Assembly (NCBI RefSeq): GCF_014695585.1
Contig: NZ_JACJON010000041.1
Location: 1-64,000 of the forward strand
Direction of reading: 5' to 3'
DNA length: 64,000 bases
Origin: Microcoleus sp. FACHB-831
Lineage (GTDB): Bacteria > Cyanobacteriota > Cyanobacteriia > Cyanobacteriales > FACHB-T130
Position numbers and translations under genes: made by a program. Positions 1 through 64,000 of the stretch are shown here, in pieces; within the stretch, counting starts at the first letter, position 1, and every line of letters begins with the position of its first letter. The notes under the pieces were generated by a model, which searched no databases, was not told the DNA's origin, and saw only the letters and a program-made list of their open reading frames with translations.

Positions 1-57
1 CTGGCTGTGGTACGCATCTATAATCTTTTGCCGTAAATCAATGGAGTACGCTTTCAT
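1..57 (-). mobile_element. IS630-family transposase, N-terminal fragment (runs off the window)
   Basis: Read on the minus strand from the ATG at 57, the 19 codons give MKAYSIDLRQKIIDAYHSQ. This is the typical start of the helix-turn-helix domain of IS630/Tc1-like transposases of cyanobacteria. The frame is open to the window edge, so whether the element is complete cannot be judged. It lies downstream of the ATP synthase operon and is transcribed in the same direction. The terminal inverted repeat should lie somewhere in 58-250 but I could not define it. Confidence 0.7.
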
Positions 58-326
58 TTTTAACTCATCAAATATTCACCCTTTTATACCTCATTCACTT
101 GAGAAAGGCTATATTGCAGTTGCTATGCTCCCAGTAGTAATTCTAGTAAAACAAATTCCATTTGCAGTTCCTAAAGATACTATCGCCATCATCTGTAGAG
201 GACCGGGACTGGCTGAACGTATAGCAACAGCCTAACTATCGCTATTACAGTTGTGCATCTATTGTGTACTTAGAATATCTACTACTAGATTCCTGTCTAT
301 TAGCTAAATCTAAAGTTACTAACCAG
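58..326. other. Gene-poor stretch between the transposase start and the atp terminators
   Basis: No convincing gene is seen. The plus-strand reading frame here is the reverse of the transposase start followed by non-coding sequence. It probably holds the left end of the IS630-type element. Confidence 0.5.
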
Positions 327-358
327 AAAAAAAATGCGTCTGAGAAATTACAGATGCA
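327..358 (-). terminator. Second (distal) terminator of the atp operon
   Basis: On the minus strand an 8-bp stem (TGCATCTG with CAGACGCA, one G-U pair) is followed by a run of eight T. It sits just beyond another terminator, so the operon ends with two in tandem. Confidence 0.75.
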
Positions 359-368
359 CTCGAATATA

Positions 369-402
369 ATAAAAAATGCGTCCGCACAATCGCCGACGCA
401 TT
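369..402 (-). terminator. First (proximal) terminator of the atp operon
   Basis: On the minus strand AATGCGTC and GACGCATT form a perfect 8-bp stem with a 12-nt loop, followed at once by six T. It lies 26 bases after the atpC stop codon: a textbook intrinsic terminator. Confidence 0.85.
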
Positions 403-428
403 CTAATTATTTCAGTTAAAAACTGAAT

Positions 429-1379
429 CTATCCTTGTAGTGCCTCGGCACCGCCGACGACTTCGAGAATTTCCTGAGTGATTGCTGCTTGACGCGCTTT
501 GTTATAAGTCAGCGTCAGACTTCCAATCAATTCTTTGGCGTTATCGCTGGCGCTGTTCATTGCTGTCATCCGCGCTGCGAGTTCGCTAGCTGCTGACTCT
601 TGCAATGCACGCAACAACTGGTTATTCAAATACAGGGGTAACAAAGCATCCAGAATTTGCGCTGGATCTTGCTCGAAAATCATATCCCTGGGGAATGCTT
701 CGACAGGGGTTGTGACTTTATCGCGAGTTACTTCAAAATTGCCGCCTTTGGTTGTGAGACGGAAGATTTCGTCATCAGCTGCTTCTAGTCCTTGCCGATC
801 TAGAGGTAGCAATGTTTGGACGACAGGACGAGAGCTAATCAACGATACAAATTTGGTGTAGACTAGCTCAATTCTGTCCACGTTTTCTGATAGGAACAAG
901 GACAACAGTTCATCAGCAATCATCGATGCTTCTGCTGCGGTAGGAATTTGCTCCAGTCCGGTGTATGTGGCATCAATTGGCTGGGTGCGGCGCTGGAAAT
1001 ACTGGGTGGCTTTGCGACCGACCAGTACATATTTGTAGTCCAGTCCTTCTGCTTTGAGTTCCTTGGCGCGGGCTTCGGCGCGACGGATGATATTGGTGTT
1101 GTAGCCACCGCACAGTCCGCGATCGCCTGAAATTACTAGCAACCCAACCGACCGCACTTCCCGTTGTTTGAGCAAGGGAAGATCTACGTCTTCAAACTGC
1201 AAACGGGTTTGCAGACCATATATAACTTGAGCCAAACGGTCGGCAAATGGGCGAGTAGCAAGTACCTGCTGTTGGGCGCGGCGCACTTTGGCAGCTGCTA
1301 CCAGTCGCATCGCCTCAGTTATTTTCTTTGTGTTTTTGACCGACTGAATGCGATCGCGGATCGCTTTGAGATTAGCCAT
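429..1379 (-). CDS. atpC: ATP synthase F1 subunit gamma
   Basis: The central rotor shaft of F1, turning inside the alpha3beta3 ring on the cytoplasmic face of thylakoid membranes. The 316-residue product has the N-terminal helix ([20 protein letters not shown]) and the C-terminal signature [15 protein letters not shown]. Residues 193-225 form the extra loop of photosynthetic gamma subunits, but it has no cysteine pair, so thiol regulation as in chloroplasts is not expected. This is normal for cyanobacteria. It is the last gene of the operon, 76 bases after atpA, and is followed by two terminators. No beta or epsilon gene is present; in cyanobacteria these usually form a separate locus. Confidence 0.98.
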
Positions 1380-1406
1380 AATTTTTTTTTGTTTAGGGGT
1401 TCCTCT

Positions 1407-1450
1407 TGCTCCCCCCTCCCAGCAAGGGAGAGGGGTTGGGGGTGAGGGTG
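1407..1450. repeat. G-rich dispersed repeat in the atpA-atpC gap
   Basis: Sequence of the kind CTCCCAGCAAGGGAG followed by AGGGGTTGGGGGTGAGGG fills most of the gap between atpA and atpC. It contains a 5-bp stem (CTCCC/GGGAG). It resembles the short G-rich repeats scattered through many cyanobacterial genomes. Confidence 0.5.
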
Positions 1451-1455
1451 TCAGG

Positions 1456-3018
<1,563 letters not shown>

Positions 3019-3074
3019 CATAGTTCATGGTTCAGCGGCGAATGAACAATAAACCCATGAAACATGGCAACGGA

Positions 3075-3632
3075 CTATGTGGCGCTGCTCAGATGCATTC
3101 CAATGCGGCGGATCTGTCCGCGCAAGCTTGCGTCTATAACTTGAGAGCCTACTTTGATGATGACTCCGCCAATTAAATCCGGGTCAATTTTCGTATCCAG
3201 TTCCACTTCGCTGGCGCTGGTTAAAGCCTTAACCTTGTCACGCACGCTCTGTTGCTGCGCTTCATTGAGATCCACCGCTGAGGTGACTTCAGCCAAGACA
3301 GTTTGCTTGAGTTCGCGTAACAGAGCTAAATAGTGTTGGCAGACTCCTTCGAGGAACATAATGCGGCGTCTGTCTACTAGCAGTTTCAAGATGTTGATGG
3401 TGAAGGGATCGAGCTGCTCCCCGCCAACCTGCTGCAATACTGCCTTTTTTTGTTCGTTCTTGACTATTGGAGAACCTAGAAACAGCTGCAAATCCTCAGA
3501 GCTTTTGATTATGCTCAACAAGGAGCGCATATCTTCGCCTATCTTATCTGTTTTGTTCTGAGACTTAGCCAAGGACATCAGCGCCTCAGCGTAAGGTTCT
3601 AGGACTTCAGCGCTTGCCATACTGCCTTTCAT
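3075..3632 (-). CDS. atpH: ATP synthase F1 subunit delta
   Basis: Peripheral-stalk subunit joining F1 to the b/b' stator. About 185 residues (MKGSMASAEVLEPYAEALMS...), with the conserved C-terminal block DPDLIGGVIIKVGSQVIDAS. The ATG at 3632 is chosen because AGGAGG lies six bases upstream. A TTG two codons earlier and an internal ATG at 3620 are also possible. The start is two bases after the atpF stop, so the genes are probably translationally coupled. Called atpD in some naming schemes. Confidence 0.96.
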   Translation of the reverse strand: MKGSMASAEVLEPYAEALMSLAKSQNKTDKIGEDMRSLLSIIKSSEDLQLFLGSPIVKNEQKKAVLQQVGGEQLDPFTINILKLLVDRRRIMFLEGVCQHYLALLRELKQTVLAEVTSAVDLNEAQQQSVRDKVKALTSASEVELDTKIDPDLIGGVIIKVGSQVIDASLRGQIRRIGMHLSSAT

Positions 3633-3634
3633 GC

Positions 3635-4177
3635 TCAACCTCCTAACCCCGCGATACTACGGTCTATTAATTGTTGTTGAGTATTGTCATTTAACTGACT
3701 TTTCAGCTGAGACTCTACTTGCTGCATGGCCATTGCCGCAACCCGTTGACGCAATTCGGCGATCGCTCTTTCTCTTGCGGCGTTCGTATCCTGTTGAGCT
3801 GTTGTCTTCAAGCGTTCCACATCCCGAACAGCATCTGCCAAAATTCTTTCTCTTTCCGCCTTGGCGTTTTCTTCTGCTACTGCGCGAAGCCGTTGTGCTT
3901 CCGATTGGGCTTGGGTCAACTTCTGCTGAGCGTCGGAAAGTGCAGCAGCGGCTTCCTTCTGTTTAGCTTGTGCTTCCTTAATCGCCGTTTCAATTTTTGA
4001 GCGTCTTTCTGTCAGGATGTTACCTATAAACTTCCGCCCAAAGTAAAACAACACCCCGATAATAATCGCGAGGTTTATCAGGTTAGTTTCTAAAATGTTT
4101 GTATTCAGACCAACCCCATGACTCGCTGATTCAGCTTCAGCCGCCGCTTCTGTAGCCAGTAATAAAAAAGTCCCCAT
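3635..4177 (-). CDS. atpF: ATP synthase FO subunit b
   Basis: Stator subunit b, 180 residues. One N-terminal membrane helix (about residues 28-50, NLINLAIIIGVLFYFGRKFI) is followed by a long Ala/Glu/Gln-rich coiled coil that reaches up to F1. It pairs with b' from the upstream atpG gene; photosynthetic bacteria and chloroplasts use this b/b' heterodimer. The start gives MGTFLLLATEAAAEAES, typical of cyanobacterial b. It ends two bases before the atpH start. Confidence 0.97.
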   Translation of the reverse strand: MGTFLLLATEAAAEAESASHGVGLNTNILETNLINLAIIIGVLFYFGRKFIGNILTERRSKIETAIKEAQAKQKEAAAALSDAQQKLTQAQSEAQRLRAVAEENAKAERERILADAVRDVERLKTTAQQDTNAARERAIAELRQRVAAMAMQQVESQLKSQLNDNTQQQLIDRSIAGLGG

Positions 4178-4194
4178 GTTGCTCGTCCGTTGAA

Positions 4195-4262
4195 GTATGA
4201 ATTCTGAATTATGAATTTTGAATTATGAATTTCATCCATTCATAATTTACAATTCATAATTC
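4195..4262. repeat. AT-rich repeat cluster in the atpG-atpF gap
   Basis: Several near-copies of GAATTATGAATTTT and the inverse AATTCATAATT fill the gap between atpG and atpF. Together they can fold back on themselves. No gene is present. Confidence 0.6.
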
Positions 4263-4266
4263 TTGT

Positions 4267-4752
4267 CTATTTGACCAGTGATGGTCCTAATAGTTTTTCC
4301 ACAATCTGGCGACTAAGTGCGTCTACCTGTTGCTCTAGAGATTGAAATGCTTTGTTCTTTTCATCTTCAATCTCTTTACCTGCCTGTTCTCGTAGCGCGA
4401 TCGCTTCTGCTTGCGCTTCAGCCATCTTCTGCGCTGCTATTTTCTGAGCATCTGCTTGCGCTGCCGCAATTATCGCGCTCGACTGACGGCGCGTTTCTGC
4501 TAGATCTTGCTCGTATTTTTTGGTCAGGCTTTCAGCTTTCGATAGCTTCTCCCTGCCCTCTAGAAGATTGGTGCGGATGTAGTTATCCCGATCGTCAATT
4601 GACTTTGTTAGTGGCTTGTAGAACACTGCATTTAACACAGCCACTAAAATCAAAAACTGCACTGCCATCAATGGCAGGGTGGCATCAAGATCGAACAACC
4701 CCCCTTCTTTGGCAGCCGTTTCCACAGCCAGCAGAATGGTCCAGTTTGTCAT
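4267..4752 (-). CDS. atpG: ATP synthase FO subunit b' (second stator b chain)
   Basis: 161 residues: a short N-terminus, one membrane helix at about 25-46 ([20 protein letters not shown]), then a charged coiled coil. The motif [16 protein letters not shown] after the helix is typical of b' (also called AtpF' or AtpX). It lies between the c and b genes in the standard cyanobacterial order. The ATG at 4752 has no strong ribosome-binding site in view. Confidence 0.96.
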
Positions 4753-4868
4753 AATTTTATGACCCTCTTCTCAAAAAGGGTCTTTACTTTCTGCTTATTG
4801 AGATGCAATTTTTACAGTTGTAGTGATTGTTTTTTCCAGCGCCCAGACTGGTTAGATTTTAAATTTTG

Positions 4869-4905
4869 GATTTTAGATTTTAGATACTATCTAAAATCTA
4901 AAATC
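4869..4905. repeat. 17-bp perfect hairpin between atpE and atpG
   Basis: GATTTTAGATTTTAGAT (4869-4885) and its exact complement (4889-4905) are separated by only ACT. The hairpin lies just after the atpE stop in operon order. There is no T-run on the minus strand, so it is more likely an RNA-processing or stabilising hairpin, or a repeat insertion, than a terminator. Confidence 0.85.
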
Positions 4906-4944
4906 TTTGTTTTTTCTTGTTAGCCTGAGCGCTGAACCTACAAT

Positions 4945-5304
<360 letters not shown>

Positions 5305-5311
5305 TTACTAC

Positions 5312-6076
5312 TCAATCGTGATGCCCTTCCTCACCATGACCGTGATCCTCTACAGCTTCCCCAATATAAGATGCTGCCAGCGTCGCAAAGATTAAAGCCT
5401 GAATTGCACTTGTGAACAGACCTAAAATCATTGCTGGCAATGGCACAAACAGGGGAACCAAGAGAACCAAAACCGCCACCACTAATTCATCAGCCAATAT
5501 GTTACCGAACAGACGGAAGCTGAGAGAGAGGGGTTTGGTGAAATCTTCCAAAATCTTGAAGGGCAACATGATGGGGGTTGGGTGGACATAATTGCCGAAG
5601 TACCCCAATCCCTTTCTGCTAAAACCAGCGTAGAAATACGCCAAGCTTGTTAGCAGTGCCAGTGCCACTGTTGTATTAATGTCGCTTGTGGGAGCGGCTA
5701 GCTCACCTTCTGGTAGCTTAATCAGCCTCCAAGGAATGAGTGCCCCCGACCAGTTGGACAAGAATATGAACAAAAACAATGTGCCCACAAACGGCACCCA
5801 GGGACGATATTCTTTCTCACCTATTTGGGTTTTGGCCAAATCTCTAATAAAGTCCAGCGCGTACTCCATAAAGTTTTGCAGTCCGCTTGGAATTCGCTGG
5901 AGATTTCTAGTCGCTGCTAAGGAAGCTATGACTAAAATGGCGATTACTACCCATGAGGTAAGAAACACCTGGCCATGCAGTTTGAGATTGCCCACTTCCC
6001 AGTAAAAGTGCTTGCCGACTTCCAATTCAGCAAGTGGCAAAGAATTTAGGACGCTTAAACCATCTAACATGAACAT
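5312..6076 (-). CDS. atpB: ATP synthase FO subunit a
   Basis: Membrane stator subunit forming the proton half-channels. 254 residues with five or six membrane helices. The essential arginine is in [19 protein letters not shown]. The C-terminus is unusually His/Asp/Glu-rich ([14 protein letters not shown]). It is the second gene of the operon, between atpI and atpE. In chloroplast usage this gene is called atpI. Confidence 0.98.
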
Positions 6077-6130
6077 TGCGGCGATGTCCCCACCAGAGCA
6101 AGAGAAGTCAAGGATGACCTAACACACAAT

Positions 6131-6577
6131 TTATTTGGTATTAGGCACGAGAGAAGTTCGCAGCACGTATATGATGAGCGCGGCTTTGTAAGTGAGAAAT
6201 CCCAAAAAAATGGGCAGAATTTGTAATTTTTGCCACTGTGTAGCTACTACCATCAGCCCAATAAAAAGCCCGAGTCTATTAGACCCAAGACGCTTCTTTT
6301 CGCCGCCCAGTCGCTCAACATCTTTAGCCAACATTCTCAAGTAAACCACACCAGTGGACGCCCCAAGCAAATAATTCAGGGCAATGTTGAGGGAATAAAA
6401 AATCCATACACAGATAAAAATAATCCCGGTCAAAACAATTGTTACCAGCAACAACGATTGTTGTAGTTGGTAAAACTCTTGCATGGAAGCGTTGGGTTGG
6501 CTGTCTGCCGATACTTCGTCAGATAGCTCTCCCGGCGTTACTGGTATGGGTGTTTGAGATTCGTCTGATAAATTCAC
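6131..6577 (-). CDS. atpI: ATP synthase protein I (AtpI), assembly factor
   Basis: 148 residues: an acidic, Ser/Pro-rich N-terminus, then four hydrophobic segments. AtpI/UncI proteins help to assemble the c ring; they are not part of the finished enzyme. It is the first gene of the atp cluster. The start is GTG at 6577; a shorter form from the internal Met before [10 protein letters not shown] is possible. The operon promoter should lie upstream of 6577. Confidence 0.88.
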
Positions 6578-7065
6578 GGAACTGGTAAGTTAGTCCAGTT
6601 AGTTGACTTGTCTGTTACAGAGTTCAAGCAATAATGTTGTAAACTTCGGTGAAAGCTGCTAAACTCTCTCCAAATTACCGTAAAAGCTTGTAATTCTAAC
6701 TTTTACTTGGACAACACTACGCGATCGCTCCCGCCGCAGAGCGGCAAGGAAATTCTTTATTTGGAGCAACCCCACTCAAATTGCTTTTGTTTAAGCCGTC
6801 ATATTGTGGGGAGAAGAGCGACGAGTTTTTTGCCTCACACGCTTCAACTTGAATATACCATGCAGTGGTAACAATACTTAAAAAAGAATTAATGCTGTAA
6901 ATGTTCTGATTTACTCGAATAGTTACCAGCGATCGCCCATACCGCAACCGTAAGTGATTGAATATCTCAAGTTGTACGTCGGCTGCTAGAGGTCAAGGCC
7001 GGGAAACATAACTTAATCTGTAGTCATAGCAAATCGTAAATAGCTTTTTAAAAGGGATTTATCAA
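6578..7065. promoter_or_regulatory. Divergent promoter region for the atp operon and the FAS1 gene
   Basis: 488 bases between two divergent genes. No gene is seen. It should contain the promoter of the atp operon (minus) and of the FAS1 gene (plus), but I could not assign -10/-35 boxes with confidence. Confidence 0.5.
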
Positions 7066-7746
7066 ATGAAGACTGGAATTCACTTACTAATCGGCGTTTT
7101 AGGATTAACCTCTATCATAAGCCTACCCGCGATCGCTCAACCGACCCGCGTCGAAGACTTCTTCAATAGTGTCCCAGGAAGGGGTAACGAGACTTTTGGC
7201 CCCCTCAACCAAACTGGAGATGAACAAGCCCCTAGCTATAATCGGGCGAGCGATTCCCGCCAAATGACGACAGCAGCAAACAGCACCCTGCTAGATCGAG
7301 CCGCAAGCAACAATCAGTTCAAGCTCCTCGCTATGGCTGTGCAAGCGGCAGGCTTGAGCGACACTCTGAAGGGAGAAGGGCCTTTCACGATTTTTGCCCC
7401 TACGGATAAAGCCTTTGCAGCGCTCTCACCCCAGACAGTAGATAAGCTACTAAACCCCGAAAATAGAGATTTACTGCGTCAGGTGCTGGCTTATCATGTA
7501 GTTCGCGGTAAAGTTACATCCAGTGCTTTAAAAAGCGGACAAATCGAAACTTTAGCTGGCAAAACAGTGGCAGTACAAGTTAATAGCTCTGGTGGGGTGA
7601 CAGTTAATAATGCCAATGTGACTCAACCAAACATCAGTGCAAGTAACGGGGTCATCCACGCAATTGACCAAGTGATTCTACCACCACAGATTCAGGCTCA
7701 GATAGATTCAGCACCAGCAACTCAGAAGACAAACCCAGCCCTGTAA
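7066..7746 (+). CDS. Secreted fasciclin (FAS1) domain protein
   Basis: 226 residues. An N-terminal signal peptide (LLIGVLGLTSIISLPAIAQ) is followed by a Gly/Asn-rich linker and one FAS1 domain (about 75-210). FAS1 motifs are clear: GPFTIFAPTDKAFAAL, LLRQVLAYHVVRGK and ASNGVIHAIDQVILPP. FAS1 domains mediate adhesion or binding at cell surfaces and in biofilms; the ligand here is unknown. It is a single gene with its own terminator, diverging from the atp operon. Confidence 0.9.
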   Translation: MKTGIHLLIGVLGLTSIISLPAIAQPTRVEDFFNSVPGRGNETFGPLNQTGDEQAPSYNRASDSRQMTTAANSTLLDRAASNNQFKLLAMAVQAAGLSDTLKGEGPFTIFAPTDKAFAALSPQTVDKLLNPENRDLLRQVLAYHVVRGKVTSSALKSGQIETLAGKTVAVQVNSSGGVTVNNANVTQPNISASNGVIHAIDQVILPPQIQAQIDSAPATQKTNPAL

Positions 7747-7774
7747 TAAAATGCTGCGATCGCTCTAATTTTTG

Positions 7775-7808
7775 TCCCCTAGCTGCCTATGCTAGGGGAG
7801 AATTTTTT
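7775..7808 (+). terminator. Terminator of the FAS1 gene
   Basis: TCCCCTAGC and GCTAGGGGA form a perfect 9-bp stem (7775-7783 / 7791-7799) followed by six T. Confidence 0.9.
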
Positions 7809-7913
7809 GCTCGCAGCATAAGATACACTTCCTTGGTTGTAGTGCATCGAAATGAAAACCGTGATAACTTCTGGCGAAGACATACCGCGTGCGATCGCGC
7901 GTCTGCTTTTTGC

Positions 7914-9110
7914 TTAACTTGGTGTCAGCATAATTAGCTGCTGGTCGAGGAGCGATCGCACGCCTGTTAACCCTACTGGCACATCTGTCAAAATTTCTTC
8001 TACAGTTCTACGTTTTTCTGAGTTGGCATCACAAACTTGCAGAAATTCAAACTCAGATTCGGACAAATTCACAATTTGATAATCGTAATTAAACAAGCAA
8101 CGACTAGGCCATCCGTCCATACAAGGATTGCGATCTGGAATCGCTGAGAGAAGCGCCCGTTCGTGCGACCAATCTACTTTAGTTAACGGTGGACGTGCCA
8201 GAAAGAACTCATAGTGAGTGACTGCTTCGGGATCTAATAATTCAATTAAGCGATAACGTTCGCGATCGCTTAACCCTTGCGCCCTTTCCATCAATTCTGG
8301 ATTTTTCCCTAAAAGTCTTTCGAGCTGCCAATATTTGGGATTAGAAAAACCGATAAATTCCAACCCAGAAGCATCAATTAATTCAAACAGCGTCTCGATG
8401 TTATAGTCAATTTCTTGGGGATGAACGTACATATCGGCAAAGCACTCATCGCGCTGATTTTCCAGCGACCAGCGTTCTTTTTCCCTCTTGACGAGCCGAT
8501 TATCTTCTGGTAAAGAAGCAAATATCTGACGTCCTACTTTAACACCATCGCGGTAGTCGCCGCGCTTGTCACCTTGTAGGAGAGCGATCGCCTTCTGCAT
8601 CAGTTGAATTTCCCAGCGTCCCTGTTCACCATAGACAAAAATGTGCATCAATCCCCCAGGCGCTAGCTTAGGGGCTAGAGACTGAATCCCCCGAATTGGA
8701 TCGGGCAAATGGTGTAGCACTCCTACACAGTTAATCAAATCAAACTCACCCGGAACCTGCGCCACATCGTACAGACTGAGGTGATGAAACTCGACTCGAT
8801 TGGCTCCGGAACGCTGACATCGCTCAGATGCCACAGCCAAAGCACCAGAACTCAGGTCAATACCAGTGACGTGCGCGTGAGGATTGAGGTGAACCAAATA
8901 TTCTGTTCCCACGCCAGTGCCGCATCCAGCATCCAAAATGCGGATATCCTGTTTTTGCGGTTTTTGCCCAGTGCAAAAACTATAAGCAGCCAGCCAATTC
9001 CAACGCCAGTTGTACCCTGGAGGTGGGCTATCCAGTAGCGGTTCTGGGGGAAAGGGGTAAGTATCGTATAGCCGCTGAACGGCAGAAGTAGTATTTTGAT
9101 TAATTTCCAT
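7914..9110 (-). CDS. Class I SAM-dependent methyltransferase
   Basis: About 398 residues from the ATG at 9110 (MEINQNTTSAVQRLYDTYPF). The SAM-binding glycine loop is ILDAGCGTGVGTEYLVHL, followed by VTGIDLSSGALAVA and the post-motif DLINCVGVLHHLPDP. The C-terminal half (about 200-398) is not recognised. The YDTYPFPPEP start recurs in a group of cyanobacterial methyltransferases of unknown substrate. A TTG 19 codons earlier is possible but less likely. It is a lone gene, divergent from apcE. Confidence 0.85.
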   Translation of the reverse strand: MEINQNTTSAVQRLYDTYPFPPEPLLDSPPPGYNWRWNWLAAYSFCTGQKPQKQDIRILDAGCGTGVGTEYLVHLNPHAHVTGIDLSSGALAVASERCQRSGANRVEFHHLSLYDVAQVPGEFDLINCVGVLHHLPDPIRGIQSLAPKLAPGGLMHIFVYGEQGRWEIQLMQKAIALLQGDKRGDYRDGVKVGRQIFASLPEDNRLVKREKERWSLENQRDECFADMYVHPQEIDYNIETLFELIDASGLEFIGFSNPKYWQLERLLGKNPELMERAQGLSDRERYRLIELLDPEAVTHYEFFLARPPLTKVDWSHERALLSAIPDRNPCMDGWPSRCLFNYDYQIVNLSESEFEFLQVCDANSEKRRTVEEILTDVPVGLTGVRSLLDQQLIMLTPS

Positions 9111-12913
<3,803 letters not shown>

Positions 12914-12927
12914 TTAGCTAATTTGTA

Positions 12928-12946
12928 GGGTGGGCAATGCCCACCC
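12928..12946. repeat. Palindrome GGGTGGGCA-A-TGCCCACCC
   Basis: A 9-bp perfect inverted repeat with a single central A, 15 bases after the apcE stop. This GTGGGCAATGCCCAC type of palindrome is a frequent dispersed repeat in cyanobacteria. It could also stabilise the apcE mRNA 3' end. Confidence 0.7.
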
Positions 12947-12975
12947 ACTTCTCACAAATGAATAAGAAATTTTTT

Positions 12976-13009
12976 CCCTCGATCTTTAGAAAGGTCAGAG
13001 GGATTTTTT
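12976..13009 (+). terminator. Terminator of apcE
   Basis: An imperfect stem from CCCTC...to GAGGG (12976-13002) is followed by TTTTTT. A T-run also precedes it, so it may work on both strands between the convergent genes. Confidence 0.7.
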
Positions 13010-13054
13010 GTGAAGCCTTAGAAGAAAGAAAGTAAGAAAAGAGGCGATCGCTCT

Positions 13055-13732
13055 TTAACGCAGCCAATATGCTGTTACTCTTTTTTGCCACTTTTGCCAG
13101 TAATTCATCATCGCTTCTGGCTCAAACCAAAATACTTCAGCTGGCATTTCAGGTATGGCAACAACCAGCAAAGCGCACTCTATCTTAATGTCGTAGTCCT
13201 GATAAGATTGGTTGACTCCTCCCATATATGCTGTTAGTTGAAGAGGGTAATCGTAGAGGCGATCGACCGTGTTTTTAGGCTTATCTGCTGTCTTCCACTC
13301 GCAGACGCAGGGTATCCCCCGATAACTGGCAACGCAGTCTACTTTTCCGGCGTAGCGCAAATCGCGGTGGAAAACAGAGCCTTCAACTAGCCTAATATCG
13401 TGGATGTCTTGTAAGACTGGTTCGATACTGTTCCAATAGGGGAGGACGGTATCAGGAATTCGCTTGTCTTCGCCTAGCAAATAGCGTTGAATATGTTTGT
13501 GGGTTTGGGTTCCGCGACTGCTAGCGGTTTTGGTAATTTGGCTGGCTTCAGCTACTCCTACTCGCTGTTTCCAATTAGCCAGTGCATCTCTATCTGCTTG
13601 CGATTTAGTAACATTCAGTATAGTGGTGACGCTGGGGACGCGATCGCCCGATTCATCCACAAAATATTGTTTTCCCCTATCCCACACAGATTTTGCTTTG
13701 CGGCTGGGGAGTAGTGAGGTTGGTTTGAGCAT
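13055..13732 (-). CDS. PD-(D/E)XK exonuclease resembling mitochondrial MGME1
   Basis: 225 residues. Motifs in order: VPSVTTIL near residue 33, His78 in GTQTHKHIQ, Glu118, Asp132 in GKVDCVASYRG, Glu145-Trp-Lys147 and Gln165xxxTyr169 in PLQLTAYMGG. This is the RecB-like single-strand exonuclease arrangement. The stretch GKVDCVA..YRGIPCVCEWKT..KPK and PLQ..AYMG follows human mitochondrial genome maintenance exonuclease 1 closely, as I remember that sequence. The likely role is 5'-3' or 3'-5' trimming of single-stranded DNA ends, but this is inference. It lies between apcE and apcA on the opposite strand, and the start ATG is at 13732. Confidence 0.8.
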   Translation of the reverse strand: MLKPTSLLPSRKAKSVWDRGKQYFVDESGDRVPSVTTILNVTKSQADRDALANWKQRVGVAEASQITKTASSRGTQTHKHIQRYLLGEDKRIPDTVLPYWNSIEPVLQDIHDIRLVEGSVFHRDLRYAGKVDCVASYRGIPCVCEWKTADKPKNTVDRLYDYPLQLTAYMGGVNQSYQDYDIKIECALLVVAIPEMPAEVFWFEPEAMMNYWQKWQKRVTAYWLR

Positions 13733-14827
13733 TGGTTTGTTTGTCTTTGCGTGCCATGCCTCTTAATCTTATTAATAATAAAAAATATTAGAGCGATCGC
13801 CTTTTATCGAACCGCCCCGCGCAGACTAAACAGAGAATGAGTGGTAGAGGAGGGGCGATCGCTGCCTTAATCATAAAATTCAATGCTAATAATTTTCCAT
13901 AAATCATATTTTAGTTTATATTTTATGTGTATTTGCACTATTTTTAAAGTTATAGTGTTCTGCTAATTGAGCCGCGAGCTTCTCTTTCGCATTATAAATA
14001 AAATCTTATTACTTAGTTTTTTGTAGTTATATAGCTAAAATTCTATAATTTTAGTTGAAATTTTAGAAAAACAACTTTTTATTTTTTACATTATTACATT
14101 AGTTAAAATAAAAAAATATTAAAAATAAAGCGAAAACTTTAAAAATATTAATTAACAAATAAAAATGTAAATTTTGGTTTTATTAAAGTAGCTATAAATA
14201 AAGTAATCCTGGTATCAAGATGGTGTAAATTGAGCAATAAACTCATCTTATTCAATAAATACTTAAATAATTTTTGTAGAGCGATCGCAGTCTTCGCCCG
14301 ATCGTCGCTTCGCTGCAAATCCACTAATTTATTGACCTTAATCGGGACATGCCCATCGAAACGAGGGAGGCTCCTGCTCTTTCTTGGCACCCTTCGTGTC
14401 TTAGCGCTTCAAAAATGCGATCGCCCGCCCGACCACAGTGAGTGCGATCGCACCCCCACAACCTCTAACCCGCGACTACCAACCTTGTCGCAGAGGTGGC
14501 CTGTTGTGTGATGTTTAGCCCCATACTTCTGACTGCACCAGGCTTTGGGCGATCGCCTGCTGTTTGCGATCGCCCCCCAACATGAGGAACTATGTTACAA
14601 ACTATTAAGAACAGAGCCAGAGTGTGAACTAAATATCGCAAAATATTTCCGGAAGGGAGCTGGGTCAGCAACCTCCTGTATCCTCAGTAACCCTAATAAA
14701 CGCAGAAAATACTTAAAGCTTCTCAGCGTCTAGGGACAAAAGCTGCTTGGGGAAAAAGACTCAGCAATAATTTGGTGAAAGCCATTTTCCACACATCTGG
14801 TTACATATTTTTTGGAGGAATCCATCG
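13733..14827. promoter_or_regulatory. 1.1-kb gene-free region upstream of apcA with a very AT-rich core
   Basis: About 13880-14280 is strikingly A+T-rich with many A- and T-runs, whereas 14280-14600 holds several GCGATCGC sites. No gene is recognised. The allophycocyanin promoter and a long leader should lie near the right end; GGAGG at 14814-14818 is the apcA ribosome-binding site. Confidence 0.5.
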
Positions 14828-15313
14828 ATGAGTATCGTCACGAAAGCTATCGTGAATGCAGATGCCGAGGCTCGTTATCTTAGCCCAGGCGAACTAGACC
14901 GGATCAAGAGCTTCGTCACCTCTGGTGAAAAGCGTCTGCGTATCGCTCAAGTGCTGACCGACTCCCGCGAGCGCATCGTAAAGCAAGCTGGCGACCAATT
15001 GTTCCAAAAGCGCCCTGATGTGGTTTCTCCTGGTGGCAACGCCTATGGTGAAGAAATGACCGCAACCTGCCTGCGCGACCTCGACTACTACCTGCGTTTG
15101 ATCACCTACGGAGTAGTTTCCGGCGATGTCACCCCGATTGAAGAAATCGGTCTGGTAGGCGTCCGCGAAATGTACAAGTCTCTGGGTACCCCCATTGATG
15201 CCGTTGCCGAAGGCGTCCGCGCTCTGAAGAATGCTTCTTCTTCCCTGATGTCTGGTGAAGACGCATCGGAAGCTGGCTCTTACTTCGACTACGTGATTGG
15301 TGCTATGCAGTAG
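14828..15313 (+). CDS. apcA: Allophycocyanin alpha chain
   Basis: 161 residues, the canonical length. It binds one phycocyanobilin through the cysteine in [15 protein letters not shown]. With ApcB it forms the trimers of the phycobilisome core. GGAGG lies ten bases before the ATG. It is followed 65 bases later by apcB and then apcC, the standard operon. Confidence 0.99.
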
Positions 15314-15378
15314 GGTGTTTCCCCTTCCCTGCTTAGGATTTGAACCAACAAAAACTACCGAGATAGGAAACAAGAAAA

Positions 15379-15864
15379 ATGCAAGACGCAATTACTGCTG
15401 TTATCAATTCCTCCGACGTTCAAGGTAAGTACCTGGACACCAGCGCACTCGAAAAGCTCAAGGGCTATTTCGCAACTGGTGAACTGCGCGTTCGTGCAGC
15501 TACCACCATCAGCGCCAACGCTTCCACCATCGTTAAGGAAGCTGTTGCTAAGTCCTTGCTGTACTCGGACATCACCCGTCCCGGTGGCAACATGTACACA
15601 ACCCGTCGCTATGCTGCTTGCATCCGCGACTTGGACTACTACCTCCGCTATTCCACCTATGCTATGTTGGCTGGCGACCCCTCCATCCTGGATGAGCGCG
15701 TGCTGAATGGCTTGAAAGAAACCTACAACTCCCTGGGTGTACCCATCGCCGCAACTGTGCAAGCTATCCAAGCAATGAAGGAAGTTACTGCTAGCTTGGT
15801 TGGTGCAGATGCTGGTAAGGAAATGGGCGTTTATTTCGACTACATCAGCTCTGGCTTGAGCTAA
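15379..15864 (+). CDS. apcB: Allophycocyanin beta chain
   Basis: 161 residues. The bilin cysteine is in [17 protein letters not shown], and the Asn of GGNMYTT just before it is the residue methylated in beta-phycobiliproteins. It partners ApcA in the core. An intergenic region of 284 bases separates it from apcC; such gaps often carry an mRNA processing or attenuation point that makes apcAB more abundant than apcC. Confidence 0.99.
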
Positions 15865-16148
15865 TAGTCTAGCTAGGCGCGATGTTTGCGTGAGTTAAGG
15901 TCCGGGAAGTCGATGGTGAGTGCTAGCTTGTTAGAAGCTTGTCCTGCTCAGTGGGGTTGCAGATGAGTTTGAGCGATCTAGTATTTACTTTTGACTCCCG
16001 GGCTTTGAAGTGTTAGAGCGGTTGGAGAGCGTAGATTGCAGGGGCAACACGCGATCGCTCTTGCAGAATTTAAGAAGAGCCAAGGTTGGCGTATTCTAAA
16101 GATTGATTGACATTAAAAGTTTCCTCACCAAATCAGGAGAATTAACCC

Positions 16149-16352
16149 ATGCGGATGTTCAAGGTAACAGCCTGCGTTCCCAGCCAAACTCGCATCCGGA
16201 CGCAGCGTGAATTGCAAAACACCTATTTTACTAAGCTGGTTCCTTATGACAACTGGTTTCGCGAGCAACAGCGGATTATGAAAATGGGTGGCAAAATCGT
16301 TAAGGTTGAGCTGGCTACTGGCAAACCAGGTGCGAATACAGGACTGCTGTAA
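16149..16352 (+). CDS. apcC: Phycobilisome core small linker ApcC (LC)
   Basis: 67 residues (MRMFKVTACVPSQTRIRTQR...), the normal size of the 7.8-kDa linker that caps allophycocyanin trimers at the ends of core cylinders. AGGAG lies ten bases before the ATG. It is the last gene of apcABC and has a terminator. Confidence 0.98.
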   Translation: MRMFKVTACVPSQTRIRTQRELQNTYFTKLVPYDNWFREQQRIMKMGGKIVKVELATGKPGANTGLL

Positions 16353-16383
16353 CTTCCTGTTTAGACGGTAAGCTTTGAGGAGA

Positions 16384-16406
16384 GAGGTCATAAAGGCCTC
16401 TTTTTT
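16384..16406 (+). terminator. Terminator of apcABC
   Basis: GAGGTC (16384-16389) pairs with GGCCTC (16395-16400), one G-U, across a 5-nt loop, followed by six T. Confidence 0.85.
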
Positions 16407-16506
16407 GTTTATGGTAAATGGGGAAAGTAAAATTTTACTTTTGCCTTTTGACTTCTAGCCCCACTCACCAGCCTCTAGTTACCCATCGCCGTTACCTCTA
16501 GCCCCT

Positions 16507-17709
16507 GTGAACCTACGCCAACTAATTCCGTTTTTTGACCCTTCAGTAAAGGAATGGTCTTTAGAAGCCCGAATGTTACGGTGGCTAACATTCTTGTGGC
16601 TATTTATTGGATTAGTGGTTCTGTTCTCCGCTTCCTATCCCACTGGGGATGCTGAGTTTGGGGATGGACTTTACTACTTCAAACGACAACTTATCTCTGT
16701 AGCACTAGCTCTAGTGTTATTTAACGTTGTAGTTAATTCCCCCTTGCGTTACGTGCTGGGAATAGCTGATTGGTTGGTATTCCTGCTGTTGGCGCTACTT
16801 TTCGTCACCTTACTTCCGGGAGTAGGAACTACTACCAATGGTGCCACCCGCTGGATAGCCTTGGGGCCATTTCCAGTCCAACCCTCTGAGTTAATAAAGC
16901 CCTTCCTAGTGCTACAAAGCGCTCGCATATTTGGGCAATGGGAGCGGCTAACCTGGAAAGTCCGCTTAACTTGGTTAGGAATTTTTGCCTGCGTGCTTTT
17001 AGGAATTCTGCTACAGCCCAACTTGAGTACAACAGCGCTGTGCGGGATGACGCTGTGGCTGATTGCTCTAGCGGCTGGCTTGCCTTATTCCTACTTGGGA
17101 GGGACAGCCTTAGGCGGTTTGCTCATAGCCACTCTCAGTATCAGCATCAAAGACTATCAGCGGCGGCGCGTGATGTCCTTTCTCAATCCTTGGGCTGACC
17201 CCATGCAAGATGGATACCAGCTAATTCAAAGTTTACTAGCTGTAGGCTCTGGCGGAACTTGGGGGTCTGGGTTTGGGCTATCGCAACAAAAGCTCTTTTA
17301 TTTGCCGATTCAGTACACCGATTTTATCTTTGCCGTCTTTGCCGAAGAGTTTGGATTGGCTGGCAGTCTGCTGCTGTTGTTACTAATAATGGCTTATGGA
17401 AGCTTAGCGCTGCTGATTGCCATAAAAGCCCGCAATGACGTTCACAGGCTGGTGGCTATTGGCGCAATGATTTTGATGGTTGGGCAGTCACTAATAAATA
17501 TTGGCGTTGCTACGGGCGTCTTACCCACAACTGGGCTACCTTTGCCATTGTTCAGCTATGGGGGTAATTCCATGATCGCGAGTTTAATGGCAGCGGGGTT
17601 GCTAATTCGCGTGGCGAGAGAGAGCAATGAAGCCGAAGTGGTGTCGATGCAAGGGCGCAGGGGTGAAAATGGCCGCCGGCGGCGCGTTGTGCAGAAGCCG
17701 CAGGGATAA
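16507..17709 (+). CDS. ftsW: SEDS-family peptidoglycan glycosyltransferase, FtsW type
   Basis: 400 residues with about ten membrane helices. The SEDS motif QQKLFYLPIQYTDFIFAVFA contains the conserved aspartate, and GVLPTTGLPLPLFSYGGNSM is the C-terminal signature. FtsW polymerises lipid II at the division site with a class B penicillin-binding protein. A RodA assignment is possible, since the two are hard to part by eye, but the sequence reads as FtsW. The start is GTG at 16507, 100 bases after the apc terminator. Confidence 0.88.
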   Translation: MNLRQLIPFFDPSVKEWSLEARMLRWLTFLWLFIGLVVLFSASYPTGDAEFGDGLYYFKRQLISVALALVLFNVVVNSPLRYVLGIADWLVFLLLALLFVTLLPGVGTTTNGATRWIALGPFPVQPSELIKPFLVLQSARIFGQWERLTWKVRLTWLGIFACVLLGILLQPNLSTTALCGMTLWLIALAAGLPYSYLGGTALGGLLIATLSISIKDYQRRRVMSFLNPWADPMQDGYQLIQSLLAVGSGGTWGSGFGLSQQKLFYLPIQYTDFIFAVFAEEFGLAGSLLLLLLIMAYGSLALLIAIKARNDVHRLVAIGAMILMVGQSLINIGVATGVLPTTGLPLPLFSYGGNSMIASLMAAGLLIRVARESNEAEVVSMQGRRGENGRRRRVVQKPQG

Positions 17710-17795
17710 ATCTATTTTGGATTTTATAGATGGGTAAGAGACGCGATAAATCGGTGTCTCTACAAGAATATGTTCAAGTTAACCTTGATAGGTTA

Positions 17796-20243
17796 CTACT
17801 TAGCTTCACCAATGAGGGTAAAAGCTGCCCAGTCTTTGGGTGCGGGATGCTGTTTCATGGTGGTAAGCATTGCCTGACGAAGTGCTTTGGCTTTGTCGTC
17901 GTTGCGCCTGAAGTTGCGATAAAATTCTGTCATTAATGAGGCTGTGGGTGCGTCGGTTACTGTCCATAGGGAGAGTATGGCAGAGGGAACGCCAGCCGAA
18001 ATTAGAGAGGTAGATAGTCCGATAACGCCATCGCCACCGATCTTGCCCTTCCCAACTTCACCAGCACTAATTACAACTAATTTAGCTCTCAGTTTTAAGT
18101 TTAAGATTTCGTTAGCGGTGAGCAAGCCGTTATCGGATCTTGCGGGGGAAAGAGCGATCGCTCCCGGTACTCCGTCTCTAATTTCTTTCAATATCCCCTG
18201 CGTTGCTAAATGAATTATCTTTGCTTTAGGCAATTGCTCCAACATTGCAACTTTGGTAGCGGCGTTACCCGTTAGGGGTTTTGTATTCCAAAGACGAGAA
18301 ACTTCTAGAATTTCCTGTTCTGCTGTCGATATTGGCGCTAACTGCGTCGGCGGTTCCCCCATTTTAGAAGGAATGTTGGGAATAATAGGATTGCCCATCA
18401 CCAACACTTTATCCCCTTTAGATTTTTCCCGCTGCTTGCGCGACAGTTCCAAAACTTGGATTCCAGGCGCAGTTAAAATTGTGTGCTTTTCAATTAAATA
18501 CTTGCCGCTTTCATCTTGCAAAGCTGCGAAGGGAACTAAAAATAACGCTCCTTGCGGAATAAAAATAACTCTCGCTTCTGGTTCTTTTGGCAAAAATTCC
18601 GCAATTGGATCGATTAGCAATTTGTGGAGTTGTCGCAGTTTTGTTTCGGGAGTTGCTACAGCAGTTGACTTGGCAACTATACCGCGATCGCCTGCTGCAC
18701 CAAGAGCTTCTCTACTACTAGCAACAAGTTCTTCTATTGTAGAAAGAGGAGCAATACCATCTTTCGATTGCAGATCGATCCGGCGTACCACAACTTTGCC
18801 TGTAGGTTGAATTGCCCAAACGAACAATTCTGAATCCTTTTGATTACTGTCTTTAATAATTGAATATTCAATAATCGTGGCTTTTTGTTGGGCAGCAATT
18901 TTTTGAATTTGCGCCAGTTTTGGTGCTTCGAGGGGAAGTTGCACAATTGATGGAGCTACGGTCTTTGTGAATAAATCTTTAAAATGTTTAGTACGCTGTT
19001 GTTCGGCAATTTCCAGGGCGTCCTCCGGCTGATTTTGAGTTATTAGGACTTGTTGCAGCAGACCATAGGTATTACTTTGCTCTTTAATAATTAATGCCTT
19101 ATCGTTACTATCTGCTGGTTTTGATTCCCAAACATTAATTCCATCTAGTAATATTTTTTTGGCTTCTGGGTAATTTTGATTGCTGATATGAGTAAGAGCA
19201 ATATTGTTTAGAGCCGTGCCAAGGGAAAGGCGATCGCTTGATTTTATCGCCAGGTCTGCCTGCTGCTGATATAACTCAACCGCCTTTTCAGGTTGGCCTA
19301 GCGATTTGTATGCTGCTACCAAAGCTTTTAGACTATTCGCTTCTCCCGCAGCGTCCCCAATTTCCCGCGAAACTACCAATTGCTGCTGATAAAAGTCAAT
19401 TGCTTGCTGATATTGTCGCAAAAAATTATAAGCTTCTGCGACACGTTTGAGAGAATTAGCAATACCTGCCTTGTCGCCTAAATCTCGCGCAATTTGCAGT
19501 TGCTGCTGATAAAACTGAATCGCTGCTTCGTATTTTCCCGCAGCAACAGCAGCTTTCCCCAGATGATTTAAAATATTAGCTTCGTTTGCTTTATCGCCCA
19601 ATTTACTAGCTCTTGCAAGCTGCTGTTGATAAAGCTCAAGTGCTTGTATATATTGTTTTTCGCGCTCGGAAACAATGCCCGTATTGCCCAAAAAAGCAGT
19701 TTCTCCTATAGGATTGCCGAGTCTTTGTTTAGCAATATGCGCTTGCTGTTGCAACTTCCTCGCTCGATCGTAGTCTGCCAAATAGAAGTAAGAATTGCTC
19801 AAATTGATTAGACTTTGAGCTTCACCAGCGCGATCGCCCAAGTTTCGGACAATTTCAAGCTGCTGTTGATAAAATTCAGTTGCTTGCTGATATCGCCCTA
19901 AAGAAAAGTAAGTATTGCCGATAATTCCTAAAGCATCGGCTATTCCTCTATCATCTTTGATATCTTGATAAAGTGTCAAAGCTACCTGCGTTGATTTTAA
20001 TGCTGCTCGAAATTCACCATTTTTGTGCTGGTTTATTCCTTGGCGCAGAAGGGTATCGGCTTGGGCTTTAGCTTCAATTGGCATTTGCGCCAATAACTTG
20101 GGTGATGGGGGTTGTTTGATTTGCGGTTGGTAAATTTGCCCTTCTTCGCTACTACTTTGCTCCTGACTTCTGGCTTGAGAGTTTGTGACGGAACAGGTTA
20201 GTAGAGTAATAAGTGAGATAAGGATAATTTGTTGGGATTTCAT
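17796..20243 (-). CDS. Secreted TPR-CHAT protein with a degenerate catalytic dyad
   Basis: 815 residues: a signal peptide (ISLITLLTCSVTNSQA), six or seven TPR repeats (about 60-370) with the recurrent YQQQLxxAxxLGDKA, then a CHAT (caspase-like) domain (about 540-815). Active CHAT proteases have a His in a T-H-G motif and a Cys in an S-A-C motif. Here these are Gln682 (HLATQG) and Gly728 (VVISAG), so protease activity is very unlikely. The rest of the fold is well kept (GDGVIGLSTSLISAGVPSAI, SLWTVTDAPTASLM). It probably acts as a scaffold or decoy; the function is unknown. A remnant of a second CHAT gene lies just upstream. Confidence 0.92.
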   Translation of the reverse strand: MKSQQIILISLITLLTCSVTNSQARSQEQSSSEEGQIYQPQIKQPPSPKLLAQMPIEAKAQADTLLRQGINQHKNGEFRAALKSTQVALTLYQDIKDDRGIADALGIIGNTYFSLGRYQQATEFYQQQLEIVRNLGDRAGEAQSLINLSNSYFYLADYDRARKLQQQAHIAKQRLGNPIGETAFLGNTGIVSEREKQYIQALELYQQQLARASKLGDKANEANILNHLGKAAVAAGKYEAAIQFYQQQLQIARDLGDKAGIANSLKRVAEAYNFLRQYQQAIDFYQQQLVVSREIGDAAGEANSLKALVAAYKSLGQPEKAVELYQQQADLAIKSSDRLSLGTALNNIALTHISNQNYPEAKKILLDGINVWESKPADSNDKALIIKEQSNTYGLLQQVLITQNQPEDALEIAEQQRTKHFKDLFTKTVAPSIVQLPLEAPKLAQIQKIAAQQKATIIEYSIIKDSNQKDSELFVWAIQPTGKVVVRRIDLQSKDGIAPLSTIEELVASSREALGAAGDRGIVAKSTAVATPETKLRQLHKLLIDPIAEFLPKEPEARVIFIPQGALFLVPFAALQDESGKYLIEKHTILTAPGIQVLELSRKQREKSKGDKVLVMGNPIIPNIPSKMGEPPTQLAPISTAEQEILEVSRLWNTKPLTGNAATKVAMLEQLPKAKIIHLATQGILKEIRDGVPGAIALSPARSDNGLLTANEILNLKLRAKLVVISAGEVGKGKIGGDGVIGLSTSLISAGVPSAILSLWTVTDAPTASLMTEFYRNFRRNDDKAKALRQAMLTTMKQHPAPKDWAAFTLIGEAK

Positions 20244-20650
20244 GGCACTACTCCAAACTCAAAATTAATAAATTTATTATTTAAGACGCCATGCATCGCG
20301 TCTTAAATACTCACAACTTTAATCTGCTTTGCTTTCGTAGTGTAAATGCTTCCCAGTAGGAGGGGTTGGGATGTTATTTCAAAGTGGTTGGGATGAGAAG
20401 CGATCGCGATAGTCCGATGGCACCATTACCAGTGATTCTACCGCGCCCAGCGTTGCCAACACGGTTAATTACTGTACTGTTTTAGCCGGGGTTAAAGGCC
20501 GCGTCAATAAGTATTTGCTAGTTGACGGCGCTACCCTTGAAGGCGGGTAGTTTATAGCTGTGCGGACGCTTTGCGTATCGTCGATCTGTTCTCCAAGCCT
20601 GTGTGAGCTACAATTCAAGCAGAATAAGCATTCCACAAGCCAGCGCCCAG
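20244..20650. other. Gene-free stretch between the TPR-CHAT gene and ccdA
   Basis: It holds the CHAT remnant listed separately and, at its right end, the ccdA upstream region. No other gene is recognised. Confidence 0.5.
20374..20470 (-). pseudogene. Remnant of a CHAT-domain gene
   Basis: On the minus strand a short frame reads GRGRITGNGAIGLSRSLL before a stop at 20374. This matches the block GRGxITGDGVIGLSRSL that follows the catalytic cysteine in CHAT proteins. Nothing recognisable flanks it. It is closer to the usual CHAT sequence than the same part of the neighbouring TPR-CHAT gene, so it looks like the relic of a separate paralogue. Confidence 0.6.
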
Positions 20651-21379
20651 ATGATTGAAACATTGCAAACACAGCTTTACGAATTACAACAATTTGCCGA
20701 TAGCCTCGTTTCCACCCAGCTAACGCATCTCAGTTGGGTCAGCATCGGCGTGATTTTTGCTGCTGGGTTGCTAACCAGCCTCACACCCTGCATGCTTTCT
20801 ATGTTGCCCATCACCATTGGCTACATCGGCGGATATGAAACTCAAAGTCGTCTAAGCGCAGCAGTGCAGTCAACTTGGTTTTCATTAGGGTTAGCAACCA
20901 CGCTAGCAGCTTTAGGAATACTTGCAGCTTTACTCGGTAAAGTTTACGGCCAAGTTGGAGTTGGTTTGCCAATTATTGTCAGCATTGTGGCTATCTTGAT
21001 GGGTCTTAATTTACTTGACGCACTGCCCATACAGTTGCCTTCTTGGGGTGGTTTGGATTGGATTTCTAAAGACTTGCCAAAAGGAGTGCGATCTTATTTG
21101 ATTGGCTTAACTTTTGGGGTAGTTGCTTCTCCTTGCAGCACTCCTGTTTTGGCAACGTTGCTTTTTTGGGTTGCTCAGACAAAAGACTTGATTTTAGGGG
21201 CAGCTTTACTTCTATCCTACACAGCCGGATACGTGGCGCCCTTAATTTTAGCTGGTACGTTTACAGCCTCAATTAAGAAGTTGCTGGAGTTGCGCCAGTG
21301 GTCTGGATGGATTAATCCTGTTAGCGGGGTGTTATTAGTAGGATTTGGTTTATTCTCGCTGCTATCTCGGTTTGCCTAA
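20651..21379 (+). CDS. ccdA: Cytochrome c biogenesis protein CcdA (DsbD-type thiol transporter)
   Basis: 242 residues from the ATG at 20651, with six membrane helices. The two redox cysteines are Cys47 in SLTPCMLSM and Cys162 in ASPCSTPV. CcdA passes reducing power across the thylakoid membrane to keep apocytochrome haem-binding cysteines reduced for c-type cytochromes f and c6. A GTG 16 codons upstream would only add a non-conserved extension. The ccs1 partner often found next to it is not in this window. Confidence 0.92.
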   Translation: MIETLQTQLYELQQFADSLVSTQLTHLSWVSIGVIFAAGLLTSLTPCMLSMLPITIGYIGGYETQSRLSAAVQSTWFSLGLATTLAALGILAALLGKVYGQVGVGLPIIVSIVAILMGLNLLDALPIQLPSWGGLDWISKDLPKGVRSYLIGLTFGVVASPCSTPVLATLLFWVAQTKDLILGAALLLSYTAGYVAPLILAGTFTASIKKLLELRQWSGWINPVSGVLLVGFGLFSLLSRFA

Positions 21380-21737
21380 TTTGAACTAATTATCGAGTGC
21401 AGGGCTATTTTATTTTAAATAGCCTGTTGATGCGTTTAAAGCAAAAGCGAGACTTACTTAATCTGAAAGGTTTCATTATCAAAGGCTTATGCTTGATATT
21501 TGGTTTAATTCTAGAACAAGCTTTTTTAAAACTAGCAACCTGGGTTAACGATAGCAAGTCGCGCGATCGCTATATGCAGGGATAGAAATATCTGCCGTAT
21601 TGGTGTTTTTTGTGAATATTACCCGCCTTGCATGAGAAAGCACTGCATAAAATCCCTATTAAAGATGGAAATACCTATAAAATCAATAAAGTTAGCCTTT
21701 ATACCCAAGCACCAAATCCCCAATAGTTATAGATCCT
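21380..21737. other. Gene-free stretch between ccdA and ndhB
   Basis: 358 bases. A 62-codon frame at 21397-21585 has no recognisable motif and is not called. It should carry the ndhB promoter. Confidence 0.45.
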
Positions 21738-23333
21738 ATGAGCTTTGCTGAACTTGCAGCCCAGTTGAATGCTGGGACAATTTGGCCAGAGGGAATTGTA
21801 ATTATTACCCTCCTGGTAGTTCTAGTCGGTGACTTGATTGTAGGGCGGTCGTCGGCCCGTTGGCTTCCCTATGTTGCGATCGCGGGTCTTCTTGCCTCCG
21901 TCGTCGCCCTGTACTATCAATGGGATAGCGCTAACACCATCTCATTTTTGGGTGGTTTCAACGGCGACCCCCTCAGTGTCGTGTTTCGCGGCATTGTTGC
22001 GCTCTCCGCCGCCGTCACCATCTTAATGTCCATCCGCTACGTCCAGCAGGCGGGCACATCTTTAGCGGAATTCATGGCCATATTACTCAGCGCAACAGTT
22101 GGGGGGATGTTCCTCTCTGGTGCGAATGAGTTGGTAATGATTTTTGTCTCGTTAGAAACTCTCAGTATTTCGTCGTATCTGATGACGGGATACATGAAGC
22201 GCGATGTCCGTTCCAACGAAGCGGCGCTGAAATATCTGTTGATTGGCGCTTCTAGTTCGGCAGTGTTTCTTTATGGCGTCTCCCTTTTGTACGGACTGTC
22301 AGGGGGAGAGACAATATTGAGCGAGATCGCAACTGGCCTCGCCGCCAACAGCAGCGCACAATCATTGGGTTTAGCGATCGCATTAGTATTTGCGATCGCT
22401 GGAATCGCCTTTAAAATCTCCGCCGTCCCCTTCCACCAGTGGACGCCCGATGTTTACGAAGGTTCTCCCACTCCAGTCGTAGCTTTCCTTTCAGTTGGTT
22501 CCAAAGCTGCTGGTTTCGCCCTCGCTATTCGACTAATGGTGACAGCCTTCCCACTCGTAACCGAACAGTGGCATTTTGTTTTCACCGCCCTCGCCATACT
22601 CAGCATGATTTTGGGTAACGTAGTCGCCTTGACTCAAACCACCATGAAACGCCTGCTAGCCTATTCTTCCATTGCACAGGCTGGCTTCGTGATGATCGGT
22701 TTGATTACTGGTACAGATGCAGGTTACTCCAGCATGGTGTTTTACCTGCTGATTTACCTGTTTATGAACCTCGGCGGCTTCACCTGCGTGATTCTCTTCT
22801 CCCTGCGGACGGGAACCGACCAGATTAGCGAGTACGCCGGACTATATCAAAAAGACCCGCTCCTAACCCTTGGCTTAAGTATTTGTTTGCTATCCTTGGG
22901 AGGCATTCCGCCCCTTGCGGGATTCTTCGGTAAGCTGTATCTCTTCTGGGCTGGTTGGAAAGCTGGGGCTTACGGGTTGGTGTTGCTAGGCTTGCTCACT
23001 ACCGTGATATCGATTTACTACTACATCCGCGTTGTCAAGATGATGGTAGTAAAAGAACCCCAGGAAATGTCCGAAGCTGTGAAGAATTATCCAGAAATTC
23101 GCTGGAATTTACCCGGAATGCGGCCATTGCAAGTTGGGCTGGTACTGTCAGTTATTGCCACATCTCTAGCAGGGATTTTGTCTAACCCCCTGTTTACCCT
23201 TGCTAACAGTTCCGTCACCCGTACACCGATGCTGCACGCAACGGCTACTAGCACTCAAATTTCAGGAGAGGTTTCTAGCCAAATCAATGCTATAAACGTT
23301 GAGCCAACCATTAATTTGGAACCTCAGATCTAA
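21738..23333 (+). CDS. ndhB: NAD(P)H-quinone oxidoreductase subunit 2
   Basis: 531 residues with about 14 membrane helices; the antiporter-like N subunit of the NDH-1 proton pump. The core shows the charged residues in [20 protein letters not shown] and the conserved [23 protein letters not shown]-1 serves cyclic electron flow, respiration and CO2 uptake. ndhO, another NDH-1 subunit, is 33 kb away in the same window. A PepSY gene follows on the same strand. Confidence 0.98.
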
Positions 23334-23416
23334 TAAACACAAGTTCGGTAATAGGTGAGAGGTAAGAGGTGTTACCAATTCCCGATTACCGATTACCCAT
23401 TACCGTCTTTTTAGAT

Positions 23417-23707
23417 ATGCCTGAACCAAAATTTCGCAAACTTCACCGCAAACTTGCTCCCATTGTCTTCGTACCCCTAGCCTTAACTGCAATTACCGGG
23501 ATCATCTATTCAATTGCAGATGAATGGTTGCATGTTGAAGGTGAAAAAACTAACTTATTGCTGGCTATTCATACAGGAGCGCTTCCGGGACTAGAGAAAG
23601 TTTACGCACTCTTAAATGGGTTGGGACTTATTGCGTTGATCGTAACTGGCCTGAGCATGACGAGTCTTTTCAGACGCCGACCCAAACGCGAAGCTGAAGG
23701 TGATTAG
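23417..23707 (+). CDS. Small PepSY-associated membrane protein
   Basis: 96 residues from the ATG at 23417 (MPEPKFRKLHRKLAPIVFVP). Two membrane helices flank a short lumenal or periplasmic loop. FRKLHRKLAPIVFVPLALT and TGIIYSIADEWL resemble the N-terminal part of PepSY-associated transmembrane proteins, some of which take part in iron reduction. The longer open frame to 23369 begins in repeat sequence and is discarded. It may be co-transcribed with ndhB. Confidence 0.75.
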   Translation: MPEPKFRKLHRKLAPIVFVPLALTAITGIIYSIADEWLHVEGEKTNLLLAIHTGALPGLEKVYALLNGLGLIALIVTGLSMTSLFRRRPKREAEGD

Positions 23708-23744
23708 TTCTCAGCCTAAACTAGAAATTTTGCACGCTCAATAA

Positions 23745-23784
23745 GCGCCTGTTTGCTCAAATAAATAGCTTACAGGCGTTTTTT
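23745..23784 (+). terminator. Terminator after the PepSY gene
   Basis: CGCCTGT (23746-23752) pairs with ACAGGCG (23772-23778), followed by six T. Confidence 0.85.
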
Positions 23785-23975
23785 GTATATACTTGTATGC
23801 GTGTAAAATAAATAGCTAAATAAATGTTCAAATTAATCTAATTCAGAGTGTAGTTTCAACCACTAGGAGCGATCGCTATTACTATCAAAGCTTATTGTAG
23901 AGGCGGGCGATCGCGAACTTGATCGGCATTACCCGCCTGAACTAACTAACCTAGCCGCAGGGAAACTACTACAAA

Positions 23976-24608
23976 TTACGCAACTTTGTTGGTGCGCTTG
24001 AGCCGGAAAACAGTACCGAAAGCACCCACCACCAACAGGCTCATTGTAGATGCAGGTTCCGGGACGGGTTGCGTACCTGGTTCTGAGGGAGTGACGACTA
24101 CCTTGGAGTCAGGAGCGCAATACCCACCAGTCGAGGCCTGTATGTGCGAATCTTTTTGCCAAACCAAACCACCGCACCCTTTGTAAACATCGTTTAGCAA
24201 GTCGCTCTTGTTTTCAAATGAAAGGGATCCGTCAGGCGCAGAATTTTGCCAGTCGTACATGGAAAAAGCTCCGGCGTCTATACTCTTTATAAACTTAGAA
24301 GCTGTATCAAATTCAAAATCAAACAAAGATGATAAAGTTGAATTCTCTTGTTTGATTTTCCCATCTTGTATAAAGGAAATATTAAAAGAATCCAGTTGAT
24401 TTTTGCCGATGGTTCCTGAGTAAAGTGTGTGATCGTAACTAAAAGAACCTAAAACCGTATACTCACTACTTCCATTAAAGCTAAAATTAAAACTGGCAGA
24501 TTGAGCCGGATTAGACCAACCCAGGACAGTAGCAGTAGCAACAGTGGCGGCAACAGGAAACGCGCTACTAGCAGTTAAGGCTAATTTTTTTATAATATTA
24601 GATGTCAT
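23976..24608 (-). CDS. PEP-CTERM secreted protein
   Basis: 210 residues. A signal peptide at 1-38 is followed by a Ser/Phe-rich body without a recognised domain. The end is a PEP-CTERM sorting signal: VPEPASTMSLLVVGAFG, a membrane helix, then a basic tail (RLKRTNKVA). Exosortase is expected to cut such proteins for release into the outer layers or matrix. Two cysteines (in KGCGGLVW and GGYCAPD) may form a disulfide. No exosortase gene is in the window. Confidence 0.88.
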   Translation of the reverse strand: MTSNIIKKLALTASSAFPVAATVATATVLGWSNPAQSASFNFSFNGSSEYTVLGSFSYDHTLYSGTIGKNQLDSFNISFIQDGKIKQENSTLSSLFDFEFDTASKFIKSIDAGAFSMYDWQNSAPDGSLSFENKSDLLNDVYKGCGGLVWQKDSHIQASTGGYCAPDSKVVVTPSEPGTQPVPEPASTMSLLVVGAFGTVFRLKRTNKVA

Positions 24609-25002
24609 TCAATCCTCCCCAGTCGATTTACGGTTGTTAGTACGTTTACTATTAAACTCTCACCAAGCACTGAACTACATCCTCCACTTGCATCACCCAG
24701 TAGGGTGATGTTAGTCAAACTGTAAGCGTGCATTTTGCATTGGCGGCGCGGCTTCTTGAAAAGAATTTCACATAAAATAACGGCTTGCTTCTTTTTGCTT
24801 CTTTTGATATAGGAGATTAGTGTTATAAAATTTTTAGCTACTAGGGGCGATCGCGCGGCGTAAGTGCTGCTAAATTAAACAAGTAGCGAATAGCAGGAGA
24901 ACGCCCCAGTGGGTTACGAAACTGACGAAACTTAAGCCGATCGAGACGGCAAACCGCGAACGAGATAACCAAAAATAAAAGTACACTGAAGAAGAATTAT
25001 AA
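24609..25002. other. Divergent intergenic region, PEP-CTERM gene and cobalamin gene
   Basis: 394 bases that must hold promoters for both flanking genes. I looked for a cobalamin riboswitch before the cobalamin gene and saw none. No gene is present. Confidence 0.5.
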
Positions 25003-26985
25003 ATGCTATCAATTTGGCGCGAGTTTCAGCCATTAGCGGCGATCGCTACTACCCCCACTGGCGCTAAAAAACTTCAGTCGCTTACTCAAGCTGCTGGTGC
25101 TACCCTGTGGGTTCCAGAGTCATGTTCAGAGATTTTAGAGACGTTAAATACAGCGTCTGTAGAGGTATATCACGGTTCTCTAAAAGACCACATAGCTAGT
25201 TTGTGGAATACGCACCGGGGCTTTATTTTCTGTTTAGCAACTGGTGCCGCAGTGAGATTGATTGCACCCCTATTACAAGATAAATCCCACGATCCGGCTG
25301 TAGTAGTTGTTGATGAAAACGGCAATTTTGTTATTAGTTTGTGCAGCGGTCATCAGGGAGGCGCTGATAAATTAGCAAGAGCGATCGCTCTCCAACTTAA
25401 CGCAACTCCTGTCTTAACTGGCGCATCGACAGCGTTAGGATTACCCGGCATAGATGTCTTGGGTGTTCCCTTTGGTTGGAATCGAGGTGAGGGAGATTGG
25501 AATGCTGTTAGTGCAGCAGTTGCCAGACTTGAACCGATTGAAGTAATTCAAGAAGCAGGTTCTACTTTGTGGCAAAATCATCTCCCCGAACACCATCCGT
25601 TTCGCTTTTCTCAACTGGGAGAACGTGAGAATGGGGAGGAAGAGATAAACAACTCTTCAAATCAAAACTCACAATTAAAATCTCAAAACTTACCCAAGGC
25701 TAAAATTTGGATTACTACCGCAAATCAACACTTTTCATCGGAAGCAGGAGTGCCAAAAGTGCAGTGGCATCCAAGAGTTTTGTGGGTGGGAATTGGCTGC
25801 GAACGAGGGACATCAAAAGAGTTAATTGAGATTGCGATCGCGCAAGTTTGTCAATCTAATAATTTAGCCAGTAGTGCGATCGCAGGTATCGCCACAATCG
25901 ATATTAAAGCTGATGAAGTTGGCTTAATTGAACTTTGTCGCGATCGCAATTGGCCTTTAAGAACATTCTCTGCTGAAATACTAAGCTCAATTACAGTACC
26001 CAATCCTTCATCTGTTGTAGAAGCAGAAGTAGGAACCCCCAGCGTCGCAGAAGCAGCAGCATTAAAAGCATCTAACTGTCAAAGTTTGTTAGTTGCCAAA
26101 CAAATTTTCCGGTCTGATTCTGAAAGCTTAGGAATCGAAAACCCAAAATCGAAAATTCAAAATCTAAAAGGAGCCGTGACAGTAGCCATCGCTCAATCCC
26201 AAACCGAATACAGCGATCGCAACGGCAAGTTATTGCTTGTGGGCACGGGGCCAGGACAATTAGATCAGATGACTCCAGCCGCCCAAACTGCTATTTCCCA
26301 AGCTGATGCCATCATTGGTTATTCTCTGTATATTGACTTAATTTCTCCCCTGTTACGACCGGGACAAATTGTAGAAGCTTTACCAATTACCCAGGAGCGG
26401 CAAAGGGCTGAAAGAGCAATTGAGTTAGCAAAAACGGGTTTAACTGTAGCGGTCGTCTCTTCTGGAGATTGCGGTATTTACGGCATGGCTGGCTTAGTGT
26501 TGGAGGAATTGCAAACTAAAGGCTGGGATGGTAAAGATCCTGGAATTCAAGTATTTCCTGGTATAACTGCCCTGCAAGCAGCAGCCTCGCGTGTGGGTGC
26601 GCCCTTGATGCATGATTTTTGCGCTATTAGTTTAAGCGATTTGCTGACACCTTGGGATGTTATTGAAAAGCGGCTTATAGGAGCAGCACAGGCGGATTTT
26701 GTAACAGCGATTTATAATCCGCGATCGCAGACTCGTACTCAACAGATAGCGATCGCGCAATCTATATTCTTAAAATACCGCGACGCTAATACACCCGTAG
26801 CAATTGTCAAATCAGCTTATCGTCCAGACGAACAAATTACCCTTACGACATTGGAGAAAATGCTCGATATCCCCATCGATATGTTAACGACAGTATTGAT
26901 TGGCAATCAAAGCACAAAGACTCACAGCGATTGGATGATTACACCAAGAGGATATTTAGGATTTGGCGACAAATCAAATAGTTAA
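25003..26985 (+). CDS. cobJ: CbiG-CobJ fusion: cobalt-precorrin-5A hydrolase / precorrin-3B C17-methyltransferase
   Basis: 660 residues. The N-terminal CbiG part (about 1-350) has FIFCLATGAAVRLIAPLL, SGHQGGADKLARAIA and WVGIGCERGTSKELIEIAI. The C-terminal SAM methyltransferase (about 405-655) has LLVGTGPGQLDQMTPAA and SSGDCGIYGMAGLVLE. The enzymes act in ring contraction of pseudocobalamin/B12 synthesis; this fusion is common in cyanobacteria. The inter-domain linker (about 350-400) carries translated AAAATC-type repeat sequence (26131-26170), and another low-complexity insertion is near residues 215-230. It is a lone gene here. Confidence 0.94.
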   Translation: MLSIWREFQPLAAIATTPTGAKKLQSLTQAAGATLWVPESCSEILETLNTASVEVYHGSLKDHIASLWNTHRGFIFCLATGAAVRLIAPLLQDKSHDPAVVVVDENGNFVISLCSGHQGGADKLARAIALQLNATPVLTGASTALGLPGIDVLGVPFGWNRGEGDWNAVSAAVARLEPIEVIQEAGSTLWQNHLPEHHPFRFSQLGERENGEEEINNSSNQNSQLKSQNLPKAKIWITTANQHFSSEAGVPKVQWHPRVLWVGIGCERGTSKELIEIAIAQVCQSNNLASSAIAGIATIDIKADEVGLIELCRDRNWPLRTFSAEILSSITVPNPSSVVEAEVGTPSVAEAAALKASNCQSLLVAKQIFRSDSESLGIENPKSKIQNLKGAVTVAIAQSQTEYSDRNGKLLLVGTGPGQLDQMTPAAQTAISQADAIIGYSLYIDLISPLLRPGQIVEALPITQERQRAERAIELAKTGLTVAVVSSGDCGIYGMAGLVLEELQTKGWDGKDPGIQVFPGITALQAAASRVGAPLMHDFCAISLSDLLTPWDVIEKRLIGAAQADFVTAIYNPRSQTRTQQIAIAQSIFLKYRDANTPVAIVKSAYRPDEQITLTTLEKMLDIPIDMLTTVLIGNQSTKTHSDWMITPRGYLGFGDKSNS

Positions 26986-27013
26986 GTGATAATTTGTAGT
27001 TGCCACTTGCAAG

Positions 27014-27054
27014 AATCCGGTCAGAACAAATATCGCCAACAATCCGACCGGATT
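27014..27054. terminator. Hairpin between convergent genes
   Basis: AATCCGGTC (27014-27022) and GACCGGATT (27046-27054) form a perfect 9-bp stem with a 23-nt loop. There is no strong T-run, so termination is likely but not sure. Confidence 0.5.
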
Positions 27055-27076
27055 TAATCTTATACCTGGCGATGCT

Positions 27077-27424
27077 TTACCGACGGTTGAAAAAGTAATT
27101 AAGCACGCTGGAAACAACAGTTAGCACAATTGAACCAAGCAAAGCAGGCATGAAACCTACAACTCTAAACCCAGGAGTGATACCGCTGCCGACGAACCAA
27201 AGTGTGAGCGCGTTAATGACAAATAGAAACAACCCCAGGGTGATAACTGTCAGGGGAAGTGTCAGAATCACCAAAATTGGTCGCACAATTGCATTAGCCA
27301 ATCCTAGAACAACGGCGGCAATTAGGGCAGCAACAAAAGTTTTGACTATAAAGCCTGGTACTAGGTAAGCCGTAATCACCATAGATACAGCTGTAATCAG
27401 CCAGGTCAACAAGAAATTGGGCAT
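27077..27424 (-). CDS. Four-helix membrane protein of the phage holin family 4 (PF04020-like)
   Basis: 115 residues from the ATG at 27424 (MPNFLLTWLITAVSMVITAY). Four membrane helices and the motif GLANAIVRPILVILTLPLTV are typical of this bacterial family. Despite the name it is usually a chromosomal membrane protein of unknown role, and nothing nearby suggests a prophage. A TTG four codons upstream is a less likely start. Confidence 0.85.
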   Translation of the reverse strand: MPNFLLTWLITAVSMVITAYLVPGFIVKTFVAALIAAVVLGLANAIVRPILVILTLPLTVITLGLFLFVINALTLWFVGSGITPGFRVVGFMPALLGSIVLTVVSSVLNYFFNRR

Positions 27425-28258
27425 AATTCTTCTCAATCGTTTTATATAAGCATTTTAACTCTTGTTTACTAAGTCATGTTTTCTTGAATATTCGCTAAGT
27501 TGTTTGGTTAATGATATCAAATCCGACCTTTACTTGATACGCACCTTGCATAGTGACGGAGTTCGTAACTTCGCCAAAACGCGCTATGGTATTTTGAGCA
27601 AGTTACCTTGTGGTTAAGTCTGCCTCGTTCCAAGAGGAATTTACATATTGGCACGGTGGCAGTTTTGGGGGGTGCTTTCTTAGCTGTGTATTGAACTTAA
27701 GCAGAATACAAGAGCGATACTTAAAGCCACTATTACGATGGATGCGGCTCCGAAGAGTCATGCACCATATTCCCAATGATTATATTCTTCTAGATGTGGG
27801 TTGCGGAAGAGCGCCAGTTTTTATAAAAGCGATTTCTCCTTATATCAGGCAGGTAATTTGCGTAGACTTTAAAGTAGAGAACACCCGTTTAATAATAAAG
27901 ATATTATATTCGCAAAAAGCTAAATAAAACATTTACAGGAATTCCGAATTTTGAAGAATTAAATTACAATTACTCTTAATTAGGAGTAGATAATTTCTGT
28001 AATGTTAGGAAAAGTAGCCTATAGCATAAAGGTTGAACGAACATCACCAGCCCGCTCTTAAAAGCCGTACTAAGGAATAATCATTATAGGAGGAGTGGGG
28101 CAGAAATATTGTAGAAAAGTAGAGCGATCGCGTCTCGCTAGCCCTCTTTTTTAAATACATAACCACTCATAAATCATATTAGTGGATATTTTAGCGAGGC
28201 GACAGTATGCAGTAACATGAAATGTAAACCTATTTGTAACAAGAGCGGATTTATTTGC
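27425..28258. other. Gene-poor region holding a methyltransferase remnant
   Basis: Apart from the pseudogene at 27610-27927 no gene is recognised. The sequence is AT-rich with one GCGATCGC site at about 28126. Confidence 0.5.
27610..27927 (+). pseudogene. Truncated SAM-dependent methyltransferase
   Basis: 105 codons. LLRWMRLRRVMHHIPNDYI, LLDVGCGRAP and QVICVDFKVEN correspond to the N-terminal helix, glycine-rich motif I and acidic post-motif of class I methyltransferases. The frame then stops, so more than half of a normal enzyme is missing. No continuation is seen in other frames. Confidence 0.65.
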
Positions 28259-28750
28259 ATGATATTTCGGCAACTGGCTGCATTCCTAATCGCCTTACTC
28301 CTCTTCTGCTATCCTTTATCGGCACAAGCAGCCGACACCCCCGCGCCTCCCTCATATAGCGGCGGTACGCTCACAGGTAGGGACTTTTCTGGGCAAAACC
28401 TCCAGATGGCGGAGTTTGCCAGTGCCAATATGCATATGGCAAACTTCAGCAATGCCGACTTGCGCGGATCTGTCTTCAGCACCTCCATAATGACGAGCGT
28501 AAATATGCATGGCGCAGATTTAACCTATGCGATGCTAGATCAGGTGAATTTGAATAGTGCAGATTTAACTGATGCTATCTTTCAAGAAGCGCTTCTACTA
28601 CGTGCCATTTTTGGCGATGCAAATATCACGGGTGCTGACTTCACTGATGCGATCCTAGATGGAGCGCAAGTTAAGCAATTATGCAAAAATGCCTCTGGCG
28701 TAAATCCCAAAACTGGTGTTGCAACCAGAGACTCTCTTGGATGTCGATAA
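28259..28750 (+). CDS. Exported pentapeptide-repeat protein
   Basis: 163 residues from the ATG at 28259. A signal peptide (MIFRQLAAFLIALLLFCYPL...AQA) suggests export to the thylakoid lumen or periplasm. About 18 pentapeptides of the A(D/N)Lxx type (for example GADLTYAMLDQVNLNSADLT) build a right-handed beta helix. The tail LCKNASGVNPKTGVATRDSL with two cysteines recurs in lumenal pentapeptide proteins. An ATG 14 codons upstream (28217) is possible but would put charged residues before the signal. Function unknown. Confidence 0.85.
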   Translation: MIFRQLAAFLIALLLFCYPLSAQAADTPAPPSYSGGTLTGRDFSGQNLQMAEFASANMHMANFSNADLRGSVFSTSIMTSVNMHGADLTYAMLDQVNLNSADLTDAIFQEALLLRAIFGDANITGADFTDAILDGAQVKQLCKNASGVNPKTGVATRDSLGCR

Positions 28751-28890
28751 TTTCCTAGTAAGAAAGGCGTGCTTGAATTAAAGACATTCACTTAAAAGTC
28801 AATTGTTGTCAATAATTTAAACAACGCGAATACTAATATCGACTAATTAACCTGCTCCCCATCTACTACATAGCTTGTAAGAGGTGAAAC

Positions 28891-30162
28891 ATGACGGCAG
28901 AGACTAATATGAATTTTCTGACTTTGCAGTTTGATGGGGAGCTTGAAAGGGATTTCTTAAAGGATTATTTCCACAAGTTTTTGCAGCAAGTAAGATTTGC
29001 TTTATTGGCTGGTACTGGCGTTTACGCAACTTATGGAATCTTAGATGCATTAATGGTGCCAGAGGAAAAATACAAGCTCTGGTTTATACGTTATGTAATA
29101 GTTTGTCCCTTACTTTTGGGAATTTTCTGTTTTAGCTATTCCCGCCAGTTTAGAAAATTTATGCAGGCATCCATCAGTTTAGCCGTTCTGCTAGCAGGAT
29201 TTAGCATAATGCTGATGCCAGTGATAGTTAGAGAGCCTAATTATTTAAAAGATATATATGTTGCTTTAATGCTTTTAATTATGGCTACCTATACGTTTAC
29301 TAAACTGAGATTTGCCTATGCCAGTCTAACGTGTTGGATTATAGTGGGTACTTATGAAATAGTAGCTATATGGGTCGAAAATTTTCCTCTAGCAAAGCTA
29401 CTCAGCATCAATTTTGGGTTGGTTTCAGCAAATTTCATCGGGATGTTTGCCAGTTATTTACTCGAACAGTACATTAGAAGAGATTTTTTACAAAACCGTT
29501 TATTAAAAGAGGAACGAGAAAAGTCGGAGCGCTTAATACTTAATATTTTGCCAGCAGCGATCGCTTGTCAGTTGAAAGAAGATCACCAGACGCTAGCTGA
29601 CCACTTCCCAGAAGCAACTGTATTGTTTGCTGATATTGTAGGTTTTACAAGTCTTTCAACCCGCATTGCGCCTATCCAAATGGTGGGTATGCTTAACGAA
29701 ATATTTTCAGCATTCGATGGACTAGCTGAAAAGCATGGTTTAGAGAAAATAAAGACTATTGGGGATGCATATATGGTAGTCGGCGGCTTGCCGATTCCCA
29801 GACCCGATCATGTTGAGGCGATCGCGGAAATGGCCCTCGATATGCAACAAGCAATTAGCGATTTCAACACCTCAACTGGCGAACCATTTAGCATCAGAAT
29901 AGGTATCAACACTGGCCCAGTTGTCGCAGGAGTAATTGGCATCAAAAAGTTTATCTACGATTTATGGGGAGATACCGTTAATACTGCCAGCCGCATGGAA
30001 TCTCACGGCATACCAGGCAGCATTCAGGTGACAGAGGAAACTTATAAAGTATTGCAAGACAAGTATATATTTCAGGAGCGGGGTGCAATCCATGTAAAGG
30101 GTAAGGGAGAAATGCATACTTATTTCCTCAAACGCAGAAAAGTACACGCCACATTAGTTTAA
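28891..30162 (+). CDS. Membrane-bound class III adenylate cyclase
   Basis: 423 residues: six membrane helices (about 33-195), a short helical linker (LLKEEREKSERLILNILP), then a class III cyclase domain (240-400). Metal-binding Asp248 (LFADIVGF) and Asp292 (TIGDAYM), adenine-selecting Lys288 and Asp357, and transition-state Asn364/Arg368 are all present, so it should make cAMP. The membrane part is not a known sensor domain. It lies four bases before purK, suggesting co-transcription. Confidence 0.93.
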   Translation: MTAETNMNFLTLQFDGELERDFLKDYFHKFLQQVRFALLAGTGVYATYGILDALMVPEEKYKLWFIRYVIVCPLLLGIFCFSYSRQFRKFMQASISLAVLLAGFSIMLMPVIVREPNYLKDIYVALMLLIMATYTFTKLRFAYASLTCWIIVGTYEIVAIWVENFPLAKLLSINFGLVSANFIGMFASYLLEQYIRRDFLQNRLLKEEREKSERLILNILPAAIACQLKEDHQTLADHFPEATVLFADIVGFTSLSTRIAPIQMVGMLNEIFSAFDGLAEKHGLEKIKTIGDAYMVVGGLPIPRPDHVEAIAEMALDMQQAISDFNTSTGEPFSIRIGINTGPVVAGVIGIKKFIYDLWGDTVNTASRMESHGIPGSIQVTEETYKVLQDKYIFQERGAIHVKGKGEMHTYFLKRRKVHATLV

Positions 30163-30166
30163 TCTT

Positions 30167-31372
30167 GTGAATGCGATTGTCGAAGGAAATCCTGTGGAAT
30201 CTAAACAAGTCAAACGAGTAGGTGTAATTGGTGGGGGACAGCTAGCCTGGATGATGGCTGGTGCAGCCTCGTCTTTGCAAGTTGAATTGGTGGTTCAGAC
30301 GCCCAATAAAACAGATCCGGCTGTTGGTATTGCATCTTCAACAATTTTTGCCCCAATTGATGACGGCGAGGCTACAGCAGAACTAGCGTCTCGTTGCGAT
30401 GTTATTACTTTTGAAAACGAGTTTATCAGCTTAAAAGCATTAGAGCCATTAGCCCAACAAGGAGTTTGTTTTCGCCCCAGTTTAGAAGTATTAGCGCCCT
30501 TGCTAGATAAATATAACCAGCGCTGCTATTTGGAAGATTTAGGTTTACCTACCCCGCAGTTTATGGCGCTGGAGGGAGAACCTCCCACTCTAGGCGAGGG
30601 GAAAGATGCCCAGCCGATATCTATGAACAATCTGGATTACCCAGTTGTTTTGAAAGCTCGACGCGGCGGCTACGACGGTCAAGGGACTTTTATTATTAAA
30701 GATAGCGACGCATTGCACTCCACTTGGGAGCGATTGGGATATCAGCCAGTTTTGTTAGAAGAATTTGTGCCTTTTGAGCGAGAATTAGCTGCGATCGCCG
30801 CTCGTTCTGTGGAAGGCGAAGTTGTAGTTTACCCCATCGTGGAAACACAGCAAGAAGATCAAGTGTGTCGGCGCGTTTTAGCTCCAGCAGATATTAGCCC
30901 AGTTTTGCTTCAAGAGATACAAGCGATCGCCCGCACTTTCCTTAATAGCCTGCAAGCTGTCGGCATCTTTGGCATTGAGCTATTCTTAACCCAAGACGGC
31001 AAAGTTTTAGTCAATGAAATTGCACCCCGCACTCACAATTCCGGACACTTCAGCCTGGACGCCTGCGAAACATCCCAGTTTGAACAGCATCTCCGGACTG
31101 TTTGCGGTTTGCCATTAGGCAATACAGCCCTAAAAAGCGCGGGGTCGGTGATGGTAAATTTGCTGGGTTACGAACATTCTCATAATGATTATCTTGCCAA
31201 ACGCCAACAGTTAGCCAATTTGCCTCAATCTCACGTGCATTGGTACGGCAAAAGCGAATCGCGCCCCGGTCGCAAACTAGGCCACGTCACCGTTTTGTTG
31301 GATACATCCAACCGCAGCGAGGCAATGGCGATCGCGCAAACGATAGAATCCATCTGGTACTCGCAACAGTAG
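30167..31372 (+). CDS. purK: 5-(carboxyamino)imidazole ribonucleotide synthase
   Basis: 401-residue ATP-grasp enzyme of purine synthesis that carboxylates AIR with bicarbonate and ATP. VGVIGGGQLAWMMA is at the N-terminus, VVLKARRGGYDGQGTFII the ATP-grasp lid, and NEIAPRTHNSGHFSLDAC the C-terminal signature. The start is GTG at 30167 or GTG at 30194 (VESKQVKRVGVIG). A 6S RNA gene follows, an arrangement reported in other cyanobacteria. Confidence 0.97.
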   Translation: MNAIVEGNPVESKQVKRVGVIGGGQLAWMMAGAASSLQVELVVQTPNKTDPAVGIASSTIFAPIDDGEATAELASRCDVITFENEFISLKALEPLAQQGVCFRPSLEVLAPLLDKYNQRCYLEDLGLPTPQFMALEGEPPTLGEGKDAQPISMNNLDYPVVLKARRGGYDGQGTFIIKDSDALHSTWERLGYQPVLLEEFVPFERELAAIAARSVEGEVVVYPIVETQQEDQVCRRVLAPADISPVLLQEIQAIARTFLNSLQAVGIFGIELFLTQDGKVLVNEIAPRTHNSGHFSLDACETSQFEQHLRTVCGLPLGNTALKSAGSVMVNLLGYEHSHNDYLAKRQQLANLPQSHVHWYGKSESRPGRKLGHVTVLLDTSNRSEAMAIAQTIESIWYSQQ

Positions 31373-31473
31373 GAGGAAGCGCCCGCACCTTGCCCTCATT
31401 GCTTCTCATCCTCTCCAGGCAACGATTTCCCCAATTATTTATCGTCCATCCACCCATCTCATCATCTGCCCTC

Positions 31474-31479
31474 TATAAT
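31474..31479 (+). promoter_or_regulatory. -10 box TATAAT of the 6S RNA gene
   Basis: A perfect TATAAT lies 7-8 bases before the inferred RNA 5' end. No good -35 hexamer is seen at the usual distance. Confidence 0.6.
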
Positions 31480-31485
31480 GAAATA

Positions 31486-31672
31486 GGTTGGACGGCGACG
31501 TTGGTGACTGCCAATAACGTTTTTTGATCTATGCCTTTTCCTTAAGGGAACCGACACGTCTTAGCGGCAGTAAACCGGGCAAGTACCCGGAAACTTTAAG
31601 CATGGACAACTGGTACCCACCTGGTTCAAACCAGGTCATAAACTGAGGTAAGACGGCGTTGCGGTTCAGCTA
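31486..31672 (+). ncRNA. ssaA: 6S RNA (6Sa), regulator of RNA polymerase
   Basis: About 187 nt from just after a TATAAT box to just before a terminator. The 5' segment 31487-31503 pairs with 31654-31670 over 17 positions with one mismatch and several G-U pairs, closing a long rod. Inside are hairpins CCGGG/CCCGG and ACCTGG/CCAGGT. A long closed rod of this length directly after purK matches cyanobacterial 6S RNA, which binds RNA polymerase by imitating an open promoter. Ends are inferred. No Rfam search was made. Confidence 0.72.
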
Positions 31673-31682
31673 TTTAAGAAAT

Positions 31683-31716
31683 AAAATCCCCTTGTCTACA
31701 CGGCTGGGGGATTTTT
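31683..31716 (+). terminator. Terminator of the 6S RNA gene
   Basis: AAAATCCCC pairs with GGGGATTTT around a 15-nt loop, ending in TTTTT. It also closes the purK transcript if that reads through. Confidence 0.8.
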
Positions 31717-31867
31717 GTATAAAAGTTTACTGAAAGTTTAAATTGTTGGTAATATCTCGTAATTAATAGCACAGAATTTTAGCCTCTTTATATTTAAGGT
31801 AAATTAGAGGCTACAAAGCGCTAACATGATAAAACTCGCATCTAACTTGGGTTAGAAAATAGACAGG

Positions 31868-33133
31868 TTGTCTCAACTATTAACTACTACAAAGTTTCCA
31901 GCAGATCTATTCAAGCTGGAAAACGGGTTGACTGTGATTCATCAACACCTGGCTGCCACGCCCGTAGTGGTGGTAGATGTTTGGGTGCGTGCGGGCGCGA
32001 TCGCCGAGCCTGATGACTGGTCGGGCATGGCTCACTTCCTAGAACACATGATTTTCAAAGGCACCTCGCGCCTAGCTCCTGGCGTGTTTGACTCGGTGAT
32101 TGAAAATCGCGGAGGAATGACCAATGCAGCTACCAGCCATGACTATGCTCATTTCTTCATCACTACGGCTGCTGAATATTTAGAAGATACACTGCCTGCA
32201 CTGGCAGAAATACTCTTAAATGCTGGCATTCCAGATGATGAATTTGACCGCGAACGGGATGTCGTCTTGGAAGAAATACGCCAGAGCTACGACAACCCAG
32301 ACTTCCTGGGATTCCAAGCTCTGATGGAAAGCGTTTACCAGTGCCACCCCTACGGACGCCCGATTTTAGGCACAGAGGAACAGCTAATGCTGTACACTCC
32401 TAGCCAAATGCGTTCGTTTCACCGTTATCACTACCAGCCAGAAAACATGACGGTAGCGATCGTTGGAGGGGTATCTAAAGAACGGGCGCTAGAACTGGTA
32501 AGCCAGTCTTTTGAGCGTTTCAGCCCACCCCTTGAGTGTCCTCTCAATCAAGCCGAGGCAGAACCACCACTCGCAGAAATTCGCCGTCAAAAATTATACT
32601 TGCCTAGAATAGAGCAAGCTCGACTGATGATGGCATGGACTGGGCCGGGTGTAGAACAGCTGCGGAGTGCTTACGGGCTAGACTTGTTATCAGTTCTGCT
32701 GGCATCGGGTCGGTCTTCGCGGCTGGTAAGAGAATTGCGTGAAGAACAACGATTGGTGCAAAACATCAACAGTAGTTTCTCTTTGCAGCGCGAGTCCAGT
32801 TTGTTTACAATTAGTGCCTTGTTAGAGCCAGAGCATATCGAGCTTGTGGAAGCCCTGATTTGTGAGGCTATCAAAGACTTGCAGACGATTACGGTAAGCG
32901 AGGTGGAACTGGAGCGTTACCAACGCTTGCTGTGTAATGACTATGCCTTTTCCACAGAAGCACCCAGTCAGCTAGCGGGGATGTATGGCTACTACAACAC
33001 CATAGCTGAGGCCAAACTATCAGTGACATATCCTGAGCAGATTAAGTCTTTCGATCCTGCGGAAATTCGTCATCTGGCGCGTCAATATCTCTCTCCAGAA
33101 CGTTATGCTGTCACCATCCTCCAACCTTGTTAG
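31868..33133 (+). CDS. M16 family zinc peptidase, catalytic type
   Basis: 421 residues. The inverted zinc motif HFLEH (in MAHFLEHMIFKGTS) and the distal glutamate in RDVVLEEIRQSYDNP mark an active processing-peptidase-like enzyme. It is followed 133 bases later by an M16 protein without the motif. Such pairs work as heterodimers, with one active and one substrate-binding chain, as in mitochondrial MPP. The start is probably TTG at 31868. Cytoplasmic, as no signal peptide is seen. Confidence 0.92.
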   Translation: MSQLLTTTKFPADLFKLENGLTVIHQHLAATPVVVVDVWVRAGAIAEPDDWSGMAHFLEHMIFKGTSRLAPGVFDSVIENRGGMTNAATSHDYAHFFITTAAEYLEDTLPALAEILLNAGIPDDEFDRERDVVLEEIRQSYDNPDFLGFQALMESVYQCHPYGRPILGTEEQLMLYTPSQMRSFHRYHYQPENMTVAIVGGVSKERALELVSQSFERFSPPLECPLNQAEAEPPLAEIRRQKLYLPRIEQARLMMAWTGPGVEQLRSAYGLDLLSVLLASGRSSRLVRELREEQRLVQNINSSFSLQRESSLFTISALLEPEHIELVEALICEAIKDLQTITVSEVELERYQRLLCNDYAFSTEAPSQLAGMYGYYNTIAEAKLSVTYPEQIKSFDPAEIRHLARQYLSPERYAVTILQPC

Positions 33134-33139
33134 CCTTAC

Positions 33140-33205
33140 CAAAGGTGGGATTGGGGATTAAGGATTGGGAATTAGGAATTAGGGATTGGGGATTAGGAGT
33201 CTCCA
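33140..33205. repeat. Tandem GGATTGGGGATTA-type repeat
   Basis: About six irregular copies of a GGATTGGGAATTA-like unit lie between the two M16 genes. The translated reading frame of this repeat falsely lengthens the following gene upstream of 33267. Confidence 0.8.
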
Positions 33206-33266
33206 GTCCCGGATCGCTATTCCCCAGTCGCCAGAGTTGAGTTTTAAGTTGGAAAAGGATAACTTT

Positions 33267-34547
33267 GTGAATCAAGTTGGGACGCGATCGCATTTGCGAG
33301 ATACCATCCATCGCACCGTTTTAGACAACGGTATGGTGGTAATAGCAGTAGAAAATCCAGCGGCGGATATTATCTCAGGTCGCATTTTTGTAAGAGCAGG
33401 TGGAAGGTGGGAACGGCGCGACCAAGCTGGTTTGTCTTACCTGCTCTCAGCCGTTCTTACTAAAGGCACTGATAAACTTTCCTCTCTAGAAATTGCCGAG
33501 CGCATAGAGTCAGTCGGAGCCAGTCTGGGTACTGATGCATCTACCGATTATTTTCTATTGAGTCTAAAAACAGTTGCGGCAGACTTTCCGGAAATTTTAG
33601 AACTAGCAGCACAACTGCTGCGATCGCCCAGCTTCCCAGAAGCCGAAGTCGAACTAGAACGGCGTCTTGCTCTCCAAGATATTCGTTCCCAGCAAGAACA
33701 ACCATTTACAATTGCCTTTGACCAGTTGCGGCAGGCGATGTATCAGCAGCATCCCTATGCCTTATCAACTCTAGGAACGGAAGCCAGCATGTCGTCGCTA
33801 TATCGTGGCGATTTGCAGCGCTACCACCAAACTTATTTTCGCCCGGATAATATTGTCGTTAGTATTGCCGGACGGGTGGCGCCAGAAGAAGCTATAGATT
33901 TGGTAAATCAAGCATTTGGCGATTGGCAGAGTCCCCCGCTACCCCTGACTGGACTGGATCTACCCAAGATTACCCCCAATCCCACTTGGATGGCTACAGC
34001 ACAAGAGACGCAGCAATCAATAGTGATGGTAGGCTACCAGTCTCCATCGGTGCGAAACCCCGACTATGCTGCGATGAAGCTGATTAATACCTATTTGGGC
34101 AACGGTCTTTCCAGCCGCTTATTTGTGGAACTGCGGGAAAAACTAGGCTTGGCGTATGAAGTATCGGCTTTTTACCCCACGCGGTTAGATGCGTCGCAAT
34201 TTGTGGCTTATATGGGCACAGCCCCGGAAAATACCGCGATCGCCCTCTCAGGCTTGCGGAAAGAAGTAGAACGGCTGTGTAACACCAAACTAAGCGTTGA
34301 TGAACTGCAAGCAGCCAAAAACAAGCTGCTGGGTCAATATGCACTAGGCAAACAGACTAATGCACAAATTGCTCAGGTTTATGGTTGGTACGAGACTATA
34401 GGGTTGGGAATTGAATTTGATAGCAGGTTTAATGTCGAAGTTGCCGACGTAACAGCAGAAATGGCGCAAGAAGTGGCTTGCCGATACTTTATTGAACCTT
34501 ATGTGTCTCTAGTTGGCCCATCAGCAGCAATAAATACCGTATCCTAA
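33267..34547 (+). CDS. M16 family protein, non-catalytic partner
   Basis: About 426 residues from the GTG at 33267, which has AAGGA upstream. It has the M16 fold (VLDNGMVVIAVENP, FVRAGGRWERRDQAGLSYLL, LSTLGTEASMSSL) but the zinc motif HxxEH is replaced by GLSYLL, so it cannot bind the catalytic zinc. It is the likely binding subunit for the upstream enzyme. Confidence 0.9.
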   Translation: MNQVGTRSHLRDTIHRTVLDNGMVVIAVENPAADIISGRIFVRAGGRWERRDQAGLSYLLSAVLTKGTDKLSSLEIAERIESVGASLGTDASTDYFLLSLKTVAADFPEILELAAQLLRSPSFPEAEVELERRLALQDIRSQQEQPFTIAFDQLRQAMYQQHPYALSTLGTEASMSSLYRGDLQRYHQTYFRPDNIVVSIAGRVAPEEAIDLVNQAFGDWQSPPLPLTGLDLPKITPNPTWMATAQETQQSIVMVGYQSPSVRNPDYAAMKLINTYLGNGLSSRLFVELREKLGLAYEVSAFYPTRLDASQFVAYMGTAPENTAIALSGLRKEVERLCNTKLSVDELQAAKNKLLGQYALGKQTNAQIAQVYGWYETIGLGIEFDSRFNVEVADVTAEMAQEVACRYFIEPYVSLVGPSAAINTVS

Positions 34548-34605
34548 ACGCGCATCGCTGCACCCTGTCTGTTAAGTTTAATGTCAGGTGTGGATAGGGT
34601 GAGCG

Positions 34606-35535
34606 GTGAGACCAATGATTTATCTAAAATCTGCATTCCCAGGATCTTATTTGGGAAAGAGGCAAAATCTAAAATTTAGCAAGCCATTTGTGGGAATATT
34701 GGGGTGTTTGTCGTTAATAACGCCCTTAATTAGTCCTTGGTGTCATTCTGGCGCGATCGCGGCTGATATCGAATACATCGCCCAGGCTAATCCCCCAACG
34801 GCAAGCAACCGACCAACTTTAAGAACGGGTAGCCGGGGCGTCGAAGTGTCGGAACTGCAAGCGGCTCTTAAATTATTAGGATATTATACGGGGCCAGTGA
34901 ATGGCCTCTATGGAGACACTACCGCGATCGCCGTCTCCCGGTTTCAGCAGGCAGCGGGTTTAAAATCCGATGGGATCGTTGGCGCTACAACCTGGGATCG
35001 CCTGTTTCCATCGACTACCGTCGCAGCCACACCAGCAGCAGTTACGATACCCTCGGCATCACCTCTAATAACTCAGATACCCTCCCCAGCACCAACACCT
35101 AACTCAGCGGCAACTTTTCCCATTCCATCTGCTAGCCCAGCAGCCGTTCCTAGCAGTCCTGCGCCCAGACCAACTGCGCCCCCCCTCAGACCCATTACCC
35201 CCAGCAGAATTACCCCACAAAGCCGCACTACAACAACTGCTGCTAGCGCAGTCACCTCCAATCGTCAGACAACGCCCCGGAATTCATTAGCGACGCAGAC
35301 AGCGACTAACTCGCCGTCGAAAACAGTAGATTTTCCAATTTTGAGGCTGGGGATGCAAGGTTCAGCAATAGCGACATTGCAACAACGGCTGCGATCGCTT
35401 GGCTTTTTAACCGTTAGGGTGAATGGCATCTTCGATGAACCAACCCAAGCCGCCGTCCAAGCCACTCAAAGGCGCTTCCGGCTTCAACCGGACGGTGTAG
35501 TTGGAACTGCAACATGGAACGTTCTGTTGCGTTAA
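34606..35535 (+). CDS. Secreted protein with two peptidoglycan-binding domains
   Basis: 309 residues from GTG 34606 (or ATG 34615). A signal-like segment (GILGCLSLITPLISPWCHSG) is followed by PG_binding_1 domains at about 72-130 and 245-308, each with the pattern GxxGxxVxxLQxxLxxLGxx and GxVGxxTWxxL. They are joined by a 110-residue Pro/Ser/Thr/Ala-rich linker. It probably binds the cell wall; no catalytic domain is present. Confidence 0.88.
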   Translation: MRPMIYLKSAFPGSYLGKRQNLKFSKPFVGILGCLSLITPLISPWCHSGAIAADIEYIAQANPPTASNRPTLRTGSRGVEVSELQAALKLLGYYTGPVNGLYGDTTAIAVSRFQQAAGLKSDGIVGATTWDRLFPSTTVAATPAAVTIPSASPLITQIPSPAPTPNSAATFPIPSASPAAVPSSPAPRPTAPPLRPITPSRITPQSRTTTTAASAVTSNRQTTPRNSLATQTATNSPSKTVDFPILRLGMQGSAIATLQQRLRSLGFLTVRVNGIFDEPTQAAVQATQRRFRLQPDGVVGTATWNVLLR

Positions 35536-35908
35536 GTAGTGGTTAATTTTTAGAGCGATCGCCCAGCAAGGTCTTCATACTCAGACCGGATTATCGCGCT
35601 TAATATCTGCACTGGTTATTGCCTAGAGCGATCGCCACAATGGGACATTTGTTCCCGTCAGCCATAAATTTCTAACCTCTAATCGCAAATTTATAACTAA
35701 TATCAATCCTTAGATGGAGGAGATACTCCATTCTGTGGATAGAGTGACAACGAGTATTCCAGCCTTAAATTAGTATATAAGGACACGAGAAAGAAACTCT
35801 TGGGTAGCTAACAAAAAGAATTAGTAAACCCTGTAATTAACCGAGTGCAACTGTTGTCAAAAATATTCTTAATGTCCTCATTTAATAAAAGGAGATTTGC
35901 AAACAGCC
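35536..35908. other. Gene-free stretch with GCGATCGC sites
   Basis: 373 bases; no gene. The right end (35890-35894, GGAG) may serve the next gene. Confidence 0.45.
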
Positions 35909-36457
35909 ATGTCAACTAATCACAATACTAATTCAAATAGCGATACGGTTAATAGTCCTAAAGACTATTCTAACGAAGGTTCTTACCGGGATGGCTACAT
36001 TCACGGCGCGACTACCGAGCGACGTTTAAACGAAGAAAGCTATATTGAGAGCGAGCGCGGTACTGGTAATGGTTTGGTACTGGGCATAATTCTCGCAGCG
36101 CTCGCCGCTCTGGGTATCGGCTCTGCTTACGTTCTGACGCAGCGAAATGAGCCGGCTTCCCGCACTCAGCCTTCCACACAAATTATTCCCATTCCAGTTC
36201 CTAATAACAGCCAGCCTCAAAGAAGCGAACCTCAAAGCAGCAAAAAAGAGACAACGATAATTGAAAGAACCGTAGACAAAACAAAAGAAATTGTTCCGGT
36301 TCCTCAACAACAAGAACCAGCAAAACAAGCACCTACTACACCAGATATTAACATTAATCTCAACAGTCAGGAAAAACAAGATACTGACGCTAAAGCCTCC
36401 ACCGAACCAACTCAAACTGGCGCATCTGACAAACAAGGTGCATCGGAAGATAAGTAA
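35909..36457 (+). CDS. Single-pass membrane protein, YRDGY-HG family, first paralogue
   Basis: 182 residues from the ATG at 35909; a TTG at 35897 is an alternative. No known domain. Blocks in order: SYRDGYIHGATTERRLNEE, one membrane helix (GLVLGIILAALAALGIGSAY), a short IPIPVPN motif, TTIIERTVDKTKEIVPVPQQ, and a DININL tail. The gene after it encodes a clear paralogue with the same blocks. The basic/acidic N-terminus is probably cytoplasmic and the proline-rich C-terminus periplasmic. Function unknown. Confidence 0.75.
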   Translation: MSTNHNTNSNSDTVNSPKDYSNEGSYRDGYIHGATTERRLNEESYIESERGTGNGLVLGIILAALAALGIGSAYVLTQRNEPASRTQPSTQIIPIPVPNNSQPQRSEPQSSKKETTIIERTVDKTKEIVPVPQQQEPAKQAPTTPDININLNSQEKQDTDAKASTEPTQTGASDKQGASEDK

Positions 36458-36552
36458 CCGTAGCTACTCATAAACGCTTCAAATCTGCTCAGCAGATATT
36501 TTTTAACAATTTTCTTCTTTCATAAATCCATCAATACTTCCTGGCAAAAACT

Positions 36553-37695
36553 ATGGCTAACCTACACAATCGCAACCCGAATAACCATGAAACTACTGGG
36601 GATAGAGACGGGCAAACTCCCACCAATAGCACCCCCACCAACTCAGTCAACCCGCATCCCGTCAACCCAGAGCCAGCTAATACAGTTTATCGGGACGGTT
36701 ACGTTCACGGTCGTACTTCCGAGCGCCGCCTAAACGAAGATGGGCTAGAAGTTCGCGATAACAACAACGCTGCAAGGGGCTTATTAATTGGCATCGGTCT
36801 CACATCGCTGCTAGGTTTGGCCGCAGGTGCTGCCTTCTTACTCAATCAAAGACAGCCAGAGGCTCCCTCGTCAGTTGTAGTCCCCGTACCTGTAAACCCA
36901 GCTTCACCAACGCCTTCACCTTCAGCATCTGTTGCGCCGCAAAGCCAAACAATCATTAGAGAAAGAACCGTTGAGAGTTCTCCACGAGTGATTGTGGTTC
37001 CGCAGCAACAAGCTAGCCCTCAAGCAACACCAAAGGTTAACGTTAACGTTACCCAGCCAAAAGCCAGCCCTCAACCAGCGCCAAAGGTTAACATTAGTGT
37101 TCCTCAGCAACCAGCAGCAAGTCCGGCTCCACAGAACACGACTATTAATGTAACGCCTAGTTCACAGAGCCAGAATCGTTCGGGGGCTTCCGGCGCTGAT
37201 ACATCGGGTTCAAGCACAAGCCGGAACCAAACTCGGACGGAGACGACTGACTCTAGTTCATCGCCTGCTAGAACCGGGGGCACAAATGGAACGGGGACGA
37301 GCAGCGGTAGCCAATCGGGTGGTACTAACTCCACCTCGCCTGCTGGTGGAACCGGGACCTTGAATGGAACGGGGACGAGTAGCGGTAGCCAATCGGGCGG
37401 TACTAATTCCACATCGCCTACTGGCACTGGAACCAGCGATTTTAATGGCAATGGGACGGGTAATTCCAACGTTGATACGCCAAATTCCAGCATTCAAAGT
37501 TTGCCAAATTCCAGCATTCAAAGTTCGCCTACTGGAACGCAAAATTTGAATGGTTCAGGAAATAACGGCTCTACAGGCACAGGTACAGGTACTGGTACAG
37601 GTACGACGGGTACAGGTACGACGGGTACTGGTACAACTGGAACCACATCGGGTAGCGGTTCTACCTCGGGTGGTGGAACTGGTTCAGGCCAATAG
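36553..37695 (+). CDS. Single-pass membrane protein, YRDGY-HG family, second paralogue with a long repeat tail
   Basis: 380 residues. It shares with its neighbour VYRDGYVHGRTSERRLNED, the membrane helix (GLLIGIGLTSLLGLAAGAAF), VVPVPVNP, QTIIRERTVESSPRVIVVPQ and a P-KVNVNV block, here present twice. The last 170 residues are Ser/Gly/Thr/Asn-rich with tandem units such as GTSSGSQSGGTNSTSP (twice), NSSIQS (twice) and GTGTTGTGTT. The tail looks like a surface or wall-spanning stalk. Unrecognised family; a terminator follows, so the two paralogues may form an operon. Confidence 0.78.
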   Translation: MANLHNRNPNNHETTGDRDGQTPTNSTPTNSVNPHPVNPEPANTVYRDGYVHGRTSERRLNEDGLEVRDNNNAARGLLIGIGLTSLLGLAAGAAFLLNQRQPEAPSSVVVPVPVNPASPTPSPSASVAPQSQTIIRERTVESSPRVIVVPQQQASPQATPKVNVNVTQPKASPQPAPKVNISVPQQPAASPAPQNTTINVTPSSQSQNRSGASGADTSGSSTSRNQTRTETTDSSSSPARTGGTNGTGTSSGSQSGGTNSTSPAGGTGTLNGTGTSSGSQSGGTNSTSPTGTGTSDFNGNGTGNSNVDTPNSSIQSLPNSSIQSSPTGTQNLNGSGNNGSTGTGTGTGTGTTGTGTTGTGTTGTTSGSGSTSGGGTGSGQ

Positions 37696-37722
37696 ATTTT
37701 AAACGCGCTTAGTACTTAGTAG

Positions 37723-37752
37723 CCCCCTCTAAATTAGAGGGGGTTTTGTTTT
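37723..37752 (+). terminator. Terminator of the YRDGY-HG paralogue genes
   Basis: CCCCCTCTA and TAGAGGGGG form a perfect 9-bp stem with loop AAT (37723-37743), then TTTTGTTTTG. Confidence 0.9.
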
Positions 37753-38157
37753 GTATGGTGTAAGTGAACAAATATTCGCTAAACATTTCAAAAGATAAAA
37801 GGCTATGAACTTTAGTAAAATAATGGGTTGGTTCAAAGATGCAAGTGCTAACTTAAAAGCAGGCACAAAGAAGTAGAAACCTTCAGAACAATCTTCGGAT
37901 TTGAGCCTGTGCCTCCCGCTCGTATCCAACGCAATTCCTAATCGCTGTAGCATCTCTAAAGAAGTAGCATTGCGCTAGTAGGCTGATTTAGTTAGCGATC
38001 GCAGCTATTAAAGCGCAGCTCTAGAATTGCTGTCTGATTCGACAGCAAGATGCAGAAGTCAGAAGAGGTTAGTTGCGAATTCAGTCCACCGTATTAGAGT
38101 TAACTTTTTGTCCTTTCTATTTGTTGAGTCCGCTGACAGTTCATTTCTCGTTCCATA
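37753..38157. other. Region without a recognised gene but with its own terminator
   Basis: 405 bases between two plus-strand terminators. Apart from the possible 23-residue peptide nothing is recognised. A small RNA is possible. Confidence 0.4.
37805..37876 (+). CDS. Possible small protein of 23 residues
   Basis: ATG at 37805 opens a frame coding MNFSKIMGWFKDASANLKAG followed by TKK and a stop. AAAAGG lies nearby upstream. The peptide is basic and could be amphipathic. It is listed because the region has its own plus-strand terminator at 38158 although no larger gene is present. Coding is unproven. Confidence 0.3.
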   Translation: MNFSKIMGWFKDASANLKAGTKK

Positions 38158-38184
38158 AACCCGCCTTTCTCCTGGCGGGTTTTG
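38158..38184 (+). terminator. Terminator of an unassigned plus-strand transcript
   Basis: AACCCGCC (38158-38165) and GGCGGGTT (38174-38181) form an 8-bp stem with an 8-nt loop; TTT and then GCGTTTT follow. There is no T-run on the other strand, so it serves plus-strand transcription. Confidence 0.7.
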
Positions 38185-38197
38185 CGTTTTTAGGGCA

Positions 38198-38842
38198 TTA
38201 AGATAAGTGACAGAATATTTGAATTGCTTGCCAAATTTCAGGTAGGACGTTACCGAGGGCGTGATCGCTCTCTAGTTCAATTAACTCCACCCAAGGACGT
38301 TGAGTAGCAAATTCTTGGCTAGCTGAAATGGGGATAACTTCATCTTCCCGACCGTGCAGTATTAAGGTGGGAATTGGACGCTGTAGCTGTTCGTCTTGAT
38401 ACTGCGCGGCGTCTAGAACGAATTGATAATTTAGGGGGAGCGATCGCTTCTCGCCATAATGATAAACAGATAAAAATTGCTCTGTCTGCCAGCGTTGCAG
38501 TTGTTCTTCCCCCAATTTAGGCAACCAGTGAGAGAGAAACCCAAAAGCTGGAGCAAGTAAAACTAAGCGCTGCACTTGGGGATATTTTTGTGCCACCCAT
38601 GCAGATGTTAAACCGCCTAAACTCGAACCAATTAAAGTTACTGGCATCCCATCGGAGGGGAATTCCGCAGCGACTTGTTGAAACTGGCGCGTTAGAGTTA
38701 AGCCAGAGAAATCACCTTGATTGAGATCGGGGATAGAGAGGGGAATATCCAGGGAAGAGAAGCGATCGCGCACATACAATGCTTTAGCAGATAGCGGACT
38801 AGAAGCGAATCCATGCAAATAAATGTAACTTGTAGTATGCAT
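38198..38842 (-). CDS. YqiA-like alpha/beta hydrolase (esterase)
   Basis: 214 residues. YLHGFASSPLSAKA is the oxyanion-hole region, Ser in LIGSSLGGLTSAW the nucleophile, Asp in LHGREDEVIP and His in ESDHALGN complete the triad. It resembles the YqiA/YcfP (UPF0227) group of small esterases. Substrate unknown. It is just downstream of the MacB-like permease, 29 bases away, and may be in the same transcript. Confidence 0.87.
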   Translation of the reverse strand: MHTTSYIYLHGFASSPLSAKALYVRDRFSSLDIPLSIPDLNQGDFSGLTLTRQFQQVAAEFPSDGMPVTLIGSSLGGLTSAWVAQKYPQVQRLVLLAPAFGFLSHWLPKLGEEQLQRWQTEQFLSVYHYGEKRSLPLNYQFVLDAAQYQDEQLQRPIPTLILHGREDEVIPISASQEFATQRPWVELIELESDHALGNVLPEIWQAIQIFCHLS

Positions 38843-38871
38843 CCCAATTGGCTTGTACTTAGTGGGAAAAT

Positions 38872-40086
38872 TCAGGAACTTCGCAACGCTACAATCGGAT
38901 CTAGCCTAGCAGCTTGTCTAGCGGGAATCACCCCAAAAAATAGACCGATACCGCCAGATACACCAACTGCAAGAGCGATCGCTCCTAAAGAAAGCCCCCC
39001 TTTAAGAGGAGTATAAATTCCAATCACAACAATAGAACCCGCTCCGAGTAACGTACCGATCGCACCCCCAACCAGGGATAGAATCATTGCTTCAATTAGA
39101 AACTGCTGCAAAATATCAAATCGCGTAGCTCCCAGTGCCTTGCGTAAGCCAATTTCCGCAGTACGTTCTGTTACCGAAGCTAACATGATATTCATAATTC
39201 CAATACCCCCAACAAACAGGGAAATACCAGCCGTAGAACCCAACAACAACGTTAAAGCACCAGTAACATTATTAGCAGCAGCTAGAGCATCAGCTTGGTT
39301 GCGTACAGTAAAGTCATCTTCACCAGAAATTTTATGGCGCAGGCGCAGTAAATTAGTCACTTGATATTCTGCTATATCCACATTCTCTTCATTAATAGCA
39401 GTTACTGCAATAGAATTAACAGCAATTCCATAGGGTGAAGTTCTTCCCACCAAAAGACTTGACGCAGTAGTAATGGGAACAAATGCCGATTCATCCTGAC
39501 TATTCCCAGCGCTAGCGCCTTTTTCTATCATTACTCCAATTACCTGGAAACTACCGTTATTCAGGCGCACGCTTTCACCAATAGGAGAACGATCCCCAAA
39601 TAGTTCAACTGCTAGTTGAGAACCTAAAACTACTACACGGCTATTGCGTTCTACATCTGGTGCGGTAAAAAAACGTCCTGAATCTACTGGAAAATTACGC
39701 ACGCTCACAAAAGCTGGCAGCGTTCCAATGACGCTAGTTTGCTTGGCGTTGCTGCCATAACTAACTAATGCTTGACTGCTAATTTGTGGAGCAACTTCTT
39801 TAACTGAGGGAACTTGCGATTCTATAGCACTGGCATCAGCCAAAACTAAAGTATTTTGTCTCTGGCTACCGCGTCGAACATCACCGCTTCCGGGAAATAC
39901 ATATAGAAGATTTGTGCCTAAAGATTGAAGCTGTTCTGTGGTATATTTCTGCGCTCCTTGTCCCACTCCCACCATTGCAATTACTGAGGCATTGCCTATA
40001 ATAATTCCTAAAACGGTTAATAAACTCCGCAGACGATTTGCTGAGAGCGTTTTTACCGCCATTGTTACGCTTTCTGAAATATCCAT
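38872..40086 (-). CDS. MacB-type ABC transporter permease (no ATPase domain)
   Basis: About 404 residues from the ATG at 40086. A first membrane helix (about 20-42: SLLTVLGIIIGNASVIAMVG), a large periplasmic domain and three C-terminal helices, with the FtsX/MacB signature ASVTERTAEIGLRKALGATR. The longer open frame (MIPNSPFP...) is translated repeat. The partner upstream is a MacA-like adaptor. In known MacB and DevCA systems an ATPase is fused or adjacent; here none is encoded between or beside them, so it must come from elsewhere. Confidence 0.9.
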   Translation of the reverse strand: MDISESVTMAVKTLSANRLRSLLTVLGIIIGNASVIAMVGVGQGAQKYTTEQLQSLGTNLLYVFPGSGDVRRGSQRQNTLVLADASAIESQVPSVKEVAPQISSQALVSYGSNAKQTSVIGTLPAFVSVRNFPVDSGRFFTAPDVERNSRVVVLGSQLAVELFGDRSPIGESVRLNNGSFQVIGVMIEKGASAGNSQDESAFVPITTASSLLVGRTSPYGIAVNSIAVTAINEENVDIAEYQVTNLLRLRHKISGEDDFTVRNQADALAAANNVTGALTLLLGSTAGISLFVGGIGIMNIMLASVTERTAEIGLRKALGATRFDILQQFLIEAMILSLVGGAIGTLLGAGSIVVIGIYTPLKGGLSLGAIALAVGVSGGIGLFFGVIPARQAARLDPIVALRSS

Positions 40087-40238
40087 AATTGGGAATGGGG
40101 AATTGGGAATCAAAACCGCGTGTCATTCTTTACTACATTTTGAGCAGGCGATCGCTCCACTACATTTCGCTCAGAATGACATCTTTATAGCGATGCTGGG
40201 AAACATTTAAAAATGAACTATTAACGCTGAATAAAATA

Positions 40239-41732
40239 TTACCTAAATCTTACAGGCAACCCGCCGCCGCCGGCTCCTCCTCTTCCACCACTACCACCAG
40301 ATCGAGATCTGGGGGATCTCTGTACATAGACAAACACTTGCTCTCCCGGCTCTAAACCTTCCAAAATTTGAGTTTGATCTCCTAGTGAAAAGCCTAGTGT
40401 AACTGGCTGGAATTGGGGTTGTTGATTGGCGTCGGGAACCATAACTCCAGTTTTGCCTTTTTGAGTAATAATGGCAACAGTAGGCACAACAACGGCATCT
40501 TTAATGCTTTCACCTACAAAAGTTAGGTCAAGATTCATCCCCGCTCGGAGTTTATTTTGACCAGTTTCTAGAGATATCCGCACTTGAAAAGAAGTAACGT
40601 TTTGCTCGACAACTGCCGCTGGCGCAATTAATCGCACCTTCCCGCGAAACTTTTCTCCCGGAAAGGCATCTGCTTTAACCTCGACTGTTTGATTGAGGCG
40701 AATTTGACCGATATCTCTTTCTGGTACTTTGGCTAGAACTTCTAGATTGTTAGCGATCGCCACAATAGAACTAGAAGTTGCTGAAGATGTAGAAGAAGCT
40801 GAAGTAGTTGGAGTCACAAAAGCGCCTACATTGGCATACTTTTGCGTAATAGTACCGCTGAAAGGCGCTGTAATTATTGTGTCAGTTTGTTGCACTTGAA
40901 CAGCTTTTAACTGAGCTTTGGCTTGAGCTACTAAAGCTTTATTTTGGGCGATTTCTTCTGGACGAGTGCCATTCAAAAGTTGTTGTAGCGCTTGGCGTGC
41001 TTCTGCAACAGCGGCTTCGGCTTGGATAATTTGCTCTCGGCGAGTACCGTTGCGAAGCAAATCTACTTTCTTCTGAGCTTGTTGAAGATTAGCTTGAGCA
41101 TTGCGCTCGTTTGTTAAAACTTCATCGAGTTGATCTTGAGCGATCGCTCCACTCTGAGCCAATTGCTGATATCTAGTAGTGCGTTCTTTTGTTAGGTTAA
41201 GTTGCGCTTGCGCTGCATTTACTTGAGATTGTGCTTGAAAAATTTCTTCTGGACGACTACCAGCTTTTGACTCAGCTAGCTTTGCTTCAGCTTGTGCCAG
41301 ACGCGATCGCGCCTGAGCAATTTCTGTAGGACGACTACCAGCGATCGCCAGAGCCAGACGCGCCTCTGCTTGGTCTACATTAGCCGCAGCTTGGGCAATT
41401 TGGGCTTGAATTTCTGCATCTTCCATCCGAGCAATTATTTGCCCTTGTTGTACCTTATCTCCTTGCTCGACTAAAAGCTGTGCTATTCGACCAGATCGTG
41501 TGGGACTTAAATTAACCTCTTTTATAGGTATTGCCGTACCGCTAGCACTAATCTTGACGCCCAAATCTTGTGTTTTTACTTCTACTGTTAACCCCTTCTG
41601 GCGCTGTGTCGGTTGTTTGTTAACAAACTGGGTATAAGCAAAAAATCCCCCACTTCCAATTAGCGTTGTTAGAACTAATCCAACCAGCCAACGTGGGGGT
41701 TTATCAACTTTGCCAATTAGGGGAATTTTCAT
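40239..41732 (-). CDS. MacA-like periplasmic adaptor (membrane fusion protein)
   Basis: 497 residues from the ATG at 41732. One N-terminal membrane helix (WLVGLVLTTLIGSGGFFAY), a lipoyl half-motif, a long coiled-coil hairpin (about 95-275) built of four similar units beginning G(S/T)R(P/R)xEI, then beta-barrel domains and a Gly/Arg-rich C-terminus (SGGSGGRGGAGGGG). It links an inner-membrane pump to an outer-membrane channel. It lies directly upstream of the MacB-like permease and downstream of a sigma factor/Spy cluster. The MTNEQW extension upstream is translated repeat. Confidence 0.92.
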   Translation of the reverse strand: MKIPLIGKVDKPPRWLVGLVLTTLIGSGGFFAYTQFVNKQPTQRQKGLTVEVKTQDLGVKISASGTAIPIKEVNLSPTRSGRIAQLLVEQGDKVQQGQIIARMEDAEIQAQIAQAAANVDQAEARLALAIAGSRPTEIAQARSRLAQAEAKLAESKAGSRPEEIFQAQSQVNAAQAQLNLTKERTTRYQQLAQSGAIAQDQLDEVLTNERNAQANLQQAQKKVDLLRNGTRREQIIQAEAAVAEARQALQQLLNGTRPEEIAQNKALVAQAKAQLKAVQVQQTDTIITAPFSGTITQKYANVGAFVTPTTSASSTSSATSSSIVAIANNLEVLAKVPERDIGQIRLNQTVEVKADAFPGEKFRGKVRLIAPAAVVEQNVTSFQVRISLETGQNKLRAGMNLDLTFVGESIKDAVVVPTVAIITQKGKTGVMVPDANQQPQFQPVTLGFSLGDQTQILEGLEPGEQVFVYVQRSPRSRSGGSGGRGGAGGGGLPVRFR

Positions 41733-42133
41733 TGCCAGCCATTGTTCATTGGTCATTGGTCATTAGTAAGGACAAAGGACTTTTGACAAAGGAGGATTAC
41801 CCATTACAAATTTTTTTAAGTTTAAGTATAACCGGGAAAGATTTAATCACTTTTATTCCTATCTAAGCTTTAATGGGTGCTTAATCTAGTGTAATATCAG
41901 TCCGACGATTGGTTTTAAATCTAATAATTTATGCTAAACTCCACCAATCGCGATCGCTTAATATGGTTAATTAAAATTATCACCCGCCAGCGCTTTTAAG
42001 ATCTGACTAATGGCTTAAGTTATCTTAACAGAACTGACAAAGAGATTTAGTCAATTTTAATAGACTTGAGCTATTAGCCCAGACCTTAATTTCCGGTTGG
42101 GTGAGAGCCTTTAATAAAGAGCTATAACGCTTG
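41733..42133. other. Gene-free stretch between the Spy-like genes and the MacA-like gene
   Basis: 401 bases with a TTGGTCATTGG repeat at the left end. No GGAAC-type ECF -35 box was found on the minus strand, so control of the macAB-like pair by the neighbouring sigma factor is not evident here. Confidence 0.45.
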
Positions 42134-42634
42134 TTAAGGCGCTAATTGAGGCTGTTTATCTCTACTTTTTCCCTGTCGGTTGCGGAAATTTCCTCCCCGC
42201 TTTTTCATCAATTGGTCAAGCTTAGCGCGTTGCTCAGTAGTTAGTTTCTCGCGCATTTCCAACATACTTGAAAAGCGTAAATCCTCAACCTCCTGCCGCA
42301 ACGCTTGAACCTTCTGATGTTGCTGACGGATTTGATCTGAAGAAGCTGTACCCGACATCATCCGGCGCATTTCTTCGGATGCTTGACGCAAATTTTGCTG
42401 GCTAGTTTGCATCCTGTCTTTGTACTTAGCACGAATTGCCTCCATATCGCGAATTTGCTGCTGGTTGAGACCAAGTTGCTGCATAAGCCGAGCCTTACCT
42501 CGCTCCATACGGCCTTGGCCAGGTTGGTTTTGAGCGACAGTTTGGGGAAAATTGGAATTGGGTTTAGCAACAGCAACAGCACTACCGAAAGCAAGAATGA
42601 TAGCTGTTAAAACAGAAACATGACGTAAAAGCAT
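42134..42634 (-). CDS. Spy/CpxP-like periplasmic protein, second copy
   Basis: 166 residues. A signal peptide (VSVLTAIILAFGSAVAVA) is followed by an all-helical body with the LTxxQ-type motifs LGLNQQQIRDMEAI and KLTTEQRAKLDQL. Spy, CpxP, ZraP and CnrX belong here: periplasmic chaperones or stress and metal sensors. It is a tandem paralogue of the gene at 42761 and lies downstream of the ECF sigma and anti-sigma genes. Upstream on the minus strand, GGAACCA (42693-42699) is a possible ECF -35 box. Confidence 0.88.
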   Translation of the reverse strand: MLLRHVSVLTAIILAFGSAVAVAKPNSNFPQTVAQNQPGQGRMERGKARLMQQLGLNQQQIRDMEAIRAKYKDRMQTSQQNLRQASEEMRRMMSGTASSDQIRQQHQKVQALRQEVEDLRFSSMLEMREKLTTEQRAKLDQLMKKRGGNFRNRQGKSRDKQPQLAP

Positions 42635-42760
42635 TGTCTTGAGCGGTGAGGTGATAACTGATATTTTATATTTGATATTTTTTTAATAAAAGTGGTTCCC
42701 CGTTAAGGATAAGGGCTGAACTATCAATTCAGCCTATATCCTTCAGCCTTTACTCAAAAT

Positions 42761-43273
42761 TTATAGGCTTTGAGTTGGCGCTGCTGGAGACTGTTGACCT
42801 CTATTCTTCCCAGTATAGTTACGACGATTTGCTTGCCGATTTTGCTTCATTTCGTCAAACTTGGCTTGTTGCTCTGTAGTCAGTTTGGCGCGGATTTCTG
42901 ACATACTTGCAGATTTTATATCTTGCATTTGCTTCTTCAAACCTTGCATCTTTTGCTGTTGTTGCGCGATCTGATCTGCTGAAGCGTTATTTGTCTTCAA
43001 CTGGCGCATTTCTTGTTTGGCTTGACGCAAGTTTTCCATGATAGGCTGCATCTGGGGTTTGTACTTCTCCTGAATTGCCTGTATATCCTGCACTTGCTGC
43101 GCGTTCAGACCGAGTTGCTGGGTCATCCAATTCTTACCACGTTCTCCGCGCCCTTGACCGGGTTGATTTTGCGCGACTGTTTGCGAAAAATCAAAATTTG
43201 GCTTGGCAACAGCAACAGCGCTACCTAAAGCAACCATCAGAGCGGCTAAAACAGAAACGCGACGTAAAAGCAT
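42761..43273 (-). CDS. Spy/CpxP-like periplasmic protein, first copy
   Basis: 170 residues, closely related to the next gene (signal VSVLAALMVALGSAVAVAKP, mature start TVAQNQPGQGR, motifs LGLNAQQVQDIQAI and KLTTEQQAKFDEM). Gln/Lys-rich helical body; the C-terminus is basic. A periplasmic chaperone or sensor for envelope or metal stress is likely by family. It lies about 110 bases after the anti-sigma gene. Confidence 0.88.
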   Translation of the reverse strand: MLLRRVSVLAALMVALGSAVAVAKPNFDFSQTVAQNQPGQGRGERGKNWMTQQLGLNAQQVQDIQAIQEKYKPQMQPIMENLRQAKQEMRQLKTNNASADQIAQQQQKMQGLKKQMQDIKSASMSEIRAKLTTEQQAKFDEMKQNRQANRRNYTGKNRGQQSPAAPTQSL

Positions 43274-43381
43274 AGTGTTGAGAGCTGAGTTGTTAGTTAA
43301 TAATTGAAAGTCGATTGTTCGTGGTTGATTGTTGATGGCAATGAACCATGAAATTAGGAACGCTAGACAATAGATAGATGC

Positions 43382-43711
43382 TTAATTGATTGGCATCCAA
43401 TCTTCTTCTGGACTATCATCCACGACGCTAGTCCAGTTGTTTTCTAGAAAAGCTTCGAGAGTGCCAGTGTCAACCTGTGCGGTGCGCGGTGTTAGGAAGT
43501 GAGATCCTGCTAAAGCAAAGATTGCACTAGCGGCGATCGCTGGTGTTACTATCCACAACAGCCGACGTTGAGCAGGCGGATCTTGTGAATATGCGAGACT
43601 ACGCATAATCTGCTGTTCTAGATCGGGTGCAGCAGTTGGAGGATCTGGGCGATGCCCGCGCAGAAAATCTACTAAGCGTTTATCGTCCTCATGATGTGGG
43701 AACTTCGTCAT
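43382..43711 (-). CDS. Probable membrane anti-sigma factor
   Basis: 109 residues: a cytoplasmic N-terminus (about 1-48, KRLVDFLRGHRPDPP), one membrane helix (LLWIVTPAIAASAIFALAGS) and a 40-residue acidic periplasmic tail. It overlaps the sigma factor gene by four bases (ATGA), the classical arrangement for ECF sigma/anti-sigma pairs. The zinc-binding HxxxCxxC motif is absent. The function is inferred from context and topology. Confidence 0.75.
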   Translation of the reverse strand: MTKFPHHEDDKRLVDFLRGHRPDPPTAAPDLEQQIMRSLAYSQDPPAQRRLLWIVTPAIAASAIFALAGSHFLTPRTAQVDTGTLEAFLENNWTSVVDDSPEEDWMPIN

Positions 43712-44322
43712 GGCTGAACTCCTTGTTTTTGAAGGAATTGTCGCATTGCGTCACGCGCATGGAACAGGCGAGACTTGACGGTTCCCACCGGAATCCCTAG
43801 AATCTGCGCTACCTCTTTTTGCGGCACATCCTCCAAGTCATGCAGAACCAGTACAGCGCGATGTTCTAAACTAATTTGAGCGAGGCCGCGTTGCACCAAA
43901 TCCTGATAGTGTAGATGCATCAAATCGGGGGCTTCCTGTTCGACTGGTTGCGTTTTGCTCAGAGTTTGCCTCTGGGTGTTGGCTTGAGCAAAGTGTCGCC
44001 GCTGATCGGAGGCGACATTCCACGCTATGCGATAAAGCCAGGTGGAAAATTGGGATGCCTGCCGCAGATTTGGCAATCCTTTCCAGGCGCGGAGGAAAAC
44101 TTCTTGCACCAAATCATCTAGGTGTGATGCACCAGAAAGTTGGTAAAGGGCGGATCTGACTCGTTGCTGATGACGGTGGTAGAGTTGTCGGAAACTTTGC
44201 GTGTCTCCCTCTTTGCACCGCTTTATTAGGTAAGCATCGGTGTCGCGAGCAGATTTGTCGCTGGGTTGTTCGCTTGTTAGCCCATCGAATGGTACAGACG
44301 GCACCGATTGCATCTCCCTCAC
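43708..44322 (-). CDS. ECF-type RNA polymerase sigma factor
   Basis: 204 residues. Region 2 (about 30-100: FRQLYHRHQQRVRSALYQLS, DDLVQEVFLRAWKGL, FSTWLYRIAWNVASDQRR) and region 4 (about 140-195, with the helix-turn-helix KEVAQILGIPVGTVKSRLFH) are complete. Start GTG 44322 or ATG 44313. It resembles the cyanobacterial SigG/RpoE-like ECF factors. It overlaps the anti-sigma gene and is preceded by a near-consensus ECF promoter, so it probably activates its own operon. Confidence 0.93.
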   Translation of the reverse strand: MREMQSVPSVPFDGLTSEQPSDKSARDTDAYLIKRCKEGDTQSFRQLYHRHQQRVRSALYQLSGASHLDDLVQEVFLRAWKGLPNLRQASQFSTWLYRIAWNVASDQRRHFAQANTQRQTLSKTQPVEQEAPDLMHLHYQDLVQRGLAQISLEHRAVLVLHDLEDVPQKEVAQILGIPVGTVKSRLFHARDAMRQFLQKQGVQP

Positions 44323-44338
44323 CAGTTTGTTCTATGGA

Positions 44339-44367
44339 TTAGACCCAGGTGGTAAGAAAAAGGTTCA
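44339..44367 (-). promoter_or_regulatory. Putative ECF-sigma promoter of the sigma factor operon
   Basis: On the minus strand TGAACCT (44367-44361) is followed by a 16-bp spacer and GTCTAA (44344-44339). This closely fits the sigma-E class -35 GGAACTT and -10 GTCTGA. The RNA would start about 10-15 bases before the GTG start codon. Autoregulation is inferred. Confidence 0.6.
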
Positions 44368-44379
44368 AGGGCGATCGCG

Positions 44380-45327
44380 CTAATCCTGTCGTCGCGCATA
44401 AAACCCCAAATGGTTAGCAATGGGACGCTGGCGCATGGGGATGCGCGTGTGAATAGGTGAGTTGAGCGATCGCGTCCCCGAAGCATTAGCAACTACCAGC
44501 GTTGTCGATCCGCCGCCGTCCAAGTTCAGCGCTTTATAAGCACCCAACTCCATCACAATATCTGTCAGTTCAGGCAAGGTCATACCCTCGCTATATTTAG
44601 TCTGACGACCATCAACAATAATTAGCCACAATTTCTCGCCGCTTTTATCAATAGCTACGGCGGTGCGCGGATACAGATCGTTCTTGGTGGGATTATCTTT
44701 TAGCACCACAGGCTTACCGCCATCAACAAAAACATCACCACCCGACAATGCTTGAACTGCACTCTTTTCGCAACTTTCTCGACGGATTTGGACGCGGTTA
44801 TCAGGTGCAAAACACAACACAGTCGAGTCTGACTGGCTAGATGAATAGCTATTTCCATTTGAGATAACTTGCCCGAATACGCTCACTGGTTCGCCGTTGT
44901 GGGGGTAATAATCCAACGGCCCGTTTTCACGAAATGGGCCAAAAAAGCTGCCATTAATAGCGAGTTGCAACTTAAACTCTTTAACAAAATCAGAGGTAGT
45001 TTGCGCCCTCAACTCATATGGCTGCCCGGTTTGCTTGTCCCACCCGTTTGGTTTTCCCGGTGTCACCAAAACCCCAATTCCCGGTGCGGTTAGGTCAATG
45101 GTAACGATGTGAATTGTATTTGGGCGTGGCGTTGAACGGGCAAAACGCCGATAAAAGATACCCTGAAATAGTTGTTGCTGCGTCTCGGTGCGGGGGGGAC
45201 GGCTTAGAAGTAACGCACCATAAATTAATAAGAGTAGTAGCGGTATCCCCAAGATAGTCAGGGAAACGGCGATCGCGGCTCGCTTCAGGGTGATTTTTGG
45301 TCGTTTGCTCATGCTGGTAAGCTTCAT
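44380..45327 (-). CDS. Membrane-anchored phosphodiester glycosidase (NAGPA) domain protein
   Basis: 315 residues. One N-terminal membrane helix (about 18-42), then a NAGPA domain with LAINGSFFGP, AVAIDKSGEKLWLIIVDGRQ and ALNLDGGGSTTLVV. The family includes the enzyme that uncovers mannose-6-phosphate; in bacteria it acts on cell-wall or exopolysaccharide phosphodiesters. Its C-terminus lies 35 bases upstream of the ECF promoter. Exact substrate unknown. Confidence 0.88.
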   Translation of the reverse strand: MKLTSMSKRPKITLKRAAIAVSLTILGIPLLLLLIYGALLLSRPPRTETQQQLFQGIFYRRFARSTPRPNTIHIVTIDLTAPGIGVLVTPGKPNGWDKQTGQPYELRAQTTSDFVKEFKLQLAINGSFFGPFRENGPLDYYPHNGEPVSVFGQVISNGNSYSSSQSDSTVLCFAPDNRVQIRRESCEKSAVQALSGGDVFVDGGKPVVLKDNPTKNDLYPRTAVAIDKSGEKLWLIIVDGRQTKYSEGMTLPELTDIVMELGAYKALNLDGGGSTTLVVANASGTRSLNSPIHTRIPMRQRPIANHLGFYARRQD

Positions 45328-45463
45328 TAAGGCAAAAGTAACCGCAGTTTCAGACCTTAATTACTACACTTCTCTATTAATAAATTCCTGCATCAATGGC
45401 TTTTTAAGAAATTTTATCAAGCGCGATCGCTCTTAAAAATACACAGTATAAAATTATTAAAAA

Positions 45464-45492
45464 CCCGCCCTTAGAAATTTCCAAGAGCGGGT
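45464..45492 (-). terminator. Hairpin after the glutathione reductase gene
   Basis: ACCCGC and GCGGGT with further pairs (CTT/AAG) form a stem just beyond the reductase stop. The T-content on the minus strand is moderate. Confidence 0.55.
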
Positions 45493-45515
45493 AACTAATT
45501 ACTACGAAGCTAAAT

Positions 45516-46919
45516 TTATCTTAGGGTAACAAACTCTTCTGCTGTTGAAGGATGAATACCAACGGTAGCGTCGAAATCTTTCTTGGTGGCTCCCATCTTA
45601 ACTGCGATCGCTATCCCTTGTATTATCTCTCCGGCATTTTCCCCAACCATATGCGCCCCTAGCACGCGATCCGTCTTTTTATCCACTACCAACTTCACCA
45701 TCACTTTCTCTTCTGCACCAGTCAAACTGTGGAACATCGGGCGGAATCGGGCGCGATATATCTGCACGCCGTCGTCTCCCAACTGCTCTTTCGCTTGCGC
45801 TTCGCTTAAACCAACCGTACCCGCTTCCGGTTGAGTAAACACCGCCGATGCTACATTTTCGTGACTGAATACGCGGCGATTATTCCCAAACTCAGTATCA
45901 GCAAAACAGCGACCTTCGCCAATCGCAACTGGTGTTAAATTAATCCTGTTGGTGCAATCGCCTACAGCGAAAATATTAGGCACAGAAGTGCGGCTGTATT
46001 CATCAACTTTGATGGCGGATTCTACACTATACCCATCTATTGCCGGCGAACCTTGGTTTTCACCTTTTACAACTTCAACACCTGCATTCTCCAAACCCAA
46101 ACCGCCTAATTTGGGAACGCGACCGACAGCAACTAAAACTTGATCCGCCCTTAGTGTCGTCTCCGCGTCTTTGCCTTTTTCAACAAACTTGACGTTAAGA
46201 CCTTCTGGCGTTTTCTCGACGCCTTTACCCGTGCAATTAGTAATAATTTTGATGCCATGTTGAGCCATCGCATCTTGAATACCAACGCGGATATCATCAT
46301 CAAAGCCTTTGAGGATGCGATCGCCCCTCAGCACCAATGTAACCTCGCTGCCAAGTCCGTGCATAATACAGGCAAACTCTACAGCAATATAACCCGCGCC
46401 AAAAATAACAATCTGCTTGGGTTGCTCTTTAAGGAGAAATATCTCGCGAGAGGTGATGCAATGTTCCTTTACTCCTGGTAAATCTGGTCTAGCTGCTTCC
46501 CCTCCAACGGCAATTAATATCTTATCTGCCGTATATTTGCGCCCGTCTACTTCGACAGTATGAGCATCTACTAAAGAGGCGCGACTCCTAAACAATTCCA
46601 CTCCAGCTTTTTCCAGAAACCCAATATGCATCTCGCTGAGACGGCGGACTTCCTTATCGACCGAGGTAATCATTTTCTCCCAGTCTAAGCTTCTTTCACC
46701 CACACTCCAGCCGTAACCTGCTGCATCCTCAAACAAGTGGGAGAACTTAGAAGCGTAAACCATTAATTTTTTGGGGACGCAACCGCGAATCACGCAAGTT
46801 CCGCCGACTAAATCGTTTTCTGCGATCGCTACTTTTGCTCCGTAGCTGGCAGCACGTTTAGAGCTAGCCAAACCACCAGAACCCGCACCAATCACAAACA
46901 GATCGTAATCGTATGTCAT
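45516..46919 (-). CDS. gor: Glutathione-disulfide reductase
   Basis: 467 residues. FAD-binding FVIGAGSGGLASSKRAA, redox-active disulfide Cys42/Cys47 in GGTCVIRGCVPKK, NAD(P) domain around IVIFGAGYIAVEFACIM, and the catalytic His-Glu pair near the C-terminus (GIHPSTAEEF). It keeps glutathione reduced with NADPH. Related flavoproteins (lipoamide dehydrogenase, mercuric reductase) are less likely because of the GTCVIRGCVPKK motif. It reads as a single gene. Confidence 0.95.
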   Translation of the reverse strand: MTYDYDLFVIGAGSGGLASSKRAASYGAKVAIAENDLVGGTCVIRGCVPKKLMVYASKFSHLFEDAAGYGWSVGERSLDWEKMITSVDKEVRRLSEMHIGFLEKAGVELFRSRASLVDAHTVEVDGRKYTADKILIAVGGEAARPDLPGVKEHCITSREIFLLKEQPKQIVIFGAGYIAVEFACIMHGLGSEVTLVLRGDRILKGFDDDIRVGIQDAMAQHGIKIITNCTGKGVEKTPEGLNVKFVEKGKDAETTLRADQVLVAVGRVPKLGGLGLENAGVEVVKGENQGSPAIDGYSVESAIKVDEYSRTSVPNIFAVGDCTNRINLTPVAIGEGRCFADTEFGNNRRVFSHENVASAVFTQPEAGTVGLSEAQAKEQLGDDGVQIYRARFRPMFHSLTGAEEKVMVKLVVDKKTDRVLGAHMVGENAGEIIQGIAIAVKMGATKKDFDATVGIHPSTAEEFVTLR

Positions 46920-46991
46920 AGCTTATTGCTAGTTGTTAGTTGGGTAATGAGTAATCGGGTATTAGGGTATGTAGTTACGAGTTATTAATTT

Positions 46992-47007
46992 AAAACGTGC
47001 TACTTGG
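46992..47007. repeat. Dispersed repeat AAAACGTGCTACTTGG, copy 1
   Basis: The 16-mer, followed after a few bases by GTTAACAAAA, recurs at 57434-57449 followed by GCTAACAAAA. Both copies are intergenic. Confidence 0.6.
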
Positions 47008-47060
47008 CTACGTTAACAAAATTCATAAATCATAGCTCCCCCCATGCCCCATTCCCATTT

Positions 47061-47765
47061 TCACTTTTTCGGTGAATTTGGCGATGGACGGTTGGGTGAA
47101 GCGGGCGTGTCAGTATCGCGCGATCGCGGCGTGGGCGCATCATTTTGCAGCTGTTGACGCCCGTTGCGAATTACCCTCAGCATATCGCCCAACTGCTGCT
47201 CGATGTTTGTCAAAACTCGGTCGGCGTAGTCGTCTGCTCCAAGCTGAATATCCTCGCACTCTTCGAGCGCCATTTGCCGCATTTGCTCTAGTTCCTGTTG
47301 TGCTTGCAACCGCAGGCGCTCAATTTCCGCGAGCGTTTGCTCCTGCATGAGTTCGCACTCTTCTTGCACTCGTTCTCGGATCAGTTCTGCTTCTCTTTCT
47401 GCCTGTCGGATGATACCTATTTCATCCAATATCTGATCCGCTCTGCGTTCGGCTTCCTGAATAATTGCCTCACCATAATCCTCTGCTTGCCGGATAATAT
47501 CTTCCTTATGCAGCACTATGGCTTCCGCTTCGCGAAATGCTTCTGGCAAATTTAGGCGCACGACATCCAACTGGTCGAGTAGTTGTTCCTCATCAACCAG
47601 CGTGCGTCGAGTAAAGGGAATACGGGGACTATCCAGAATCAGTTCTTCGAGTCTGTTCAGCTCCCGCTGAATATCTACACCTCCCGATCCACTCTGGGGC
47701 GATTCACCCTCGTTGCTAGGTCCGTCGCTATCTGGGTCGAGTCGGGATGGGTCTTGGCGTAACAT
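47061..47765 (-). CDS. DivIVA/ATP-synthase-b-like coiled-coil protein
   Basis: 234 residues. Acidic N-terminus ([16 protein letters not shown]), a conserved helical patch ([20 protein letters not shown]), then a long Glu/Arg/Gln coiled coil (about 75-200) and a Pro/Ser tail. It recurs next to coaD in cyanobacteria but has no established function; DivIVA-like scaffolding is only suggested by composition. Its ATG at 47765 lies inside the end of coaD, giving a 91-base overlap in another frame. Confidence 0.8.
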
Positions 47766-48226
47766 CGGTAGATATCTAGGGCAACGTGCTGGGGAACAAG
47801 ATGATCGACGGAGCCGCCAAATTTGGCAATCTCTTTCACTACGCTACTACTTAAAAAGCTGTATTCGTTAGATGTGGCGAGAAAAACTGTCTCAATTTGA
47901 TCCCAGAGGGTTTTATTAGTATGAGCCATCTGGAGTTCGTGTTCAAAATCGGAAAGCACTCGCAATCCTCGCAGCAGCGCAGTAGCTCCACGCATTCTGG
48001 CATAGTTTACTGTCAGACCATCAAAGCTGTCTACTTCTACATTCGGCAGATGTTGCGTACACACGCGAATTTGCTCTATGCGCTGCTGCACGGTAAACAG
48101 GGGCGTTTTGTTGGGATTGAGCAGAAGCGCGACAATCACCCGCTCAAAGAGCTTGCAACCCCTCTCTATAATGTCGAGGTGCCCCAAGGTAATCGGATCG
48201 AAGCTGCCTGGATAAATTGCAATCAC
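47675..48226 (-). CDS. coaD: Pantetheine-phosphate adenylyltransferase
   Basis: 183 residues from the GTG at 48226 ([20 protein letters not shown]), the usual length with a slightly long C-terminus. The nucleotidyltransferase motif TLGH and the C-terminal [13 protein letters not shown] are present, with [17 protein letters not shown] in between. It makes dephospho-CoA from phosphopantetheine and ATP. A TTG ten codons upstream is possible. The gene overlaps the next gene by 91 bases. Confidence 0.95.
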
Positions 48227-48862
48227 ACGGGTAAACCCTAGAGCTAGCTTTGGCAATTGTACTGAACTATGGTGACAATTTTATGAATTTTTTGAATAAA
48301 ATTACCTTTAAACGTTTATTCAAGAACGCGATCGCCCTTTTATTATTATCGTAACTCTTGTAACAACCCTCTTGTCACTTATTAGCTATATCAGTTTAGC
48401 ATACAGTTTTGTAGATACAAAATGCTATTTAGGCATACCTTATAATGTCAGTTGAACCTATTTATTTTTAATTGTAAAAATTGTTATTTAACCGCAACTT
48501 TGAGGTTAAACGCAAGAGTTTGTAGCTAGTTGTTATGATATTTTGCCTGTTAATGTAATTTTTCTAAGTTCTACCTATTTACATCAAATACGCATAATTA
48601 TCAGCAACAACGGCAGGTAATAATTTGCAAATTTTACCAAAATACTTTTTATTCCATGTACTACTCTAGTAAGCAAATATGTTGTAAAAAGCGATCGCAC
48701 TGCGGAAGCACCACCAACCTGCGGTAGGATATTTTCTAGTTGTTGGCGATCGCCATAAAACCAATAGCCTATAGAATAATATGGATATGAGGATATTTTA
48801 GGTAAACGCAAACAAAGATTGTCAGAAAAGCCTGACTTATTCAGCCTAAAGTTTAAACAACA
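48227..48862. promoter_or_regulatory. AT-rich divergent intergenic region
   Basis: 636 bases between coaD (minus) and the GspF-like gene (plus). A 103-codon minus frame at 48584-48895 overlaps the GspF start and shows no domain, so it is not called. No RNA gene is recognised. Confidence 0.45.
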
Positions 48863-49801
48863 TTGAAAGCTAAAGAAAAAGCCATATTTTTTCAACAGTT
48901 AGCCGCTATGCTGAACTCTGGCTTGACAGTACAGCACAGCTTAACTATGGCGGTAAAAGAGCGCCATTCATCCTTCGCGCGCTATATACAAAAAGCCAGC
49001 GCAGCGGTGGGATCGGGGATGGATTTAGCAAGCGCGATCGCCCTCCAACCTAACTATTTTGACGCTTGGACGATCGGCTTGATACGCGCCGCCGAATACA
49101 GTGGAACATTGCCAGAAGTTTGTCGGCGAATAGCGATCGCAACTGAAACAGAACAGCGACGAGAAAGACTTTATCTTTCGGTGAGGCTAGCAGCGATCGC
49201 TATTATTTGGAGCATATTATTACTAATAGCAGCAATATTCAAAAAGCAGACAAGCGGTTTGATGAAACCGGGTTTCTGGATATATGCTTTAGGACTCGGC
49301 TTAGTTTTGTTTTTCGCAAGTCTTATACCTTCTCGCTACCCCAGCCGAGGATTGCATCAATTGACGGCAAAAATACCCGGATTGGGAAAAGTAATCGAGG
49401 CGCGATCGCTGCTTTATTTAGGTGATTTGGCATTACCTTTGAGTGCGGGGATACCGATTTTGACCGCCCTAGAATTGCTGCGATCGCACATCCGAGATCC
49501 TCAAATGGGAGAAAATATAGCCAAAGCCTCTAGGCAAATTCGCAGCGGAAGAACCCTCACAGAGAGTTTACAAAGCAAGATACCACCAGTAGCCATCCAA
49601 ATAATCCGCACTGGCGAAGAAACGGGTAATTTAGACAACGCTTTCCAAAGATTAGCAGTATATTACGAGGGTGAGCTAGAGCGCTCGCTTCTTCAGTTAC
49701 AAAGTATTTTGCGCCCTGTAAGCTTGCTAACTGTTGCTGCTTTAATTGTTGCTCTTGGAGTTCGGCTCATCACATCATTTATGAACTCACTACCAGGATA
49801 A
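48863..49801 (+). CDS. Type II secretion/pilus assembly F-type membrane protein
   Basis: 312 residues with two T2SSF domains. The first has AIFFQQLAAMLNSGLTVQHS and GLIRAAEYSGTLPEVCRRIA; the second has LLYLGDLALPLSAGIPILTA and IRTGEETGNLDNAFQRLAVY. Membrane helices are near 110-130, 140-158 and 285-305. GspF/PilC proteins form the inner-membrane platform that the assembly ATPase turns. It is shorter than canonical PilC (about 400) and stands alone, so it may serve a minor system. The start is TTG at 48863. Confidence 0.88.
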   Translation: MKAKEKAIFFQQLAAMLNSGLTVQHSLTMAVKERHSSFARYIQKASAAVGSGMDLASAIALQPNYFDAWTIGLIRAAEYSGTLPEVCRRIAIATETEQRRERLYLSVRLAAIAIIWSILLLIAAIFKKQTSGLMKPGFWIYALGLGLVLFFASLIPSRYPSRGLHQLTAKIPGLGKVIEARSLLYLGDLALPLSAGIPILTALELLRSHIRDPQMGENIAKASRQIRSGRTLTESLQSKIPPVAIQIIRTGEETGNLDNAFQRLAVYYEGELERSLLQLQSILRPVSLLTVAALIVALGVRLITSFMNSLPG

Positions 49802-49892
49802 TTTTTGATATCCCGCATCCCCAGGTACACCCTGGAAATGCCTATTCTGTAAGTTTCCGCCTCCAGTGAAACGAGAAGACAAGAAATTATTC

Positions 49893-51044
49893 TTAAGGCA
49901 TACTTAAACCTCTAAGCGTCTCCTGCTCTTTCAAACCCTTACTCTGAACTAATACCCCAAAACGTCCCAACCCTGCTGGATCTATCAGTTGGTGTAAAGC
50001 ATCGCGACGCCGCAACAGCTTTTGGATATCTTGTCCGCAACTAGAGGCGAGATTAGCAATGCGATCGCCCATCCCCAACGCCATCAAAAACATCCCTTGG
50101 TGAGTAAACCCCACTCGCTGCAATCCGCACAACTCCCCCCATCGTTCCAAAGCAGTAAAATCTACATGGGCAGTTATATCCTGTTGCCCAATATTTATAT
50201 AAGGATTGTCGTGATGTCGGTGCTTATAGTAACACTGCAACGTACCGCGCGAGCGCTGTGGATTGTAATACCTCACAGCGGAATATCCATAATCAATTGT
50301 CAGCAAATACCCCCGATTTATCCTATCTGCTACCACACCCAACCAGTCCAAAGCTGCCAAATTCACCTCGCTGCGATATCCATCAGCATACGCACTCGAT
50401 GGCAACTCAATTCCTACTAATTTAAAATACTCAGTTAGCTTTAGCGTTGAAAGTTCGCCACTTACTTCTACAAAGTTATCATTTGCAGTGACATAAATTT
50501 CCCGCAATTGCCCCTCTTCAACCACAAACTGATGCACGGGCAAAGCATCCACCAACTCATTAGAAAAACAGCAACCAGTTATAGAGGCGCTGGGTATTTC
50601 CTCCCAGCTACGCCAATAAATGCGCCCCCAATTAGTTATCCAATCTTGCAACATCTGTTGCTGTTGGGCAATCAATCCGGGTGCTTTTTCAACAATTACA
50701 TACTCTAAAACATCAAAAAACTGCGGATAACTCTTTTGTAAATATCCCAGGACATCAGCAGCCAAAAGCCCTTGACCCCCCCCCATCTCCACTAACGTAA
50801 ATGGTTTAGGGCGTCCCAGGATATCCCACATTTGGACAAATTGCTCTGCCAGCACTTCGCCAAAGTCAGCACAAAGGTGAGGCGAAGTAAAAAAGTCACC
50901 CTGCGAACCAATATTCACAGAAGGGCTAGCATAGTAGCCGTATTGTGGATGGTACAGCACCAAGTCCATGTATGAAGCAAAAGTAATGCGCTGGAGAGGG
51001 CTTGCTGCGATCGCGCTTCGCAGGGTTGCAGCTAATTCATCCAT
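49893..51044 (-). CDS. NDUFAF7/MidA-family SAM-dependent protein methyltransferase
   Basis: 383 residues. YHPQYGYYASPSVNIGSQGD and FTSPHLCADFGEVLAEQF are the family N-terminal signatures, VEMGGGQGLLAADVLGYL the SAM loop, and CCFSNELVDALPVHQF the later motif. In mitochondria NDUFAF7 dimethylates an arginine of the complex I subunit NDUFS2. By analogy the target here may be NDH-1 (NdhH), but that is inference. It overlaps the upstream FMN reductase gene by eight bases. Confidence 0.9.
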   Translation of the reverse strand: MDELAATLRSAIAASPLQRITFASYMDLVLYHPQYGYYASPSVNIGSQGDFFTSPHLCADFGEVLAEQFVQMWDILGRPKPFTLVEMGGGQGLLAADVLGYLQKSYPQFFDVLEYVIVEKAPGLIAQQQQMLQDWITNWGRIYWRSWEEIPSASITGCCFSNELVDALPVHQFVVEEGQLREIYVTANDNFVEVSGELSTLKLTEYFKLVGIELPSSAYADGYRSEVNLAALDWLGVVADRINRGYLLTIDYGYSAVRYYNPQRSRGTLQCYYKHRHHDNPYINIGQQDITAHVDFTALERWGELCGLQRVGFTHQGMFLMALGMGDRIANLASSCGQDIQKLLRRRDALHQLIDPAGLGRFGVLVQSKGLKEQETLRGLSMP

Positions 51045-51618
51045 TTAACTTAGCTAGCACCTTAGCAACATTTTCACCCAGCTTCTCAACAGACGCCTGC
51101 TGATTGGGATCTTTCAAAGTGCCATCAGTATTAAAAACCTCATAAGCCTTAGAAACCGCTACCTGATCCGGAAGCACAATAACCTTAATATTTCCCAGTA
51201 TTGAGCGGACGTGAACTAAACCGCGCATACCCCCGAATCCTCCTGGCGAGGCGCTCATAATAGCCGCCACCTTGTCAACATAACAAGCCAGCATTCCTTC
51301 TCCCGGTAATGGACGCGACGCCCAATCAATAGCATTCTTCAAAACGGGCGTAATGGAACTATTGTATTCAGGACAAGCTATAAGAAGTCCCTGATGTTGC
51401 ATCATCAGTTCTTTCAACTTAAGTGCATTCGGGGGGATTCCCTCAGCTGCTTCAAGATCCTCATCATATATAGGCATGGGGATATCCCGCAGATCCAAAT
51501 ATGTCACCTCAGCCCCCGCTGATCTGGCTCCGTTTGCAGCAATTTGCACCAGTTTCTTGTTATAAGAGTCCTTCCGGGTACTACCAGCAAAAGCTAAGAT
51601 TTTGGGCGTGTAAGCCAT
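51037..51618 (-). CDS. NADPH-dependent FMN reductase family protein
   Basis: 193 residues of flavodoxin-like fold. ILAFAGSTRKDSYNKKL is the phosphate-binding loop and IACPEYNSSITPVLKNAIDW the family signature; SASPGGFGGMRG binds flavin. These enzymes reduce quinones, chromate or azo compounds with NAD(P)H. It is translationally coupled to the NDUFAF7-like gene. Confidence 0.92.
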   Translation of the reverse strand: MAYTPKILAFAGSTRKDSYNKKLVQIAANGARSAGAEVTYLDLRDIPMPIYDEDLEAAEGIPPNALKLKELMMQHQGLLIACPEYNSSITPVLKNAIDWASRPLPGEGMLACYVDKVAAIMSASPGGFGGMRGLVHVRSILGNIKVIVLPDQVAVSKAYEVFNTDGTLKDPNQQASVEKLGENVAKVLAKLNG

Positions 51619-52081
51619 ACGTGCTTCTAAGTAAATTTCCTATTATTCATTTCAATTCTAATAAGGATTATTACATAGCCACCCGCGCACCACTTATTCA
51701 GATACTCATAGGTAGCTAAGAGAATTCACTTACCACATCCCCAAGATTCCTCATAGTACATCCTGGGGAAAAACCCCCCTTAAAATCACAAGCCCACAAG
51801 AGATTTCGGTTTCACAGCCAGCAGACCTCCGAAATTCATTCCCCGACACAGCCAGAAAACGAAAAAACTCTCAACCACAGCCCAAACTTTAACGTGGAGG
51901 GGATTTTTCCAGCTAAACATAGCTAAAGCCAGAGAAAGAGAAAACTCTCAGCCACAGCCCAAACTTCAATGTGGAGGGGGCTTGGGGGACGCACCCCGTC
52001 CCCCAACGGGGGGATTGGGGGGAGACCCCCCAAATCCGGGTTTTTCTAACTAAACGTAGGCAAAAATAAATTTTCTAACCC
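51619..52081. repeat. Imperfect 52-bp direct repeat, second copy split by a GC-rich palindromic element
   Basis: Units at 51851-51902 and 51928-51979 share GCCAG-A..., ACTCTCA(A/G)CCACAGCCCAAA and GTGGAGGGG. After copy 1 comes TTTTTCCAGCTAAACATAGC. After copy 2 the matching TTTTTCTAACTAAACGTAGG appears only at 52041, following about 60 bases of G/C-rich sequence with stems such as TTGGGGGG-AGA-CCCCCCAA. The rest of the gap is unremarkable and has no gene. Confidence 0.75.
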
Positions 52082-53059
52082 CTAACCCCCATGCTGCGAG
52101 AGAAAAGCTTCGACTTCGGCTGCTGTAGGTTGGGATGCGATCGCCCCTGGCTTCATCGCCGTCAACGCACCAACAGCGCTGGCATAACTCACCACCCGCT
52201 TAGCCGCCTCCGGATCGCTAAGCGTCTTTATACCGCCTTGACATAACTGATGAACGAAACCCGCAACAAAACCATCGCCCGCACCAGTAGTATCGGCTAC
52301 GTTGACTGAAAAAGCAGGCACATGTCCTTCGTTTTGCCCCAGACAGTAAGCGCAACCCTTGTCCCCATCCGTGATCGTGACACCCTCTATCGTGTCAAGA
52401 CGGTAAGCGATCGCGCCTGCATCCGCTGTCCCAAACAACAACTCAGCTTCTTCTTTCGACAGCTTAAGGAAATCAACATGCTTCAAAAGATCGTAAATCG
52501 CTGGCTTGGCAAGGCTGGTATCTGGCCAAAATGTTGGCCTCCAATTTACATCTAATAAAATCTTCACGTGATGCCGATCTGCCAACTGAATAGCGCGTGC
52601 GATCGCCCCGCAGCTTTGCGGATAAGCCAACTCCAACGTACCCAAAACTAAAAAATCAGCGTTTTCAAACAGAAGTTCCGGTAATTCAGTAGCTTGCAGC
52701 CGAGTATCGGCAAATTCTGTCGTGTCGATCTCGCCAAACCCAGCAAACTCCCTATCGCCAGTTTGCGATCGCACCACGTAAACTTGCCGCGTCGGTGCTG
52801 TTGCGTGACGTTGCACGCCGCGCATATCTACACCAACTTCCTGCAATAGTTGCACCAGAGCCTCTCCCGGCTCATCCGACCCTACGCATCCAACAAAACC
52901 AGATGGCGTTCCTAACTTGACCAAAGCACAAGCAACATTCGCCGGAGCGCCCCCTGGATATGGAGTCCAGGATTCCACCTCGTTGAGCGATCGCCCGATT
53001 TGATCGGCCAGCAGATCGTACAAAATCTCGCCTAGACACAGAACACGGGGATTAGTCAC
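52082..53059 (-). CDS. PfkB-family carbohydrate kinase, probable fructokinase
   Basis: 325 residues. PYPGGAPANVACALVKLG is PfkB signature 1 and DTTGAGDGFVAGFVHQL signature 2 with the catalytic aspartate in GAGD. LCLGEILYDLLAD and SKEEAELLFG support a fructokinase. It would phosphorylate fructose released from sucrose. It lies alone and divergent from the PedR-like gene. Confidence 0.9.
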   Translation of the reverse strand: MTNPRVLCLGEILYDLLADQIGRSLNEVESWTPYPGGAPANVACALVKLGTPSGFVGCVGSDEPGEALVQLLQEVGVDMRGVQRHATAPTRQVYVVRSQTGDREFAGFGEIDTTEFADTRLQATELPELLFENADFLVLGTLELAYPQSCGAIARAIQLADRHHVKILLDVNWRPTFWPDTSLAKPAIYDLLKHVDFLKLSKEEAELLFGTADAGAIAYRLDTIEGVTITDGDKGCAYCLGQNEGHVPAFSVNVADTTGAGDGFVAGFVHQLCQGGIKTLSDPEAAKRVVSYASAVGALTAMKPGAIASQPTAAEVEAFLSQHGG

Positions 53060-53163
53060 AGCTGCATCCTCTTCACCTTTCTCAGCCTACCAGAGGCGTA
53101 ACCCCGCGTTAAGGTATTAACATAAAAGAAATACTAAGTAGATATACTAAGGGGAAATTACTT

Positions 53164-53439
53164 ATGGCTAATACCGAGCCTCTGACGCCCGCGACTCTCT
53201 CCGACCGGGAACTGCAAATTATCGATCTAGTGTCTGATGGCCTAACCAACGATAAAATTGCCCAGAAGCTGGAAATCAGCAAGCGCACGGTTGATAACCA
53301 CATTAGCAATATACTGACCAAGACAAAGACCAACAATCGTGTAGAACTTGTACGCTGGGCTTTGCAGTGGGGGAAGGTTTGTATAAATGATGTCAATTGC
53401 TGCCCCTTGCCATCAGCTACTGATGAAGTAATTTCCTAG
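53164..53439 (+). CDS. pedR: Small LuxR-type regulator, PedR-like
   Basis: 91 residues, almost all one GerE/LuxR helix-turn-helix (LSDRELQIIDLVSDGLTNDK, RTVDNHISNILTKTKT, VRWALQWGKVC). No receiver domain. This size and the C-terminal KVCINDVNCC are those of PedR, a cyanobacterial regulator that answers to photosynthetic electron transport; its cysteines are thought to be reduced by thioredoxin. Three cysteines are kept here. The assignment rests on remembered similarity. Confidence 0.75.
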   Translation: MANTEPLTPATLSDRELQIIDLVSDGLTNDKIAQKLEISKRTVDNHISNILTKTKTNNRVELVRWALQWGKVCINDVNCCPLPSATDEVIS

Positions 53440-53456
53440 AACTTTGTTAAACAACT

Positions 53457-54116
53457 ATGGTCATTGCTCTAAAGCCATTGACCCTGCGGTGGATGTTAGA
53501 CAAAGGACGCGATCGCCGTCCTTTGTCCATACTCTCAATTACTTTATTAGTCGGATTGGCGGGATGTGGCGATCGCGGCTTTCTTACCCCTCCTCCGCAA
53601 ATCCTCGGAGCCTCCCTCAACAGCCTAGCTGCCGATCGAGAACCCCGTTTTTCCTACGATGGTCGCTACTTAGTATTTAGCTCTAATCGGCAAGCTAACA
53701 GAGGTATATTTTTATACGATGTCACCTCACATCGCCTGATCGATCTTCCAGGACTCAACCAGTCTGGTATCCTTCAAGACCAGCCAGACATTAGCGCCGA
53801 CGGTCGCTACATAGTTTACATATCAGAAGAGCGGGGCAAGCCGGACGTATTTGTTTATGACCGCCAGACGCAACAATCTGAAATTATCTCTGGCAATATT
53901 TTGAGCGAAGTCCGCCATCCCACCATCAGCGGTAACGGTCGCTTTGTTGCCTTTGAATCCAACCGTTCCGGGCAGTGGGATATTGAAATTTACGATCGCG
54001 GCAGCGTTGAAGTATCCTTACCCAACGGGCAGTCATCACCGATTAAGCGTCCTGGGAAATCCCAACCCTCGCCCGCTTCTAATTCACCAGTTCCGCCTCC
54101 GCCAGCTAAACCTTAA
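53457..54116 (+). CDS. TolB-like beta-propeller lipoprotein
   Basis: 219 residues. Lipobox LAGC with Cys37 marks a lipoprotein. Repeats of the PD40 type follow: EPRFSYDGRYLVFSSNR, QPDISADGRYIVYISEERGK, HPTISGNGRFVAFESNRSGQ. Only three or four blades are present, fewer than in TolB, so it may dimerise or be a short family. A Pro/Ser tail ends the protein. It starts 17 bases after pedR. Confidence 0.85.
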   Translation: MVIALKPLTLRWMLDKGRDRRPLSILSITLLVGLAGCGDRGFLTPPPQILGASLNSLAADREPRFSYDGRYLVFSSNRQANRGIFLYDVTSHRLIDLPGLNQSGILQDQPDISADGRYIVYISEERGKPDVFVYDRQTQQSEIISGNILSEVRHPTISGNGRFVAFESNRSGQWDIEIYDRGSVEVSLPNGQSSPIKRPGKSQPSPASNSPVPPPPAKP

Positions 54117-54302
54117 AAAAGCGCTACATATTATCAACACTCTCCGGTCTAGAGCCTATCCTAGAAACGGAATTAAGCGCGTTTACAAAAAATAAAAAGG
54201 CGATCGCGCTTCGTACAAAAATTTGCGATCGCTCCAAGACGTAAACGCTACAGTTGAAAAACATCTCAGTTAATCAATCTGCTTCTTAAAGTAGTGCTGC
54301 TT

Positions 54303-54953
54303 ATGACTACTGCTGCTTCGGCTTCCTCACAGACCGACAACTTCTGGAGCTTTGACTTTACCGCTCCTCAACCCACACAGGATAGCGATATACTCAGGCA
54401 ACTCAACTTCATACCTGGGTTAAAAGAACTCCTGATGCTGCGTCAAGTTCATGCTTTAGAACACGCAACCGTTTGGGTTCTCGGCGATACATCTAGACCA
54501 CTTAACTTCAGAACTACTGGCAATCGCACGGCTAGCGACAATGACTTGCTCGGCGGCTTATCAACCGACCAAGGATTTTATCTCTACGGCCAAGTTAACC
54601 CAATCGACTTGCAACGCGCAGTTCGCATCGCCCTAAACCGCATTACCAGCGGCGAGTGGAACCTAGCCGTGCATCCTCGCTGCGGAACTAACTTGTCAGT
54701 CGGGATGCTAGTCACCGCAGGACTAGCCTTGAGCGCCCATCTCATACTGCCTCGCGGCCCCATAGAGCAAATCATCGGTTTGGGTATTGCTGCGGGTGCT
54801 GCTGCCCAGTTAGCCCCCGATCTGGGTAGCCTCGCCCAAAAGTATCTGACAACCGCAATTCCCTTCAATCTAGCTATAGAAGAAATTAGCGCTACGCCTG
54901 ACATTTGGGGGCGTCCAGCGCAATTTGTCCGGGTGCGGTGGCTCGAACATTAA
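54303..54953 (+). CDS. Conserved cyanobacterial membrane protein (DUF6391-like)
   Basis: 216 residues from the ATG at 54303. Conserved stretches: LKELLMLRQVHALEHATVWV and WNLAVHPRCGTNLSVGMLVT, followed by two membrane segments (about 140-165 and 160-185). The HALEHATV and HPRCGTN motifs hint at metal binding, but no activity is known. I believe it belongs to DUF6391. A GTG three codons upstream is possible. Confidence 0.7.
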   Translation: MTTAASASSQTDNFWSFDFTAPQPTQDSDILRQLNFIPGLKELLMLRQVHALEHATVWVLGDTSRPLNFRTTGNRTASDNDLLGGLSTDQGFYLYGQVNPIDLQRAVRIALNRITSGEWNLAVHPRCGTNLSVGMLVTAGLALSAHLILPRGPIEQIIGLGIAAGAAAQLAPDLGSLAQKYLTTAIPFNLAIEEISATPDIWGRPAQFVRVRWLEH

Positions 54954-55034
54954 CAAAAATTAAAAACTCTGTTACTCAGAGAGTCCTACTCCAGTAGTAC
55001 CCTGAAGCTTAGTAACTTAAGGGAAAAAACACTT

Positions 55035-55412
55035 ATGGTTCAACGTGGTTCAATCGTTCGGATTCTTCGCAAAGAATCTTTCTGGTTCCAGGACACTGGT
55101 ACAGTAGCTTCTGTTGACCAGAGCGGCATCAAATACAACGTGATTGTCCGCTTCAATAACGTCAACTACGCTGGCGTCAACACCAACAACTTCGCCGTAA
55201 ACGAAGTGTTGGAGGTTGAAGCACCCAAAGCAGGCGCGAAGAAAGCCGTGGCTAACGCTCCTACCTCAACTCCCATTGACGAAAGCAAGCGCAAAACTGG
55301 TAGCGGCGTTAAGGCCGGTAGTCAAGATAAAAGCGCTCGGGGTACGCAAGAATCTGGAAATAGCGATCCTCTGGTAGAGGGAGGCGGCAATCAGGGAACT
55401 GAAAAGCGTTAA
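55035..55412 (+). CDS. psaE: Photosystem I subunit PsaE with a C-terminal extension
   Basis: 125 residues. The SH3-like core (1-65) is standard: [39 protein letters not shown] and [11 protein letters not shown]. PsaE sits on the stromal side of PSI and aids ferredoxin docking and cyclic flow. Usual length is about 65-75. Here about 55 extra residues, rich in Lys, Gly, Ser and Asn, follow the core. The extension is in frame with clean codons and ends three bases before mutM, so it is not a frameshift of the latter. Confidence 0.95.
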
Positions 55413-55415
55413 GCT

Positions 55416-56333
55416 GTGCCAGAACTGCCTGAAGTTGAAACGGTTCGGCGGGGTCTCAATCAAGTCACGCTGAACCAAGAAATTATGGGTGGCGACGTGC
55501 TGCTAGAGCGCACGATCGCCCACCCTTTTTCTGGGGATGATTTTTTGACAGGTCTGAAGGGCACGGTTATTAACCAATGGCATCGGCGCGGGAAATACCT
55601 GCTGGCAGAACTGTCTAGATCTCACCTCGAACCTCTCAACCCCGACTCCGGACTCCAGACTCCGGAGTTAGGACAAAGCCCAGGGGGTTGGTTGGGGGTT
55701 CACCTGCGGATGACTGGTCAGCTACTGTGGACAGATCCCTCAGTGCCATTACAAAAACACACGCGATCGCGCCTGTTTTTCGACAGCGGGCGCGAATTAC
55801 GTTTTGTTGACCAGCGCACGTTTGGTCAGATGTGGTGGGTTCCACCCCATACTCCACCAGAAACCATCATTACTGGCTTGCAGAGATTAGGATCAGACCC
55901 CTTTTCACCTGGTTTCACTCTGGAGTATCTAGCTGGGCAATTGAAAAATCGTCGCCGCCCGATTAAAACTGCCCTGCTGGATCAGTCTGTGGTGGCTGGG
56001 ATGGGTAATATCTACGCCGATGAAGCTTTGTTTATCGCTGGCGTGCAACCAGAAACTTTGTGTGCTGACCTGAACTTAGATCAAATTCAGCGTCTGAGAG
56101 GAGCAACTATTAAAGTTTTGCAAGCTAGCATCGATGCTGGCGGCACTACATTCAGTAATTTCCTCAACGTGCAAGGTATTAACGGTAACTATGGCGGTGT
56201 TGCTTGGGTATATAACCGTGCTGGTCAAGCTTGTCGAGTTTGTACCACACCTATTTTGCGCCTCAAGTTAGCAGGACGCTCATCTCACTTCTGTCCTCAG
56301 TGTCAACGGCTAGAGAGAAGAGCGAATAGGTAA
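55416..56333 (+). CDS. mutM: Formamidopyrimidine-DNA glycosylase
   Basis: 305 residues. The N-terminus PELPEVETVRRGL holds the catalytic Pro/Glu; Lys60 is in RRGKYLL; the zinc finger CRVC..CPQC is at the C-terminus. It removes 8-oxoguanine. About 20 residues (69-90, containing PDSGLQTPELGQ) are inserted between LLAELS and GWLGVHLRMT compared with usual enzymes and correspond to a translated repeat. The GTG start is three bases after psaE; a psaE-fpg link is known in other cyanobacteria. Confidence 0.96.
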   Translation: MPELPEVETVRRGLNQVTLNQEIMGGDVLLERTIAHPFSGDDFLTGLKGTVINQWHRRGKYLLAELSRSHLEPLNPDSGLQTPELGQSPGGWLGVHLRMTGQLLWTDPSVPLQKHTRSRLFFDSGRELRFVDQRTFGQMWWVPPHTPPETIITGLQRLGSDPFSPGFTLEYLAGQLKNRRRPIKTALLDQSVVAGMGNIYADEALFIAGVQPETLCADLNLDQIQRLRGATIKVLQASIDAGGTTFSNFLNVQGINGNYGGVAWVYNRAGQACRVCTTPILRLKLAGRSSHFCPQCQRLERRANR

Positions 56334-56336
56334 AAG

Positions 56337-56387
56337 AAGAATGATGAGTTATAAGTTTCAACTCCCAACTTATAACTCATCATTCTT
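56337..56387 (+). terminator. 21-bp perfect inverted repeat after mutM
   Basis: AAGAATGATGAGTTATAAGT plus T (56337-56357) and its complement (56367-56387) form a 21-bp stem with a 9-nt loop, just after the mutM stop. There is no long T-run, so it may be a repeat insertion as well as a transcript end. Confidence 0.7.
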
Positions 56388-56764
56388 AAATCTTAACTTT
56401 TAGCAATTACCCAAACTATCTTGAGCGAAACCGCGATGGAGCCGAAGAAGGATACTGCTGCGTTGAAGCTGCGATCGCGCCTAAAGTGAATTTATAAGAA
56501 TTTACAAAAATAATAAGTATAAATATTAACTAAGTAGGCAAGTCTTGCGCTTGTAACAGCCCTCAAAAGCATACTGTGGCGGAGAGGACGATATCGACTA
56601 AGTGTTGTCACCAGGCTTGACTTTTACTTTTAGCTGTGGCGATAAGACAGCTTGCTGCATCGGTCTATGGCATTTTCAACTCAATCTTTACTTGCAGCTA
56701 CCTTCTAAACCATTACAGCCTTAAAATCTGAAGAGAAGATTCCCAGAATAATAAAGATTGGGTT
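56388..56764. other. Gene-free stretch upstream of ndhO
   Basis: 377 bases; no gene recognised. Should contain the ndhO promoter. Confidence 0.45.
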
Positions 56765-56980
56765 ATGGCAGTAAAAAAAGGCGATTTAGTCCGCGCTATT
56801 CGCGAAAAGTTGGAAAATAGTCTGGAAGCACAAGCTAGTGACACGCGCTTTCCGCCTTATATGTTTGAAAGCAAGGGTGAGGTTGTAGACTTGCGAGGTG
56901 ATTACGCACTCATCAAGTTTGGTCAAGTACCCGCTCCAAACGTCTGGTTGCGTGCCGATCAACTAGAACCTTTTAAGTAA
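56765..56980 (+). CDS. ndhO: NAD(P)H-quinone oxidoreductase subunit O
   Basis: 71 residues ([20 protein letters not shown]), full length for this small peripheral subunit of cyanobacterial NDH-1. [20 protein letters not shown] and WLRADQLE are conserved. NdhO modulates cyclic electron flow around PSI. It stands alone. Confidence 0.95.
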
Positions 56981-57044
56981 TTGCCAATGGCTACGTTCGC
57001 AGCGATCGCCCCCCCACCACCATTAAGCACTTAATCGATAGTAA

Positions 57045-57280
57045 CCGCAAGCCCGGACGGAAATTGTCGAATTCATGCAATCGGGGGTTGCTTATTTTTC
57101 CCCCGCTTGTGCCCACTGCTTAATGGTAGGGGCAATTTTAAACAACAAATCCCGACTAATTTCCTTGTGCCATACCTCCAAAGCGAATATGGATTGCACG
57201 ATATTTTTCTCGGCATTCCCTGCCGTTTTGGAGGATATGGTGTTGAAAGCCTATTGGTGATTGAGCCTGAAAGACAGTGA
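57045..57280 (+). pseudogene. Decayed malate/lactate dehydrogenase, C-terminal part
   Basis: Frame 1 (57045-57167) reads ARTEIVEFMQSGVAYFSPA and MVGAILNNKSRLISL, matching the family block EIV-LL-GSA-YAPA...MVEAIL-DK-R. One frameshift near 57165 moves to PYLQSEYGLHDIFLGIPCRF and GYGVESLLVIEPE, matching the YLxGEYG-xDxFxGVPxxLGxxGVE block. A stop follows at 57278. The N-terminal two-thirds is gone. An older frameshift near 57045 is also likely. Confidence 0.72.
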
Positions 57281-57433
57281 ATGCGCCGCGCTTCACATCT
57301 GGGCGCAATCAGTTAGGCAGAATATCAAGCGGGCGATCGCCATCCTAGAAAATTAGGTACTAGGGTAGGGACTAGAGAGGGGGAAATAGTTCTGAGTTTT
57401 CAATTTTGAGTTTTGAATTAGAGAATTCAACTC

Positions 57434-57449
57434 AAAACGTGCTACTTGG
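57434..57449. repeat. Dispersed repeat AAAACGTGCTACTTGG, copy 2
   Basis: Second copy of the 16-mer found at 46992. It sits in a gap with TTTTGAGTTTTGAATT-type repeats between the dehydrogenase remnant and psbY. Confidence 0.6.
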
Positions 57450-57520
57450 AGCAGCTAACAAAACCTTAGCGGAGCGTCTCCGGCTCCGCTCAAAACTCTT
57501 CTCCCCAATCCCTTAGTTAC

Positions 57521-57640
57521 TTATTTATTAAGAAAACCTTGGATTTGTTTCAAGGCATAGGGAAGAATATTCAACCCAGCCCAGCCTGCTGCTGCGACAA
57601 CTGGCAGCAGTACGATTAAAACACGCCAATCAAATTCCAT
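57521..57640 (-). CDS. psbY: Photosystem II protein PsbY
   Basis: 39 residues: [20 protein letters not shown] then [20 protein letters not shown] single membrane helix with the DWR start, the WAxxNI core and the QxQ..L end are those of PsbY, a low-mass PSII subunit near cytochrome b559. AGGAAAC lies upstream of the ATG at 57640. Confidence 0.88.
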
Positions 57641-57734
57641 CTGAAGTTTCCTCTCTAACGCTTGAAGATTTTTGAACTATTCTCATTTTTTATTTTCAGC
57701 CCAACTGGGACAGTTTTCCACATTGACATGGCAA

Positions 57735-58289
57735 TCAATCTGGCTTGGTGAATCCCAAGTCTGTCCCCTTGCCAGCGTGAACTAAGGCTAGCTTCTCGTA
57801 CCGCATAGCGTGTTCTATGAGTTCAGCCGCCTCTTCAGGAGAAACATCGCGCAGTCGCTTGGCAGGAACCCCCACCATGAGGGACAAGGGCGGCACGTCT
57901 TTGGTCACGACACAGCCAGCACCGATAATACTACCAGCACCTACGCGCACGCCGTCGAGGACAACAGCGCCAATGCCTATAAGACAGCCTCGTTCAATAT
58001 ACGCAGAGTGGATAACGGCGCGATGGCCTACAGTAACATTTTCTTCGAGGATGGTTGGCTTACCCGGATCTCCGTGTAAGATTGCCCCATCCTGAATATT
58101 GGTTCGTTGGCCAATTTCGATCAGTTCTACATCTCCGCGCAAGACAGCGCCGTACCAAATGCTGACCCCAAGTGCTAGCTTTACTTGGCCCATAACAACA
58201 GCATTCGGCGCGACAAAGGCAGCTAAAGACAGATCGAGATCTGGCCAATAAGATGCAAAGGGGGGGAATGGCTCGTTGAAATTGCTCAC
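57735..58289 (-). CDS. Gamma-carbonic-anhydrase-like hexapeptide protein
   Basis: 184 residues of left-handed beta helix. WYGAVLRGDVELIEIG and TNIQDGAILHGDPGKP are family signatures; the zinc-binding histidines are probably those in ILHGD and GHRAVIH. It resembles the stand-alone gamma-CA/YrdA group; it lacks the RbcS-like repeats of CcmM. Carbonic anhydrase activity is not assured. Divergent from the TIGR02652 gene. Confidence 0.88.
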   Translation of the reverse strand: MSNFNEPFPPFASYWPDLDLSLAAFVAPNAVVMGQVKLALGVSIWYGAVLRGDVELIEIGQRTNIQDGAILHGDPGKPTILEENVTVGHRAVIHSAYIERGCLIGIGAVVLDGVRVGAGSIIGAGCVVTKDVPPLSLMVGVPAKRLRDVSPEEAAELIEHAMRYEKLALVHAGKGTDLGFTKPD

Positions 58290-58367
58290 ACAATGTCCAC
58301 AGACTTGACAACAGATATAATAAAGCCACTAACGGTGTTGCACAGAATATAGGCCGATACCCACTCA

Positions 58368-58877
58368 ATGATGAATCCAGGCTTGCAGTACCCCATTTTT
58401 GGCGCGGAAATTCAGTGCCCCCACTGCCGCCAGACGATTCCGGCCTTGACGCTAACGGACACGTATCTGTGTCCGCGTCATGGTGCTTTTGAGGCAGATC
58501 CTAAGACGGGAGAATTGATTCATTTACAATCTGGGCGCCACTGGCGCAGATGGAATGAGGAATGGTATCGGCAGCACACGCATCCGGATGGAATTCGCTT
58601 TGAAATCCACGAGGCGTTAGACCGCCTTTATACTCAAGGCTACCGAGCAACTCGGGTGATTATTGCCTGTCGGTATCGAGAATTGATTAGCTCCTACCTA
58701 GAACGCAGCACGCCTTGGCGGGGCCAGTCAGAGCCGCCGCGCCCCCGCCTGTATGGTTTGCCTGTAGAGTTTAGCCCAGACCCCTCGCAGGAGCCTTGCT
58801 GGGAAGTGATTAATTTCAATTTGGAGAAGGAACCTGGCGTTCCCGTCCGATATCCTTATTTCCGTTTGTTTGAGTAG
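58368..58877 (+). CDS. Conserved cyanobacterial protein (TIGR02652-like)
   Basis: 169 residues from ATG 58368 (or 58371). The N-terminus has a zinc-ribbon-like CPHC...C pattern (QCPHCRQTIPALTLTDTYLC), then WRRWNEEWYRQHTHPDGIRF and YRATRVIIACRYRELISSY. I recall this as a family confined to cyanobacteria with no known function. Its end overlaps the upstream open frame of the next gene but not that gene's chosen start. Confidence 0.75.
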   Translation: MMNPGLQYPIFGAEIQCPHCRQTIPALTLTDTYLCPRHGAFEADPKTGELIHLQSGRHWRRWNEEWYRQHTHPDGIRFEIHEALDRLYTQGYRATRVIIACRYRELISSYLERSTPWRGQSEPPRPRLYGLPVEFSPDPSQEPCWEVINFNLEKEPGVPVRYPYFRLFE

Positions 58878-58956
58878 CGTTCGGAGTCCGGAGTCGAAAT
58901 TCAAACTCAAAACTCAAACGCGATTTATCGCCTCTCTACAACTCAACCATCAAGTA

Positions 58957-59391
58957 ATGCATCACGCTTCTATTCGCACGGCAAATATTCATCGCGCGAT
59001 CGCTTTCTACGAACTGTTGGGATTTACTGTCTCGGAACGTTTCACGACTGGCTACACTCTCGCCTGTTGGATGGAAGGGTTGGGAGGGCGCATCGAACTT
59101 ATCCAAATTCCAGAACCTAAACCAGCACCAGATGCGTTTGAGGATGAGCATTACGTTGGTTACTATCATCTGTCTTTTGATATAACCGAACAAACAGCGG
59201 ATCTTCCCAACTGGTTAATGTCTTTAAAAGAGCGTTTTGAGGAGGAAGAAAGCCAGAATCCACAGCAGTTACACCCGCTGAAGGTACTTTTAGAGCCTAC
59301 TCAACAAATGATAGGTTCGCACGTTTACGAAGTTGCTTTTATTGCCGATACGGATGGCTTGCCCCTGGAATTTATCCGCGTTTTACGCTAG
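58957..59391 (+). CDS. VOC (glyoxalase/dioxygenase fold) family protein
   Basis: 144 residues from the ATG at 58957 (MHHASIRTANIHRAIAFYEL). Both beta-alpha-beta halves are present; metal-ligand candidates are His in MHHASIR, Glu in GGRIELIQIPE, His in YYHLSFDI and Glu near the end in PLEFIRVL. Substrate unknown; glyoxalase-like. The upstream open frame (to 58870) begins in GGAGTCCGGAGTC repeat sequence. Confidence 0.85.
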   Translation: MHHASIRTANIHRAIAFYELLGFTVSERFTTGYTLACWMEGLGGRIELIQIPEPKPAPDAFEDEHYVGYYHLSFDITEQTADLPNWLMSLKERFEEEESQNPQQLHPLKVLLEPTQQMIGSHVYEVAFIADTDGLPLEFIRVLR

Positions 59392-59680
59392 GCGCGATCG
59401 CTCCTCAATTCTCCGCCAAAATCTCGATCTTCTTTCCTTCAAACTATTCTATAAAGTTTTGTAAAACCTATTGTGTTGTGCAACAGAACATCATAATATA
59501 GTAATTGTATTTGTCTGCCCATATACAGCAGTTGAGAAATATGTGGGTTGACGCGCATGGGACGTTTGTCCCGTGCGCGGGGTTCAGAGAAAAGCATTAG
59601 ATGATGCGTCACGTAGGGTATCAGAAAATAGCATATGAAAGGCGATATTTAGCGCCAATTACTGGCGCGATCGCCTACAG
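59392..59680. other. Gap between convergent genes
   Basis: 289 bases. GGGACGTTTGTCCC forms a short palindrome near 59559-59572. No gene. Confidence 0.4.
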
Positions 59681-60520
59681 TTAATGCAAAGAAGGAAGAT
59701 GACGTTTCTGCCTGCGGTGAAAGCGAGTCCAGAGCAAAACGCCACCGAAAATAAGCGTTGAAAGCAGAACAACGCTAGCTCCAGAGGCGATGTCGAAGTA
59801 ATAGCTGAGGTAGATACCCGCCAAAGCGATCGCTGCTCCCAGAAACCCAGAAATAATCATCATGTAACCAAAGCGATTGCTCAAGAGTCTAGCGATTGAA
59901 GCTGGAATTACAACAGCTGAAATAATCAGCGTTACCCCCAAAACATTTAGCGTCGCCACAAGCAAAGTAGCCAGCATCAAAGCAAAAAGAGTATCCATCG
60001 CAAAAACGGGGACACCGTGAACCTGAGCAACTTCTCGGTCAAAACACCAGAACAATAAAGGTCGATAAAAGAAGAAAACCAGACCTAAAAGGAAAACAGT
60101 AACGCCCAACACTATCCATAAATCTGTTTCCGAAACACCCAGCACATTGCCAAATAAAGCCGCTTCAAAATTCTGGCTGAAGTTGCGAGACTTGCTGATA
60201 ATCGCCACGCCCAAGGCAAAACTAGCGGTCGTCACAATACCAATAGCAGCATCGGAATATACTTTATTTCCTGTTAGGTATTGAATCAACAAAGCCGCAC
60301 CAAAGCCCCAAATCCCTGACCCAATATAGAAGTTAAGACCCAAAACATAGCTAAGGACGGCTCCTCCCAAAATAGCGTGGGAAAGTCCGTGAGCAATGTA
60401 ACTCATGCGGCGAGTTGTAATATAAACCCCCATGACACCGCACAAAAGTCCTGCCAGCATCGCCACAATTAAGGCACGAGTAAAAAATTCGTATTGAAAG
60501 GGTTTAAGGAAAAAATCCAT
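59681..60520 (-). CDS. mntB: Metal ABC transporter permease (MntB type)
   Basis: 279 residues with eight or nine membrane helices. ALIVAMLAGLLCGVMGVYIT and SYIAHGLSHAILGGAVLSYV are signatures of the ABC-3 (Mn/Zn) permeases, with NVLGVTLIISAVVIPASIAR later. It is last in a three-gene operon of binding protein, ATPase and permease, the order of mntCAB. Manganese feeds the PSII water-oxidising cluster. Zinc cannot be ruled out. Confidence 0.9.
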   Translation of the reverse strand: MDFFLKPFQYEFFTRALIVAMLAGLLCGVMGVYITTRRMSYIAHGLSHAILGGAVLSYVLGLNFYIGSGIWGFGAALLIQYLTGNKVYSDAAIGIVTTASFALGVAIISKSRNFSQNFEAALFGNVLGVSETDLWIVLGVTVFLLGLVFFFYRPLLFWCFDREVAQVHGVPVFAMDTLFALMLATLLVATLNVLGVTLIISAVVIPASIARLLSNRFGYMMIISGFLGAAIALAGIYLSYYFDIASGASVVLLSTLIFGGVLLWTRFHRRQKRHLPSLH

Positions 60521-60585
60521 AGTTAATTGCTATTTTTTACTAAGCACATTTTTAGTTGTTAGACTACCCACGCGCCTGCTGCTCG

Positions 60586-61428
60586 CTAACCTAAAAAGGC
60601 AGAATTTGAGTTTGCTTTACTTAAGCTTGGAGGTAAATTTTGCTGTAGTTGATGGCGCAGGGAAGTCCCAGCGTTGGCGATTAAAATCCGGTCTTCATGG
60701 TGGAAAACTACCATTTCAGCCCCAAACGTTTGCTCTAGGGTAGCAGGAGTCAGAACATCAATAGGTTGACCCTGACAGATCAAGCCGTGATTAAAACACA
60801 CCACCCAAGGCAGGTGAGTGGCGACTGAGTTGAGGTCGTGGGTGGAGAGTAGTACTGTTAAGCCTTGCTGGTTCAACTCTGCCAATAGATGCAGAAGTTC
60901 GTGCTGAACTCGCAGGTCTGAACTGCTAGTGGGTTCATCTAGAAGAACAATTTCTGGTTCTCCCACAAGGGCACGAGCCAGAAAAACCCTTTGCTGTTGC
61001 CCCCCCGATAGTTCCCCGATGGGTTGATGGGCGATATGCTCAACACCGACGCGAGCTAGCAGTTCCCGGGCAGCAATGCGATCGCGTCTAGAAGCCCAAG
61101 GCCAAATTTTCTGCTGTTTGTAACGCCCCATCATTACCACTTCTTCCGCAGTGACGGGAAAATTCCAGTCTACCGTTTCCACTTGGGGCACGTAGCCGAC
61201 TCCCGGCGGCGGTTCACCTGGCTTTAACCGCTTCCCTCGAAACCAAACCTCGCCAGCCCAAGGATGAACTAACCCTAAAATTGCCTTTAGCAAGGTGCTT
61301 TTCCCACTTCCTGACGGCCCCACTAAGCCAGACAGTTGACCGGGGTAAAGGCTTAGATTCACTCTTGTAAACACTGGTTGTGTCTGGTAGCCACACGCGA
61401 GGTTTTTAATTTCTAGCAGATGTTCCAT
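60586..61428 (-). CDS. mntA: Metal ABC transporter ATPase (MntA type)
   Basis: 280 residues. Walker A GPSGSGKST, Q-loop GYVPQVETVDWNFPVTAEEV, signature LSGGQQQRVFLARALV, Walker B IVLLDEPTS and the H-loop LLSTHDLNSV. The VDWNFPVT stretch is typical of Mn/Zn importer ATPases. The C-terminal 30 residues are extra and Ser/Gln-rich. 65 bases upstream of mntB. Confidence 0.92.
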   Translation of the reverse strand: MEHLLEIKNLACGYQTQPVFTRVNLSLYPGQLSGLVGPSGSGKSTLLKAILGLVHPWAGEVWFRGKRLKPGEPPPGVGYVPQVETVDWNFPVTAEEVVMMGRYKQQKIWPWASRRDRIAARELLARVGVEHIAHQPIGELSGGQQQRVFLARALVGEPEIVLLDEPTSSSDLRVQHELLHLLAELNQQGLTVLLSTHDLNSVATHLPWVVCFNHGLICQGQPIDVLTPATLEQTFGAEMVVFHHEDRILIANAGTSLRHQLQQNLPPSLSKANSNSAFLG

Positions 61429-61542
61429 TCTTGTTATTAGTTAGTATTTACTAGCTATTGGTTTTAGTTAGCAGTTAGCCTAATTTGTTAGTAGTTATCT
61501 ATCGGTTAGCAAGGCTAAAATTAACTGCTAACAACCAATTAG

Positions 61543-62796
61543 CTATGGCGTTGTTGTGGGGCTAGTAGTTGCAGTGGGAGTGACCGTTGCTGCTGGGCTA
61601 GGGTTAAGTGTCGCACTTGGAGTGACCGTTGCTGTTGGGCTAGGGCTAAGTGTCGCACTTGGAGTGACCGTTGCCGTTGGGCTAGGGCTAAGTGTCGCAC
61701 TTGGAGTGACCGTTGCTGTTGGGCCTACCACATTAGCAGTGTTGAGAGTGTCAACCAGCTTTGGGTTGCCCCCTAAATTACTAGCGATAATTCTCAGGTT
61801 GTTAGCCATCATGCCAATATAGGTATGCTCTGGATTAGTGTTTTCCATTGCATTTGCTGAACCTTGGCCTGGTAGTTCATCATCAGCAGTATTAGCTGTT
61901 TTCACCTTTGCTTCGCGGGCAATTTGTTCTTCTACCTTGCTGGGGTATACCTCAGAGCCAAAAATGGCAGGCACGCCTGTTTTACGAACTTGATCGATGA
62001 GGTTTCCTACATCTTTAGCGGAAGGCTCTTGAAAATCTGCTGGTTGGATAGCACCAATTACATCAAAGCCATATTCTCTCGCCCAATAAGCCCAAGAATC
62101 GTGATAGGTGAGTAGCTTGCGGTTTTTAGCGGGAATGCTCTGGACAACTGCTCTTGTGACTTTATCGAGTTCATCAAGTCGTTGCAGGTACTTTTGCAGA
62201 TTGGTGGCATAGTAATCCTTGCCAGCAGGGTCTAACTCTGTTAGCTGTTGGGCGGCTAATTTGGCGTAAGCTCCAGCATATTTGGGGTTTACCCAAAGGT
62301 GAGGATTTGGGTCTCCCTTTTCTTTGGGAAAGCTGAAGTCAAACATCCATTGGTCTTTGGTGATGGTGTTATCACCAAGTTGATAGATTTTGGTGTCTTG
62401 GGGTTTAGAGGAATTTGCCAGCTTTTGCGTAGGCACTTCTAAGCTAAGACCGTTGACCATAATCAGTTTGGCCTTAGATAGCAGATCCGCATCGCTTGGA
62501 CGAGGCTCGAAGGTGTGAGAGTCAGTACCTTCTGGAATAACACCCTTAACATCGACGCGATCGCCTGCAATGTTGCTGACTATATTGGTTATGGGGGCCA
62601 CCGTCGTCACTACTAATGGCTTGCCTTGGGTTTGGCTTGCTCCTGTTTGTCCAGGCGTACTCGTTGGCTGTGTGGTAGGTGATACAGTAGCATCCGGGGT
62701 GGCTGAGGGGCTGGGGGACACTGCTGTGTTTTCATTAGCACCGCAAGCGACAATTAGGAAGCTCAGTGCTACCAGCAATGTAGAGATCTTCATCAT
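61543..62796 (-). CDS. mntC: Metal ABC transporter substrate-binding lipoprotein (MntC/ZnuA type)
   Basis: 417 residues. Lipobox with Cys18 (LIVACG), a Pro/Thr/Ser linker to about 58, then the cluster-9 binding domain. Ligand candidates: His in GTDSHTFEPRPSD, His in NPHLWVNPKYAGAY, Glu in FGSEVYPSKVEEQ and a later acidic residue, fitting the His2-Glu-Asp site of Mn binders. There is no His-rich loop as in ZnuA, which favours manganese. The last 60 residues are a 14-residue tandem repeat absent from usual homologues. First gene of the mntCAB operon. Confidence 0.9.
   Translation of the reverse strand: MMKISTLLVALSFLIVACGANENTAVSPSPSATPDATVSPTTQPTSTPGQTGASQTQGKPLVVTTVAPITNIVSNIAGDRVDVKGVIPEGTDSHTFEPRPSDADLLSKAKLIMVNGLSLEVPTQKLANSSKPQDTKIYQLGDNTITKDQWMFDFSFPKEKGDPNPHLWVNPKYAGAYAKLAAQQLTELDPAGKDYYATNLQKYLQRLDELDKVTRAVVQSIPAKNRKLLTYHDSWAYWAREYGFDVIGAIQPADFQEPSAKDVGNLIDQVRKTGVPAIFGSEVYPSKVEEQIAREAKVKTANTADDELPGQGSANAMENTNPEHTYIGMMANNLRIIASNLGGNPKLVDTLNTANVVGPTATVTPSATLSPSPTATVTPSATLSPSPTATVTPSATLNPSPAATVTPTATTSPTTTP
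61557..61724. repeat. 42-bp tandem repeat inside the metal-binding protein gene
   Basis: Three nearly exact copies and a degenerate fourth of a 42-bp unit code for 14-residue units such as TVTPSATLSPSPTA at the C-terminus of the binding protein. The near identity of the DNA suggests recent expansion. Confidence 0.88.
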
Positions 62797-63166
62797 TAGC
62801 GGTCAATCATCTATATGTAAACGTATCTAAATAGAAGTAGAGCTTGTCTCGGCGTGAAGATACTATGCCCCATACGGGCATTTTCGGGCAATTTTTAGAT
62901 TTTCTTCAACAAAATCCGTCTGGAGTAGCAAGTACTCATCTTAGAGTCCTGAAATCTTACTCCCAAGGACGTATTTTTCTGTTTTCAAAATTGGATGCCC
63001 CAAACCCAATTTGGTATAAATGAAGCGCTGTATACTTTTTAGCCTAGTGGTGATGTGTTGTCTAGGCGCTCGTTAATTTCAGGCTGTGCTGCTACCCTCG
63101 GTGTATTCGCTTATACCACCAGCCAGACCCTATTGTTAAATTTTCCAAAATGTTAATGTTAGTTTC
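62797..63166. promoter_or_regulatory. Divergent promoter region, mntCAB and M16 peptidase
   Basis: 370 bases. No gene is recognised. Manganese-responsive control of mntCAB would be expected here, but no site could be assigned. Confidence 0.45.
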
Positions 63167-64000
63167 ATGCCTTTTTTAGCCATTTTGCGTCGCTATAGCC
63201 TTTTGGTTTTGCTGTTTGGCCTCGGCCTTAGTGTCGTGCTATTTTCCACGCCACCAGGTAATTATACTCACTTAATTGCAGGTCGCGTGTCGTCTTCGGC
63301 TGCTCCTTACCCGCAAAAAAACTTGAGCGCTCAAAAATTACGAATTACAAGCCAGAAGTCATCGAACGGCGATTTATCCTCTGCTTCGGGGCGATCGCTC
63401 ACCCAAAACGTCGTCAAGACTATTCTTGATAACGGGATGACTGTCCTGACAAAGGAAGTGCATACGGCACCTGTAGTGAGCGTACAAGTGTGGTACAAAG
63501 TCGGTTCGCGCAACGAAGCGGTGGGGGTAAATGGTATTGCTCACCAGCTAGAACATATGCTCTTTAAAGGCACCACTAGCCGCCCAATTCAATTCGGGCG
63601 TCTTTTTAGTGCTTTGGGCAGCGACGCAAATGCCTTCACAAGCTACGACCAAACGGCTTACTTTGCGACAGTAGAGCGAGAAAAGCTGTTAAGTCTGCTG
63701 GTGTTGGAAGCAGACAGAATGCAAAATTCCCGCATAGATGCCGCAAGTCTGGCAAGTGAAAAACGAGTAGTAATTTCCGAGTTGCAGGGATACGAAAACA
63801 GCCCCGACTACAGACTAAATCGTGCTGTAATGCGAGCCGCCTTTCCCGATCGAGCTTATGGGTTGCCTGTAGGTGGAACAAAGGCAGATGTGCAGAAGTT
63901 TACAGTTGAGCAGGTACGCGATTACTACCGTAAATACTACAGCCCTAACAACGCAACTTTAGTTATTGTGGGGGATTTTCAAACGGAACCGACGCTAAAG
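63167..64000 (+). CDS. Membrane-anchored or secreted M16 zinc peptidase, partial
   Basis: 278 codons from the ATG at 63167 (MPFLAILRRYSLLVLLFGLG) to the window edge without a stop. An N-terminal membrane helix or signal, a Ser-rich linker, then the M16 domain from about residue 85: TILDNGMTVLTKEVHTAPVV, the zinc motif HQLEH in GIAHQLEHMLFKGTTS, and the distal Glu in VVISELQGYENSPDYR. Unlike the pair at 31.9-34.5 kb it is exported. A second domain is expected beyond the edge. Confidence 0.93.
   Translation, partial: MPFLAILRRYSLLVLLFGLGLSVVLFSTPPGNYTHLIAGRVSSSAAPYPQKNLSAQKLRITSQKSSNGDLSSASGRSLTQNVVKTILDNGMTVLTKEVHTAPVVSVQVWYKVGSRNEAVGVNGIAHQLEHMLFKGTTSRPIQFGRLFSALGSDANAFTSYDQTAYFATVEREKLLSLLVLEADRMQNSRIDAASLASEKRVVISELQGYENSPDYRLNRAVMRAAFPDRAYGLPVGGTKADVQKFTVEQVRDYYRKYYSPNNATLVIVGDFQTEPTLK

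Follow-up and report, generated by a model that had tools for sequence, protein, structure and literature searches.

The window analysed here is a stretch of 64,000 nucleotides from Microcoleus sp. FACHB-831. An open reading frame check of this window confirmed the positions first reported for six consecutive minus-strand genes, which are listed with their neighbouring features in Table 1. The sigma gene starts with a GTG at 44322 as called, and an ATG at 44313 is an alternative start. Gene order in the window is GR, a NAGPA gene, sigma, anti-sigma, spy, spy2, macA, macB and esterase, while in family relatives (L100 and L101) it is GR, sigma, anti-sigma, spy and esterase. The UPF0227 esterase gene normally follows spy directly, at +3 or +4 from sigma in most loci that hold it.

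Table 1. Features of the sigH locus and its surroundings in the window
Feature	Position	Strand	Basis
Predicted sigma-H promoter TTGAACCTTTTTCTTACCACCTGGGTCTAA, predicted autoregulation site	44339..44368	-	-35 TGAACC, 17 bases, -10 GTCTAA
SigH-type ECF sigma factor	43708..44322	-	NF009171 300 bits; Synechocystis synteny
Probable anti-sigma factor, single-pass	43382..43711	-	Linkage, tail motif, structure model; 4-bp overlap with sigma
Spy/LTXXQ periplasmic protein 1, conserved third gene, candidate sensor/chaperone	42761..43273	-	Pfam, linkage, structure matches
RNA hairpin between both spy genes	42705..42743	-	z -3.4
Spy/LTXXQ periplasmic protein 2, lineage-specific tandem duplicate	42134..42634	-	Pfam; 58% identical to Spy 1
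MacA-like periplasmic adaptor, outside conserved operon	40239..41756	-	HlyD_D23/RND_mfp; second paralogue in genome
MacB-like permease without ATPase domain	38872..40113	-	MacB_PCD + FtsX; second paralogue in genome
UPF0227 alpha/beta hydrolase (esterase)	38198..38842	-	Right edge of inserted spy2-macA-macB block

The original prediction had joined all six genes into one candidate stress system. We found that, among 81 cyanobacterial loci, a match to the anti-sigma profile lies directly downstream of sigma in 80 and a Spy/LTXXQ protein is the next gene in 77, usually with a 4-bp overlap between sigma and anti-sigma as in the window; in the set of 80 named genomes the corresponding counts are 79 and 77. 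This linkage of the first three genes exceeds chance, and the trio is conserved across most of the cyanobacterial lineages sampled. Conserved linkage in other cyanobacteria, for which the prediction had proposed a search, is therefore present for sigH, anti-sigma and spy, and these three genes are the conserved unit. The six genes together are not, since the window alone among the 81 loci has MacA-MacB beside the operon, and the pair cannot be counted as a fixed member. Nor are two tandem Spy proteins a design feature: Spy 2 is a recent local duplicate of Spy 1. The hairpin between the two genes is a possible attenuator or 3'-end stabiliser.

Whether all six genes form one operon, with MacA-MacB as the designed output of the locus, is doubtful in our view. 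The spy2 and macA genes are co-directional with no terminator-like site called between them on that strand, sigma-H promoters precede MacA-MacB in three genomes (G119, G265 and G240), and an HlyD and RND pair follows Spy in one locus (L051). However, 377 bp separate spy2 from macA, the hairpin interrupts spy1-spy2, and the window pair, the sole case among the loci compared, has no sigma-H site of its own. The pair also resembles MacAB-TolC in its MacA-like adaptor and in a MacB-like periplasmic core with FtsX permease, but the window locus has neither an ATPase domain nor an ATPase gene, whereas an ATPase gene is present at the other MacA-MacB of this genome (C25, L278). The window MacB sits on a long branch and groups with sigma-H-driven MacB copies at a support of 0.96, a grouping weakened by long-branch effects, and MacA identities point the opposite way. 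Several genomes carry after Spy a pair of about 500 and 406 aa that is similar in size to MacA-MacB; we rejected it as a counterpart because it is not homologous by phmmer or blastp. By eye, this pair resembles DUF1800/DUF1501.

The sigma factor contains regions 2 and 4 only (Sigma70_r2 and r4_2 in Pfam/NCBIfam), passes the 208-bit cut-off of the equivalog NF009171/PRK12518, and has much stronger matches among solved structures to RpoE/SigW than to CnrH. The gene order in Synechocystis salina (L118) is ClC, sigma, anti-sigma, Spy and photolyase, a neighbourhood that we take to be sll0855-sll0858/slr0854, with the sigH locus between the ClC gene sll0855 and the photolyase gene slr0854. Sigma factors of this type are present in 143 of 291 genomes of the class, and family f6 (taken as Nostoc-like) is nearly devoid of them, with one exception (G221). 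Their absence from most of f6, together with their occurrence in unicellular cyanobacteria and many filamentous ones, agrees with the SigH distribution in Table 1 of PMC2758279. Because of the Synechocystis synteny and this matching absence, we assign the window protein to the SigH type (Synechocystis Sll0856), distinct from SigG. It shares with the SigH-type group 3 sigma factors Sll0856, SYNPCC7002_A2111 and Tlr0317 a common Synechocystis neighbourhood and taxonomic pattern, in addition to its score above the NF009171 cut-off.

Our first idea, that the locus is the known SigG/SapG envelope-stress pair, was rejected, and we now give it next to no credence. SigG/SapG is a cyanobacterial ECF/anti-sigma pair whose order is conserved (PMC2758279), but the window genome has two further ECF genes, L002 and L003. 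Downstream of L002 lies an anti-sigma-like protein of another kind, and L002 scores 114 bits on NF009171, under the cut-off, against 300 for the window gene. Moreover, most of f6 has no sigma factor of the window type, yet SigG occurs in all reviewed strains (PMC2758279). This exclusion of SigG is based on the separate paralogues and NF009171 scores.

Upstream of sigH, we found the promoter motif TTGAACCTTT-N14-GTCTAA at fixed spacing in 64 of the 81 loci, the window included (shuffle mean 0.2), and for GAAC[CT]-N17-GTCT upstream of sigma, 17 was the only enriched spacing. The promoter is present in 72 of the 80 named loci, and about 20% of sigH loci have no strict match. The window promoter scores 30.4 bits with the PWM and the next best site 6.2 bits, leaving one site in the 64-kb window. 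The strict form gave 60 matches, compared with 2 for a reversed control, and was present in 47 of the 143 genomes with sigH versus 1 of the 148 without it (Fisher 1e-15). PsigH-73 was noted earlier to resemble an RpoE promoter (PMC2758279), and no SigH targets were known as of that 2009 review; the promoter consensus, the anti-sigma factor, the Spy partner and the targets are proposed here, none being named in the SigH literature that we examined.

Sorted by downstream gene, the 60 strict matches precede sigH (27), Spy (15), group-2 sigma (8), MacA(-MacB) (3), small proteins with signal-like N termini (3), an RND pump (1), a CtpC-like protease (1) and other genes (2). The window genome has the promoter before sigH and before a group-2 sigma gene. 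This second association was found in 13 of 30 genomes with sigH versus 4 of 30 without (p 0.02), giving moderate support to a link between SigH and group-2 sigma factors. SigH is thus predicted to respond to envelope damage by switching on further Spy chaperones, components of efflux pumps and another sigma factor. The window pair, the only MacA-MacB linked to the locus, is not conserved, but an efflux link of the kind proposed at the outset recurs, as sigma-H promoters precede MacA-MacB or RND pump operons in a few other genomes.

The small membrane protein matched no Pfam or NCBIfam model, and a search of its profile against PDB chains, CnrY and other solved anti-sigma factors included, returned nothing at E<=1. 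An AF2 model of moderate confidence (pLDDT 75.5, pTM 0.27) places cytoplasmic helices at 7-19 and 31-41, a transmembrane segment at 47-73 and a periplasmic helix, which carries a conserved LExFxxxxW, at 82-97. With moderate confidence, this modelled layout is that of CnrY-type anti-sigma factors. In three loci (L050, L061 and L116), sigma and anti-sigma persist although no Spy was detected; the tail motif, exact or nearly so, survives in two of these, and the Trp is gone in only one.

Both Spy proteins exceed the LTXXQ (PF07813) gathering score, and the Spy profile matches Spy, VirG-like and ZraP chains in the PDB. The best solved Foldseek matches of the Spy model were CnrX, then NccX, CpxP and ZraP, all at weak E-values, the lowest being about 0.01. 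We found no conserved His/Cys set across the Spy family, which lacks the CnrX-type metal ligands (His/Glu/Met site); one His is semi-conserved (55%) and is a Gln in Spy 1, a protein with zero His and zero Cys. The proposed likeness to Cnr therefore stands for the architecture and the fold, and does not extend to the metal sensing of CnrX. These residues also bear on a strict metal response, in which a cation such as zinc would bind the Spy-like protein in the way that Ni/Co binds CnrX, and the pumps would serve metal efflux. The CnrX match, the recurrence of pump genes among promoter targets and the zinc response of sigH and its next ORF in PCC 7002 (PMC4628125) fit such a response, but the missing ligands, a target list of chaperones, a protease and a general sigma factor, and the lowering of sigH by copper in PCC 6803 (PMC4182526) make it improbable. 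A metal may still act as a trigger, given the zinc response in PCC 7002.

Together, these results support the view that sigH, anti-sigma and spy probably form an autoregulated envelope-stress circuit of CnrYXH-like build. At rest, we infer, the two cytoplasmic helices at the N terminus of the small membrane protein would hold SigH in a CnrY-like manner, while its short periplasmic helix would stay available to the Spy-like protein. Misfolding of envelope proteins by heat, zinc or toxic compounds would draw Spy to clients or change its state, upon which the anti-sigma factor would let SigH go. RNA polymerase with freed SigH would then transcribe from the motif described above, and added Spy and anti-sigma would close the loop. 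In the window genome, SigH may also control the MacA-MacB paralogue behind the duplicated spy through read-through.

How Spy takes part in this circuit can be read in two ways. The operon Spy may bind the LExFxxxxW helix and be drawn off it by misfolded envelope proteins, which would free SigH and make Spy a direct chaperone-occupancy sensor. Since stand-alone Spy proteins are themselves targets, Spy may instead be an effector only, like its E. coli namesake, which acts purely as an effector of Cpx/Bae. It is quite possible that the anti-sigma factor senses otherwise (regulated tail proteolysis, redox, lipid or metal) and that the linked Spy is the first chaperone made, giving feedback at most; stand-alone Spy is the commonest non-self promoter target (15 of 33), and the Spy-less loci keep the anti-sigma factor, two of three with its tail. 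However, Spy directly behind anti-sigma in 77 of 81 loci is more than expected of an effector able to sit elsewhere under its own promoter, and the short periplasmic tail shows a conservation that would not be required of a plain linker. The stand-alone Spy found in relatives did not turn up in a search of the window genome, which was run without a positive control.

The proposed circuit shares with CnrYXH of Cupriavidus metallidurans, and with Ncc, an ECF sigma factor, a single-pass anti-sigma factor whose cytoplasmic part forms two short helices, a helical-hairpin protein of CnrX/CpxP fold in the periplasm and a link to efflux. It differs in its order of sigma, anti-sigma and Spy, in the missing metal ligands, in an anti-sigma factor without sequence match to CnrY, and in targets that are mainly chaperones and stress regulators. 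In E. coli Cpx/Bae, with CpxP and Spy, proteins of the Spy/CpxP fold are likewise produced in response to envelope stress and may feed back as sensors of it, but there a two-component system takes the place of the sigma/anti-sigma pair. RpoE/RseA and SigG/SapG also combine an envelope-stress ECF sigma factor with a membrane anti-sigma factor, and the promoter here is RpoE-like (-35 GAAC, -10 GTCTAA-type); unlike RseA, the anti-sigma factor here has no RseA-like four-helix or zinc domain, and SigH is a paralogue distinct from SigG, with the strict promoter all but absent from SigG-bearing genomes that lack SigH. If Spy is the sensor, the circuit would be an ECF counterpart to CpxP and would show that the CnrX fold is able to report on protein folding besides metal. 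If chaperone occupancy is what is sensed, a CnrX-fold protein would here read folding in place of metal and control, across cyanobacteria, a sigma-H regulon not mapped before, made up of Spy chaperones, pumps for efflux, a protease and a cascade through group-2 sigma.

Few cyanobacterial sigma factors still lack known targets; SigH is one of them, and the trio, promoter and target list make it a testable envelope-stress regulator, for which Synechocystis PCC 6803 and Synechococcus PCC 7002 are immediate test beds. In favour of this reading, sigH is induced at a late stage of heat treatment; against it, a Synechocystis sigH mutant tolerated every condition tried (PMC3264485). A study later than the 2009 review termed the co-transcribed neighbour of sigH obscure, and our limited literature search found no mention of sll0858. 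In PCC 7002, high zinc raises very few genes, with sigH and its co-transcribed next ORF among them (PMC4628125), a rise that the envelope-stress reading may explain.

In cyanobacteria, the ECF sigma gene sigH, a putative anti-sigma ORF and a Spy-like gene form a conserved trio. We surveyed gene order in the window and in 80 further loci (81 in all), which sample cyanobacteria at roughly one locus per genus, locating anti-sigma and Spy proteins by iterated profiles. The anti-sigma ORF lay directly 3' of the sigma gene in 80/81 loci, with the two ORFs usually overlapping by 4 bp, and a Spy protein came next in 77/81, one of the misses being a locus cut by a contig end. A repeat survey of 80 named genomes found the anti-sigma ORF behind sigma in 79 and Spy next in 77. 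All six minus-strand ORFs of the original prediction were recovered, but the linkage proposed for them was conserved only for the trio: MacA-MacB adjoined the operon in none of the other 80 loci. In the window, a NAGPA-domain gene separates sigH from a glutathione reductase-like gene, which is directly upstream of sigH in two family relatives (L100/L101). In five loci from several distant lineages (L047, L055, L059, L062, L102), the trio is followed by a pair of genes for proteins of ~500 and 406 aa, DUF1800/DUF1501-like as judged by eye.

Coordinates of features in and around the sigH operon; matches for the six ORFs come from domain searches
Feature	Position	Strand	Match or description
sigH	43708-44322	-	ECF sigma, regions 2 and 4; NF009171, 300 bits (cut-off 208)
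Anti-sigma ORF	43382-43711	-	109 residues; no Pfam or NCBIfam match
Spy 1	42761-43273	-	LTXXQ (Spy/CpxP)
Spy 2	42134-42634	-	LTXXQ (Spy/CpxP)
macA	40239-41756	-	RND_mfp + HlyD
macB	38872-40113	-	MacB_PCD + FtsX, without ATPase
Esterase gene	38198-38842	-	UPF0227 alpha/beta hydrolase
NAGPA-domain gene	44380-45327	-	phosphodiester glycosidase
Predicted promoter	44368-44339		upstream of sigH
Hairpin	42743-42705	-	between the spy genes

The anti-sigma model has helices at residues 7-19 and 31-41, a transmembrane segment at 47-73 and a periplasmic helix at 82-97, the same layout as CnrY, whose two helices embrace its sigma factor (PMC4598750). A cytoplasmic motif and a periplasmic LExFxxxxW are conserved; deep-branching homologues (L058, L071, L076, L079, L083, L085) lack the latter tail, finishing instead with FAxDPxTxLYxVRF. 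The Spy model (pLDDT 81.8) best matched the structures of CnrX, NccX, CpxP and ZraP, and sequence-based matches were to Spy and a VirG-like protein. The proposed comparison with Cnr fits in anti-sigma layout and Spy fold, and the arrangement belongs, as a variant, with ECF/anti-sigma/CnrX-fold systems. No conserved His/Cys set was found in the Spy family, which argues for a folding or envelope-integrity signal rather than CnrX-type metal binding. A metal trigger is possible: high zinc raised few genes in PCC 7002, and these included sigH and the neighbour co-transcribed with it (PMC4628125), although copper lowered sigH in PCC 6803 (PMC4182526). Spy would be the sensor of the folding or envelope signal; the main rival reading makes it a mere output.

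Both SigH and the co-transcription of its gene with the next ORF were known before. Genes of this type occurred as a single copy in 143/291 class genomes (E<=1e-25), and their distribution agrees with the SigH row in Table 1 of PMC2758279. In family f6, taken as Nostoc-like, G221 is the only listed genome to have one. The Synechocystis salina orthologue (L118) sits between ClC channel and photolyase genes, with a small protein and then a Spy-like protein after sigma. This layout fits the PCC 6803 order sll0855 - sll0856 (sigH) - sll0857 - sll0858 - slr0854. The window gene is therefore only one of several ECF genes in its genome, which also has L002, L003 and L004. SigG-like L002 is followed by an anti-sigma-like protein; the very similar L003, on contig C39, has no adjoining anti-sigma ORF in a 3.5-kb stretch.

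GAAC[CT]-N17-GTCT was present upstream of sigma, at exact spacing, in 64/81 loci (shuffle mean 0.2, maximum 2). The predicted consensus, TTGAACCTTT-N14-GTCTAA, resembles RpoE-like promoters in sequence, and a review lists an RpoE-type start site, PsigH-73, in PCC 6803 (PMC2758279). The window's 64 kb held a single site (30.4 bits; runner-up 6.2).

No SigH-controlled genes were known according to the same review. A strict form of the pattern gave 60 matches in 291 genomes versus 2 for a reversed control, and was present in 47/143 genomes with sigH versus 1/148 without. We sorted the matches by reading position and downstream ORFs, checking a sample of products with Pfam and NCBIfam. They preceded sigH itself (27), stand-alone Spy/LTXXQ genes (15), a group-2 sigma factor (8), MacA-MacB operons (3), small proteins whose N termini are signal-like (3), an HlyD+RND pump (1), a CtpC-like protease (1) and other genes (2). 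Only two sites in the window's genome are credible, one at sigH and one at the group-2 sigma gene (NF004615). In a separate test, orthologous group-2 sigma genes carried the predicted promoter in 13/30 sigH+ versus 4/30 sigH- genomes (p 0.02); this link is therefore lineage-dependent. Several f6 genomes without sigH (loci L328, L333, L337, L338 and others) have GGGAACC-N17-GTCT ~157 nt before the same gene, a pattern suggesting that another ECF factor, perhaps SigG, took it over. Three genomes of genus g50, scored sigH- (loci L325, L327, L330), have TGAATCTTTT-N13-GTCTAA there (~21 bits). Our literature search found no description of the conserved trio, promoter or target set, though key papers beyond its reach may anticipate parts.

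About twenty loci have a UPF0227 esterase gene after Spy; in the window, the second Spy and MacA-MacB lie between the two, and the 64-kb scan predicted no sigH-type promoter before spy2, macA or macB. The window's Spy proteins share 58% identity, against no more than about 50% with relatives, which points to a recent duplication. At a different place, the same genome carries another MacA-MacB together with an ATPase gene (L278). In L051 (G288), spy is directly followed by genes for an HlyD adaptor and an RND pump of 1037 aa, a second case of a pump beside the operon. The stretch between the window's two spy genes contains a strong hairpin (-23 kcal/mol, z -3.4) that has a weak T-rich tail and may be an attenuator or 3'-end stabiliser.
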